Below, in pieces: positions 1 to 64,000 of a stretch of DNA of 64,000 bases. The DNA lies in the NCBI RefSeq assembly GCF_963583255.1, contig NC_084803.1, forward strand, positions 3,569,621 through 3,633,620, in the 5' to 3' direction. Under the pieces are notes generated by a model that made no database searches, had not been told where the DNA came from, and was given only the letters and a program-made list of their open reading frames with translations. Source of the DNA: Pyrus communis (lineage: Eukaryota > Streptophyta > Magnoliopsida > Rosales > Rosaceae). The translations under genes and the position numbers were made by a program. Position 1 is the stretch's first letter. The number at the start of each line of letters is the position of its first letter.

Positions 1-1
1 C

Positions 2-454
2 ACCAGGAGATCAACAACTGGGTATGTGTTTAAGCTTGGTTCTGGAACCATCTCTTGGTGTAGCAAGAGACAGCCGACGGTATCATTGTCAACCACAGAA
101 GCAGAGTATAGAGCAGCAGCAATGGCAGCTCAAGAGAATGTATGGCTGGTACAGTTGATGAGTGATCTACATCAACCAATAGATTATCCAGTACCATTGT
201 ACTGTGATAACCAATCGGCCATTCGCTTGGCGGAAAATCCAGTCTTTCATGCAAGAACTAAACATGTGGAAGTGCACTACCACTTTATCAGAGAAAAAGT
301 TCTACAAGAAGAGATTGAGATGAGACAAGTCAAGACGAATGATCAAGTTGCGGACTTGTTCACAAAAAGTTTAAGTACAGGCAAGCTCGAAAATTTTCGC
401 TGTTTGCTCAGCACAGTGCAAAGAATGAGAGCTGACATTGAGGGGGAGTGTTGA
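2..454 (+). CDS. Ty1/copia polyprotein C-terminus (RNase H), partial
   Basis: This is the 3' end of a copia-type pol reading frame, open from the window edge to the stop at 452-454; the 5' part lies outside the window. The peptide has the copia RNase H signatures [15 protein letters not shown], the [16 protein letters not shown] stretch and QVADLFTK near the end. RNase H degrades the RNA strand during reverse transcription. The stop codon overlaps the first bases of the LTR at 450, as is common in copia elements. No frameshift is seen in the part present, so the insertion may be fairly young. Family identity is very secure; whether the element is complete cannot be judged here. Confidence 0.94.
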
Positions 455-753
455 AAATCAATGTCAAAGTTAGGCAAGGAAAGTTAGTCAATGTTAGGTA
501 TGATTGAATAAAAATTATTAGGTGCAATTAATGTGTTTTGTGTGGTAATAAATAATCTTAGTTTAATCATTTGGTTTGCTATAAATACCTAAGTTCTCAA
601 GCATTGTAAATCATTCAAAGAAAAACAAAGCCTAGAGCTAAAGAAGAAAAGCTTTGCTAATTAGTTTGTTTTGTGAGCTTTCTTTAAGTGTGTGCTCTAT
701 TTTCTTCTTCTTGGGATCATTAGAGTTATCTTGGATACTCTTCTTATTCAACA
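450..753 (+). mobile_element. 3' LTR of the copia element
   Basis: The LTR starts TGTTGAAAAT just after a polypurine tract (about 439-449, TGAGGGGGAG) and ends TTCTTATTCAACA, giving about 304 bp with TG...CA ends. It contains a TATA-like box near 579-587 and a long purine-rich stretch after it. The 5' LTR and the 5' target-site copy are outside the window. Bases right after 753 (GAGAG) would be the downstream target-site duplication. The right end is inferred from the terminal dinucleotide and from where GATA-like coding sequence resumes. Confidence 0.82.
576..590 (+). promoter_or_regulatory. Putative LTR TATA box
   Basis: GCTATAAATACC lies 126 bp into the LTR, about 70 bp before an ATG at 654. 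In copia LTRs the TATA box marks the start of element transcription; in a 3' LTR the same box can drive outward transcription into flanking DNA, here into the GATA exon. Use in the plant is not shown by sequence. Confidence 0.45.
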
Positions 754-803
754 GAGAGGTGGGTAAAAGTAATAATAATATTAGGCCAAGGGCAGTAAAA
801 TGG

Positions 804-1626
804 ATGTCCTCCAAGATGAGGTTGATGCAAAAGATGACCAACCCAGATCTCGCGCCAGCCGGTACCACTGAAAATCATATACTTGCAGCTGCTGGGAATG
901 CTGAGCATAAATTCCAAGTTGTACAGCATCAAGAAAATAGTGATCAAACCAGCTTTTCCAGAAATAGCAACAATACTACTCCAGATGTTAGGGTTTGTTC
1001 TGATTGTAACACCAGCACAACCCCACTTTGGAGAAGCGGCCCTCGCGGTCCCAAGGTAAATTAAATGATGTACTTACTGTCTATAAAATATTCTATGTTG
1101 TAAAGACTGTAAATCTAAACTGCACACTCTCATCCATAAATAAACATGGCTGATGGTTCAAAATTATAGTCTGACAGTAAGTGATAAGGCAAATATATGT
1201 TGGGTAGATATAATATGTTCATGAATCAAGTATTCAGCTGTGTGCATATGTGTGTTGTTTCAGTCACTATGCAATGCATGTGGAATCCGACAGAGGAAAG
1301 CTAGAAGAACCATGGCAGAGGCTGCGGCTGCTGCTGCAAATGGGTTTGTAGTCGGCGCCACTGACACTTCATCTGCCAAGGGTAAGGTGGCCAACAAGGA
1401 GAAGAAACCGCGCGGAAGCCATAGTACTAATGTTACACGATGCACGAACAAGAGCAAGCTCATTGTCACCGACACTGCATCAGTACCTCCCAACAACAAA
1501 ATTAATAGTAATAATAATAAGATTTGTTTCAAAGGTTTGGGTTTTCAACGAGTGTTTCCTCAGGATGTTGCTGAAGCTGCAATCCTTCTAATGGAGCTGT
1601 CTTGTGGCCTAATCAATCACTCTTAA
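804..1626 (+). CDS. GNC/CGA1-type B-class GATA factor, 5' part displaced by copia LTR
   Basis: Two exons are visible: up to 1055 and 1264-1626 (GT at 1056, CAG at 1261-1263). They encode a plant type-IV zinc finger, CSDCNTSTTPLWRSGP then SLCNACGIRQRKARR, of the form C-x2-C-x18-C-x2-C. Upstream is WMSSKMRLMQKM, a block typical of GATA21/GATA22 (GNC, CGA1). The C-terminus AAILLMELSCGLI is the LLM domain of this class. Such factors act in the nucleus on chloroplast development, greening and cytokinin/GA responses. The family normally carries a longer N-terminus; here GATA-like sequence begins just after the LTR at 754. The first in-frame internal ATG is 804. The frame is also open back to ATG 654 inside the LTR, giving a possible 254-aa chimera. 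The ATG at 800 is in another frame and stops soon. Whether the locus makes protein is unknown. Confidence 0.85.
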
Positions 1627-2171
1627 TTTTCATATTCCATTACATTTTTGTTCTCCCTCATCTTTTAATATCGAGGATTTTGTTTTGTTTTCGTTCCTTT
1701 TCTGTGGTTTTACTAGAGTGTAGGTTGGGGTAATAAAACCAAAGAGTTACTTGAAGAACATTAATTTGCTGAAATTGTAACTGTAATTTATTTTACGCAT
1801 TGGTAAACTGTGAGCTATTGATTAATGGTGGAAATTAGCACATTTGAACGAGTAGTCAAGTTAATTAGAGCATTGAGTCTCTATCTTAATCCAAGTTTGA
1901 ATATGGTTTTTCTCATCAATTTAGATTAGATTAGTATACCACTTCTCTTAAAAACTAATGACATGTTACTTACAGGAATGAAATGAATGAAAATCATTTT
2001 GGATTTTTGAGTTTCATGTGCTTACTAATGCATATAGAATTTAAAAAAAAAATTTATTTCATAATCCAATACTAAAAAAGTAGAAAACACTCCTTGCTTC
2101 TTCAAATCCTAAATTTCCAATTCTTAACTTCTCTCGTTCCTATTAAGTAAAATATTGTCATAGACTCATAT
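1627..2171. other. GATA 3' UTR and spacer
   Basis: T-rich sequence follows the stop codon, with possible poly(A) signals (AATAAAA near 1732). No further coding region, RNA gene or clear repeat was seen. Confidence 0.5.
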
Positions 2172-2625
2172 GCACTGTTTTAAAAATACCCCGTGTAGTG
2201 CCACCTAGGCGCTAGGTAGTTTGCCACTGTCCCGATTAATGCCTAGACATTTGAAATTTTAGAAAGGGGGCCTAGACCTATTGAGGCGCCCGCCTAAACA
2301 CGCTTAGATTGCGACTCATTTAGACAGAAAATAGATAATTTTCATTTTGCATTTTCTTTTTAATAAATTGTAAGAGAGTTGTTGAATACTTAAATGAATA
2401 CACATTATATTCTTGTTCCCTATGTTTACATTATGTTTCAATACTTCATAATATATGTCATTCTATTTTGTAATTTATAATGTAATTATATATATTTTAA
2501 GTATAAACAAACACTTATTTACAGGACATATAATAGATTTACTTAAATCCGTTTAGGCGCTAGACCCCAGTTCGCCGTTCGACTAGCGCCTAACTTCTTT
2601 TAGAACCGAGGTCATGTGTAATGGG
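2172..2625. repeat. Foldback repeat with GCGCCTAGGC-type ends
   Basis: The left part contains CACCTAGGCGCTAGG and GAGGCGCCCGCC; the right part contains TTTAGGCGCTAGACC and GACTAGCGCCTAAC, which is the left motif inverted. Outer ends read TTTTAAAAATACC and TTTTAGAACC. The middle is AT-rich and non-coding. This looks like a non-autonomous DNA element. Exact ends and target duplication are not resolved. Confidence 0.5.
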
Positions 2626-2849
2626 CGGTGCTTATTGAAGATAAGAGAGTTAGAAAAGTAGGTCTAAAAGAAGGTTATGAAATTGAGCTCATGAGTGGAT
2701 GTCATCAAATGAAATGAAACCTCTCGGCCCATGGTTCATGTGATCAAAGACGGTCAAAGATGATTCCATGGTAATTAAGAGATGCAAAAATGTTTCTGTG
2801 AGTATTTCTGACATATAGAATTTCACCACCAATTGATCACTCTTTTACC

Positions 2850-2880
<31 letters not shown>

Positions 2881-3406
2881 GAAAAGGTCAAACTGAGCCT
2901 AAAACATTACGACAGTGACCTAACTTCCCTCGTACCAATTGTAAGAATTCTAAGGAGTTTACAAATGCACCTACCCTTTGACTAAAACTAACTCCACGTT
3001 CATCAATCTTATGTTGAAAATTAGATCTTGAATGTAACTTTCACATTTAGTCAATACATACTTTATTATCTCTAAGGGGAGTAGGTTTTATTCAAGCAGC
3101 TGTAGAAAATTTGCAACAATACAAGTTACATAGCTGATGTGTATGTATTTATCAACAATTGGGTAATTGTGTCTAGTCTCAAATTTTGTATTCAATTACA
3201 AATTGTAAGTAATTGAGTTAAAATCGTTTGACTATCATACCATCACTGATATTAAATATAGTTATAATTTGAGTAATTGTGTAATTGTAACTGTCATGCA
3301 GTTATTTTGAGTTGACCGTTTAACAAAATAGAGTAAAAAAAATTTAAAATTAATTTTTTTCCCTTGTGTATGAGGATGTTGAAACAATGTCCTTTTTAGC
3401 CAAACT
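2626..3406. other. Spacer without recognised gene
   Basis: AT-rich spacer with a long A-tract at about 2850-2882 (interrupted by G), possibly the tail of a degraded retroposon. Nothing else could be supported. Confidence 0.5.
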
Positions 3407-3577
3407 ATTTAGTACTACGGTCTAATGATATTCTTCTTCACTTCTTAGTAAGAGGTATTAAGTTCAATTCTTGTCAAATGCGAAGTTATACCACATTATT
3501 ATGTTAAGTCCATTACAAGGCTTAGCCCACTTTACCATCCATTTTAGTGTAAATACTATCGTTTGTTAAAAAAAAAA
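3407..3577 (+). mobile_element. tRNA-type SINE, copy 1
   Basis: The copy starts AGTACTACGGTCTAATG (box-A-like), has a box-B-like AAGTTCAATTCTTGTC, then a body with GGCTTAGCCCACTTTACC and ends GTTTGTT plus an A-tail. The same order of motifs recurs at about 21821, 38127 and, reversed, 53357. It is diverged from the other copies, so it is probably old. Confidence 0.75.
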
Positions 3578-3993
3578 TATATATCATTCCAACAATGCCA
3601 TTACCTGCAATTTTTTTTTTTCCTTTTTTTCTTCATTTCCAAAATTGTAAATCCTTTTTATTTCTATATTGTGATAAAATTGTGGATACCAAGCATTTTC
3701 CACGCATGCCACCGCAACCTAATTTTAACTCTGAAAAGTACACAGTGTGGATTCCCCCGGGGATTAAAAACTGGAAAGGTTGAGACCAAGTACTAGATTG
3801 TCAGCCACAGACATCTCTCTCCTCTCAAGGATGATCCCTTGTTTTTTATTTTACCAAATTTACCCCACCACCAAATACAGTTGGCCCCACCAAAATGTAA
3901 ATCTGGCAATTAATTACAAATTTGGAATTGGAATATTCAACCAAATTTCCGTTACCACAAATGTTCCATCATTATTCATCTGCTTAGATCTAA

Positions 3994-4818
3994 TGACGTG
4001 TTTATTAATTCGTAATCAAATTGAGCGGAATTGGACTGAGAGAGAATTGGATTGAGGATAAATTGAAATGAAGTGGAATTAGAATCAGATTCCTGTTGAA
4101 GTTGTTTACTAAAACTGTCTGGAATCGGAATAGGAATAATGTTGAGTCTATATAAATTATTTACTAATTCACTTCAATCGGAATGAAAACTAGGTTGATT
4201 ACTATATTGCCCTTACATAAATAACTTATTTTCATACTAATTAATTAAATTAAATTCTTAATTAAATTTATATAATAAAAGTCATCTATATAAGCATATA
4301 TAAATGGGTTTTATTTATTTATTAAAAGATGGCAAGAATGATGTTGAATCTATATAAGTTGTTTACTAATTCACTTTAATCAGAATGAAAAGTAAGTTGA
4401 TGACTAAATTGCCCTTGCATAAATAAATTATTTTCATACTGATTAATTAAATTAAATTCTTAATTAAATTTATATAATAAAATTATCTATATAAATATAT
4501 ATATATATAAATAGGTTTTTATTTATTTATTAAAAATGACATAATAAGTGTCAAATGAAGGTAATGTTGGGATGATAAGAAACAAGTGAGGGCATAATAG
4601 AAATAAAAGATGCATTCCCGATTCCCTTACCCTCAAGGAATTTAAATACCTCACAAAACTAGGGAATCCCGTTCCTCCAATTTCAGGAATTAGATTCATT
4701 GTTTCGTGTGGGCTCCACCACTTTTTGATTCCTTAATATTTAGTAAATACTGGAATACTCCGTAATCGAAATTCAATTCTCTTTTCTTATTCTGATTACC
4801 CTTACGTAAACGTGCCAT
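3994..4818. mobile_element. Large MITE-like element with internal tandem duplication
   Basis: The left end (ACGTGTTTATTAATTCGTAA) and the inverted right end (GATTACCCTTACGTAAACGT) are similar, with GAATTGG-rich subterminal sequence on both sides. Inside, a segment of about 200 bp is repeated in tandem (about 4138-4335 and 4341-4550), with shared stretches such as TTGCCCTT(A/G)CATAAATAA and ATTAATTAAATTAAATTC. No coding capacity is seen. Class and target duplication were not settled. Confidence 0.6.
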
Positions 4819-5634
4819 GAGTATGTTGGAAAAATGTTGGATGCAATTATGTTCGTATTTCACACGTAACACATAAAAGTTAAAAAAGTGATAAATACAA
4901 AAAAATATATTACATGACTACACTTAAATTTCGAGATTTTATTGTTAGACTGACGACCTAATCCTAACCTTAGATTAATTTTCAAATTTTGTTCTCATTG
5001 TGTGTGAGGTGATAAAGGAGATAAGTCTAATGTGATAGAAAAGCTGCCAACAAATTACAAAAAGATTCCCAGATTTTCAACTGCAAATCCAGCGGATATT
5101 CATCAAAAACTCCATTGGTTGGCGCGTGTTTTTTCTCCCTCCCCTCTCCTCCCTCAATACTATTTGGAGAAACCCATTCATTCAGATCCATTGAAACTCA
5201 ATCTCCTTTCCTCCAATCCCTTCCATACGTTCATGATTTTGTGAACCATAATTTCTCTATTTTTTTTGTGGGTTTTTATGCCCCCCAAAATAATCCTGTC
5301 CTTTTCTCCATAGGTGCCCAGTCACCCACCACCCACTACCCACCACCACCAGCAGACCTTGAAACTCCATCGCATTTTCTCCAAAATTAATATAAATGAA
5401 TTATTTAATATTCAAATATTTATATATAGACAAAAGCCGCCACTGATTTCACTTATCAAAAACAAACCCACAACCACCAACTTGTTTTCTCACTCCCTCC
5501 AATATAATAACAGAGAAAGAGAAAAAGCAACAAACTTTGGAGGAAAAATTCATATTTTTACAAGTTATCTCACCAACCCAGTCCGCATTTCGAGCACCTC
5601 TGGGTTTTTCCAAACGCAGTCGTTTTCAGCTTCC
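4819..5634 (+). promoter_or_regulatory. Upstream region and 5' leader of GLDC
   Basis: This gene-free stretch runs into the P-protein gene. It is AT-rich up to about 5100, then pyrimidine- and CCACC-rich, as expected of a plant 5' UTR. The frame of GLDC exon 1 is open back to 5314, but codons before 5635 are low-complexity and unlike a transit peptide. No single promoter element could be assigned with confidence. Confidence 0.4.
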
Positions 5635-8600
5635 ATGGAGCGCGCGAGGCGGCTGGCGAACCGGGCTTTCGTGAAGCGCTTGGTCTCGGAGGCGAAGCAG
5701 TTCCGCCAGAACGAGAGCTCTGTTCTGGGCTCCTCCACCTCCCCTGTTCTCTACGCGCCGTCGAGGTACGTCTCCTCACTCTCCCCATGCTCCTTGACGC
5801 GCTCCAGTCCCAGATCAGACTCGCTTCTCTCGAGAAACGCGTCCCACAATGCCGGGTTCCAAACACGGTCGATTTCCGTGGACGCATTGAAAAACAGCGA
5901 CACTTTTCCCCGCCGCCATAACTCCGCCACGCCGGAGGAGCAGACCAAAATGGCGGAGTTATGCGGGTTCGATGGCCTTGATTCGCTGATCGACGCCACC
6001 GTGCCCAAATCGATTCGACTCGAAACGATGAAGTTTCCGAAATTCGATGAGGGGTTGACAGAGAGCCAGATGATTGAACACATGAAGAATTTGGCCTCCA
6101 AAAACAAGATTTTCAAGAGTTTTATCGGGATGGGATATTACAACACTTATGTCCCACCTGTAATTTTGAGGAATATTATGGAAAATCCAGCTTGGTACAC
6201 TCAGTACACTCCTTACCAGGCTGAGATTTCCCAGGGGAGGTTGGAATCTCTGCTCAATTTCCAAACTTTGATCACTGACCTCACCGGCCTTCCCATGTCG
6301 AATGCATCACTGCTGGACGAGGGGACCGCGGCTGCGGAGGCAATGGCGATGTGTAACAACATCCAAAAGGGAAAGAAGAAAACTTTTGTCATTGCCAACA
6401 ACTGTCACCCCCAGACCATTGATATTTGCAAGACTAGAGCTGATGGTTTCGATCTTAAGGTTGTTACCGCGGATCTTAAGGATGTTGATTATAGTTCGGG
6501 TGATGTCTGTGGTGTGCTTGTTCAGTATCCGGGGACTGAGGGCGAGGTTTTGGACTATGGGGAGTTTATTAAGAATGCTCATGCCAATGGGGTTAAGGTT
6601 GTGATGGCATCTGATCTGTTGGCGTTGACAGTGTTGAAGCCGCCTGGTGAGTTTGGGGCGGATATTGTTGTTGGTTCTGCGCAGAGGTTTGGTGTTCCAA
6701 TGGGGTATGGAGGTCCTCATGCGGCTTTCCTCGCCACCTCACAAGAGTACAAGAGGATGATGCCAGGGAGAATTATCGGTGTTAGTGTTGACTCCTCAGG
6801 GAAGCCTGCGTTGCGTATGGCGATGCAGACAAGGGAGCAGCATATCCGGAGGGACAAGGCTACCAGCAACATTTGCACTGCTCAGGTTGGATGCTATTCT
6901 TCATTTGATATGTCTTATGATTTCCTTTCTAGGGTGAACTGTTGAAAGTTTGAAATTTCGATCCAATGATAGTAGCATTTATTTCAATTTGATTGACTTG
7001 GCTTTGTTTGATTGGGTATATTGTTTGTTTTATAGGCATTACTTGCAAACATGGCTGCTATGTATGCTGTATATCATGGACCCGAAGGCCTTAAAACCAT
7101 TTCCCAAAGGGTTCATGGTCTTGCTGGGGCATTTGCAGTTGGATTGAAGAAACTTGGAACAGTGGAAGTTCAGAGCCTTCCCTTCTTCGACACTGTGAAG
7201 GTTAAGGTTGCTGACGCACATGCAATTTCCGATGCTGCTAACAAGCTTGGATTAAATTTGAGAGTAGTAGACTCGAGCACTGTAAGTTTTTTTTATCAGT
7301 TATTTGACTAAATGTTCTCTGAGGACGGAGAATGGAGTGCTTTTACTTCACGAGGTTGCTGAATGTTAACTCCTTTTCAGATCACTGTTTCGTTTGACGA
7401 AACAACTACCTTGGAGGATGTTGACAAGCTTTTCAAAGCTTTTGCTTTGGGCAAGCCTGTAAGTATTTCATATCTTTACCATAAAGTTGATAATTTCAAT
7501 TTATTATAAAGTGCATCCATTTATTAAGAGCTTTGTTTAATTTTCAGGTGCCTTTCACTGCTGCATCTCTTGCACCAGAAGTTCAGCCTGCAATTCCTTC
7601 TGGGTTAACAAGGGAGAGCACGTTTCTAACCCATCCGATCTTCAACTCGTATGCGTCTTTCCAAATGATTTGAACTCTCACAGCCTATATTTGAAAACTA
7701 GACTGAGTTTTTTCATTTACTGTCTATCTATTAGGTATCATACCGAGCATGAGTTGCTACGATACATTCATAAGTTGCAATCGAAAGATCTGTCTCTATG
7801 CCACAGTATGATTCCCTTGGGATCTTGTACCATGAAATTGAATGCAACAACTGAAATGATGCCAGTGACATGGCCTAGTTTCACCGATATTCACCCTTTT
7901 GCTCCTACAGAACAGGCTGAGGGTTACCAGGTAACTCAAAACGTTAACTTACAAAGGAACTTAAAACAGTTACTTTTGTTCCCCTAAATTTCTTTTTGCT
8001 ACGTTACATTCCTTCATGCAAATAGAAATCTGATGCTATATGTTGTAAAATAATAAATTTCAGGAAATGTTCGGAGATTTGGGTGACCTATTATGCACCA
8101 TCACTGGGTTTGACTCTTTCTCTTTGCAACCCAATGCCGGAGCTGCTGGAGAGTATGCTGGGCTGATGGTTATTCGGGCATATCATTTCGTAAGGAATCC
8201 TGAGTTTTACATTTTTGTTTTCCCTCTTTATAATATGTGTTAGCAAGCGCTTTGCTGTCGAGCTTAAACAAACACTTTACCTTGAGGTCTTGACCTAAAG
8301 GTTTTATTCTTGTTACTAATCACGCTGAACCATCCCACTGTAGGCAAGAGGCGATCACCACCGCAATGTGTGTATTATTCCTGTTTCGGCACATGGTACC
8401 AATCCTGCTAGTGCTGCAATGTGTGGAATGAAGATTGTAACTATTGGAACTGATGCCAAGGGAAACATCAATATTAAAGAGCTGAAGAAGGCTGCTGAAG
8501 CAAACAAGGATAACCTATCAGCTTTTATGGTAAGCATCCTACGTCGGAAGAGATATCATTTGAAAAGATCAGATACGGATTTGTGTCATTTGAAAAAGAT

Positions 8601-10374
8601 TGGATAATAATTTGACCATATTTCACATTACAGGTGACATATCCTTCAACTCACGGAGTGTATGAAGAAGGTATTGACGAGATATGCAAGATAATTCATG
8701 ACAACGGAGGTCAAGTATACATGGACGGGGCTAACATGAATGCGCAGGTCTGTATCTCCTTCTATCCATGCTTGATAGTTATGTACTTATAATTAAAATT
8801 CAAATAGTTTCTTCCATGCGAACTTTTTTCTTTTGTTGTCGCGTGTTCCATCTGACGAAGCTTTTTGTTCTTTCAGGTTGGTCTGACAAGCCCAGGTTGG
8901 ATTGGAGCTGACGTTTGCCATCTCAATCTTCACAAAACATTTTGCATTCCACACGGAGGTGGTGGCCCTGGCATGGGTCCTATTGGTGTGAAGAAGCACT
9001 TGGCACCCTTCCTACCATCCCATCCTGTGGTAACTACTCATTACATCGAAGCTTTCATGCAATTCTGTAAACTCAAGAAATAATCGATTTAGCTTTTCCA
9101 TGAGAACAAAGTAATTCTGGTTTCAAAATTTTGGATTGCTTACATGCTGGATGTCTAAGTTTTGTGCCATTGTACTGAAGGTATCTACCGGAGGCCTTCC
9201 TGCCCCCGACAAGTCTCAGCCACTTGGAACCATCTCTGCTGCACCTTGGGGCTCTGCACTCATTTTGCCAATCTCTTATACTTACATAGCCATGATGGGG
9301 TCCAAGGGACTCACCGATGCATCAAAGATAGCAATTCTGAATGCAAACTACATGGCCAAACGCTTGGAGGTTCCACTTAGCTCCTTCACTCTTGTTTTGC
9401 TTTACAATTTGAGGTTACGGTTATACTCTATGTTAAATTTCCTCTGTTTGCTCATTTAGTCTATCACTTCTTACAGAATTACTACCCCATTCTTTTCCGT
9501 GGTGTCAATGGAACTGTTGCTCATGAATTCATTGTTGACTTGAGAGGATTTAAGGTATATTATTAACATTTGCCTCAATTTGTCCTCGCTTTTTCAATCT
9601 TTCTAATTGAACTCTGCTGCTTCTTTTTTCCTTGTAGAATACTGCTGGGGTAGAGCCTGAGGACGTCGCCAAGCGTCTCATGGACTACGGATTCCATGGA
9701 CCAACAATGTCATGGCCTGTTCCTGGCACTCTCATGATCGAACCAACAGAAAGTGAAAGCAAGGTACACCTCAACAGAGATTTCATTTTAGTTTTTTCTC
9801 TGCTGTTTTTCTTCGGGTTAAAGTTATATTAATGTTTCTTGCTTGCAGGCCGAGTTAGACCGGTTTTGTGATGCTCTAATTTCCATCAGAGAAGAGATTG
9901 CTCAGATTGAGAAAGGAAAAGCCGATCTTCACAACAATGTCCTTAAGGTAAAATCTCAGTTCATCATCTCTCTCCTCTAAAGACTATAAGTTACTCATTT
10001 TACATAAGTATAAAAAGGTTTTTGAACTCCTTCTGCAGGGAGCTCCTCACCCGCCATCACTTCTCATGGGAGATGCATGGACAAAGCCATATTCCCGGGA
10101 ATATGCAGCCTTCCCCGCTTCCTGGCTCCGTTCTGCCAAGTTCTGGCCTACTACAGGTATGCAATTTACACCAAAAATAAAGAAACTACAATGGCATGGA
10201 CGTTGCTAAGTGTTTACTGTACATTCATTTTGGTATTGTCTGATTACCTTTATTGAAGATTGAATTTTGTTTACTATTGTATCAGGACGTGTTGACAATG
10301 TGTATGGTGACCGTAACCTCGTCTGCACCCTTCAACCGGAGGCGGTGGAGGAACAAGCAGCAGCCACTGCTTAG
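5635..10374 (+). CDS. GLDC: Glycine decarboxylase P-protein, mitochondrial
   Basis: This PLP enzyme decarboxylates glycine and passes the aminomethyl group to the lipoyl H-protein in the mitochondrial glycine cleavage system, the core of photorespiration. Fifteen exons: 5635-6885, 7036-7281, 7381-7458, 7548-7648, 7735-7930, 8064-8189, 8344-8529, 8634-8747, 8877-9029, 9181-9369, 9477-9554, 9638-9763, 9849-9947, 10039-10156, 10286-10374. They total 3150 nt, 1049 aa, the usual plant length. The start [16 protein letters not shown] is an Arg-rich mitochondrial presequence. The PLP site [16 protein letters not shown] is in exon 9, with the Schiff-base lysine at about residue 786. All junctions are GT-AG and keep frame. 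Exons 13-15 also occur as broken copies downstream; this copy is the intact parent. Confidence 0.97.
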
Positions 10375-11358
10375 TCATCGGCTTGGTGATTTAAGCTCAA
10401 CACAAAGTCTGGTCCTGGATGTGTTATGAAATCATCATCAATTTCTTCTTCTTACTCCCACATTGTATATAATTTCTTGAATACAGGCACTTATATCTGG
10501 TGACATTTTCATTTCCTATTCACTATGATGACGATTATCTTTTCTAATAACATGTGTTGCTAATTGCAACTCATCAGATGTTGTAATTATCATTTCCCTT
10601 CATTAGGGATTTTTTTTGCCAGTTGATCACGGAAGTGCACGGACCCTCTTGCACTTAAGTTTGAATATTTTTCCTAGGCTAGATTAGTTTAGGCATCCTC
10701 ATGTCCAAAACATATTTTGAAAAAAAAATCTCTGTATATTATTTAGCCTGTCACTATCAAACGAATAAGTTTTGAGAAACTGATCTTAATTTGACAGTAT
10801 TTATTGTCAATTTGTGACATCTAGATTTTAGGAAGAATAACAAAATCATTGTTGCCTCACTTGAATTTTAAAAAGCACATTGCAAGAGCGTATGATGATC
10901 GATCTAATAACAATATAACATTCCGTCTCTACTTTATTGGATGTCTTATGTTTAAATCACACGAATGCAAATATGATGTATTTGTACTTAGTTTAGTACT
11001 CAAATGTGGCCCATTGTGATTTGTGGTCATTTAATGTCCGGTTATAAAAATAATTTGTAGAATCCCTATTGTTTCGTTAACTTCAGAATTAAGTCTACAA
11101 GTAATTTTAAAAGAATCTCACTTTTTTTCTCGGGATATAAAGAATCTCAAATTGTAGATGCCAACGTAAATATTTTAATTGATGTTTATATATATATATA
11201 TATATATATATTTTTTTTGTCGAACATTAATCTAACTTGAATATGGTACATCTGAAGCAACAACTAATAAACCTCGATTTCAAAAATCAATTCAAAGTAC
11301 AAAAGAATAAACAAATAATCAATATTAATCAAACAAGGCATTCCCGGCATGCAATCTA
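10375..11358. other. GLDC 3' UTR and spacer with (TA)n
   Basis: The first 200 bp are the GLDC 3' UTR, also present in degenerate form downstream of the exon 15 copies near 16950 and, in part, 20370. A (TA)n tract lies at about 11187-11211. The segment before SAUR 1 is shared with the other array units. No gene was seen. Confidence 0.55.
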
Positions 11359-11670
11359 CTACTTGTTGAAGTTCTTGAGCAACTGATCGAAGGTGTTGGC
11401 CGTACATGCAAGCTCAATTGGCCCGTCAATCTTTGCATCGAACACATCCGGCTCCGATTTCTTGACGAGTTGTTGGAGAGTTGGATTCAAGAGATACTTC
11501 AAAGGAACTTGGTATAGCTTTCGTTCTTGTCCAACGTACACATTGATTGAACCTTTCTTGGGGCGCTGGGACTTGCTTAAAGCCGTGTAACTTTTCCTGG
11601 AGTACTGGGACTTGCTCAACTTCTTGACGAACGTACTTGTCTTTTCTCGAAGACTGTTTGCAAGATTCAT
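11359..11670 (-). CDS. SAUR-like auxin-responsive protein, copy 1
   Basis: Intronless 103-aa frame, typical of small auxin-up RNA genes. The basic N-terminal part (MNLANSLREKTSTFVKKLSK) is followed by the SAUR domain from about residue 42: INVYVGQERKLYQVPLKYL, then a region ending IELACTANTFDQLLKNF. Known SAURs promote acid growth by inhibiting PP2C.D phosphatases; this is family knowledge, not seen here. It is one of four copies at about 3.1-kb spacing, all on the minus strand. Compared with copies 2 and 3 it has a few substitutions and no frame damage. Confidence 0.88.
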   Translation of the reverse strand: MNLANSLREKTSTFVKKLSKSQYSRKSYTALSKSQRPKKGSINVYVGQERKLYQVPLKYLLNPTLQQLVKKSEPDVFDAKIDGPIELACTANTFDQLLKNFNK

Positions 11671-11845
11671 TGTTTCTACTTCTCCTGGACGACTAAACGA
11701 AGGGTTTTCTGAAAGTTAGGGTTTAGTGAGAATTGGAAAGAGAAGAGACGAGAGCAGGGTTTTTTGAAAGATAGGGCTAGTTGGACGTGAAGATTGGAGA
11801 CAAGAAATTGGAAGGCAAGAACTGAGAGACCGAAGGTCCAGCAGT

Positions 11846-11854
11846 CTTTATATA
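11846..11854 (-). promoter_or_regulatory. TATA box of SAUR copy 1
   Basis: TATATAAAG on the minus strand lies about 175 bp upstream of the start codon. The neighbouring sequence (CTTTTATTGATCA) is conserved at the same place upstream of copies 3 and 4, so a core promoter was duplicated with the gene. Confidence 0.55.
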
Positions 11855-12130
11855 TGATCAATAAAAGCGGCAAGGGTTTCCAAATCCTAGTCCTTAAGGG
11901 TTTCCTAAAAATCATAATATTCGGAACAAAATCATAAATATTCGGAACAAAATGATGAATAAAAAAACAATATTGATTGTAGCAGTCTTGATCTCTTAAT
12001 TACTTGGAAACCAAGGATTCTTTATCATTCACATTTGGACTTGGTATTAAAGGTTGAGATTAAAGCACTAAAAACACATTCAAATCCAATGATGGATCAC
12101 CATGCATTCCTTGGTCAGCTTATATCTTAG

Positions 12131-12350
12131 ATTTTATAGTGGGCGTAAATTTCAATTTTTTGGAGGAGTTTCAGGTACTTGTCTGATTACTTTTAGTAAC
12201 GATTGAGTTTCGTTGACTCTATTGCATCAGGACGTGTTGACCACCGGAAGCGGTGGGGGAATAAGCGGCAGCCACCGCTTAAGTCTTCAGCTTGGTGCTT
12301 TGAGGTTGAGCTCAACACAAAGTCTTTGGTTATGGACCTGCTGTGATGGT
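12131..12350 (+). pseudogene. Chimeric fragment: EDR1-like 5' scrap joined to GLDC intron 14/exon 15
   Basis: The first about 45 bp (AGTGGGCG, then TTTTTTGGAGGAGTTTCAGG) match the 5' UTR and exon 1 of the kinase gene (AGTGGGCG near 22653; TTGGAGGAGGAGTTTCAGG near 23010) with the middle deleted. From about 12180 the sequence is GLDC intron 14 (TTGTCTGATTAC), then acceptor and exon 15 (GACGTGTTGAC) with about 38 bp missing before CCGGAAGCGGTGG. It cannot code. It marks the border between array units 1 and 2. Confidence 0.75.
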
Positions 12351-12639
12351 CTAAAAAAAGAAAAAAAAAATTGTTGATTAATTCCTGGACTCTTCGCAAA
12401 CAAGACTCTAAAAGCTCAACTGTAATCACGTTTGATCACTATCATATTGTTTTCTGTTTGGTCATTCGATCATTATTATACGAGAAATTTTATTTAAACC
12501 CATCTAACATCTTTCTACATCCAACTTACTCTTTCTCCCCATATTATTTTTAATTAAAGAACTAATATCTCTTTAAACCCAAATTTACTACCTAAACTAC
12601 CCTAACAAACCCATTTTAAAATATAAATTTATCTTTACT

Positions 12640-13172
12640 CTCATTTAGAAAATAAAATCCCAAATGAATAATTTGGTAAAGTTTCTACTTGTTTATGAGA
12701 ATGAAAGCTTTCTGGAGTTCGACTTTTGTGGACAAATTGAATAATTTGGTGAAGTTTCTACTTGTTTATGAATATTCCATATCTTGTTTTCTTGATATCC
12801 ATGTCCCCATATTTTTATTTGCATAAGCATAAAGTTCCGTGCTTTCGTATGCCTGCCTTCATATTTTACATGGGTCTTGCAGCATTCATGCTTGTAACTG
12901 ATACAGTGCAAGGACCATATCTGCAGTTCAGTCCAAAGAGATGGGGTCCCATCACCGGCATAAGAGGATACTTGACATCTGCTTTCCTTACCATGGGATT
13001 CAAGGTCATGGCTCTTCTGTTTGCTGTTTATGTAACCTGGCCATTGCTTGGCTTTCCGGCCTTGGTTTCTGTCATTCCCTTTCCAGTTGGCTGCGTTGCT
13101 CAACTTGCATTTCAGACGGGTCTTGAAAAGCGTAAGTCATCTTCCTGGCCTCTAGTTCCCATTATTTTTTAG
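12640..13172 (+). pseudogene. Orphan exon of a multi-pass membrane protein
   Basis: An open frame (from 12762) of 136 aa contains hydrophobic segments (FIFYMGLAAFMLV, AFLTMGFKVMALLFAVYV, LLGFPALVSVIPFPV) joined by a hydrophilic turn with RWGPITGIRGYL. The end KRKSSSWPLVPIIF looks like conserved coding sequence and stops at TAG 13170-13172, right before a GTAG donor-like site. It reads like one exon of a larger gene; no flanking exons were found. A repeat of about 30 bp (AATAATTTGGT.AAGTTTCTAC) lies just upstream at about 12668 and 12741. It is absent from the other array units. I do not recognise the family with certainty. Confidence 0.5.
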
Positions 13173-14452
13173 GTAGTTATAGTTATTTTAGATTCATCAA
13201 TGTTTTTTGTTCTGGAGTTAGATCCAAGGATTTTGGCATCTATTGGAATTCTTCTTTTGTCAAGCTTGAAGATTGAACTTTACTTCCTCGAAATCGACCA
13301 CCAAAATTCAAGGTAGATTAATGTTTTGCACAAGCTAATCAAGTTAGGACCAAAGAAATTCTCTAATGCCTAAAACGAATTTAGTTTAGAAGTAAAGATG
13401 TAATACAAGGGAACATTCACAAGGCACATAAATATAAGAAACTCTACAATCACCGAATTTTATTCCTAAACTTAAAAAAAAAAAAAATTGAAATCAAGCG
13501 AAAAAGACTTGCATAAATCGATTCATACCTTGGTTTGAGGATTTAAAACTTCAAATTACCATCCATTGATAAAAGAGCTTGTTTTTACTCTATGAGCTCT
13601 TTGAGCTTTAGCCATAATTAACATAGGATAAAGATTGCGTGGTGGTGGGTTTGATTATTCGGTGTGGGTTTATTGAAAAAATTTAGTTTTATTGTTAATT
13701 CATATTGTACTTGATGGTAATTATGTAATAGGGTAAAAGAGACAATTCACATTTAAAGTTTAAGTTTGGTGTAAAAAGAGGTTATATAGGTTCAATTAAA
13801 ATTTCTCTTATTAAACTCCTACTAAAGTTTTATTCCTAATGTATTTTTTTACTAACATTTGACAGTCGTAAATCAGTTATACCAAATAATAAACCGTGCG
13901 CATTTTTTTTTATCTTTATATATTTATTTATTTTTAGTCATCCCATTAAATAAAACAAACGAAACAACGTGTAAGATTCAACCTAGATTGTATAAGGAAA
14001 AAAATAATGTGTGGTAATCGTTTATGTACATGTCTGTGTTGGATATACTTTCTTCTCGGAGTGCACCATAGTTTTTACATGATGTAGTCCAAAAATCATA
14101 ATATTTGGAACAAAACGAAAGTTCAAAAATAATATTTGATTATAGGCCATAACTTTGGAATAGACTCCGAGTTTATAAACGAGCCTTGGTGTACGTAGAG
14201 TTTATGCACATCGTGACTTGTGGTTGTTTAATGTCCGGTTATAAAAAAAACCCTTGTAAAATGATATTGTTTCTTTATAAAAAAGACAAACACACACCAG
14301 AGAAGAAGGTATTAGCTTCAGGAACTTTAAAAGAATCTCACTTTTCTCCTCAGAAAAATAAAGAACCTCAAATATAAAAATGAATTCAAAGTACAAAAGA
14401 ATCAACAAATAATCAATATTAAACAAACAAGGTAGCGCGTGCATGCAATCTA
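13173..14452. other. Array unit 2 spacer
   Basis: Non-coding. The block at about 14040-14200 (GGAGTGCACCATAG, then CATAACTTTGGAATAGACTCC) recurs at about 18950-19110 and, in part, 21540-21600, showing it belongs to the duplicated unit. No gene was seen. Confidence 0.55.
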
Positions 14453-14764
14453 CTACTGTTTGAAGATCTTGAGCAACTGATCGAACGTGTTGGTCGTACA
14501 TGCAAGCTCAATTGGCCCGTCAATCTTTGCATCGAACACATCCGGCTCCGACTTCTTGATGAGTCGTTGGAGAGTTGGATTCAAGAGAAACTTCAAAGGA
14601 ACTTGATATAGCTTTCGTTCTTGTCCGACGTACACATTGATATAACCTTTCTTGGGGAGCTGGGACTTGCTTAAAGCTGTATAACTTTTCTTGGAGTAAC
14701 GGGACTTGCTCAACTTCTTGACGAACGTACTCGTCTTTTCTCGAACAATGCTTGCAAGATTCAT
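14453..14764 (-). CDS. SAUR-like auxin-responsive protein, copy 2
   Basis: 103 aa, intronless, nearly the same as copy 1, with differences scattered over the protein such as INVYVGQERKLYQVPLKFL. The start MNLASIVREKTSTFVKKLSK and the end DQLLKIFKQ are intact. The SAUR domain spans about residues 42-100. A TATA-like stretch (ATTTATAAAT, 14951-14960) lies about 190 bp upstream. An undamaged frame, despite decay of the GLDC pieces in the same unit, suggests the SAUR copies are kept by selection or are young. Confidence 0.86.
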   Translation of the reverse strand: MNLASIVREKTSTFVKKLSKSRYSKKSYTALSKSQLPKKGYINVYVGQERKLYQVPLKFLLNPTLQRLIKKSEPDVFDAKIDGPIELACTTNTFDQLLKIFKQ

Positions 14765-15275
14765 TGTTTCTACTTCTACTTGACGACTAAACGAAGGGTT
14801 TTCTGAAAGCTAGGGTTTAGTGAGAACTGCAAAGATAAAAAAATGGGAGGTACGGATTGGAGAGACGAGAGGAAAAAGCTAGGGCTAGTTGGACGTGAAG
14901 ATTGGAGACAAAAAATTGGAAGGCAAGAACTGGGAGATTGAAGGTCTTGTATTTATAAATAATAAAAAAAAAAAAGCGGCTAGGGTTTCCAAATCCTAGT
15001 CTGCAAGGGTTTCCAAACTGGTCCAAAAAATCATAATATTCGGAACAAAATGATAAATAAATAAAATATTGATAATAGGAGTCTTGATCTCTTAGTTACT
15101 TGGAGACCAATGATTCATAGTAGTTTATCTTTGAATTTGATATTAAGGATTGAGATTCAAATGCAAAAAACGCATCCAAATTAAAGGATGGATGACCATG
15201 CGTTCCTCAATCACTAGGTAAAAAATCTGGATAAGAATATGAACTCTCACTAGTGGTAGAGAGTTTACATCTTCG

Positions 15276-15560
15276 GTTTTCTAGTGGGCGTAAATTACAA
15301 ATTTCTTGGAGGAGTTTCAGGTTTTTTATGCTTTTAGTGACGGTTGAGATTCGTTGACTATATTCTATCACGTGTTGACAATGTGTGTGGTGACCCGCAA
15401 CCTCATCTGGAGGAGAGATTTTTCAATGTGACCGGTGCACGGGGTAGTACACTACGTCATAATGAAAAATTTCTCCAACAGGAGGCGGTGGTGGAACAAG
15501 TGGCAGCCACCGGTTAAGTCTTCTGCTTGGTTCTTTGAGTTTGAGCTCAACCCTAACTGT
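15276..15560 (+). pseudogene. Chimeric EDR1-like/GLDC exon 15 fragment interrupted by a mini-MITE
   Basis: This repeats the junction seen at 12131: TTTTCTAGTGGGCG and TTGGAGGAGTTTCAGG from the kinase gene, then degraded GLDC intron 14 and exon 15 (CACGTGTTGACAATGTG). Exon 15 is split by a 65-bp insertion at 15412-15476 and resumes with AGGAGGCGGTGG. An extra C in GACCCGCAACC shifts the frame. Non-functional; it marks the border between units 2 and 3. Confidence 0.75.
15412..15476. mobile_element. 65-bp miniature inverted-repeat insertion
   Basis: The ends GGAGAGATTTTTCA (15412-15425) and TGAAAAATTTCTCC (15463-15476) are inverted repeats with one mismatch. The insertion is absent from every other copy of GLDC exon 15 in the window. 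A longer element at 59840-59990 has similar ends. No clear target duplication could be read. Confidence 0.7.
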
Positions 15561-15834
15561 CGGGTTATGGACGAACAATGTCATACATATATATCCTGGC
15601 ACTGTCGTGATCAAACCATGAATAGACAAAGATTTTTTTTTTTTTTTTTTTTTCCTGCTCTGATGGTCTAACAAAAAAATAAGATTTATTTTGTTCATTA
15701 ATTCCTGGACTCTTCGTAAAAGACTCTAAAAACTCCAACTGTTATCATGTTTGATCAACTATTATATTAAATAGTACTTTCTTTTTGGTCATTCCTTTTA
15801 CTACTGTTTTATTCTTAATGTATACCAAGTAATT

Positions 15835-16127
15835 CATGTTTCTTGCTTGCAAGCCGAGTTAAGACGGGTTTTGTTATGCTCTAATTTCCATCAGAGAAGA
15901 GATTTGCTCAGGTTGAGAAAGGAAAAGCCGATCTTCACAGCAATGTCCTTAAGGTAAAAGCTCTGTTCATCTCTCTCCTCCAAGATTATAAGTTACTCAA
16001 TACATAAGTATAAAATAGTTTTTGAACTCCTTCTGCTGTTCTGCAGGGAGCTCCTCACCGGCCATCCCTGCTCATGCATGCAGCTTTCCCCGCTTCCTGG
16101 CTCTGCTTTCCCCGCTTCATGGAAGTT
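15835..16127 (+). pseudogene. GLDC exons 13-14 fragment
   Basis: Copies the end of GLDC intron 12, exon 13, intron 13 and part of exon 14. Damage seen: the acceptor TTGCAG is TTGCAA, single-base insertions shift exon 13 (TTAAGACGGG, GATTTGCTCAGG), and exon 14 is internally deleted, with CTTTCCCCGCTTC occurring twice. The last bases join intron 14 sequence (GGAAGTTGCTAA). Confidence 0.85.
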
Positions 16128-16132
16128 GCTAA

Positions 16133-16767
16133 TGTTGTGCTAGGATAGCACCAAACTAAATGGAACCAACTCAAGCTAACCCATAGGAAATTTTATCAAA
16201 TGAAAATGCAAGAACAAAATATAAAAGACACAAAGATTTTAACGAGGTTCCTCCACAGTTAGTGTAACTGGAGTACGTCCTCGGAGCAGTAGGAGCTCAC
16301 CCAATAATCCACTATCAACCAAATGGGAGTTTACAAAGTGTTGACAATCTCACAACCCAAAAGCCCAATACACCAATAGCTCTCACACACCAAAGAAACA
16401 AATAGAGAAAGAAATGTAAAGAATAATTTCTTCTCTATACATATAGCTCAAAGCTATTACAACAACAATTACTTTGGTTGATGATTACCAATCAAATGAA
16501 GCAACAACTTCTTCTTCTGTTTTAGGCTCTCTGCAACTCTCCCTTGCTCTCTGCAAAAAAGGAGCTCTCTCTTCTCTATTGTTTCCTTCTCTTAAACCGA
16601 AATGAGCCAACACCTACGGGTGTTGAAGAGAACAAAAAACATTTCTTTTTCAAAAGCAATGGTTTTTTCCCTTTTTTTCTCCCCAAAACAGGAAAGGTGT
16701 TCTCCACCTTCTTTCTTTAGCCGAAAGGTCTTTTGGACACTTGTCCACTTGGCCACATACTCCAACA
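16133..16767 (-). mobile_element. Copia-type solo LTR with 5-bp target duplication
   Basis: A 635-bp insertion sits in the copied GLDC intron 14. On the minus strand it starts TGTTGGAGTATGTGG and ends ATCCTAGCACAACA. Identical GCTAA copies flank it (16128-16132 and 16768-16772), and the intact gene has a single GCTAAG at the matching site. Minus-strand sequence near the 3' end (GAGGAACCTCGTTAAAA) is typical of copia LTRs. No internal coding region remains, so it arose by LTR-LTR recombination. Confidence 0.9.
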
Positions 16768-16772
16768 GCTAA

Positions 16773-17056
16773 GTGTTGCTATACATTCATTTTGGTATTG
16801 TCTGCCTTTATTGACGATTGAATTCCGTTAACTATTGTTTCAGGACGTGTTGACAATGTGTATGGTGACCGTAACCTCATCTGCACCCTTCAACCGGAGG
16901 CAGTGGAGGAACAATGAGCAGCCGCTGCTTAGTCTCTTCGGCTCGGTGCTTTACCTCAACACAATGTCTGGTCACGATGTTATGAAATCGTCATCAATTT
17001 CTTCTTCTTACTCCCACATTGTATACAATTTCTTCAACACAGCCCTTCACATCTAG
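16773..17056 (+). pseudogene. GLDC intron 14/exon 15/3' UTR fragment
   Basis: Continues the copy interrupted by the solo LTR: intron 14 end, acceptor TTTCAG, exon 15 (GACGTGTTGACAATGTGTAT) and the 3' UTR. Exon 15 has an extra base in GAACAATGAGCAGCC, which shifts the frame just before the stop. Not functional without the first 12 exons. Confidence 0.85.
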
Positions 17057-17638
17057 TGACATTTTCATTTCCTCATTATGATGATGACGATTATCTTTCT
17101 AATAACATGTGTAATCCTCGTTATGAATTATCTTTTTATCACGGAAATGTGCCGACGCTCTTGCATCTAAGTTTAAATCTCTAGGAATAGTTTAGGCATC
17201 CTCTTGTCGAAACATATTTAAAAAAAAATAAAATAAAAAATAAAAAAAAAATAAAAAGTCTGCGCATATTATTTGGCCTGTCACTTTTGGGAAGAATAAC
17301 AAAATCATTGTTCCCTCACTTGGATTTTAAAAAGCACATTGCAAGAGTCTATGATGAGTTGGTCTAACGGTCACCACTTGATTGGATGTCTTATGTTTAA
17401 TTTATACAAATGCAAATACGATATTTTATTGTAAGTGAATATGATATATATTTGTACTGGGTTTCATTCTAAAATGCTAATATGATATATATGTGCTTTT
17501 GGAACGTTAATCTAACTTGACACGGTACATCCGAATCAATAACTAATTAATAAACCTTCATTTCAAAAATTAATTCAAAGTACAAAAGAATGAACAAATA
17601 ATCAATACCAATCAAACAAGGCATTGCGTGCATGCAAT

Positions 17639-17953
17639 CTACAACTTTTTGAAACTCTTGAGCAACTGATCGAAGGTGTTGGTCGTACATGCAAGCTCAA
17701 TTGGCCCGTCAATCTTTTCATCGAAAACATCCAGTTCCGACTTCTTGATGAGTTGTTGGACACTTGGATTCAAGAGATACTTCAAAGGAACTTGATATAG
17801 CTTTCGTTCTTGTCCAGCGTACACATTGATATATTCTTTCTTGGGGGGCTGGGACTTGCTTAAAGCTGTGTAACTTTTCTTGGAGTACTGGGACTTGCTC
17901 AGCTTCTTGACGAACGTACTCGTCTTTTCTCGAAGAATATTTGCAAGATTCAT
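17639..17953 (-). CDS. SAUR-like auxin-responsive protein, copy 3
   Basis: 104 aa, intronless; one residue longer than copies 1 and 2 because the frame ends KKL. The start MNLANILREKTSTFVKKLSK and the core KLYQVPLKYLLNP are conserved; differences include VYAGQERK in place of VYVGQERK and DEKIDG for DAKIDG. The VYVG glycine/valine region is usually conserved in SAURs, so this copy may be slightly relaxed. A TATA-like stretch lies at about 18173-18181 on the minus strand. Confidence 0.85.
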   Translation of the reverse strand: MNLANILREKTSTFVKKLSKSQYSKKSYTALSKSQPPKKEYINVYAGQERKLYQVPLKYLLNPSVQQLIKKSELDVFDEKIDGPIELACTTNTFDQLLKSFKKL

Positions 17954-18499
17954 TGTTTCTACTTCCCCTCGACATCTAGACGAAGGGTTTTCTGAAAGCT
18001 AGGGTTTAGTGAGAACTGGAAAGAGAAGAAACTGGAAGGCACGGATTGGAGAGAAGAGAAAGGGAAAAAGCTAGGGTTTTTTTTTAAAACTAGGCTTAAG
18101 TTGGACGTGAAGATATATTGGAGACAAGAAATTGGAAAGCAAGAACTGAGAGACTGAAGGTCTAGCAGCGTTGATATATAATCAATAAAAGCGACAAGGG
18201 TTTCCAAATCCTAGTCTGCAAGTGTTTCCAAGTTGGTTCAAAAACATCATAAGAGTCGGAATAAAATGATGAATAAAAAACAATATTATTATTTATAGGA
18301 TTCTTGATAAATAGTTTATTTGGAGACAAATGATTCATTATTATTCACCTTTAGATTTGATATCAAGGGTTGACATTATAACGCTAAAAACGCATCCAAA
18401 GTCAAAAATGGATGACCATGCATGTCTTTGTCACTAGGTAAAGAATCTGGATGAAACTATGAACTCTCGCTATAGTGGGAGGGTTTATATCTTAGCTAG

Positions 18500-18726
18500 A
18501 TTTTCTAGTGGGCGTAGAATTCAATTTTGTGGAGGAGTTTGAGGTACTCGTCTGAATACTTTTAGTGACGATTGAGTTTCTTTGACTATACTGTATCAGA
18601 ACGTGTTGACAATGTGTGTGGTGACCGCAACCTCATCTGCACTACAACTTCAACCAGAGGCGGTGGAGGAACAAGCGGCGACCACCGCTTACGTATTCAG
18701 CTTGGTGCTTTGAGATGGAGCTTATG
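18500..18726 (+). pseudogene. Chimeric EDR1-like/GLDC exon 15 fragment, third junction
   Basis: TTTTCTAGTGGGCG and GGAGGAGTTTGAGG (kinase 5' scrap) are followed by GLDC intron 14 remnants and exon 15 with small changes (GTATCAGAACGTG, an inserted ACTACAA, and the stop region changed to GCTTACG). Same junction type as at 12131 and 15276; it marks the border between units 3 and 4. Confidence 0.75.
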
Positions 18727-19559
18727 TGATGGGATAATCATTTGTGTATCTGTGTTAAAAATGAAGGATAATGCTAAAGAAACTAAAATTTTAAATTAAA
18801 TTTGTAAATAAATGACGTGGTTGTTGATGATTTGATTATTACTCAAACATTAATTAACATGCTTATTTTATATTTGTGACACATTATTTGATTTGCAAAT
18901 TTAGTTTAAAATTTTGATCTCTCCAACATTGTCCGTGTTAAAACACTTCTTCGGAGTGCACCATAGTTTAGTTTACATGATGTATGTAGTCCGAAAAAAT
19001 CATAATCCATGGAAGAAAACGAAAAATAAAAAGATAATATTGATTATAGACCATAACTTTGGAATATACTCCGCGTTTATGCACGAGCCTTGGCGTATGG
19101 CCGAGTGACGATTGGGTTCCAAATTTGGACAAGTCCATACACAAAATGGAACAAAACCAGTTTTATTTTAAGATTTTTTTTCGAATTAGAGAGTAGAGAG
19201 AGAGTAGGGCCCCTAAACAAAAATTAAATTTATAATTAACCATAATTGAGTAAGAATTGCAATTAGATATATAAAATACTATTACTACTAGGCAGTGGCA
19301 CTACGGTGAGAGCTTGCGTGCATTAAAAACATGAACAAATGCTAAAATCAAATTACAGGATCCTAATGAGTATATCCTAATGAGGTCACTAATTACATAA
19401 GCAGAGTGGGAGTTACGATATCAAATATCTCCTCTAAAATGTGAGAGATATTATTAAATTTAAGTAGACACTAAAGTTCATCTCATAGCTTTGAATAATT
19501 GCATTATCAGTATGCTTGCATTATGACTATCAAGTTTTGAATCTTACAATACGCAAATG

Positions 19560-19917
19560 GAAAACATAAAATTTACACAATAGAAAAAGTGATAGTGGTG
19601 AGTCCCACTTCACTTCTTTCTATCTATTGTTTTACACTTTCATTTCGAACCAGCACTTTACATTTGTCGTATTCTACTAATGTATTACGTCTCACATATT
19701 TTGAAGCGCACAATACCTAAACATAAATATACAATTAACTCAAAAGGAAAGATGTCTATCTTCTTAATATCTTATTCTTATCACTAATTGAAGAATGTAT
19801 ATAACATGGAGTGAAGTGAAGTCCACTTGCACAAGGCAATGCCATCTTGGTCACAAAGAGCCATAAAACACCACCATCATCACCACAATCCTAACCGTTG
19901 GATATCCAACTCATCAA
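19560..19917 (+). repeat. Copy of the EDR1-like 5' flank inside the array
   Basis: About 350 bp match 22010-22350 upstream of the kinase gene: shared blocks include CACTTCACTTCTTTCTAT, AAAAGGAAAGATGT and CACAAAGAGCCATAAA, ending at CCGTTGG.TATCCAAC. Immediately after it the sequence switches to GLDC exon 13. This is a second type of duplication junction. Confidence 0.75.
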
Positions 19918-20400
19918 AAAGCCGATCTTCAGAACAATGTCCTTAAGGTAAAGGCTCTGTTCATTTCTCTCCTCCAAGACTATAAGTTACTCATTTTACG
20001 TAAGTATAAAATGGTTTTTTCAACTCCTTCTGCGGGAAGCTTAATTCTCACGCGCCATGACTACTCATGGGAGATGCATGGACCATAGTCCCGGGAATAT
20101 GCAGCCTTCCTCACTTCCTGGCTCCGTTCTTCCAAGTTCGATCTGGCCTATTACAGGTACGCAACTTACAACAAAAATAAAGAAATTACAGTGGCATGGA
20201 ATTAGTTGCTAAGTGTTTGCTGGTATTGTCTGATTGCGTTTATTGACTATTGGATTTCGTTAACTATTGTATCAGGACGTGTTGACAATGTGTATGGTGA
20301 CCGTAACCTCATCTGCACCCTTCAGCCGGAGGCGGTGGAGGAACAAGCAGCAGCCACTGCTTAGTCTCTTGGGCTCAGTGCTTTGAACTCAACACAGTCA
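19918..20400 (+). pseudogene. GLDC exons 13-15 fragment
   Basis: Begins within exon 13 (AAAGCCGATCTTCAGAACAA) and runs through intron 13, exon 14, intron 14, exon 15 and the start of the 3' UTR. Exon 14 is damaged: the acceptor CTGCAGGG is reduced to CTGCGGG and small indels follow. Exon 15 is intact to its stop and encodes the same C-terminus as the parent. It is the best preserved of the fragments. Confidence 0.88.
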
Positions 20401-20797
20401 TTGTTCCCTCGAATTTTAAAAAGCACATTGCGAGAGCACATGATCAGTCCATCTAATAATGACATTCAGTCTCCACTTTGTTGGATATCTTATGTTGAAT
20501 TCACACGAATGTGAATACGATAAATATTTCTACTAAGTTTAATACTAAAACATGGCTCATTGTGACTTGTTGTGGTTGTTTAATGTCCAGTTACAAAAAT
20601 ACTTTGTTAAACTTTAAAAGAATCTCACTTTTTTCCTCAAAAAAATTAAAGAACTTCAAATTGTTGATGGCAACGTAAGTATTTTATACGTGAATCAACA
20701 ACTTATAAAACTCGAATATAAAAATTAATTCGAAGTACAAAAGAAAGTACAAGTAATCAAATATTAATCAAACAAGGCAGTGCGTGCATGCAATCTA

Positions 20798-21113
20798 CTA
20801 CTTTTTGAAGATCTTGAGCAACTGATCGAAGGTGTTGCTCGTACATGCAAGCTCAATTGGCCCTTCAATCTTTGCATCGAACACATCCGGCTCCGACTTC
20901 TTGATGAGTTGTTGGAGAGTTGGATTCAAGAGATACTTCAAAGGAAGTTGATATAGCTTTCGTTCTTGTCCAACGTAAACATGCATTGATATAACCTTTC
21001 TGGGGGCGCTGGGACTTGCTTAAAGCTGTGTAACTTCTCTTGGAGCACTGGGACTTGCTCAACTTCTTGATGACCGTACTCGTCTTTTCTTGAAGAATGT
21101 TTGCAAGATTCAT
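20798..21113 (-). pseudogene. SAUR-like gene, copy 4, frameshifted
   Basis: The N-terminal half (MNLANILQEKTSTVIKKLSK...) and the C-terminal half (VYVGQERKLYQLPLKYLLNP...DQLLKIFKK) are both present but in different frames. A 4-bp insertion near 20980-20986 (AAACATGCATTG versus ACACATTG in the other copies) causes the shift. An ATG created there could start a 62-aa product with most of the SAUR domain. TATA-like CTATATATAAT remains at 21257-21266. Confidence 0.87.
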
Positions 21114-21820
21114 TGTTTCTACTTCTCCTCGACTAAACGAAGGGTTTTCTGAAAGCTAGGGTTTTTTTTAAGCTCGAGCAAATTGGACGTGAAGATCGCA
21201 AGAGAAGAGATTGGAAGGTAAGAATTGAGAGACTGACGGTCTAGATCTAGCAGTGTCTATATATAATCAATAAAAGCGGCAAGGGTTTCCTAATTGGTCC
21301 AAAAAATCATATTCGGAACAAAATGATAATTAAAAACAATATAATTGGAGGGGTCTTGATCTCTTAGTTACTTGGAAACCTATGATTCTTAGTTATTCAC
21401 GTTTGAATTTGATATTAAGGGTTGAAATTAAAACGTTAAAAACGCATCCAAATTCAAGAGTAGATGACCATGCATTTCTTGGTCACTAGGTAAGGAAACG
21501 GGATGATCAAGTAAAATAAAAAAAGGAAAAAAAAGAAGAATATGATTATAGACCACAACTTTGGAATGGACTCCGAGTTTATACACGAGCCTTGGTGTAT
21601 GGCGAATTGACGATTGCGTTCCAAATTTGAATCGCCAGCCCATACATAAAGGGAACAAAACTTCTTATTCCAAGACTTTATTTCAAATTTTTGTATTACA
21701 GAGAGAGAGAGAGAGAGTAGGGTCCTCTAAACAAAAATTAAATGAATAATTAACCATTGATTAAGACATAATAAGAAATGCAAATAGATAAAATACTATT
21801 ACTAGTAGGTACTAGGCTCT

Positions 21821-21926
21821 ACGGCAAATTTGAACCACATTATTGCTAGTATATTGTGAGGCTTAGCCTATTCTACCATCCTTTGGGGTAAAAAAATATA
21901 GTTTGTTCAAAAAAAAAAAAAAAAAA
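21821..21926 (+). mobile_element. 5'-truncated SINE, copy 2
   Basis: Contains the 3' half of the SINE seen at 38127 (AAATTTGAACCACATTATTG, GTGAGGCTTAGCC, TAGTTTGTT plus A-tail). The homologous place in the array copy near 19300 lacks it, so it inserted after the duplication. Confidence 0.75.
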
Positions 21927-22009
21927 GAAAAAAAGTAGCATAGAATGATTGTATTCTCAATATGTAAGCGGTACGACTATCAAGTTTTAAATTTAACTAT
22001 ATATAAATC

Positions 22010-22755
22010 GTAAATATAAAATCTACACAATATGAAAAAGGATAGCGGCAAGTCTCACTTCACTTCTTTCTATGTTTTGTTTTACACTTCAATTTTAAAT
22101 AAACATTTTACAATCGTCATATTCTCAGTATGCATCTATTATATCTGTCAAATCCTAAAGCGCACAATCTCTAAATCATAAATACAAAATCAATTCAAAA
22201 GGAAAGATGTTTACCTTCTTACTATCTTATCACTAATTGAACAATGCATATAAGATGGAGTGAAGTCCACTCAGCAAATGCCATTTTGATCACAAAGAGC
22301 CATAAACACACCATTATCATCATCACAGTCACAACCGTTGGTATCCAACATCTACACATCCAAATCTCATCGCACATAATCAACGGTCATGATCAAGTGA
22401 AATCAACGGTCAGGATCGAGTGAAGAGTTCTTGCACTTGAGTTGGGGATGGTGAAAATATAAAAAACAAAAAAATAGTACAAAATAAAATAAAAAAATAG
22501 GTAGAAAAAAGGTCGAATTGGCCTCAACCTCATGGAGTTTCTTTTTATTAGGCGTGTTGGAGGGAATGCGGTTAATTTTTGAGTCTCTCTCTCTAAGCGG
22601 TGGTAGCTTGACGAAGAAGGGTGCGCAGGTTAAGCGAATCTGCTTTGTTTTCTAGTGGGCGCAGCTTAATCCTGTCGACAGGGAGGAGAAAGACAGAGAC
22701 TTTGAGAGAGAGAGAGAGAGAGAGAGGAGGATTTCGTAATTTCCATTGATGATCC
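22010..22755 (+). promoter_or_regulatory. 5' flank and leader of the EDR1-like kinase gene
   Basis: Non-coding region ahead of the kinase start. The distal part was copied into the array at 19560. The leader has a (GA)n tract at about 22703-22731 and TTTTCTAGTGGGCG at 22648-22661, which reappears at all three chimeric junctions. GA/CT repeats are common in plant leaders. Confidence 0.55.
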
Positions 22756-24409
22756 ATGTCGAAGATGAAGCACCTACTAAGAAAGCTTCACATCGGCGGC
22801 GGACTCAATGAGCACCAGAGATTGGCGGAGGCCCGACCCTTGACGAGTCCGAGCGCGAATCTGAATCTGCCAGCTTCTTCTCCGGCGTCGTCCACGGGCT
22901 CCGCTACAATGGGGAGAATCACCGCCGTGGAATCGGTGAGTGATCGGACGGCTGGTGGGGAGAGTGGTGGTAGCGGTAGCGGCGGGGGCGTGGGCGTGGA
23001 TTTCAATTTCTTGGAGGAGGAGTTTCAGGTCCAGTTGGCCCTAGCGATCAGCGCTTCCGATCCCGATTCGCGCGATGACCCCGAGACGGCTCAGATCGAC
23101 GCCGCCAAGCGGATTAGCCTCGGCTGCTCGGCGTCTACTGTCACCGACACTCAAGCTCCCTTCGAGATGCTCTCGCTTCGCTACTGGGTACGTTTTTCTC
23201 ACAGAAATTTTTCTAGGGTTCTTAATTTTCTCGTTTTTAACGACTTAGTCTGTGCGAATTGGAGTGGATTAGGTTTTCTGTGAACTTAGGATCTTAATTT
23301 CTATGCTTCTATGGTTTGTCATTTTCTTTTGGGATCATTTTCTAACTAGGGGAGATGGTACTAGTGTTTGATAGCTTGAATTATGGAATGCTTTGTATTC
23401 CTTATGGTGACATTTTCATAACAATTTCGTGTTGAATCATTCACGCTAGTCGTGTTAGGTGGGCGCTTCTTGGTAGCTTCGGTACCTAATAATGTCCGTA
23501 AGATTGGTGCATTTGGTTAAAGGATAACAGTTGGGTTCATATGGAAATTACTTTATGTTGCATATTGTTGTTTAGTATTGTCAATTGTGATGATTTTTAG
23601 GTTTTTAACTAATTGTATATCTATAACTCGCAGAGCCAGAATGTTGTAGATTATAATGAAAAGGTGGTCGATGGATTTTATGACGTGTATGGAATGACCA
23701 CAAACTTGCTTAGACAAGGCAAGATGCCATTGTTGGTGGATCTTAAAGCTGTATCTGTCTCGGAGAATGTTGATTATGACGTTATATTAGTGAACCGTTT
23801 GGTTGATCCTGATCTGCAACAACTTGAGAAAAGAGCATCTGCTCTCTTTTTAGAGTCACGGACTTCTCAACATGGTGTCCTTTTAAGCGGTTTGATTCAG
23901 AAAATTGCTGACATTGTTGTTGATAGAATGGGTGGTCCAGTTGCCGATGCTGATGAAATTTTGAGAAGGTGGAAAGTGAGGAGGTATGAGTTACGGAGTT
24001 CGATGAAAACTATCATTCTTCCCCTTGGACTTATTGATGTTGGACTTTCACGCCACAGGGCCCTGCTCTTTAAGGTTGTGATGGTTTTCTTAACTTACTT
24101 TTTTCATTGTGCACCATGTAACTTACTAGCATCTTCACTGGTTTTTCTCAAAATCCGACTCTCATCCTATTTTTTTTCTTTTGGAAAAAAGTTGATGACA
24201 TTATGGAATAAATTTGTGAAGTTTTGTTGTCCTTTTGGGGAATTTTTCTGTGGCTAATGTTTCGTATTTCTGGTTCTAGGTACTGGCTGATAAGATAAAC
24301 CTTCCATGTATGCTGGTCAAAGGTAGCTACTACACTGGTACTGATGATGGAGCTGTAAATTTGATTAAAATTGATAGTGGAAGGTAGTGGCCTCCAGCTC
24401 AAAGTTTCT

Positions 24410-24442
<33 letters not shown>

Positions 24443-24488
24443 ATAATTTTCTGATAACTTTGGTGCATGTAAATTTTGTGATGTAGTC

Positions 24489-24520
<32 letters not shown>

Positions 24521-27500
24521 GAGAAGAAACGATAACACTTAATTAAAATAATAACATGAATTACAAAATAGTGGATAAGAAATCCACCATCCAGCAAAAC
24601 TAGCTAAAACCTCTCAAGAAGATCTATTTACAAGTACATCACCTCAACCAAAATATTTTACGGCTGCTAACATATCCCACACTATATGAGAAAGAGAATA
24701 ACCCCTAAATTCATTTGAAACTGATGCCCAGAGGGCTGCCCAGTATCTTATTCTACCCCATAATTCTGCTACCCCGACTCCATTATAATCCTCAAAAAAT
24801 CTTCTATTACATTCCAACCAAATGTTCCAAAAAACTGCCAACACCAAACAGCCCCACAAAGCTTTAGCTTTCCTCCCCTTTTCTAAAGCCTCAAACTTGG
24901 TGCTTAGAAGCTCAAAACAACCACTTGGAATGAGTCGAATGACCCAACTAGCTCTAACTTCCTGAAACAATTTCCAACACAATTGTATTGAGGAGGAACT
25001 GTATTGATGTAGTCCCTTTTAGATGACATTTTATGTGCCTTATGCTTGTCACTGAATTGTTAGTTTTACATAATGTCATGCTTGGTCAAGTGGGATTGTA
25101 AATAACAGTGGTGAAGTCCCGGGGGGTGTTTATGAGGGGTTCAGATTATCAGGTGTGGTGGGGGGTGCCATGGGTAAGGGGAGTACCAAAGGTGAGAGCT
25201 GCAAGCTCAATCTATAGCTACTATGATTTGTTTAGCACAGCTCTTATTCTGATAATGGAAATCTGGATGCTTGATAGGCAGATTACCTGTGTCCAATATT
25301 GTAGGAGATACTCTTTTATCGTTCAAAATTTATTAACACCAAGAGGCCCAGACCTATTTACTAGTATCTAGGTTGTTTTTTTTATGTGACTTGCTTGGCA
25401 TGTGAATCAAACATGAAAATCATGTTCAAACACGTGTTAGCAGTGTCCTTGTGTCTGAATGGTTTTTCTGGTGCTGCCCAATGCCCAATGTGTTTGTCCA
25501 CAAACTGTAGGTCATTGGTTGTTCCCTTAAGACACAGGAACCCAATTATAGTATGGCAAATATAGTTCAACATACACCAATTTTTCTCTGCTTTTTGAAC
25601 AGCTCTTGAAACTGCTGATGTTATTTCTGCAAGACATATTGCTTAATGAAGTTTCTTGGAGTCTTGGATTAAGAGTAATTATGTTTTTTTTTATTTTGGT
25701 CCCCGTTGAAAAGTTAAATTCATATGTCATTGCGATATCTCTGCAGTTCTTTTCATTTCGGATGTACCTCTACTTTTAAGCTGTTGGATTTGAATTTACC
25801 ATCATGTTTAAGTAATGGATGTTAGAATTAGAGGTGCATGCTCTTGTTTGCTGCTTTGCTCCTACAATCCCATGCACATTTTTCATCTTGCTAAGGTGAA
25901 TTAGTGCAGGCTGTAAGATGTCCTGGATTTATGATGATTAATGGGTTTGTTACTCGGTGCAGTGAGTATATTATTGATTTGATGGGTGCACCTGGAACAC
26001 TAATTCCTGCCGAGGTGCCTACTAGTCAGCTCCCGAATTCTTTCTTTGCCATAAGGAGCTTTCAAGATGCCACCGAAATGCCCAAAGATGTGTGTTTGGC
26101 TCAAGCTGAGGGCAGTGGAATGTTAGCAGTTCCTTCTGATCTTGACATAGTTTCTAGAGCTGGCAGCTCACGGTCAGAAGAAGCATCATATGCAGGCATT
26201 CAAACAAAAGATGATAGAAGAATCGTTGTTGACGAAAACCAAATGGAGAGTTCTAGCAGTGATATGGGGACTCCCCTTAGATCACTTCGTAAATCATGTG
26301 AAAGTTCATCGGGTACAACTGAAAAAGCCACATCTGCACAGAAAAGGAAAGTGAAAAATGTATCAAAGTATGTCATCAGTGCAGCAAAGAACCCAGAGTT
26401 TGCACAAAAACTACATGCTGTCTTGTTGGAAAGTGGTGCATCACCTCCTGCAGATTTATTTTCGGATATGAATCCTCAATATCTGCATGAAGACAAGTTG
26501 CTTGGTCAAATGAATGCAGATGGGAAACTTGTAGATGATGGGATTCATAATTATTTGGTCCAATTATTATCAGGCAATGAGCTGTCCACTCAAACTGCTG
26601 CTGAAGTGAGCTATGCCAATTTTGATAACTTGCTGAAACAATCTTCCTTGGATTTAGCTGAGCAACGAAATGAATCAGAGACAAACAAGTTTTCTCTTCT
26701 CTTAGATACTGTTGAGGAGGGATTTGTAATCGTGTCTGGTGGAACTAGTGAAACAACCCAGATTTGTAATCCTGTTCTTGATAATCCCCCAATGAACTCC
26801 GAAGCTTTTAACGAGTATAAAGAATCAGTGAGTAAGCCAATGGACAGATGCAATAGTGGCCTGTGTACTAGTTGTGATAGTCACTATGAGAGGTATCCCG
26901 CACTAGGGGAAGTTGCAGAGTGGGAAATTCTATGGGAGGATCTTCAGATTGGTGAACGCATTGGCATTGGTAAGCACAGGTTCAGAATTTTGTTGCTTAA
27001 ATTTGGAATACTTTGTAAAAACAGGATCAATATAATTTCTGGTTTTGTAGGTTCCTATGGCGAGGTATATCATGCAGATTGGAATGGCACTGTAAGTGTT
27101 ATTCATCTTATACTTTCCCATATTTTCTTTGTATCTCTAGCTCTCAAAGTGTTTGTATGATTCTCAAACATCAATATTTTGTCAATAATCGTTGAGATGT
27201 CTGTACTTTGAACTGTGATACTTTTCTAAACGTTAATGCTTAAGATGTTGGTTGCTCATGGCATGAGACTTATTATTATTATAATTCTGGAATATGGCTG
27301 CTATTGGGTTCTATTATTTTCAAATTGTTTATTGGTCTGTGTTGACTTTTTGCATGACAGGAAGTAGCTGTGAAAAAGTTTTTAGATCAAGATTTTTCTG
27401 GTGATGCATTAGTTCAGTTTAAATGTGAAGTAAGCTCCAATTCTAATTTTATGGATGTATTATGAGCCTAAAGTTCAAATTCATTGGTTTTTTTATTAAT

Positions 27501-28955
27501 TGATTCTTGGTGTTTGTTCATGCAGGTAGAAATTATGTTGAGACTCAGACATCCCAATGTTGTCCTTTTTATGGGGGCAGTTACTCGCCCTCCACATTTC
27601 TCTATCCTGACAGAGTTTCTTCCCAGGTTAATTTCGCAATCACTTTTTATTTATTTATCAAATTTTATATAATTCTGAAAATTGAATGATGAACACGATG
27701 TAATTTAACATCATACGAAGTAAAAAATACATTATGTGTATGCATGATGCAAACCTAACTAGGCAACAAATAGGCCTTTCAAATAACAAATTCGTATATA
27801 GAGCTAGGAAATTTTTTCCAACAAACTAGACATCTACATTCTGCAATGCTGTTCCATTATCTGTTTCATCTCATTCTCGTCTTGTTACTTAAAACATTCA
27901 CTTGGTATACAGGGGGAGTTTATATAGATTGCTGCATCGTCCCAATTCTCAACTTGATGAAAGGAGGCGAATGCGAATGGCTCTTGATGTGGTAAAAACA
28001 TTTTTGTTTCTTATTTTGGTAGTTTTTCATTTCTGCTTTCCTTTTGATTCTTAATCAGAGCTCCGTGAAGTTATTCAGGCCAAGGGAATGAATTACCTGC
28101 ACACTAGCAATCCTACTGTTGTGCATCGAGACCTAAAGTCTCCAAACCTCCTTGTTGATAAGAATTGGAATGTGAAGGTCAACTCAAACCAAAACTTACA
28201 TTCTTAAGTTTTTGTTAAAAAATTGATTTCCATTTTCTCAAATATGTTGTTTATATTATGCAGGTTTGTGACTTTGGGTTGTCACGCACGAAGCACCATA
28301 CTTTTCTGTCTTCCAAGTCTACTGCTGGAACGGTAATATACGTTAAACATGAATGTTCATATAATATCTGATTACCCTCTCGTATCATCATAGATTCTAA
28401 GTACCCGTTTGCTTTATGTACTCATTGTGTACTATTTGATTGCAGCCCGAATGGATGGCTCCGGAAGTTTTAAGGAATGAACCAGCTAATGAGAAGTAAG
28501 TTGCTGAAAGGTGGCTGTATTTTGAAAATTATACACTTTGGAGGTTTACATAAGCTTTGCATGTTGCCTGCTTTCAGGTGTGATGTGTACAGCTTCGGTG
28601 TTATCTTATGGGAACTGGCTACTTGCTGCGTCCCATGGAAAGGATTGAACCCCATGCAGGTTGTTGGAGCCGTTGGATTCCAAAACAGGCGTCTTGAAAT
28701 TCCAGAGGACATCGATCCAGTGGTTTCCGAGATAATACATGATTGTTGGCAAACGTAAGTTATAGACTCCCATTGTTTTATACTATAACTGGGTTTGGCT
28801 AGTCCTACAACTTTGAGTCCTTTTAATTACTACTGGTTTGTTTATTTTTCAGAGAGCCAAACTTACGGCCATCTTTCTCGCAACTCATGGTTCGCCTCCG
28901 ATGCCTTCAACGTTTTGTTGGAAGAATAAACTCTACAAATCAAATGACTGAATAA
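22756..28955 (+). CDS. EDR1-type Raf-like MAPKKK
   Basis: Thirteen exons: 22756-23187, 23634-24074, 24280-24383, 25963-26969, 27051-27091, 27361-27429, 27526-27626, 27913-27991, 28079-28177, 28264-28332, 28446-28495, 28578-28754, 28853-28955; 2772 nt, 923 aa, close to Arabidopsis EDR1. The N-terminus ([16 protein letters not shown]) and residues about 90-330 form the EDR1 regulatory domain ([15 protein letters not shown]). A Ser-rich linker follows, then the kinase domain from about residue 660: loop [11 protein letters not shown], catalytic Lys in [22 protein letters not shown] and [11 protein letters not shown], all intact. Such B-group kinases act in defence, ABA, sugar or ethylene responses; which one applies is not shown. 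The N-terminus suggests a paralogue of EDR1 rather than EDR1 itself. Intron 3 carries a LINE. Confidence 0.95.
24492..25004 (-). mobile_element. 5'-truncated LINE in kinase intron 3
   Basis: On the minus strand a 112-aa frame ends an L1-type ORF2: [16 protein letters not shown] is the usual C-terminal motif of plant LINEs. A poly(T) run at 24492-24520 on the plus strand is the reverse complement of its A-tail. The insertion is flanked by direct repeats TGATGTAGTCCC (24479 and 25005), a typical LINE target duplication. Another poly(T) at 24412-24440 is separate. The host splice sites are far away and intact. Confidence 0.9.
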
Positions 28956-29460
28956 CCCAAAAAACAAAAGAAAAAGTTGATCACCGTGTTAATAATCGGA
29001 AGTTGTACCTTGTCTCGAAGAGTCAGGGCGCAGCAGCAGCGCAAGTTTTTCTCGATGCTGGATTCGGCAGTGTTGGCTCAGTCAAAGTGGGAGCTCAGCA
29101 CAACCTGTATACCGAACAGAGTGGGAAATCCTCCCTGATTTTATACTGCATAAGGAGCAGTCGGGAGGTTCCCAATTCTGTTGAAGATGTTCGATCAGTC
29201 TCTAGCAGTAGTAATTAGTAGGTTGTATCAATCAATCTACACGTAAGAAAAAATTGTAGGAAAAAAAAAAAAAAAGGAAAAAGGGGGAAGAAAAAGACTA
29301 ATAAGTCTTAATTGTGTTCGGGTGGAGGTCTCATTTGAGAAATTGTAAACATATGATCTCTGCATATGCTATTGTGAAAAGAAAAAAAAGAGAGTAAATA
29401 CATTTGGAGGAAGAAGAAAGAAGAAAGAATTTCTTGCTTATTTACGATTGTGCATTTACT
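28956..29460 (+). other. 3' UTR of the EDR1-like gene
   Basis: Follows the TAA at 28953-28955. It has A-rich stretches at about 29258-29300 and 29379-29395 and no convincing coding sequence; a 71-codon open frame at 29003-29218 lacks any recognisable feature and lies within the expected UTR. Confidence 0.5.
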
Positions 29461-31932
29461 TGCTTATTTACAAGTTGACGCTGCATTTTGATGTCAATTT
29501 GTTACTAAGATAGTGCCATTTCTATAAGTACTGTCTATGCAAGCATGTATAATATAATCCCCTTGATATGTAAGTAATGATATAAATTGCAATTCTCTGA
29601 CATGTACAAAAATGTCTCATAAAAATCAAAGAGAAATAGTTTATGGATGTTCATATTCTAATTTGTCTGCTAAAATGAATGACTTCATACATCTAAGGAG
29701 CGAAATATTTTCAAACAAAAGCAGTTTGATGAGTTCATGACCATCTTACTGGGTCCTAATGAGCCCATATATGGGCACCACATGGGATTGGACTACAAAG
29801 TAGTGTATTTGTGCGATCAAACGGCCATGTGGTTTAGTTGTTCGCACCCAAGAAAGCCTAATCCCCCCAACTTGTCACTTGTCACTTTGAAAACGTTTGG
29901 TATAAACTTGCCACAAGTTTTCACGGGAATGCTTCTCCTCTGTAGTCCCTATCGTCGGTGCCTACCTCAATGTCGATGGTTACAAATTTACAATCCCTCC
30001 AATAAAGCATTGCCCTGCTTGCCTGCCTCAGTGCTCGCAAAGCTCAATAGTCAATACTGTGCGGCCGATGATGTTGGTGTTTGAATTGTTGCATCATGAA
30101 AAAGTGAAGTGCCATACATTGTCTTCCAAAAGCTAATCAAGGGTGGGGCTTGGATTGTGTCATTATATAATATCATAATAGGGCTGGTCCTGAGAAGAGA
30201 CGAGTGAGGCAGTCGCCTAGGCCCCAATTCTAGGGAGGCATGAAGATACATACTACTAAATGAAGAGTTTGATTACACTCTTAACTTGTACAAGTTAACC
30301 CTTAATTTGCTTTTGTGATCATCATTTGTCCAATTACGAAATATCTTATACTAATTTTAAAATCAAAGCTGATACGATAATTTCTTCTTTTTTTTTTTCA
30401 GAAGAAAAAAAATTACAAATAAATAAGATTAACCTTAGTCACAAAATTGATGTAATAAGTCACGATACTATGACAACAGTAAAAAATCATCATCCATGTT
30501 TACTATTTCATATCCCCAAGACTTTTTCACATAAAACTTTGTCACCAAAGTCCACTTTAATGACATGTTGGTTTACTTCTTCGTTCATTCATACATGTGA
30601 CATTTACACTTAGAACACAACATCCCTTATAACTAGTTTTGGCGGGTATGATTAATGAAGAAGTAGGTTACAGACTTTCAGTTACAACAAACCAACCCCA
30701 ACCTTTCTGTCAAGGAATGGAAAGAGAGAAGAAAAAATATTAAATGAGCACGCTGAATGGGGCCCACCGAGGGGCATGAATCCCAGGGAGGTTCATATGT
30801 GGAGGTGGATTGTATGCCCTCCTATTTTCACACTCTCATACTCTTTTATTTATGTGGTCATGGTTAAGTCACGTCAATATTTTATATTTCTATTATTTTT
30901 ATAAAAAATTAATATAAAATATTAACATAACTTAACTGAAAACACAGCATAAAAAAAAGTACGGAAATAGACAATCCACCTCCTTCGTATGCACCTGCCC
31001 TTTGCCTCCTCTTCCTTCATTTTCTAAACAAGAAAAACAACGTCCATAAAGCCAAAAATAAAAAACTTTAATTAATTAAAAATGATTAAAATTTCATCTA
31101 TTTATTCATCTTATTCTTTCTTATCAGAACTTCAACCTTTTCATGTCACCGACTTCAGTTTCTGCCCAGCCATCGAAATCGTCTGCAGGTCAGTTGGCAT
31201 AAAAATCTTTGCTTAAAGCTCCAATCTTTGTCGACCCAGATGCATTTTCTGTGTTTGGATATTGTTTTCTTTCATTATTTCAATAAATTGATGGGAAACC
31301 CAATTGTATATTTGTCTGTTTGCAATTATAATCATTGGGAAGTCTATAAAGATTGAATTTTTAAGCCACCATTTCCTGCTATTAAGCACGACTGTATTGC
31401 TCTCATTTTCTTTTTCCCAGCTTAAAGTTGCATTCTTGGAAGCTGATGTTTTCATTTTTGAGCTAAATTTAAGTGCTTTTTGGGCTGCAATTTAATTTCC
31501 AGGAAGTAGAGGATCAAAACTATTGGCAGACGTGAGTTAAGCCAGTTGACGCCTGCCACCCGCACCCAAATTAAAATTCACCTTTCCTCGTAAATTAGAG
31601 TAGTTTGGAATAAAATATCGTATGATTGTCGAAAAGAAAAAAATGATCAAACCTTTGAAGTTAACAATGTAAGCATATTTAGATTCTTAATATTTCCACA
31701 TCCTCTTTGAATCTGTTGTACATGGTACTTTCCAGTTTTTAGTTTGTGTGTCCTAGATTGGATAATCTTTCTGTTCTTCTTCTAAAGGCGCCATTGTTTT
31801 CGTTTACTGGCAGATTGAACTGATATGGTAATTGTATTCGAAGACGCAATCAGTATTCTGAAGGTGTAGTTTGACATTTGGGATGCTTAGATAAAGATTG
31901 AACAAAGTATATGCCAGCACTTCAGATTTCCT
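29461..31932. other. Spacer and RTE1 upstream region
   Basis: No gene supported. A short stretch near 30180-30245 (GGGCTGGTCCTGAGA, GTCGCCTAGGCCCC) looks like the edge of a dispersed plant repeat. The last few hundred bases before 31933 likely hold the RTE1 leader and may contain a 5' UTR intron (acceptor-like TTCCAG near 31502). Confidence 0.45.
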
Positions 31933-32805
31933 ATGATGGAGCCAAAGGAAGCTTATGACATCGAGCGTATGACCTCTACGCAGAATATTCAGCATGAGCT
32001 GTGGCCACTCGATGAAATTGATCCGAAGAAGGCAAAGTTTCCCTGCTGTATAGTTTGGACTCCACTCCCGGTAGTCTCTTGGTTGGCACCATTCATTGGA
32101 CATGTTGGCATTTGCAGGGAGGATGGAGATATTTTAGATTTTTCTGGTTCCAATTTTGTGAATGTTGATGATTTCGCATTTGGTCCTGTAGCCAGATATC
32201 TCCAAATTGATAGAAAACAGGTAATGTGTCGTGTCATTGTTCTTAAATTGTCCCTTTAAGAAGTTGAGTTTTATTTAAAACTTGCTTAGATCAAATTTTT
32301 ATGCCCCTTTCCGAGCTAGATGAACAAGCAGTTTGACATAGGCGTCTTGATTTCTTATCATCTTTTTGGTTGTTACGTGCAGTGTTGTTTTGCCCCGAAT
32401 CTGGGTAGCCACACTTGCAAGCATGGGTACAAGCATTCAGAGTTTGGGACTGCAATAACGTGGGATGATGCCTTGCAGTCAAGTTCGCGGTACTTTGAAC
32501 ACAAAACCTACAACCTCTTCACTTGCAACTGCCATTCATTTGTGGCCAACTCTCTCAATCGGCTCTGCTGTGGTGGATCAATGAGTTGGAACATGATCAA
32601 TGTGGCAGGCTTAGTACTGCTTAAGGGGCATTGGGTTGACGCCACATCCGTCTTGAGGGCGTTCCTCCCTTTTGTATTGGTGCTCGCTCTTGGTGTTGCC
32701 ATGGTTGGATGGCCATTCGTTGTTGCGCTTTTCTCCTTCCCGCTCCTCCTTCTGGTGTGGTTTATACTGGGCAGTTATTGTTTCAAGACCTTGTTAGAGT
32801 GCTAG
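31933..32805 (+). CDS. RTE1: RTE1-type protein (TMEM222/DUF778 family)
   Basis: Two exons, 31933-32220 and 32383-32805, encode 236 aa. Signature stretches are [55 protein letters not shown], then two hydrophobic segments from about residue 170 to the end. In Arabidopsis RTE1 is a Golgi/ER membrane protein that promotes signalling by the ethylene receptor ETR1. The N-terminal block with YDIE and [15 protein letters not shown] resembles RTE1 more than its homologue RTH, but the paralogue call is from memory. Two ATGs stand together (31933, 31936); either could be used. It is convergent with the minus-strand gene at 33436. Confidence 0.92.
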
Positions 32806-33435
32806 TTCCGTCACAATGTCGAAAAGTTCGAGGGAGTAAGCAGGATGTTATGTGGTAATGTTCCTCTGCATGGCTCCAGTTCCTGATGCAATTTTGTTAT
32901 ATGTTTTTTGTGAATAACGCTTCTGATGCCAAACTGAGTCAATTTATTCAATTGTAGATGAATGATTTAGAAAGCTTATCGACTTTGTGCAGTCTGTAAC
33001 ATGCTTGGGTTATGATTCCGAACAAGTCAGGGAACCCATGTTGCATCCATAGCTAGAGTGAACGTTCATAACTGGTCTATTTGCCAGATGATGAACTTCA
33101 CGTTGTGTAACGGCTGCTTCAAATCAATAAAATTCTCTAATTTTTGTACTTCCAATTAGAGCGAACAAAATTTCTATCAAGTTGATAACAGTGATCATTA
33201 GTTGTTGCCCCCGCTGTGGGGTGATCGAAACATTAGCAAGGTTTTAGTCACATACAGACTAATCTTATTACAAGTAGAGTCCGGTAAGGCAAGGCCAAAG
33301 TGAGAATTTCTTTGAAAAGCACTCGGACAAAGTTTGAGATGAGCAACGGGAGCTTTGCCCCTCCGGTTACCTTCGTGCTTATGCGGAGGAAAATTATGCA
33401 CCGTCGGGTATCTATAGCCTTCTCAGCACTTCAAC

Positions 33436-35279
33436 TCATGCTCCATACTTGGGGGCCTTCCAAAGCTTAAAGGCCACTTCGTGCAGAAACCTATCTGCCG
33501 GTATTACAAGATTTCCACCATTCTGCGTAGAAAAGAACAAGTTTCAGAGTTCATTTGTAAAAATGCACTATGCCATTCTAGTGAATGTATCCTAGTTTGG
33601 TAAATTCGGAATCTTTGAACTCGACGTGAGATTTATAACCAGATAATGCCATCTTGTACAACAGAGATCAACTCAGGAAGTTTTATTAGCCGTAAATCTG
33701 TTAAGAAATCCAGTATGTGCCATCTTGTAAAACCAGTATCTGATAATCCCCAGCGTACCTCTTTGAAATCTTTAAAGGAAAATGTCTCTGCCATATCCTT
33801 GCGGGTTACGGCATATTGCCACTGAGCAATTAACATTGGGCAATGGTCCCTGTTCACACAAAGATAGCAGGAGTTATGAGTTATTTCAAATGGCGCAAGA
33901 AACCGCTAAATTTTCACTCACCTAACATCCTTCCGAGGATTCTCTCCTTTCATGGTGTAACTTTGACGAGGAATAAGCTTCGCAAGATCAGAGTTTTCAT
34001 CATCTTTTCTGATTGAGACGGACAAATTGGTAACATCGTTTTCTGAGACCTTCCCATAGTTTAACACAACAGACAAGTGCAAGCGGGAACTGACCTCAGA
34101 TCCCGGCTGGTCTATTTGCGATATAGCACCAACCAAAGCATTGAGATATTCCACCTCAGCAGCCCCAACATGAGCAAAGACCAAATCATACTGGCTCGAC
34201 TCCACTACCTTCCCTTCTTGAAATCCAAGCAGCTTAAGTAACTCAGATGCCCCGAAATTAACCGGTTGTTCAGCGCCTGCTGGACTGTTTTTAAGAAAAC
34301 CGTCAATTTGGAATACGCTGAAACCAAGTTTGGTACCAAAAGATTTCAAACTTGAATTGTTTGTAAATATAGCAGCTTTCATCCCCATGAACCTGAAGCA
34401 TTACAAAAACACAACTTATGAACCAGTTGAAATTGGATTATCAAAAGTTAATCTTTTCGGAACATTGCTAATTATAACTGAGTGAGCACGAACCAAAAGT
34501 TGTTTTACCTTTCGGATATGGGAATCAAGGATTTCTTCTCTCTTTCTTCTTCAGTGATTCCTGAACTCTGAGAAACCAAGTACAAAAAAACTAATTAGGA
34601 TGACAACCATTTCGTAAAACATTTATAATTACAGCTCCGTAAGAATGTCAAGTACGTCGATCATACCGTATAAAGGTAGGCTTCATATGCATCCAGCAGT
34701 ACTGCAAACTCTCTAACTATTCTCTCGTCCTCGCTTTCTGCAGTCTAAACTCAAGTAAATCCCAGTGCTCTTTGACGAAAAAAAAAAATCACAGTGGTGA
34801 TAAAGCAGTAAAAAAGCATACCAAAATGTACATGGAAACGAAATCAGTAAAAAAAAAAAAAAAAAAATTGAAATGCAATGTATTGGCAATTAATTTTTAT
34901 CAGTTGGGTTAAAATGTATAGGGTTCTAAATGCCAAGAAAACTTAAGCACTTGAAAAATTAACAAACTTGATTAAACCCACAAAAGCAAAGCTGAAAATC
35001 CATGATTATCTACGTATTTAATTAGTGTTTTGATAAGAAATCAATTGGGATTATTTCTTAGTAACGATAATTACTGTAACTATTGTTCAAAGATTAGAAT
35101 TTGCAGAGACACAGAGAGAGAGAGAGAGAGAGAAAACCTGAGGGAGGAGAAATGGGGAGGCTCAGGAATCCACAGGAAGCTTTGGAAACGAGAGAGTGGA
35201 GATGGGTGTGTGACGGGTCGACGAATCGGGCCGACCCATCTCCGTACAGAACCAAAGCTCGGCTGGGTTTGTCCGCCAT
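33436..35279 (-). CDS. Conserved plant protein, possibly phosphoglycerate-mutase-like
   Basis: Six exons on the minus strand: 35138-35279, 34667-34737, 34509-34567, 33922-34392, 33759-33849, 33436-33522; 921 nt, 306 aa, all GT-AG and in frame. It starts MADKPSRALVLYGDG, has SCGFLSLP, a central exon with IFTNNSSLKSFG and DLVFAHVGA, and ends with HCPMLIAQWQYAVTRKDM and a tail rich in conserved residues (KLWKAPKYGA). No signal peptide or membrane segment is seen. The VLYGDG start and overall layout recall plant proteins listed as cofactor-independent phosphoglycerate mutase-like, but I cannot confirm metal-binding residues, so the function is open. The gene structure itself is well supported. 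Confidence 0.82.
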
Positions 35280-36121
35280 TCCTGTATCTGCGACAGCAGG
35301 AAGATGAAAGATGCGATTTTTGGGAAAGCGTACCCCAAATAAATATGGATGGTAGGGGAATATTATGCACGTGGCGTGATTTGGAGGCCGTAGCAGTAAA
35401 AGCCAGATGCCTCTGACGGCGAGATAATACATATTCAAATGAAATGTCAAATTTTAAACATCAAAATGATAATTGATAGTTTATGTGACAATTTGTACAA
35501 TATTTTACTCCAGCCATTATAAAATAATAATGTCTTTTAATAAAAAATTTATCTTTTTGTAGAATCCAATAATTAAGTCAACCAATCAAATATTTCAAAA
35601 ACATAACAACATTTATTATGTATTATATTAATCTATTAAAAAATCATTTAATGAATTTGACAGCAAAGGCTTTGCTTTCAAATGATTCAACGTCACATAA
35701 GAAATTGAAGGCTCGGTTGGAGAGAGTTTGCTGTCATCTTGTATTGTTGTATGTCTACGTATCAATTTTAACATCTCATTTGAAGATGCTCTAAAAATGG
35801 TACTTCTTATCTACCATCAGAAAGTGTGAAGTAAAAATTCAGACCAGTGCAAAACAATGACTTGAAGAAACAAAGGGCAGGAGATTGAGGACTATTTAAG
35901 GCCAGTGGAAGCTGCAATCTCCATGGATCACAAAGAAGTTTAAACTACACCATCAATCAATTAAAGTTAGAAAACCAAGTCTACTGCTTTAGTTTAGAAG
36001 AGGGTTCATTGAATCGAATTCAAATGTACTGATGGATGACTGTAGTGGATATTTAATTATGGTGCTGAGGTGCTACTGATCTTTGACACTTTTCAGGTCA
36101 AGAGGAATCGATCAATGCAGC
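35280..36121. other. Spacer without recognised gene
   Basis: Upstream region of the minus-strand gene, then AT-rich sequence. No coding region or clear repeat was seen. Confidence 0.45.
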
Positions 36122-37685
36122 TTACGGCGAAACTCTGTCATTGACTTGCGTATCCACCAAAGAAGAGACATTAGAAAATTCATGGAGTTGACGAGAGAAT
36201 TCGTTGTTGGAAAGGTCTAATGCTTGCAGCAATGGAAGAGAAAACTTAGACAACGCAATGCCTCCATCGAGTAGGTTGGGACTCAAGTCAACAAACGCCA
36301 AATTGACAAGGTTTTCCCAATGAGTGGAACTAATGGAAGTAAGGAACTGCTGAACTTGTTCTCTGACATTTGTAAATCGTACAAGTATGTGAGGTTTGCC
36401 ATCAACTTTGGGAACTCCATCGCTGTCCAATTAGGCACAAATAGCGAACAGAATCGAAATATAAGAAAGTCCAAATAAATCTCCCATTACCTGACGTTTT
36501 CAAGCAAATTCTCTTGTTTATATTTAGTTGCCTTGGTTTCGTTACATGAATTATTTCTAACCCGGGTTTTCATGAATATTGAACTCATCCACTAGATTTT
36601 AGTGGGCTCAATAATTCTTCCTTGAATACGAAAGACCCTCAAAAAAGCGAATAGTCCACTATAGATTGAACTCATTGTGAACCTTTTCTATTTTTAGTAG
36701 CGGCTCATTACGGACCCCTTAGAGATAGGGTAGGGGAGAGGTTTTCTTGTGGTATTTAATGTGGGCATCGCTCTTTCCTTTGTCCTTTCCCCCGATTTTT
36801 GTGATTACTCCCGATCAAAAACACCCCTTTTCCATTCATAGAGATATCCGATCGTCAAAATCCAACTCCGGCGTGTCAGCTTAGTAATCCTCATAAATGC
36901 CACTTACTTGATCTCTAGCTTCCCAATTGGTAGTGGCACATTGGAATGTCTATTTCGGACAACATTTTGAGGTTGCCAATAGAGACGGGCAGTACCCCTG
37001 AAAAGTTTGTGATACTCAGGTCCAGAATCCGAAGATAACCCTTTTTGGGAAATTCAGGTAAGGAACCTTGAAGCATTTGATTTACCAACAAGTCAACAGT
37101 CTGCAATGTAGATATCCGGACGATCTCGGGGGGAAATGTTCCACACAATCCACATACACTGAGAGTCAAGGAAGTCAAGTTTGAAAAATTGGCAAAGAAG
37201 GCTGGAACTGGGGAATAGAGGTGAGTATAATCCAATCGAATCACAGATATAGAAGTAAGCTTGGCAAGGCACCGATCAATGGGGCCTGAAAGAGAAGTGT
37301 TGTACAAGCTCAACGCTCTCAGGTGCGGAAGTGAAGATGAAATCACTTTGCACCAGTCACCACCCTTTTCTGCTGATAGGTTTACATAATCAAAATATAA
37401 CTCTTGAAGCTCGGTGAGACTTTGAACCAGCATGGTTAAATTGGGTTTCTTAAGTTCTAAGTAATTTTCAGAAAGATCAAGAACTGTCAACTTTATCAAG
37501 TGCGAAATCCCAATTGGTATTTGCCCCCCAAAACCATTACGGGATAGGTTTAGATACCTCAAATTTGCAAGCTTTCCGATGGCAGATGGAATTTGAGAGC
37601 CGTAATATCTGTTATCAGCAAACTTGAGGCTTTGAAGATGTTGAAGATCGAAGAGACTTCTGGAGTAGTGAATCCCTTTGCGCAT
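36122..37685 (-). pseudogene. LRR receptor-like protein gene, broken
   Basis: The minus-strand frame 36915-37685 (256 aa) is a run of plant extracellular leucine-rich repeats: LANLRYLNLSRNGFGGQIP, LIKLTVLDLSENYL, LRALSLYNTSLSGPI, LTSLTLSVCGLCGTFPPEI, LRILDLSITNFSGVLP. A further piece at 36122-36474 continues with LMANLTYLYDLQMSENKFS and LLQALDLSNNEF in shifting frames. The style matches Cf/Ve-type receptor-like proteins. There is no signal peptide, no complete N-terminal cap, no transmembrane segment, and the two parts are separated by about 430 bp of unrelated sequence. Frameshifts and this insertion indicate a relic. Confidence 0.82.
36478..36905. other. Foreign segment inside the LRR pseudogene
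   Basis: This stretch does not encode LRRs and is less AT-rich than the surroundings (for example GATAGGGTAGGGGAGAGG, GATATCCGATCGTC). It separates two LRR blocks that would otherwise be nearly contiguous. It could be an unspliced intron-like insertion, a piece of organelle DNA or an old transposon; nothing in it decides. Confidence 0.4.
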
Positions 37686-38126
37686 GATGTATCAATCTGA
37701 AATGAGCTAGGCATGTATGTTTAGTAAAAGCAATGTGTTTGTATATCAGTAGGTGAAGAAGTAGTTGGGGAGTTCATCCCTCTGCAGCCTGGTTGGCTGT
37801 AACTGCTGTACATATAGTCACGCGTTCTAAGCTACTTTTACTCTCCTAGTCCTAGACAGTAGACATAAAGGCTGGTCCTCATTCTTCCTGAGCGTTTGGT
37901 TGGTCCTGCATGCATGCAAGCCGGATTCAATGATTTTAACCAACCGGCAGCTACTCGGGAGTCCTGAATGTCAGAGGCGGCGTTGAGGGGAGCAAAATGT
38001 GCAATCGCACAGGTTCCCAAATTTGAAGGGCTCTAAAAAAAATTTTGGTATCTTATATTTATATGTAATAATGTTATATATTAAAAAAATACTTTTATTA
38101 GCACTTTAAAATCTTATAGTGTACTT
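37686..38126. other. Spacer with dispersed-repeat fragment
   Basis: Near 37985-38040 the sequence GTGCAATCGCACAGG and CAAATTTGAAGGGC looks like the edge of a known type of dispersed plant repeat. No gene was seen. Confidence 0.4.
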
Positions 38127-38303
38127 GCCACTTAGTACTACGGTCTAATGGTATTCCTTTTCATTGGTAAGTAAGAGGTCTTATGTTTGATTATCGCCAA
38201 AGACGAATTTGAACTACATTATTGCTAGCCCATTGTGAGACTTAGCCTGCGCCACCACTCTCTTAGTGTAGATAATATCATTTATTAAAAAAAAAAAAAA
38301 AAA
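38127..38303 (+). mobile_element. SINE copy 3 with target duplication
   Basis: Best preserved copy: TAGTACTACGGTCTAATGG (box A region), GTTTGATTATCGCC (box B region), TTTGAACTACATTATTGC, TAGTGTAGATAATATC and an A-tail. Flanking direct repeats AATCTTATAGTG(T/C)ACTT occur at about 38110-38126 and 38304-38320, as expected for LINE-mobilised SINEs. Confidence 0.88.
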
Positions 38304-38638
38304 AATCTTATAGTGCACTTTTATAAGTGTAAATTTTTTTTCTTTCTAAATATAAAAATTTGGAATACATAATGAGATCTTAAGTGTGCCAATAACAACA
38401 CCTTAAAAAACAATTTTCTTTTCAATTTTATTATATAATAATGCTATATATTCAAGTGAAACTTTAAAGTTAGAGTTTTTGAAGCTTTTTTATTTTTTCT
38501 TTATTTGGTTGCTTAAGTTGAACTGTTTTTTATTATTTAGTGAAGGTCAAACATTATTATTTAGTGAATGTCATGTTTGTAATTCTTTTTACTTATTTAA
38601 TAGCACATGGAAACTTACAATAAGTGAGTCCTAAAGAT

Positions 38639-39772
38639 TAGGGCTAGGTTCGATTCAAAACAGTTCGGTTTTTTGCCAAAACTGAAATTTCGGTTCGGTT
38701 CGGTTCATTTTTTTCGGTTTCGGTTTTTTCCGGTTCGGTTTTGGTTTTTTTCGGTTTTTTATTTTTATTTTTAAATGATGTAAATGGAAGGAACCTACCT
38801 ATCAACCTCCCAGTTCTCATATATCAGAGAATTGAGAGCCTCAAAATCCTAAATATATTCAAGTAATTCAACTACTTGTGATCAAGCAGAACGAATTCAA
38901 ATTTTCAAAAGTTAAGCAAATACATAAACATATATTCTTCAAGGAAATGTACATCTCCAGGATTCAAAATTCAAAAACTTTAAAATTTACAAAATCATGA
39001 AATAACTCAACAAATTAACTGATCGATGCAAATCGAAAAAAAAAAAAAGCAATTGGGTTCTTCTAAATACCATAATCGGACTTCAATTGCACATGCCCAG
39101 TGCCCACATTCAAATTCATAGTCAAGTCCACAATAGATCTAGAAAATTCCAAAACATATTCAGAGAAAAATACAAACTTTTTCACCTTAAATTACATAAA
39201 TTTCAAATGGGTAACCATACAATTAAAAACCTATGAACTAACAAATAAATAAAACCACAACCTTTGTTGCAACGATATTGCCATGATCGTTGCAAGCTCT
39301 TTCAATTCCTCTTTTCGTCGAATCTCAAAAAGGGCGAGGGGAAATCATGGTTTGGAAGAAGGAATCCGCGAGGAGGACAGGAGAGGACTGGAGAGAGAGT
39401 GATTTGGAGAGAGAGAGAGAGAGAGAGGAAGCAAAGGCAAAGAGGAAGCAGAGGACGGAACAGAGAGGTGTTTGAGATCTGAAATGAAATGGGTTTGTAA
39501 AGTTAAGAAATTTTATAAAGCATTAAAAATAAGAAACCTATAAATAAATTACTGGTACAATTATAACAACATAAAGTCTACAGTCAAGTTGGCTTGTGAC
39601 AACCAATCCCAACCCGCAGGGAAAGGGTTCAAACCTTGACGGCAACATGTAATTTTTTAGTATTTATATATGATTTTTTTCGGTTTGGTTCAGTCCGGTT
39701 CGGTTTTTTTCAGCCTCGGTTCGGTTTGGTTTTCAGTTTTTTTCGGTTTTCGGTTTTTTGAACCCACTCCTA
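38639..39772. mobile_element. hAT-type non-autonomous element with CGGTT repeats, copy A
   Basis: About 1134 bp. Ends TAGGGCTAGGTTCGATTCAAAA and, inverted, TAGGAGTGGGTTCAAAA. Flanking 8-bp repeats CTAAAGAT (38631-38638) and TTAAAGAT (39773-39780) fit a hAT target duplication with one mismatch. Both subterminal regions carry many TTCGGTT/CGGTTTT repeats, common where hAT transposases bind. The interior has a (GA)n-rich stretch (39402-39430) and no transposase frame. Confidence 0.75.
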
Positions 39773-39780
39773 TTAAAGAT

Positions 39781-41480
39781 TGTTTTGATTTAAGTTTTTT
39801 TTTTTTTTTTTTTTGTCGAATTAAGTTATTATCTTTTAGTACCAATGTATTGTCCTACTTAAAAAAAATTAAAAAAAAATCTTAAAAATGGGTCATTTTA
39901 TAAATTTTGCACAAAACTTCCGAAATCTGGCTCTTCCGAATGTCCCCCTGGGTCAACAGAGTGCCATCGACTCCACTATGCTAATGCGGGCGGGCGGGGA
40001 CCAGTTCCTACGTCGACATATGCTTTAGCATATGGTGGTGGAGTTGACAAAGTATCAGATTTGACGTTATTGCGAATCCATTGCTGTACAAACTCAACTG
40101 GTTAATATTTAATGTTTTGGTATCCTTTTTTCCCAGCTTATGGGGCAGCAATGATGCCATTATTCCTGGTTTAGTCCGCAAGTTAGCTGCAACTGCAAGT
40201 CCATCTCAACTCAAACATAAAAGAGTAGCTTTGTTGGCGTGTTAGATATCAAACTACGTCGTTTTCCTGATTTGTGAGTTGTGACAAATAGCCAAAGGCA
40301 ATGAACAAGTTGGAGCTCAATCACGTACGCTTTTTCACGTTTCCAATTCCAATTAATGGGTAATGCGTTGGAAAATTATTAATAAATGTTATTTTCTCGT
40401 TTGCACACTTATATTTAATTCTATTTATTTATTTTTATTTGATTAAAAGACGAAAAATAAACGTAAGAAAAAATGTGAGCAAAACATATTTACTTTTATA
40501 ATTATGTTTTCCATTACATTAGGGTTACATATTATGCTAATCAAGTACAATGATGTTACTAAACTGTACCAACTTTTGTTTTCCTTCCCAACAAATTATT
40601 CAGTCTTAGGCCGTTATCATTTGCACTATATGGTTGGTTCCAAATCATCAAAAGAAGAGGGAATTTTCATGTGACATGTTTCAATATTTCATAAAAGTGG
40701 ATACTAGAAAATGAAAATCAAGTGAAGATTATTTTTGGTAAAACAAAAAGCGTTTGTAGCTTGAGTGGTTTTAGAATGTTCAGTCTTGTATTCATTTTCC
40801 TTTTTTTTTTATTTTTTTATTTTTTTGTATTTGATTTAATAAAAAAACTCGGATGGGATTCGAGCAATTTTGTTTTGGTTCCTACACAACTAGATTGAAT
40901 CAAATCAAAGTTAGTTTGGTTTGACTTGGTTAAAAAGTACAAAAAACAAAACCGAATCGTAATTCCTCTCAATTTAATTGTCTAAATTCTGATTACATAT
41001 TAACGAATGAACTATTATATCAATCGTTCAAACACCAAAATTTAGAAGTTTTTAATATTATTCAAATATCAACATCAGTTTAATTAAAATTAGAAGATCT
41101 AAGACCGAATCAAACCGGACTGCGCCCTCCTGCGGCCTCACCGAACCCTTTTGACCTACCCTAAACAAACCTTAAACGCTAACTTCCAAATCCGAAATAA
41201 AATTTTGGTGACCCGCCGGCATTATAAAAACTCCCACAAGTGTGGCGATTTCCAGTTTCCACCGGCGACGGAATCCCCCACACATTTTGTTTAATTAATT
41301 CCAAGATTTATGAGTTTATGACTCCATGTTGACCACGCCACCCTAACTCTGGTTGGTCTCCTCTCGCTCTCTCTCTCTCTCTACACTCTCTTCCAATCGC
41401 GATTTCCCATTGGTGAAGCTTTTCGACCGTCGCGGTTTCCGTCGTTTAACTGCCGCCCGCCGCGCAGCTGCATTTCTGCA
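39781..41480. other. Spacer and KEA upstream region
   Basis: AT-rich sequence with no supported gene. From about 41100 it becomes C-rich with a (CT)n tract at about 41364-41384, probably in the KEA leader. Confidence 0.45.
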
Positions 41481-43428
41481 ATGTTGAGAAGAAGTGCGTC
41501 CTCCTCCTCGCTCGGCATCCTCGCCGTTGTCGTCCCTGCTCTGCTGCTTCTGAGCTCAGATTTGCTTTTCTCACTCTCGCTCGCTGACCCGCTCGCTGCT
41601 GCTGACGACTCGGTCACTGAAGCAGATCTCCTCCTCAACGCCAACGCCACCGAGTCCAATGTCTCGCTCTCTAAGCCCAAAGAAGGAAGCTTTGCGGATA
41701 TGATCGATAAAGCTCTGGAGAACGAGTTCAAAGAGAGTGATCAGAACGAAGGTTCGTATTAGATCCGATGCCCTTCCTCGTTCTATGCATTTTGGCTCGA
41801 ATTAGGGTTTTAGGTCGAAACCCGGAACGAAAAGAGAAGAAATTTTAAAGGATCTTCGATTTTGTGTTTGGCTGAGAGGAAAAGATGAAAAATTTGTTAA
41901 GAAAAGTTGGTTGTGGTGAAATTTCGTTCTTAAAAATCCATCAGATCATGCTTAAATTGTTAAATGCAGTTGTTATTGTTAGGTAATTCATGTTTTTAGT
42001 CTTAAATCAAACTTTTTTTTCCCATTGCTTGCTTGTACTTGCAGCTACTGATCCTGGAAGTTTCAACAACAGCGTAGCCGGCGAGCAGGTGAATACCAAG
42101 CTAATTTATCCAGCATTTCTACAGAATGAATGGTTCTCAACCGTGGAGAGTCATTACATTAAGATCTGGTTCCGTTTTATTCAAGAAATTTGAAACCTTT
42201 ACATTGAACCATTTCTTATCATAATTCATGGGTTGCTGGTGCATATATAGTGCAATCTAATGTTTTGATGCAAACTTGATTCGGTCTCAAATACAATATG
42301 CTGTAAGTCTTTCTAATTTCATTATTTACCTATCTTTGTGTGGATCAGGCAGTTTTGGAAACAGTTGCGAGAGTAAAGTCGAAGAAAAATGAGACGAAAG
42401 AAGAAAAGTACATGCTTATAATTTAAAATCAGTACAATTTTTCATGGATTCTTTATCACTTGAATCTAGCCATTATGGCTTGTTTCACGCTAACTCTGTT
42501 GTAGAATAAACAGGTCGTTTCAACTACATGATGTTTTCAATCTGGATAATGATAATAGAGGTGAAGATACACCAACGCTCATTGATCGCAAGGTAAGATT
42601 GCTTCATGAAAATATAATTGCTGCAGGTATTTATCTTCATGAAGTGTAACTCTGTTTAATATTTTTAGGACAATGTCTTCATTATATCAAATTTTAAATC
42701 AAAATATCCAGTGCTGCAACTAGACTTGAGGTAAACTTACTGGCTCATTACAGTTTCGTAAAGTTCAATGGTCTTCACTTAACAGAAATGCTAATTTGAA
42801 CTCATCTACTTGTTGCATTGTAGATTAATATCAGATTTGGTGGTCGTTATTGTATCTGCAACCTGTGGTGGCATTGCCTTTGCTTGCGCTGGACAACCGG
42901 TCTGATACATACATTCACGCATACATACACACCTGTATATATTTCCAAACTTCATAGAGAAAATATAATGCTATGATCTTACTTAATGTTCATATTCTGT
43001 TTCCTTGATACTAAAACTTGACAGGTTATTAGTGGATATTTGCTAGCTGGATCTGTTATTGGACCTGGAGGTTTCAACTTCGTCAGTGAAATGGTTCAAG
43101 TATGTTTACTTTACCCTACAATTTTATTATCCAAGAAGAACTTTTTCATTTAATCTTGTAGTGTACAATAAAAAGTTTTCGGTAAGGCATCTTAAGTATG
43201 CCTCTGTAGTGAAATAATAAAAGAAACAATACTTTTCTTAGAGATAGGATTTGTTCTATTTGATTGTTAATATATTCTTCTGATGGAAAGATATTTGTAT
43301 GTCTCACATCCGTCTTTGCTCTGGTTTATGGGTGCAGGTTGAAACTGTGGCTCAGTTTGGGGTAATCTTTCTTCTTTTTGCTCTGGGTCTGGAGTTCTCC
43401 ACAGCAAAGGTAGACTCTCTCCCTCCCT

Positions 43429-43471
<43 letters not shown>

Positions 43472-46400
43472 GTTTTGATATGCTTATAGCTGACTATAAT
43501 CAAATTCACCCTTGCATTATTGTAGCTTCGAGTTGTTCGAGCAGTTGCTGTTCCAGGAGGGCTGCTACAAATTTTCCTATTTATGTGCCTGTGTGGTATT
43601 ACGGCCTCAGTATGTCTACTAATTTTCTACCGACTTCCTTAAAAGTTTGTGCTTGCTTATATCTATCTTACATGTGAAAACATCTCCACCTTAATTTCTG
43701 GCTATTGAAATATCCATTCAAAACTAGAACATAGAGTTGTGATACATTCGTGTATTCTACGTTGATTCCTTAAGTAATTTGTAATAGTTTACTATATCTG
43801 GTATATGCAAGTGTGCACTTCCAATAAATTTTCTCAACATTAGTTTTTTAAGCTAAATGTTCTGTTAATGTACTGTTATAGATGTTTCTCATTCTCAATG
43901 CTGCAGTTCTGATTGGATGCTGTTTGCAGTTATGTGGTGGTAAAGTTTCTGAGGGGATATTTGTTGGCGTGTTCCTTTCTATGTCTTCAACAGCAGTGGT
44001 AAATTACCATAAACCTACCTCATGCATGCCCACGTTCGCATAGCTTTGCAGGCTCTTTCACTCTTATATATCCATTTTCTTGGATGCATAGTATTCACAG
44101 GTCAATTTTTTTTATTCTGGCCCTAGGTGTTGAAATTTTTGATGGAAAAGAACTCCACTAATGCCCTTCATGGCCAAGTCACCATTGGCACCCTTATTCT
44201 GCAGGTTTGTTGGTTTTATATACGCATTCCTTTGATGTACTTTCAGTTTCCGTTTTGAATTTTTAATTTCTGCATTTTAGGACTGATTTATCAATCTTCT
44301 AAATATGTGTGGAGAGGATTTTGCTTTGCAGGATTGTGCTGTGGGTTTGCTGTTTGCTTTGCTTCCAGTGCTGGGTGGGACTTCGGGTATTCTTCAAGGA
44401 GTGATATCTATGGCTAAGCTGTGAGTTTTCGTTTTTCTTTTAATTGTGTTTGTTCCCTTCCCTTGTGGAACAATCTTGAAAAAAACCTATTATATTCACT
44501 TGATATTTGCTGTCACCCGTTATGATTTCTATATAAAATCGGTTGGACCACTTTTTTTAGTTTATCAATCTTATAAAAAAATGTGAACTGGCTGGTAGCT
44601 CTGTTATCTTATATTGATTTTATAACTAATGAAGATGAAGTTCTGAAGATATTCACAATCTTTCTCGTTCTTTTCTATAAAATTACTTAATTAGTGACAA
44701 ATCTATATGCTGGTTATATGTTTATAACATCTTATTTTTCTTTAAACAGGATGGTGACTTTGCTTACATTTTTGGCTGTTCTTTCTATTTCATCTCGTAC
44801 TTGTGTTCCTTGGTTACTTAAATTGATGATAAGTTTATCTTCACAGGTACCATTTTCTTTTCTTTGTCCTAGAAAATTGCTAATTATCTGTAAGCTACAT
44901 TTTTCTTTAATTTTAAATGTCATCTTTGCAGACCAATGAACTGTACCAATTGGCATCAGTCGCTTTCTGCTTGCTTGTTGCCTGGGTATGTCTCCTTCTT
45001 GATTTATTTGTCTGGAATCCTTGTTCTATCTTGCCGAGCTTCTCATTTCTCTTGTTCTGCTTGCTACAGAATCATATTCATCCATGTTTCTTTCATTTAT
45101 ACTTATTGGTTGTTTTCCATTTTTACAAGTTACTTTTCTAATGCATTAGGAGCAATACATCTGGTGTTTTACTTAATTTTTAGCAAGCCGGATTGACTGA
45201 TGACCTAAGAATAATTTTCGGCTACAAATTTTTGCTCCTTCAACTTCCGTAAATTGGTCAATATGTCCTGGTCCTACTATGTACGCATAGACCCTCAGCA
45301 TCTGGTTAATAGGGTCCTTGTGCATCTTATGAGTCTATTGAAGTGATGTAAGATAGTTGAATGCTTTAGTTTCGTGACATGCATGTCAGATTCTAGTCAT
45401 GCCACTGTAGTTTAATTGCTTTTACAATTTCAGTGTAGTGATAAGCTGGGACTAAGTCTGGAACTGGGTTCCTTCGCTGCCGGAGTGATGATATCAACAA
45501 CTGATCTTGCACAACATACTCTAGAACAAGTAAGGCTACATACTCTATACTGTATGATTAGTAACGGTACTTGAATTGCTCAACTGATCTTCCTTGTTTA
45601 TCCTTGTTCCATCTGCTGGAAAATGAAATTCCTTCACCCCCATTCCAATTTGATTTTCTGATTTTTGAGATGCATTATACATACAAGTTTTCTGGCATAA
45701 AATAGTACAACTGGCAGTATCATGGTCATTATACAGTTACTTTTGTGGTCCATATGTGCACAATAAATTGTTGCTCATAATGTTGAAGTTCCTTGATAGT
45801 AAGATGGCAGCACTGAAGTTTGTTGCTTGTTGCAGATTGAACCCATCCGCAACCTTTTTGCTGCTCTTTTTCTTGCCAGTATCGGGATGCTAATCCATGT
45901 TCAATTTCTCTGGAACCATGTAGATATATTACTAGCATCTGTTATATTAGTTATCATCATAAAAACAATTATTATCACCATGGTTGTCAAGGGATTTGGT
46001 TACAACAACAAAACATCATTTCTTGTAAGTTTGATATGAAAGTCACATTTTCATATTGCTTCTTTCTAGTAATTTAGTTGTTCACATTTATTGAATTCTT
46101 GTATTTGTAATTGTATAGGTTGGAATTTCTCTGGCACAGATAGGCGAATTTGCTTTTGTTCTTCTAAGTCGTGCCTCTAATCTCCATCTAGTCGAGGTTA
46201 GTGCTAGTATTGAAGTAGCTTATGATGATACTTAAGGCCCACGGTACATCACTGGCTGTGTTCTCTGGATCTTTAACCTCAATCTTGTTAGAAAAATAGT
46301 GTGATAATAATGAGCTAGTTTGCTGAAACTTCAACCATTTTCAGGGGAAATTATATCTGCTGCTTCTTGGAACCACAGCTCTTAGTCTGGTATGAAAATT

Positions 46401-46919
46401 CTCTCTGTTCAGTGTTATAATGTGATTTTTTTAGTCCGTTCTTGTTACTTATGTACTTATGTACCTGGCTCTTTTTTGGCCATAATGCATGTGGTTTTGT
46501 TGATGAAAAAAGAGTTAGATCACCCGATTCTCTGAAGCAGAGAAAAAAAATTGGTCATGAATATGAAGTTTAGCAATGGCATCTCGTATAATAGTGTTTA
46601 CCGACACATTTTCTGAAATCTTTTGCAGGTGACCACTCCTTTTCTATTCAAGCTAATTCCTGGTTTAGTGCATCTTGGTGTGCTTTTAAGATGGTTCCCT
46701 CCCGATGGTGCTGTTGAGGTATTGACTGAAACTCAATTGTAGAAATGGTTCCATACAACTTGATCGAAATCAACTATTCCACACTTGCGTTACATCTTTA
46801 TCTTTACGTCTCTTACATATGTTTGCCGACTTCAGATTGGTTTCAAAGGAGATAACCTTCGCTCAGATAGTGGCAAACAACGTGTCATTTTGATGGTCCG
46901 AGAATCTCATGATTCGTGA
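41481..46919 (+). CDS. K+/H+ antiporter of the KEA4/5/6 group
   Basis: CPA2-type cation/proton exchanger; the Arabidopsis group acts in endomembranes (Golgi, TGN, prevacuole) in pH and K+ control. Twenty exons: 41481-41751, 42045-42088, 42349-42407, 42505-42592, 42669-42730, 42824-42899, 43025-43099, 43338-43409, 43526-43609, 43930-43998, 44127-44204, 44332-44420, 44750-44846, 44932-44985, 45434-45529, 45836-46024, 46119-46196, 46345-46389, 46629-46718, 46836-46919; 1800 nt, 599 aa. A signal-peptide-like N-terminus (SLGILAVVVPALLLLSS) leads an acidic lumenal stretch, then the exchanger domain: GYLLAGSVIGPGGF, LLFALGLEFS, FLSMSSTAVVLKF, LGSFAAGVMISTTDLAQ, SLAQIGEFAFVLLSRAS. There is no KTN domain, as in KEA4-6. 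Exon 10 starts at 43930; the nearer AG at 43906 would give a stop. Which of KEA4, 5 or 6 is not resolved. Confidence 0.95.
43415..43468. repeat. (CT)n tract in KEA intron 8
   Basis: CCCT and CT repeats of about 54 bp begin six bases after the exon 8 donor and end in CTGCAG at 43467-43472. Microsatellite; likely length-variable. Confidence 0.9.
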
Positions 46920-47839
46920 TCTCTGTATAAAGGAAAAACTGTAAAGGCAGTCTCCGGTTTACCCACAATGTTTTTACTCCAGCCGCATTTGGGGAGTGTT
47001 TCCAGTGGAGTTGATAAGGAGGAGGTAACTATTTTCTTTACTTCTCATACAAACCTACTTGGAGTAATTTCCGTTTCACATTACCGGCCTAAGTCAACAG
47101 TTCAAATCGAGCCGAAGTAATGGAAAGAACAGAAAAGAGAAGAGACTATCTAACTGCTGAAAGAAATAACACAATGATGCTTTACCTGTATAATATTCAT
47201 TCTTTCCCACTGTTAATTCGTTTGGAGTTGTAACATAATTTTGTCTTGTAATTTTGGATACATCAAGTAATCTGTATATCTTACCTCCTTCCTTTCTCTA
47301 AGCCTAATTGTAAACATTCACACTAAATTAAATGGGTTTTCGTTCCTTCTGGAATTTCAATTATCCTAGTCGTCTGCTTGTGACCTTGAAATGAGTACTG
47401 GTACATCACCGTCGATATATTACTTTGGCCGGTGGGATTTTTGTATCATCAATATTTGTATACAAGCATGTGTTTATTGCTCTCATCACCTTTTGGTGCC
47501 ACTCAAGTCCATGCTACTCTGTCCTATATTAATATTTCCGTCTCCTTCATAGGGTAAGTCGTGAGATCAGCTGAGACCACTAGCTCGAAGAAAACCAATA
47601 AAATTCTTGAATTGTCCAATTAATAATGACAGTTTTATGTGAAATGCAAACGCATTGTTTTTTTTTTTTTTTTTTTTTGTGTTTTTGTGAATTGTCCAAA
47701 TTAATAATGACAGTTTTTTTTTTTCCCGACAAAAAAAAAGAAAAAAGAAAAAAACACATGGTTCATATTTTGTTTCATTAGTCCGGAAAATTTAGTTTTT
47801 AGCTCAGAAACAACTTTTCTGCTCCAACCCTGTTGGCCT
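46920..47839. other. KEA 3' UTR and spacer
   Basis: The 3' UTR probably extends to about 47350. T-tracts at 47660-47680 and 47714-47724 lie beyond it, and the phrase AATTGTCCAA.TTAATAATGACAG occurs twice (47613 and 47691), a short direct duplication. No gene was seen. Confidence 0.45.
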
Positions 47840-48730
47840 AAAATTTTAGCCGGGGGTTATTAAAAAATGAACTTAGGCTAATTTTTTTCTTAAATTAACT
47901 TTAAAAAAAAAAATATGTAGATTATCATAAATTAATTTTATGAACATTTTAATCTAAAAATATTTAAATTCCGATAAATATTGAAAAATCACTAAATCTT
48001 TCCACAAAGCAAGCCTTCAACTTTCACCAATCTTTCAACTTTCACCAAACTTTTAACTTTCACCAATCGTTCAACTTGCACCAATCGTTCAATTTGCATC
48101 ATCTTCGCTAACAGAAACTCATGCCAAGCATAAAGCAACATCTTCCTCACAGGTCCAATTACGACCTCTAATATGCTCTCTTGCCATGTTGAACAATTTG
48201 GAAATGGAAAGAAATGGTAGAAAGATAAAGTAGAAGAATTGTAGGAGAAAATTGAGTTGTGTATGGATGTTTGAACAAATACATAAGTATTTATAAAGTT
48301 TTTTGGTGAATTTTGAGTTAAATAATTTTTTATTATTATTTTAGCAGTTGGATTTAAATTTGGACCATTAAATCTTTTTTTTTTTTACCGTTAGATTTGA
48401 TTATATTTGAATTTAGCCGTTGGATTCAATGTATTTTAAAATAACATTTAAAAAAAATTGAATCTGGACCGTTGGATCAACCAACGATCAAATAATGCCA
48501 ACCGTAAGATGAACAAAAGAGTCGTTGGGCTCATAATTGCTGCCAACATCGGCCCTGACAGTGGGTCCCACCTTGTTGGGCACTAAAGGCTAACGCCCAC
48601 CTGGGGCAAGTGGCGCGAGTGATCGGGCCAAGATTGGGCTAGGTTTGGGCACATCCAAACATTTCTGGGCTAATTCTTAGAGGGACTTTGTCCTTGATTT
48701 GGCGTTTGGCTTGGATTGGGTTGGGTTTTT
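47840..48730. repeat. Probable non-autonomous DNA element
   Basis: Begins with GTTGGCCTAAAATTTTAGCC and ends around TTTGGCTTGGATTGGGTTGG; the interior contains short repeated phrases (TTTCACCAAT, GTTCAACTTGCACC; CCGTTGGATC). No coding sequence. Ends and class uncertain. Confidence 0.35.
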
Positions 48731-48780
48731 TTTTTTTGGGAGGGGGGATGGGAATAAATGGGGTATTTGGCTTTTAACCT

Positions 48781-49179
48781 ATCACATCCCAGTCTCGACT
48801 TCTCCATAGTATGATATTGTCCGCTTTGAGCCCCGGCCACACCCTTACGGTTTTGTTTCTAGGAACTCACACAAGAACTTTCTAGTGGGTCACCCATCCT
48901 AGGAATGCTCTCGTCCGAACTCGCTTAACTTTGGAGTTCCGATAGAACCCGAAGCCAGTGAGTTCCCAAAAGGCCTTGTGCTATATGGAGGTAGGCATGT
49001 ACATATAAGACACATCGCCCCCTCTCCGTTGGTCGATGTGGGATGTTATAATACACACCCCATAGAGGCCCGACGTCCTCGTCGACACAATCGCATCACA
49101 CGGCAGAGTGGCTCTGATACCATTCTAACAACATCCCAGACCGGCTTTGCCACAGCACGATATTGTCCGCTTTGGGCCC
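48781..49179 (-). mobile_element. Cassandra TRIM, minus-strand copy, 5' truncated
   Basis: Read on the minus strand: part of a 5' LTR (to about 49123), a primer site TGGTATCAGAGCC (49122-49110, initiator tRNA-Met type), about 55 bp of internal sequence, then a full 3' LTR of about 270 bp (49050-48781). The LTR includes a 5S-rRNA-like stretch (TCGGAACTCCAAAGTTAAGC, GGATGGGTGACCCACT), the hallmark of Cassandra elements. Non-coding; moves with proteins from other elements. Confidence 0.87.
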
Positions 49180-49714
49180 CGAGGCCTTTTGGGAGCTCAC
49201 TGGCTTCAGAGTTCATCGGAACTCTGAAGTTAAGTGAGTTCGAGCTAGAGCATTCCCAAGATGGGTGACCCACTGGGAAGTTCTCGCATGAGTTCCCAGA
49301 AACAAAATCTTGAGGGTGTGGCCCAAAGCGGACAATATCGTGCTACGACGAAGCCGGTCTCGGATGTGATAGAATGGTATCATAGCCACTCTATCGTTCG
49401 ATGCGAGTGTGTTGACAAGGACGTCAGGCCCCTAAGGGGGGTGGATTGTAACATCCCACATCAACCAACAAATAGGGGATGATGTGCCTTATATGTATAT
49501 GCTCACCTACATATAGCACGAGGCCTTTTGGGAACTCATTGGCTTCGGATTCCATCGGAACTCCGAAGTTAAATGAGTTTGGGTGAGAGTAATCCCAAGA
49601 TGGGTGACCCATTGGGAAGTTACTCGTGAGTTCCCAGAAACAAAACCGTGAATGAATGGTGAGCACAAAACGGACAATATCGTGCTACGGCGGAGTTGAG
49701 CATGGGATGTGACA
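49180..49714 (+). mobile_element. Cassandra TRIM, plus-strand copy, 5' truncated
   Basis: The 5' LTR lacks its first about 70 bp and begins at GAGGCCTTTTGGGAGC. It ends near 49371, followed by the primer site TGGTATCATAGCC (49375-49387), a short interior with CCCCTAAGGGGGGTGG as polypurine tract, then a complete 3' LTR 49447-49714 (TGTAACATCCCAC...GGGATGTGACA). Both LTRs have the 5S-like stretch (CATCGGAACTC.GAAGTTAA, GATGGGTGACCCA). Confidence 0.9.
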
Positions 49715-49762
49715 TAACCCAAGGTTGGAGAGAGTCTTAAGGTAAAATCCCAACTACATTAA

Positions 49763-50196
49763 GGGGGGTGCAGTCAAACTAAGATTTTAAAGGATTTTAA
49801 AAGTGATAGATTTGATAGGATTTAAGAGGATTAGAGATTTCTACAAAATTCATATGGATTTTTAAAAAATTTGAATGGATTGTGGTGGAAGGATTTGAAA
49901 TCCTAGGGGGTGAGGTTGGATTCTTTTTAGTCTTGGTTATATATACTTTTGGCTCTCAAATCCCACAACTTATTGAAATCCTCCAAAATCTTAATTTTTT
50001 TAATACACTTAGATTTGTATGGATTTTAAAATCATTTAAAATCTTTTAATTGACTACACCTAAACTTTAAAAGATTTTAAAATCCTTTAATTGACTACAC
50101 CTAGAGTTGAATGGATTCTAAAATCTTTTAATTGACTACACTAGGATTTTAAAGTTTTTTAAAATCCTCTCAAATCCGAGTTTAACTACACCTCTC
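49763..50196. mobile_element. PIF/Harbinger-like MITE with internal repeats
   Basis: 434 bp with inverted ends GGGGGGTGCAGTCAAACT and, reversed, GAGAGGTGTAGTTAAACTC. TAA flanks both sides (49760-49762 and 50197-50199). The interior holds three copies of a phrase like ATCTTTTAATTGACTACACC. No coding sequence. Confidence 0.75.
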
Positions 50197-50858
50197 TAAA
50201 TAATAATAATAATAATAATAAATGGTGATGAAACCCATCTAACTGTTGTCTGTGATAGAGGGAAGAGACCTAAATAATTACTCGGGTACGATTGTTTGGG
50301 AAGAATATTTGGCATCACTTTTTTATACATGTTTTTGTGAAGTTTACTTTGTAATGTTTCAACGATTTGAATCATTTATTTTTCAAGTTTTTCTTAAAAA
50401 CCGTTAGATTGATGGTTTCTTTGTAGAACCATATTCGTTCATTTTCTTCACTACACATGAATGTCTTAATGTTTTGGATTTATCTAATTTTTTACAAGTA
50501 TAATCTATGAGTGATATTTTAAAAATTGACAGTTTGAATAGTCAAAATACATTATGAAGCGGCTTTCACATTACAGCTTTTGGAGCAAATGCACCATAAG
50601 TACTGATCTTGTAGTACATGAACAAAAGTTGCTAGCCATTTAATTACAAAGTCTTCTGAAAAATTGACTATAAACAATGAAAGCACCCATATTCTGATGG
50701 ATAAAACGACGCGAACACCCAGGTTTTGAAGAGATGAAATCGGATTTGAGGCAGAGAGAGACGGAAAGAAAGAAGCAGAAAAGAGGATGGTAACTGAAAC
50801 CCTCCAGCGACTTCGTTCTCTAAAAATAATTTTATGACAAAATTACCCTTGGATACTT

Positions 50859-51125
50859 TTATGCTTTCTTTTTCACCGCTTCGAATATTTTTTGGCCGAG
50901 GGGCATTTGCGTCCAGTTCTTTTTGTCAAAGCCGGTGACACCAAAACCAGCCTCTAGCTTTATGTATAAAAGATATTGCTCTTTTCCTTTCCTGAAAGAA
51001 GAAATTGTTGCATTCTCGTCAATCACGGTGTGATACGTGTGCAAAACTTGCTTATCAAAAACATAAACCAGATATTCGTATGGATATTTCTGGATCATAA
51101 TCACGATCAAAGCTAGGACAAGCAA
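50859..51125 (-). CDS. Hypothetical 88-aa frame, unrecognised
   Basis: An open frame with a hydrophobic start and a hydrophilic rest including ENATISSFRKGKEQYLLYIK and a Lys-rich end (FEAVKKKA). Residue composition looks protein-like, but I know no family for it, and no neighbouring exon was found. It may be one exon of a decayed gene. Confidence 0.25.
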   Translation of the reverse strand: MLVLALIVIMIQKYPYEYLVYVFDKQVLHTYHTVIDENATISSFRKGKEQYLLYIKLEAGFGVTGFDKKNWTQMPLGQKIFEAVKKKA

Positions 51126-51259
51126 CTGAGATATTTCTTAGAAGTAGCGCTTGGACGACAAGTTTCTGCTAGCTACATGGCCATGCATGCATTAATAAAA
51201 TTAACCATTAGGTTTCTCAAAAGGCATACAATTTACAAACTAGTTTCTAGAAAAGGAGC

Positions 51260-51546
51260 TCAATGCATGGTGTAGTAGTGTGTTTCCAACTTCCTATCTA
51301 GGGCATCGGAGATGCAAAGCTTAAGTTCTAAATCAGGAGGAGAAGCTGCCGCTGCTGCAGATGGAAGAGCTGCTGCTGCAGGTGCAGGCAGCACTGTAGC
51401 TGAAGTTGATGAAGAACAGAAGTAGTCTTGAATTTCGACATTAAACGCATAAGAGGGTTTGAAGGACACCGATATGGAATATTAGAGCTGCTGGAAGCTT
51501 CAATAGGTTTAGATAAAACGTTCAGATTAATCAGCCCCACCTGCAG
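51260..51546 (-). pseudogene. C-terminal fragment with EAR-like motif, frameshifted
   Basis: On the minus strand an acceptor-like CTGCAG is followed by VGLINLNVLSKPIEASSSSN in one frame. The continuation (SFKPSYAFNVEIQDYF, an Ala-rich stretch, PPDLELKLCISDAL, stop) is in another frame. DLELKL resembles the EAR repression motif (LxLxL) found near the end of many plant transcription repressors. No DNA-binding domain is seen nearby. Gene family not identified. Confidence 0.35.
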
Positions 51547-52007
51547 CCAGAAGAATCTATATTACATATATATGAACCAAACTTGAAAACATAATATTAC
51601 GCGGAGCAGCTTCTTGGGATCCCGCTCAGCTGTAGCAAATACGAGATTGGTATAGGACCATGTATTCACCGTACATATAAAAGTTCTTATACATTAATTT
51701 CATCGTTTCTCATTTTCCTTTTTTTTTTTCTCTCTAAAATACAAGAGTCCTATACAGTAAATGCATGGTCCACACAAAAGCTCTTTCAACCCATCATAAA
51801 TACATGGATAAACTTTGATCATTTTGTGTTGGAGACAGACTTTAAGCAACTTAAACTAACATATAAAACAAGATAAAAAAAACCCGAATATCTGGAAAAT
51901 GAAAATTATTATCCAAAGTCGGCATAGATTTCAGCATACAGCCATATATGCAGAGCTGTATGTTATCTGTTTCCTTTCTTCTTTTCTCTCCACTTTGGTG
52001 AAGCCAA

Positions 52008-52200
52008 GACCCCCCGATAAGCATGATTGCATGGCCACCATAGAAGTTGAGTAGTTGTTGCACCATTCAATACCAATAAAATCAATCATAAAAATTCTCG
52101 GTTAGCGCTGCTTAGGTCCCGGCACACAACCAAGAACCCCAGGTAACCATGACTGCATGGCCACCACACAAGTTGATTAGTTGTTGCACCATTGAATATA
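52008..52200. repeat. Short direct duplication
   Basis: GCATGATTGCATGGCCACCA and TTGAGTAGTTGTTGCACCAT at 52020-52068 recur, slightly changed, at 52148-52194. A local duplication of about 70 bp at a spacing of about 128 bp; no gene. Confidence 0.7.
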
Positions 52201-53180
52201 GACCCATTAAATATAGAAATTTTATGTGCAAATTGTCCATTGTGTATTGAATGACGGAGTTTACATCTATAATATACTGAAAATGAATACATCAAATTTA
52301 CCAAATATTAAACAGTTTTGTTTAGAGAAGAACGGAATATCATCCGTCCATCCATCTATCAATTTATTATAAAAGAAAATGCCAAAACATGATCTGCTAT
52401 GTTTTGGAATAAAATCCAGGAACCCCACGACTGCATCATAACACATGTTCAAACCAAAAAGGATATAAAGTGTTCTATCCCGGCCCGCAACCAACAACAA
52501 CACACTATAAATTCATTCGTATTCATTACTAGACAAGTCTTAATTTCTTTATTAAACTGTTTAAACAAACACTAAAATGACAAATAGCTTGATGTACGGT
52601 TAAATATTCATCTTCAAAGATTCTATGACGAATCTTCTCCTCGTCGAAAATTATATAGGATTCATACTAAACAAACTTTAAAACAGATAAACTACTTTGA
52701 AAGGAGTTTACAACTTGATTGGTTAGGTTGATTTCGATTCGATTTCCATTATCCCTTGTCAAAAAAGATATTACAAAGACATTTACCTCATATATTTTTT
52801 TTTTGGTCGCAAAAATTCGACAACTTTGATAAAGCTGAATTTAGATATCACGCGGGAGTTTGTTAGGGTTGTCACATGATCCACGAATCTCCAGCTTCCC
52901 TGTTCAACGATTGCGACTACACCCAGTCATTTTGTCCTTTTTCTTGTTTTACCATATCTACCCCTAACTTTTTCACAAATTTACATGCATGCCCCTCCCA
53001 AAATTATCACCAACGACCTCTAAGTACTAATCCAATTTTGATGATCTCATGGGCTAACTAATTGTCGTTTGAGTTTCAATCAAGACAATTGACATACATG
53101 CATCAATCCAAAAGAAGAAGGAAGACATGGACATGCATGAGTTGTTTGAAATTAAGTAATAATCTTGTTCCTAATCATGA
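52201..53180. other. Spacer without recognised gene
   Basis: AT-rich; no coding region or repeat could be supported. Confidence 0.4.
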
Positions 53181-53357
53181 TTTTTTTTTAACCAACAATA
53201 TAATCTACACTAAGGGGATGAAGGAGTACGCTAAGCTTCATAATGGGCTATCAATAATGTAGTTCAATTTTGCCTTTGGTGAAAATCGAATTTAAAACCT
53301 CTCACTTACAAGTAAAAGAGGAATATCACTATATCGTAATACTACGTGATTGTTTCA
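53181..53357 (-). mobile_element. SINE copy 4, reverse orientation
   Basis: Poly(T) at 53181-53189 is the reversed A-tail. The body reads, reversed, GATATTCCTCTTTTACTTGT, TTTAAATTCGATTTTCACC, and CTTAGTGTAGATTATATTG. AATCATGA flanks both ends (53173-53180 and about 53358-53366). Confidence 0.8.
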
Positions 53358-53987
53358 AATCATGAGTTGACAAATCAAATAAACTCTTCCACGATACTAA
53401 TTTAATTTTAATTATTGGGCTTTGGCTTTCAAAGTTAGGCAAATTGGTAGAGATCTAGCTTGTTTCTATATGCTCTAAAGTACGCTTAATATTGTAGTTT
53501 AGATTTAGGTTTAATTTATGAATGATGTATTCAAAATTTTAATCAACAAAAAGAATAGGATATTAGCTTTAAACTTTTTGCTACAGTAGTACGTTTTAGT
53601 ATATTTATCTTCAATTTTAAGTGGAAATTTTTTTGTTCGACTTGTTAATGAAAACTATCGAAATCTACAATCCTCATCCATTGAACCCGAAACACACTAT
53701 AAACTGAAAAGAAAGACTGTGATTAGGCAACTTACCACCCAAGCAATGCTCCAAATTCCTCACTCCTATAATATAAAATAGAAACTTTCGTGAAAATGAT
53801 TTGGACTAAGTTTATTTTAATAAAAAATCATGCTATAACTTTATTTAATGAAAAAGACTTAAATTTTAATGAAAAATTCTTAAAATTTATTAAAAATGAC
53901 AAAAAAAAAAAGTTAAATTTTAGCGAAAAGGACATAATTTTAATATTTTAGAAAAAAAACTGACGTGCGAACCCGCGCGCCCTTACA

Positions 53988-54128
53988 CAAACTGTTTATG
54001 AAACTTATTACACTGTTTATAAAACTCACTACACTGTTTATGAAATTTACTACACTGTTTATGAAACTTAACTGTACGACACTGTTTATGAAACTTAATG
54101 ATAGTAAACTGTTTATAAAACTTAACGG
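53988..54128. repeat. Minisatellite, six units of 21-27 bp
   Basis: Six tandem units starting ACTGTTTAT(G/A)AAA: three of 21 bp, two of 27 bp and a partial last one. Unit lengths are multiples of three, so both strands stay open, which explains apparent short repetitive frames there. No evidence of translation. Confidence 0.85.
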
Positions 54129-54234
54129 TAAATGCTCATCCCAGATTTTCAAGTTATTTCACCATAATGCAATAAAAAGATAAAAAAAAAAACATGATAT
54201 CATCAACGTCCACACTCTTAAAGCCATGCATGGC

Positions 54235-55191
54235 TAGGGCTAGTTTGGTATAGGATACCGAACCCAAAATGACATAACAAATCCCGAACTGAAAATTTTC
54301 GGCACAAGAATAAGACGACCGATCCCAAACCAAAACTTCAGGATTCCCGAATTTTGGTATTCCCAAAAAAATTTCCGTATTTTGGGATTTCCCGAAACCG
54401 AACTTGCATTGAAATCCAAATCAACTAGATTGAAATCGAAAACATTCGAACCTGCATGAAAAACCCAATATGAAATCAGAGAAGTGCAGTGAATTAGTGA
54501 AGACTGATGGGAGATAGAGAGATAGAGTGAAGAGATAGTATGTCCTCCTCCTAACCCGAGCCCCTAATTTGAAACCCCACATAGAGAATCAATGGAGAGA
54601 ATCAGAGGTGGGGATGAAGCTGTGAGGTGTGGTGGTGGCCGGAGCGGAGAAAGTTCGTTGAAGTGAGACTATGAGAGGGTGGTGGCTGCTGAGCTTCGAA
54701 TTCTATAAGACAGACAGAGAGAATCTGAGACTGGGTGAGGGGCCAAAGATGAGAAATATGAGAGAGTGAGTAGGCATGTGTCGGATTGGGTTTGGATTGA
54801 GTTGGGAATGTTTTGGTGGCTTCGCCTTTCTGGGTTGCATTGCAAATGGAGATAATTCAAGAGCGATAGAGAAAGCAGCAGCAGACAGCACCCATGTGCT
54901 TTGATAAAACTTTAAACGCCACACTGCACACGATTAGATTCTTATCCCCACACTTAAGTTATTCTAATAATATAATAATAAGCCATATACATATTCCAAC
55001 ATATATATAAGTTTATAACAATAGGGTTTAAAGTTTGGTTCGGGATGGGGAAACCGAACAATTTTAAAGTGTGAGACCTGATCCCATACCAAATAATTCG
55101 GGATCGGTTTGGTTTCGGGACCAAAATTTTTGAGATTTTCGGTTTGGTTTCGGTATGGTTTCGAATTTTCGGTATTTTTTTTCCACCCCTA
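54235..55191. mobile_element. hAT-type non-autonomous element, copy B
   Basis: 957 bp with ends TAGGGCTAG and, inverted, TAGGGGTGG; flanking 8-bp repeats TGCATGGC (54227-54234) and TGCATGTC (55192-55199), one mismatch. Subterminal regions carry CCCGAA/TTCGGG and CCGAAAC/GTTTCGG repeats in opposite orientations. Ends match copy A at 38639, so both belong to one group. No transposase frame. Confidence 0.8.
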
Positions 55192-56327
55192 TGCATGTCT
55201 AATAACTTAATACCATTACTAGGAAAAATGGTGATGAATCCAACGATGTTGTCAATGATGTTGCCCCACCCTTACCCTCAACTATCCCAACCCACATGTG
55301 ATACCCCGTCCTTAATTTAACGTTCTTGTATTATTAAATAGTGCGCATTTACCAAAATGCCCTCGTGGCAAAAATGTTAACTTTTGTTGACCATCTCGTC
55401 GAAACTCATATAACTAATTTTCTCAGTTTATTCTTATCGTACTCATTGCCATGAACCCATGGGCGCGAACGGATCCGAATTTGGAGTTATAACAAAGACT
55501 TTATGTTTTGAAACGTCAAACGTTTTTCAAGCTTTCCTCGTTTCGTCTCTTGTGACCTTAATTTGTGAGCCATTGGGACCCACTTTGGAACCTTGTCCCC
55601 TTGTTCTTTCCCCCTTACCCATGCATCCCCATTCCCTTTTTCTTTTATCTGTCACTTCCCTCTATCTCTCTCAAAACTCTTTCCATCACCCATCGGCCCT
55701 CTCATTCTCTTTGAACCAACCCTCCCTGAGGGTACCACACACAACAACAATATCAATAACACCACCACTACCACTTCCTCCCTAGGTGAAACCACGAACT
55801 CAGAACGAACGAGGAAACCCCCAAACTCCTTATTCTTCCTCTACACCATCACTGTTCACCGACATTCTCCGATGAAGGAAACTCACGAGAAAACCTACCC
55901 AGTTTTCCGGCGAAGATAGCGAGTTTGCAGCCATTTTTTGGCCAACTCCGACCACCACTCGGTCCCAACTTGGTGTGTCATTTGAGGTGACCCAGTCCTC
56001 CCTATTGTTGAATGACACGTTGGTAACAAAGTATATGTGAGTGGACCCTTTCTAGAATGCATGATTTTATTACTAGAAATGCATTTATGAAAAGCATGAT
56101 TTTATGACCACATTTTATGAAACGTTTATGAGTAAATTGGATTTACGCTTTATGAAATATCATGCTTTATCGAATTTATGTTTACTGAGATATTTATGAA
56201 CATGAATTTAGGATATGATGTTTGAGCTATTGAGCTCCGATGGTATATATTTTGAAAATATTATGTTCATGATTTTCTGTGCTCACTTCATGGATATATA
56301 TATATATGCGCCTTCGGGCGGAAGATA

Positions 56328-58476
56328 TATAACACACCCACCCCAATATCCTCCAAACACCAAGGTAAACACGTGCTGGTCAACACCCGAAAGTGACGAA
56401 GCCATATTAACATGCATGTAGGTTATGAAGAAAGAATGAACATAAATAAAACACGTAAATTTTAACAATAAAGAATATGCAAATGTGGGAATGTGATCAG
56501 AACATACAACTAATCAAGAATATTGTAGAAGAAATATTATGAAATGTACGAACAAAGGAATGGGTCATACATTAAGAGGACTCGAAGATACCGATGCGGG
56601 AGTGCCTTAATGCCGGGATTGTACGCCTCGATTCTAAGTCCTGAATGGAGCTCAAAATAAAGCATGAGTGAACCAAATTTATATAAAAGTAATACTAAAA
56701 CAATTATTCTTCAACGTACTAACCCCCAGGTTTAGAAAACTCATATATAGCATAATAAGTAATACGTTTTCCGAAAACGCTAGCATGCCATAAAACCTTC
56801 TTAAAACATATATCGTATATAGTGTGCTTAATAGTGGTTTCACAATAGCCCGAAGGCCCTACATCACCCGCCCGAATGCATATATAAATCTTTCGCCCAT
56901 AGGCCCTATATCACCCACCTAAAGGCATATATATAAATATCATTCGCCTGAAGGTCCTACATCACCCGCCCGAAGGCATATATAAACCATTTGTCTAAAG
57001 GCCCTATATCACTCGCCCGAAGGCATATATGTATGAATATCCACTAAGTAAGCACTGAAAATCATGAACATAATCCTTCCAAAATATATCTTATCGGAGC
57101 CTCAATAGCTCAAACATCATATCATAAATATCTCAGTAAACATAAATTCGATAAAGCATGATAATTCATAAAGCGTAAATCTAATTTACTCATAAACGTT
57201 TCATAAAACGTAGTCATAAAATCATGTTTTTCATGTATGCATTTCTAGTAATTAAAATCATGCATTTTGGAAGGGGTCTACTTACAGATACTTCGTCGCC
57301 GAAGAGCCGTGCAAACTAGAAAACGGGCTCACCACTGACAAATACACTTAAGCACATCAAGGGATCAATTAATAAAACTCTACTAAAACGATTGAATTTG
57401 AGAAAACAGACGTCGAATTCAGATTCAGGACATCGAAAAACTTAATGGGGGACCTTGGGTTTATCCACGCGTACGGGATGACGGTCTGGGAGGTCACACG
57501 TCACTGCACGCGCCGAGATGGGTCATCGAAAATTTCACCGGCGCCGCCGTGGATGACAGTAGAGGCGCATATACTTCACACGCCAGCCATGGTAGCCCTT
57601 CACGCGCCACCCACGAAATCTGGAAATGAGTCCGGATCAGGTTAGATCCAGGTTGTTAGTTTGGGCATGGTTGTTAGGTTAAGCCTGGTTTTGGCTTGCA
57701 GGTTGGGTCGACCTGGTTTCAGGTCGTGAGTTGGCCAGTCTCCACGAAGAAGAAAGCTAAAGCTTTCCAAGCTCCGTTCATCCCCAAAACTTAATTAAAA
57801 CTAGTTATTCCATATACCAAATTAAGGCCCAAGGAACAAGGAAGAATATTATACCTATCTCATGGCCAACCGTGGTCGAAGTTGGTTGGAAAATGACCTG
57901 GAAGGCTCGGGTTCTCACCGGTATCTGGGAAAATCTCCCTAAGGTGTTTTATGTCACAAAACGTCATCAAAACATACCTATAGTCTTTAAATCAACCCAG
58001 GACGTTGAGAAGAAAGAAGGATCAAGGGTATTCCGAGCCTTACCTAGTCGGGGAAGGTGGAACTCGCCGGCGTGGTTGGTGTGCTAGGTTCAGTGTCTTA
58101 GTGTTTCATAGAGAATGAGAGAGAGACAGAGGTAAGGAGTGATGAAGAGGAAATCATGGTAGTATGCGGTGGTTCGTGACTAGCTTAGGTTTGTGGCGGT
58201 GGTGCTCGCCATTCCGGCAAGGGTGGTGACTGGGTTTGGTGTCTCAGCATATGCAGAGAGAGAGAAAGATAGCTGAGAAAGAGTCCAATATGAGAGAAAA
58301 AACTGACAGGGATAGGGAAACAGATGGGGGACACAAGACAACTCGTGGGCCCTAGTGGCTCACACTACAAGATCCCCCAAACACAACATTTAAAATAAAT
58401 ATCCCTAAGCAAAGTGAAATTACAAAATTGTCCTTGTTGTTTTGAAATTTGTAAAATTTTGGGACGTGTCGTTATA
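56328..58476 (-). mobile_element. Second solo LTR of the same family, inverted and nested
   Basis: On the minus strand, starting from about 58476 (ATAACGACACGTCCC), the order of segments repeats that of the outer LTR: the leader-like part with (CT)-rich stretches, the segment CATGATTTTATGACTACG, the GCCTTCGGGCGGGTGATG repeats (here 56850-57025, four to five copies) and the end at about 56328. Its full length is about 2.15 kb. Flanks AGATA/AAATA do not give a perfect target duplication. Confidence 0.68.
56850..57025. repeat. GCCTTCGGGCG minisatellite
   Basis: Repeats of CGCCCGAAGGC(A)TATAT and GCCCTACATCACCCGCC, about 40-50 bp per unit, four to five units. The same motif, inverted, flanks the nest at 56307-56320 and 58483-58560. 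The core CGCCCGAAGGC is partly self-complementary. Confidence 0.75.
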
Positions 58477-59136
58477 AAATATATGCTTTCGGGTGGGCGA
58501 TGTAGTGCCTTCGAGTGGAATATATATATGCCTTCAGGCGGGTGATTTAGTGCCTTCAAGCGATTGTGATACCACTACTAAACACACTATATACGATATA
58601 TGTTTTATGAAGGTTTTATGGCATGCTAGGATTTTTCGAAAAACCTACTACTTACTATGCTATATATGAGTTTTCTAAAATTGGGGGTTAGTACATTTAA
58701 AAAGTAATTGATTTAGTATTACTATATATAAACTTGGTTCACTCATGTTTTGTTTTGCACCCCCTTAAGGACCTGGGAACGAGGCATACGACCCGAGTTA
58801 CGAGGCATTCCCATATTAGTGAATTTGTGTCCTCCTCTCTGCGTAGGACATCTCTTGTAATCGCATTTTCTAATATTTCGTCCACTTGTATTTCGAATTA
58901 CTAGTATGCTCTGAACATGTCATGCATTATCACTTTTAAATGTGTTGGCACTTGATTACTATATTTTATTAAGGTTTGTATTTGAATATTATATTACGTG
59001 GTTCTGTGTGAAATTTTTATGCATGTTCCTCATGTTCTTAGCATATGCATTCATGAAATGGCTTACGTCACCCTCGGGAGTTGGCCAGCACGTGGCCATC
59101 CTGTTGTCCTTTGGACACTGGAATCAGGGCATGTCA

Positions 59137-60226
59137 CCACACCTAACCGACTCCCTCCCAACCATACCGCCACAGATGTAGTTCTAAATTGAATGGAACC
59201 CACTTCAATTTGAAATTTTAATTTTAGAGGAATAAAATATGTTTGGATTATGTCAAAGGGTTATGCAACTGAAGGATTGGTTGGGTGCTCTTTACACCGG
59301 CTTTATTTAGGTTTTTTTTGTTTTTTTTTATTTCTCTTATCATTATTATTAAATAAAATTATATGATGGTTTTTTGTTAAAACTCAAAGTTTGGAAACTT
59401 TTTTCATTAGTTTTTTCTTATAAAATATCGTTGTATTAAAAAAAATTAAAAATTAAAAACTCTTAACACCATTAAGAATAAAAATACCATTAAAATTTTT
59501 TTTTGACAACGCATGCCAGAATTTTTATTTAAAACCCGAGATTTTTCTGGAAACTACGGAAGATGAATCATCACTCTCCCAACTTATGTACTCTAATATT
59601 ATTCTAACCACTTTGATGAGGTATTATTCAAATTTCATAAATATAAACAATGCTTTCACGAAATTTCCACCTCATGTTCATCTTCTTGGCTGCTTGCCAG
59701 CCAGTTGCAAACTTTTTTTTTATCATCCAGGTTCGGACATTGGCTAAACCAAGACATTTCTCAATATAGCAGTTATTAATTCTCTTAATTTGGAAGTAAA
59801 CACAGTTTTTAAGTAAAAGACGATTGCATTGATCATAAAGGAGAGATTTTTCAATATGTCAAGAATATGCTTTTGTACACTAAAAATCATAATATAAGTG
59901 ATTGGATATTTTAAGAAAAAAAAAATTCAATCACTTGTAAAATACATCTTATGTTCAGACCGTATTACTGACAATCTGAAATATTTCTCTATATATAGAT
60001 AGATCCCACCGGCCAGTGGCCACTTAATAAAAAATAAAATAAAATCCATCTCAAGGGCATATCCGTCCTAAAAGAAAAATACCTCCAACCATAAATGTGC
60101 CCCCCTCTCGTGTTCGTATGATGGTTCACTTGCCCTAGAACCACTAGCTCTCATTCATTTTCTTCTTCTCCTTCTATGCTCTAATTAATTCCGTGTTGGT
60201 TTTTTCACACGTGTGAGCAAACAAAC
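59137..60226. other. Spacer and PYL upstream region
   Basis: AT-rich with a MITE at 59840-59990. The 120 bp before the PYL start are pyrimidine-rich and contain CACACGTGTG at 60207-60216, a CACGTG-type (G-box/ABRE core) palindrome 10 bp before the start codon, probably in the leader. Confidence 0.5.
59840..59990. mobile_element. MITE with GGAGAGATTTTTCA ends
   Basis: 151 bp; the left end GGAGAGATTTTTCAATATGTC and the inverted right end AGAGAAATATTTCAGATTGTC are similar. It shares its left end with the 65-bp insertion at 15412. Interior contains complementary TGATTGG.../...CAATCA stretches. Non-coding. Confidence 0.65.
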
Positions 60227-60832
60227 ATGGATGCTTGCCACGCTCCGCCATATGGTCTAACCCTAGCTGAGTTTTCCGAGCTGGAGGGTCTCATCGACAC
60301 GTACCACAAATTCGAGCCGTCGCCGAACACATGCACGTCGCTAATAACGCAGAAGATCGAAGCTCCGGCACAGCAAATTTGGCCGTTGGTCCGGAACTTC
60401 GACAACCCTAAAAAATACAAGCACTTCATCAAGAGCTGCAACATGAAAGGCGACGGCGGAGTTGGGAGCATAAGGGAGGTGACGGTGGTTTCGGGGCTCC
60501 CGGCGTCGACGAGCACCGAGAGGCTGGAGATTTTGGACGACGAGAAACACATAATAAGCTTTAGAGTTGTGGGAGGGGAGCACAGGCTTAATAACTATAG
60601 GTCGGTTACTTCGGTTAATGAGTTCGTTAATTGCGAAGGTGAGGAGGGGAATAATCAAGTGTACTCGATTGTTTTGGAGTCGTATGTGGTGGACATACCA
60701 GAAGGGAACACCGGGGAGGATACAAAGATGTTTGTGGACACTGTGATCAAGTTGAACTTGCAAAAGCTTGGAGTGGTGGCTATGGCGGCGAATGTGCATG
60801 GCAACACTGGAGGAGGACATGATCAATCATGA
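60227..60832 (+). CDS. PYL2: PYR/PYL/RCAR abscisic acid receptor, PYL2-like
   Basis: Intronless 201-aa START-like (Bet v 1 fold) protein. ABA binding closes the gate and latch loops, and the receptor then inhibits clade A PP2Cs, releasing SnRK2 kinases; it acts in cytosol and nucleus. The gate SGLPA is at residues 89-93, the latch GGEHRL at 116-121, the ligand-contact lysine is in YKHFIKSC (Lys65), and the C-terminal helix KMFVDTVIKLNLQKL is complete. The stretches TCTSLITQ, IWPLVRNFDNP and SVTSVNEF resemble PYL2 most, so the subgroup is PYR1/PYL1-3. All key residues are present. It ends with a Gly-rich tail. Confidence 0.95.
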   Translation: MDACHAPPYGLTLAEFSELEGLIDTYHKFEPSPNTCTSLITQKIEAPAQQIWPLVRNFDNPKKYKHFIKSCNMKGDGGVGSIREVTVVSGLPASTSTERLEILDDEKHIISFRVVGGEHRLNNYRSVTSVNEFVNCEGEEGNNQVYSIVLESYVVDIPEGNTGEDTKMFVDTVIKLNLQKLGVVAMAANVHGNTGGGHDQS

Positions 60833-61030
60833 ATTGACTATTATAATTTTTATAAAAAAATAAAAATAAAAATCAAATGTTAGTGGTTAGCGCATTGCTG
60901 TTAATTTGGATGCAAGTTGAATATTGTTCCCATTTCTTCTTTTTTATTTTATGATTTTTATGTCACTTGGTACGGTCGGGGATTTGATAAATATGTATAT
61001 TTTTATTTGCTTGCGGGGATAGGAAAGAGA

Positions 61031-61201
61031 TCCTGATCTCTTCCACCGAAGTTCACACATCAAATGATCCGGATCTTTGAAATTTGATATAAAGGTTAAA
61101 AATAAAGATTTGTTTTAAAAGTTATAATAATTTTAGCCGCTAGATCAAATTTCAAGGGTTCGGATCACTTGATCCATATGATTTGGTGGAAGAGATCCGG
61201 A
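61031..61201. repeat. Foldback repeat
   Basis: Left part GATCTCTTCCACC, ATCCGGATCTTTGAAATTTGAT; right part, inverted, ATCAAATTTCAAGGGTTCGGATC and GGTGGAAGAGATC. The loop is about 60 bp. MITE-like; no target duplication found. Confidence 0.75.
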
Positions 61202-61474
61202 GATATAAATGGTAGCTTCATCAAGGTAGCCTATTTTTTTGAGGTCAGAAAGATTCACAGTCATTTAAATGTTTTCTAGCCACCATCGTCATAACTTGAA
61301 CCCAAGATGTAACATATGAAATACGTGTATGAAGTTCATCTTCAATCACTAACCACATCGTAATAGTTGGACATCGAGATATGTTATGGGGGATATTATT
61401 TTTTAAATGTTATCATTTTTCTCTCTTCAATAAAATAACAATAGCAAAAGCACTTTGGTTGGTTTGTTTCAACA

Positions 61475-61680
61475 GGAAAATGATCCTCGTCGGATTCTTT
61501 TCTTGGGGATTCAGGGATTTCGTAATCATAATCGTTGATTGTACATTGTGCGGTCAATTTTTTTACGTACTATTTATATTTAATTTTAAATTTTAAATAA
61601 TTTATAACCGCATAATGTACGATGAACGATCATGATCACAACAAATCCCCAGAAAAATAATCTGACGAGGATCCTTTTCC
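61475..61680. mobile_element. Mutator-type MITE, 9-bp target duplication
   Basis: 206 bp with long inverted ends (GGAAAATGATCCTCGTCGGA and, reversed, GGAAAAGGATCCTCGTCAGA). Perfect 9-bp direct repeats GTTTCAACA lie at 61466-61474 and 61681-61689, the length typical for Mutator-like elements. The interior also has complementary arms around TTGTACATTGTGCGGT. Confidence 0.9.
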
Positions 61681-61689
61681 GTTTCAACA

Positions 61690-63480
61690 TATTATAAGCA
61701 TTTTATTCTTATTATCTTATTGGGTTCCACCGGCCTCCTCTAGACTTCACCCGTACTATCTTGAAACTTGTCTTCAATTAATTAAACAAATAGTTCATAT
61801 GTAATATAATCCTGCGTACATTGAGAATGTAAAGTTTTGTTTGGAAGCTGGATGCTCTAAAATTCTTATGGCATCGGATCAGACCAAGTTATTCTACTCA
61901 GTTGAGATTGTTTATCGACTGAAAAGAGTGAAGGCACTTTTTTTTCTGAGTTACAAAAGGTTTTATTGTGTCTCAGACAAAAAAAAGCAGAAATACGTTT
62001 TAGTCATTTTATAGAGAAATACCTACTAGATGCTTCTTTCTAAAACACTTCTAATAATTTTTCATGAAACATTATATTTTCACCATAAGTGTTTACGAAC
62101 ACTAGTGTTTTTGCTATGAAAACTATTCAAACGAATCCTAATTAAATAACTTTCACGGCATCTAATATATTTTTGATCCTCTGTATCAACCGAGTCGATG
62201 ATACATAGTGGACGTATATTTTTCTTTATTTTTTGACAAAAAACGTATATTTTTCTACATAGCTTTCGTGCATATTAAAGAAGCGGCTGAGAGCTTAAAT
62301 CCAGCAAAAAAAGGGACAAATCTCTGCCTTTAATTTTTGCATGAATAAAAAATAAAATAAAAACTAATGAAAACATTTCGAAAACTTTGAGTTTTAATCA
62401 AAATGACAAAAATGTGTTATAAGTGAATAGTATCAAAAGTAACTTTTTAGAATAAAAATATCATTGACGTTAAAAGTGAACAGTACCAAAAACGTTTTGT
62501 TAAGATTCTAAAAAAAAAAAAAAAATAAGAGAGACAGAGAGAGGGTCATTGAGATTTTTGGAGGGCAGAAATTAGGTGCATAATTTGGTCCAGTGCTTTT
62601 TTCGTGTGGCTTAAATGTCAACCCTGAACCCAACGGCAAAAGGCCAGCGAAAGGGACGAAGAAAAAACTAGGGAGAGAATGTGGGCAAAACCTTGAGGGA
62701 CATGTGATGCCTCATATCCAACACTTTGGTGAATCAGCAAAATTCTGGTCGCTTAATTGAGTGTAGTATGCGTGGTAGTAACCTAGATAGCTGGTCAAAC
62801 AAAGATATTTGGAAAATGTTTGGCTCGTTTGCGATTTTTTTAAAGCAGAGACGGATTTAGAATTTTAACACAAAGAAGCACGTCCAATTTGTATCTCTTA
62901 TATAAATCTCAAGCTTGTAGCTTATAGCCTTCTATGGCATAAATCAATTTCAAAAGGCTCAAAAAAAAAATTCAAATAATACGACTATGAATAGTAAATG
63001 GATAGTGCTATTCACATATCAAATTTTACTTATATTGCACTCTTATTAATTTTTTGTCTTTGACGTTCTTCATTTATTCAATTGGATTGCCAGAATTTGA
63101 AAGAGTAATATATACAAGCTAGAAGTGTATTAATAAGTTCTTTTGCTAGTTCCATTTAGACCCCTCGAAAAGTGCTCGTACCCCTCCGAGTAATTACAAT
63201 TTTTAAGGTTGAAATTTGTAAGTGAAAATTTTAACTAATGTCCAAAATTTCAGGTCAAACAATTTAGTAGTCTAATTTGCCAAGCACAATTTAAATTCAA
63301 TACTCGTTTGTTTATCGTAAATGTTTGGGTTCATGACTTCTATTTATCTACAAATATATAATAATTCATATTCAAATTGATTTATCAAAATATATAAGGG
63401 CTTGGTTGGGAGTAACTTTAAAAATAACTAAAAACGTATTTGATGATAATGTTTTTCAAACTAATCCTTAGTAAAAATTT
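61690..63480. other. Spacer without recognised gene
   Basis: AT-rich with short A-tracts. Weak MITE-like pieces at about 62040-62140 and 63400-63475 (GGGCTTGGTTGGGAGTAAC) resemble the element at 63482. No gene was seen. Confidence 0.4.
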
Positions 63481-63481
63481 A

Positions 63482-63866
63482 AGAGCTCGTTTGGATGTAC
63501 TTTTAAAATGACTGAAAGCGCTCAAAGAAAATGTTTTTGGATTCTAAAAGCACTTTAAGTGCTTTATACAAGAAGCACCAATTATAGTGTTTTTAAGAAA
63601 CACTTTAAGTGTTTTTCCAGGATTTATTAGCATTTTTACTAAGGATTATTTCCAAAAATATTTTCAACAAAAGTTCATTTAGTTATTTTAAAAGCACATC
63701 CGTTTCTCTAAGTGGATCATGGAAAAACATTTTAAATGTTTTCTGTAAGAAGCATATATCTGATTTTTTTTCTTTTCAAAAAACACTTAGAGTGTATTTG
63801 GAACTCAAAATTAATTTTACTAAAAGCACTTTCAAGTATTTTAAAAGTATTTCTAAACGAACTCTA
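63482..63866. mobile_element. MITE with GAGCTCGTTTGG-type ends
   Basis: About 385 bp; left end AGAGCTCGTTTGGATGTACT and inverted right end TAGAGTTCGTTTAGAAATAC, continuing as complementary arms (AAAAGCACTTTAAGTG, CACTTTAAGTGTTTTTCC). An open frame across it (63609-63872) is only repeat sequence. Confidence 0.75.
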
Positions 63867-64000
63867 TATTAATAACAATACATGAAGATATGAAGAACCT
63901 TCACACTTCAAATTTTCTCCAAATATTCAAACATCAGGATTTATAGGTCATCTATTCATTTGGACTTTGCAATACTTGTAAGCGTTTACCTTCGGCTTCA

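Follow-up and report, generated by a model that had tools for sequence, protein, structure and literature searches.

A probable recent Copia-type insertion in exon 2 of a pear LLM-domain B-GATA homeolog is a likely loss-of-function allele

Near the left edge of the window (the whole stretch of 64,000 nucleotides of the Pyrus communis genome analysed here, located on C1), a Copia-type element very probably inserted recently, and in the sense orientation, into exon 2 of the C1 homeolog of an LLM-domain B-GATA gene, with loss of function as the likely consequence. The first-pass annotation had proposed an insertion into a GATA gene, and this is borne out by an exact right border, by an exon 1 fragment on the far side of the element, by an element-free homeolog on C15, and by an ortholog whose protein is uninterrupted. 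Its further remark that the insertion may simply have killed the gene is supported by the upstream exon 1, the intact homeolog, and the pairing of the window gene with P0001, a 353-aa GATA factor of Pyrus × bretschneideri. Positions 1–3600 of the window were read and translated, and contained the following features.

2..454, + strand: 3′ end of a polyprotein with a Copia-type RNase H tail, as judged from database relatives; the ORF is open from the left edge of the window
434..448, + strand: polypurine-tract-like stretch GACATTGAGGGGGAG, adjoining the 3′ LTR on its 5′ side
449..753, + strand: 3′ LTR of 305 bp, TGTTGAA...TTCAACA
580..587, + strand: putative TATA-box-like sequence TATAAATA within the LTR
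754..758, + strand: predicted 5-bp target site duplication, right-hand copy (GAGAG), from the sequence and the equal flanks of sister pairs
754..1055, + strand: 3′ portion of the GATA exon 2 that the element splits, 97% identical to residues 139–239 of P0001
800..871, + strand: first ATG after the TATA box, in the strong context AAAATGG, with its out-of-frame ORF of 23 codons
804..806, + strand: first GATA-frame ATG after the TATA box, the internal Met of WMSSKMRLM, in a weak context
996..1055, + strand: first part of the GATA zinc finger PF00320 (Pfam E = 2.5e−16, 59.4 bits, cut-off 26.8)
1056..1263, + strand: intron between the finger halves, GT...AG, 208 bp; the homeolog has a 164-bp intron at the same position
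1264..1626, + strand: GATA exon 3, with the second finger half, the basic region, the LLM motif AAILLMELSCG, and the stop codon; 91% identity to P0001 residues 238–353

The LTR has ordinary TG...CA termini that form 7-bp inverted ends (TGTTGAA/TTCAACA), and it is repeated at full length elsewhere in the genome with different flanks. An LTR with such ordinary termini does not fit the two Rosaceae subfamilies described in PMC5659011, whose LTRs end unusually. The LTR had been placed at 450–753; its end was correct, and its real start is 449. GATA coding sequence had been read immediately after this end, and the alignment with the C15 homeolog indeed restarts at window position 755, 2 bases past the LTR border. 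The homeolog reads GGTAGAGGAGGAGAAGAGGAGGGTAAAAGT at the site where the window reads LTR-GAGAGGTGGGTAAAAGT; therefore, the element lies within exon 2 in the orientation of the gene, upstream of both WMSSKMRLM and the finger. The right-side GAGAG of the window element's own target site is visible, and the left copy falls in a masked stretch.

The missing first exon, which had been predicted to lie upstream, was found as a fragment at C1:3564530-3564619 on the same strand. It comprises 30 codons, 28 of which encode the same residue as in P0001, and it is preceded by sequence homologous to the 5′ flank of the C15 copy. The fragment is approximately 5.5 kb upstream of the LTR, with a masked run between them. 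Because the 5′ LTR, the left junction, and the left target copy are all within this run of N, we infer the continuity of exon 1 with the element from position, strand, and homeology. Provided that the length of the masked run is true, the element is estimated at approximately 4.95 kb (the distance from exon 1 to the LTR minus the spacing in the homeolog); the run could, however, be an assembly gap. The insertion could also be present in a heterozygous state, or the junction could result from an assembly join.

A database search with the window protein returned 2,612 matches, 120 of which were listed, and the best was P0001 (93% over 99% of the query). When the 487-Mb genome was searched with the GATA exon, there was one other DNA match, on C15 (92%). 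The copy on C15 has an uninterrupted frame of 355 aa in three exons separated by GT...AG introns, and it lacks the element. Its protein is identical to P0002 at 349 of 355 residues and to P0001 at 314 of 347, whereas the window protein is identical to P0001 at 204 of 215 residues and to the C15 protein at 196 of 214. In a phylogenetic tree of 26 rows (25 selected database proteins and the window protein, with no Arabidopsis row), the window gene and P0001 were paired (support 99/93) with P0002 outside, in a Rosaceae group apart from that of apple P0042 and P0068, Rosa P0091, and Prunus P0020. From this pairing and the match between the C15 protein and P0002, we regard P0001 as the ortholog and the C15 copy as the homeolog. 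The P0001 protein runs uninterrupted across the insertion point, suggesting, at the level of protein and not of DNA, an empty site in the P. × bretschneideri ortholog. A genome search with P0001 gave 29 matches, among them two further loci (C1:13.26 Mb and C10:4.78 Mb) that match in the corresponding pair of exons; the C15 homeolog and these two related loci are thus still present. The sequence cluster of P0001, the ortholog of the broken locus, has 2 members compared with 14 for that of P0002, the homeolog type, and the locus may be lost or unannotated in many pears.

What remains of the gene is well preserved. The type IV zinc finger is recognised as PF00320, the exon ends had been correctly placed at 1055 and 1264, and neither of the visible window exons contains a stop or a frameshift. 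LLM-domain B-GATAs (the GNC and CGA1/GNL class) are defined by an invariant L-L-M in the available part of a review of the class (PMC4337238). The window gene bears EAAILLMELSCG at its C-terminus, as do P0001 and P0002 (P0003 and P0004 carry EAAMLLMELSCG in its place), and it also resembles the class, as far as that source describes it, in its GATA finger, in its IRQRKARR basic stretch, and in the long N-terminal part seen in the intact homeolog. Against the C15 homeolog, dN/dS was 0.23 and dS 0.168 over 214 codons. In a search for relaxed selection, three outgroup rows were used to polarise the differences between the window protein and P0001, with the LTR-coded column excluded: the window side accounted for 5 changed columns and the P0001 side for 9 (5 of these 9 being gap columns), and three were ambiguous, including that of the junction codon. 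This comparison with P0001 revealed no window-side excess, and no later decay of the remnant is visible. The continued production of a short protein would likewise be expected to leave the remaining frame intact, which counts against a null allele.

The element belongs to a young, high-copy LTR family that has been active recently. In the 40 of 480 genome candidates that were scored, the window's own included, LTR bases 1–305 were matched end to end at 97–100%. When 30 of these 40 were examined as loci and sorted by their flanks, 16 were of the 3′ type and 14 of the 5′ type, and no solo LTR was found among them. The 29 copies other than the window's included 28 that aligned to its LTR without gaps, with 1 to 8 bases different, and one that aligned with gaps; the nearest copy differed at 1 of 305 bases. 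The stretch GACATTGAGGGGGAG precedes 15 of the 16 3′-type LTRs, the window's included, and the sequence at the sixteenth is partly N. Because the 5′ LTR of the window element is hidden, age was judged from sister pairs and the nearest copy instead of its own LTR pair. Seven LTR pairings were computed, five of them clean 5′/3′ pairs and two from a single three-LTR array. The clean pairs differed at 0, 0, 0, 1, and 0 of 305 bases, and all five had equal 5-bp flanks. The near identity of the sister LTRs and the single difference from the nearest copy suggest that the insertion is probably young.

The array (G000:C10:6133570-6140655, loci L020–L022) may derive from recombination between copies. 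Its neighbouring LTRs are identical, the 5-bp flank GTCGG occurs at both of its outer ends, and L022 contains a partial LTR match. Neighbouring listed LTRs are approximately 3.36–3.47 kb apart, and the element may occur in a short and a long form. N was present in the fetched stretch of 15 of the 29 loci other than the window's, so that 16 of all 30 hold N. The 14 N-free loci are L013, L015, L018–L024, L026–L028, L032, and L033, and 13 of them have a listed neighbouring LTR approximately 3.4 kb away.

The pol content inside the window is the 3′ tail of the polyprotein, the stop codon of which overlaps the beginning of the LTR, and some of its database relatives carry the name of a Copia element. 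There were 1,404 relatives of the RNase H tail; among the 120 listed, 3 were named “Retrovirus-related Pol polyprotein from transposon TNT 1-94.” Searches of Pfam (at the default threshold) and of the PDB with the tail (2..454) gave non-significant matches only. The element resembles TNT1-type Copia elements in these names and in the 5-bp duplication, seen here in the sister copies, a likeness judged from the RNase H tail, the LTRs, and the flanks. The sequence ATTGGTATCAGAGC, which follows the 5′ LTR of the sister copies, fits an initiator-Met tRNA primer site, as in TNT1-type elements. In public records, many plant relatives of the tail are called “secreted RxLR effector protein 161-like,” apparently an annotation error that is being propagated.

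For the gene itself, transcripts from the native promoter would be expected to end in the element or to run through it. If GAGAG is duplicated and followed by the TGTTGA of a 5′ LTR, translation would stop after one Cys codon, giving a product of approximately 140 aa without the finger. Exon 2 of the homeolog is 465 bp long; therefore, a transcript that omits it would stay in frame at the cost of the first finger half. Both the early stop and exon 2 skipping would thus yield proteins without a complete DNA-binding domain, which makes loss of function the most likely state of the allele. A complete finger would be obtained only through an internal in-frame ATG, such as that at 804, on a transcript from the LTR. 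When truncated N-terminal products were sought with a 140-aa query, 2 proteins were retained from 71 candidates, and neither ended at the insertion point. Both were rejected as truncated products of this locus: P0121 covers exon 1 and, as judged by eye, runs into intron 1, and P0011 agrees with the C15 type at 141 of 161 residues and with P0001 at 131 of 158, and so is closer to the former.

The most striking claim of the first-pass annotation was that an ATG at 654, inside the LTR, opens a chimeric protein of 254 aa in which a hydrophobic LTR-coded start is fused to the GATA domain. The frame does run without a stop from 642, through the LTR border, as far as the donor site at 1055, and the length of 254 aa is valid for this open frame. 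In contrast, the codon at 654 is TTG, and no ATG occurs in any frame from 580, the TATA box, to 799. The ATGs of the LTR (461, 491, 500, and 531) are all upstream of the TATA box and open ORFs of 8, 6, 3, and 5 codons, respectively; the only one in the GATA phase, at 531, meets a stop after 5 codons. In other words, no LTR AUG opens into the GATA frame, so an AUG-started chimera as described is absent from the sequence, and the protein would need non-AUG initiation. The openness itself argues little for such a product: an open run through the LTR of the observed 37 codons or more arose in 5.6% of 20,000 dinucleotide shuffles, which is not clearly beyond chance, and we rejected the openness as a notable feature. 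We therefore regard the chimera as most improbable, and the correction at 654 removes the claim. A bacterial promoter scan was set aside because it does not apply to plant DNA.

A different way for the gene to be rewired instead of killed would be for the 3′ LTR to act as a promoter, with the remnant translated from ATG 804 as a short LLM B-GATA, an option that the first-pass annotation had also raised; the 204-aa translation includes the finger and the LLM motif. This is consistent with the sense orientation and the TATA box at 580, and with the fact that the finger, the LLM motif, and the splice sites are all intact. Young LTRs in plants are usually silenced, however, and the first AUG, at 800, which the first-pass annotation had not noted, has a strong context and is out of frame, whereas that at 804, starting 4 bases later, is weak, with T at both −3 and +4. 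The further GATA-frame ATGs at 816, 825, and 834 all lie within the out-of-frame ORF 800..871. Because closely spaced AUGs compete in yeast and HeLa cells, according to the available text of PMC9743702, 804 could nevertheless be used. The accessible portions of two other papers also lend this reading some plausibility: the LLM domain, rather than protein length, tracks functional differences in LLM B-GATAs (PMC4337238), and LTR elements are expressed in pear buds and fruit (PMC4715297). Against it, no near-identical short protein was present among the 120 listed of the 2,612 matches, and on balance we consider it unlikely. A bolder extension, to which we attach very little probability, is that a long LLM B-GATA has been converted into a short LTR-driven form (204 aa from 804) that would keep DNA binding and the LLM motif, that the AUG pair 800/804 would throttle its output, and that stress- or tissue-dependent control of greening would differ between pear haplotypes. 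It also seems quite unlikely that the element landed in a duplicate that was already truncated or dead, or that an assembly error joins the LTR to the exon. The hidden left side would allow this, and the clusters of 2 and 14 sequences hint at fewer annotated intact copies, but exon 1 and 5′ flank homology are present on the expected side, both visible exons are free of stops and frameshifts with a dN/dS of 0.23, and the border falls at the exact LTR end. Disruption of exon 2 by a recent insertion therefore remains our preferred explanation.

Insertions of this kind are well known and common in such plants, and that in the window is a new instance. The available part of a survey of ‘Suli’ pear reports 734 genes that aligned to LTR elements and were probably disrupted (PMC4715297). 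The window resembles those cases in having an LTR element within a pear-type gene; however, as described there, that survey aligned elements to annotated introns, whereas the insertion described here is in a coding exon. In the accessible main text of a paper on the pear GATA family, no word starting with “transposon” occurs (PMC8618624), and we found no prior report of the window insertion in the open-licence literature that was searched. The role of LLM-domain B-GATAs in greening has been reviewed, as the accessible part of PMC4337238 indicates. The window thus holds what is probably a null allele at one of two homeologs, in a gene class that regulates growth and greening, making it a candidate natural knockout; the insertion is a possible polymorphic marker in pear and could be informative about homeolog redundancy. 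Its weight would rise further only if transcription from the LTR leads to the short GATA protein.

Elsewhere in the window, two tandem copies of approximately 200 bp lie downstream of the GATA gene at 4134–4535 (a 147-nt core, 91% alike, at a spacing of 202). A long ORF at 5314–6945 reads like what we assume to be the start of a glycine decarboxylase P protein, and an ORF at 60185–60832 presumably encodes a PYR/PYL-type abscisic acid receptor.
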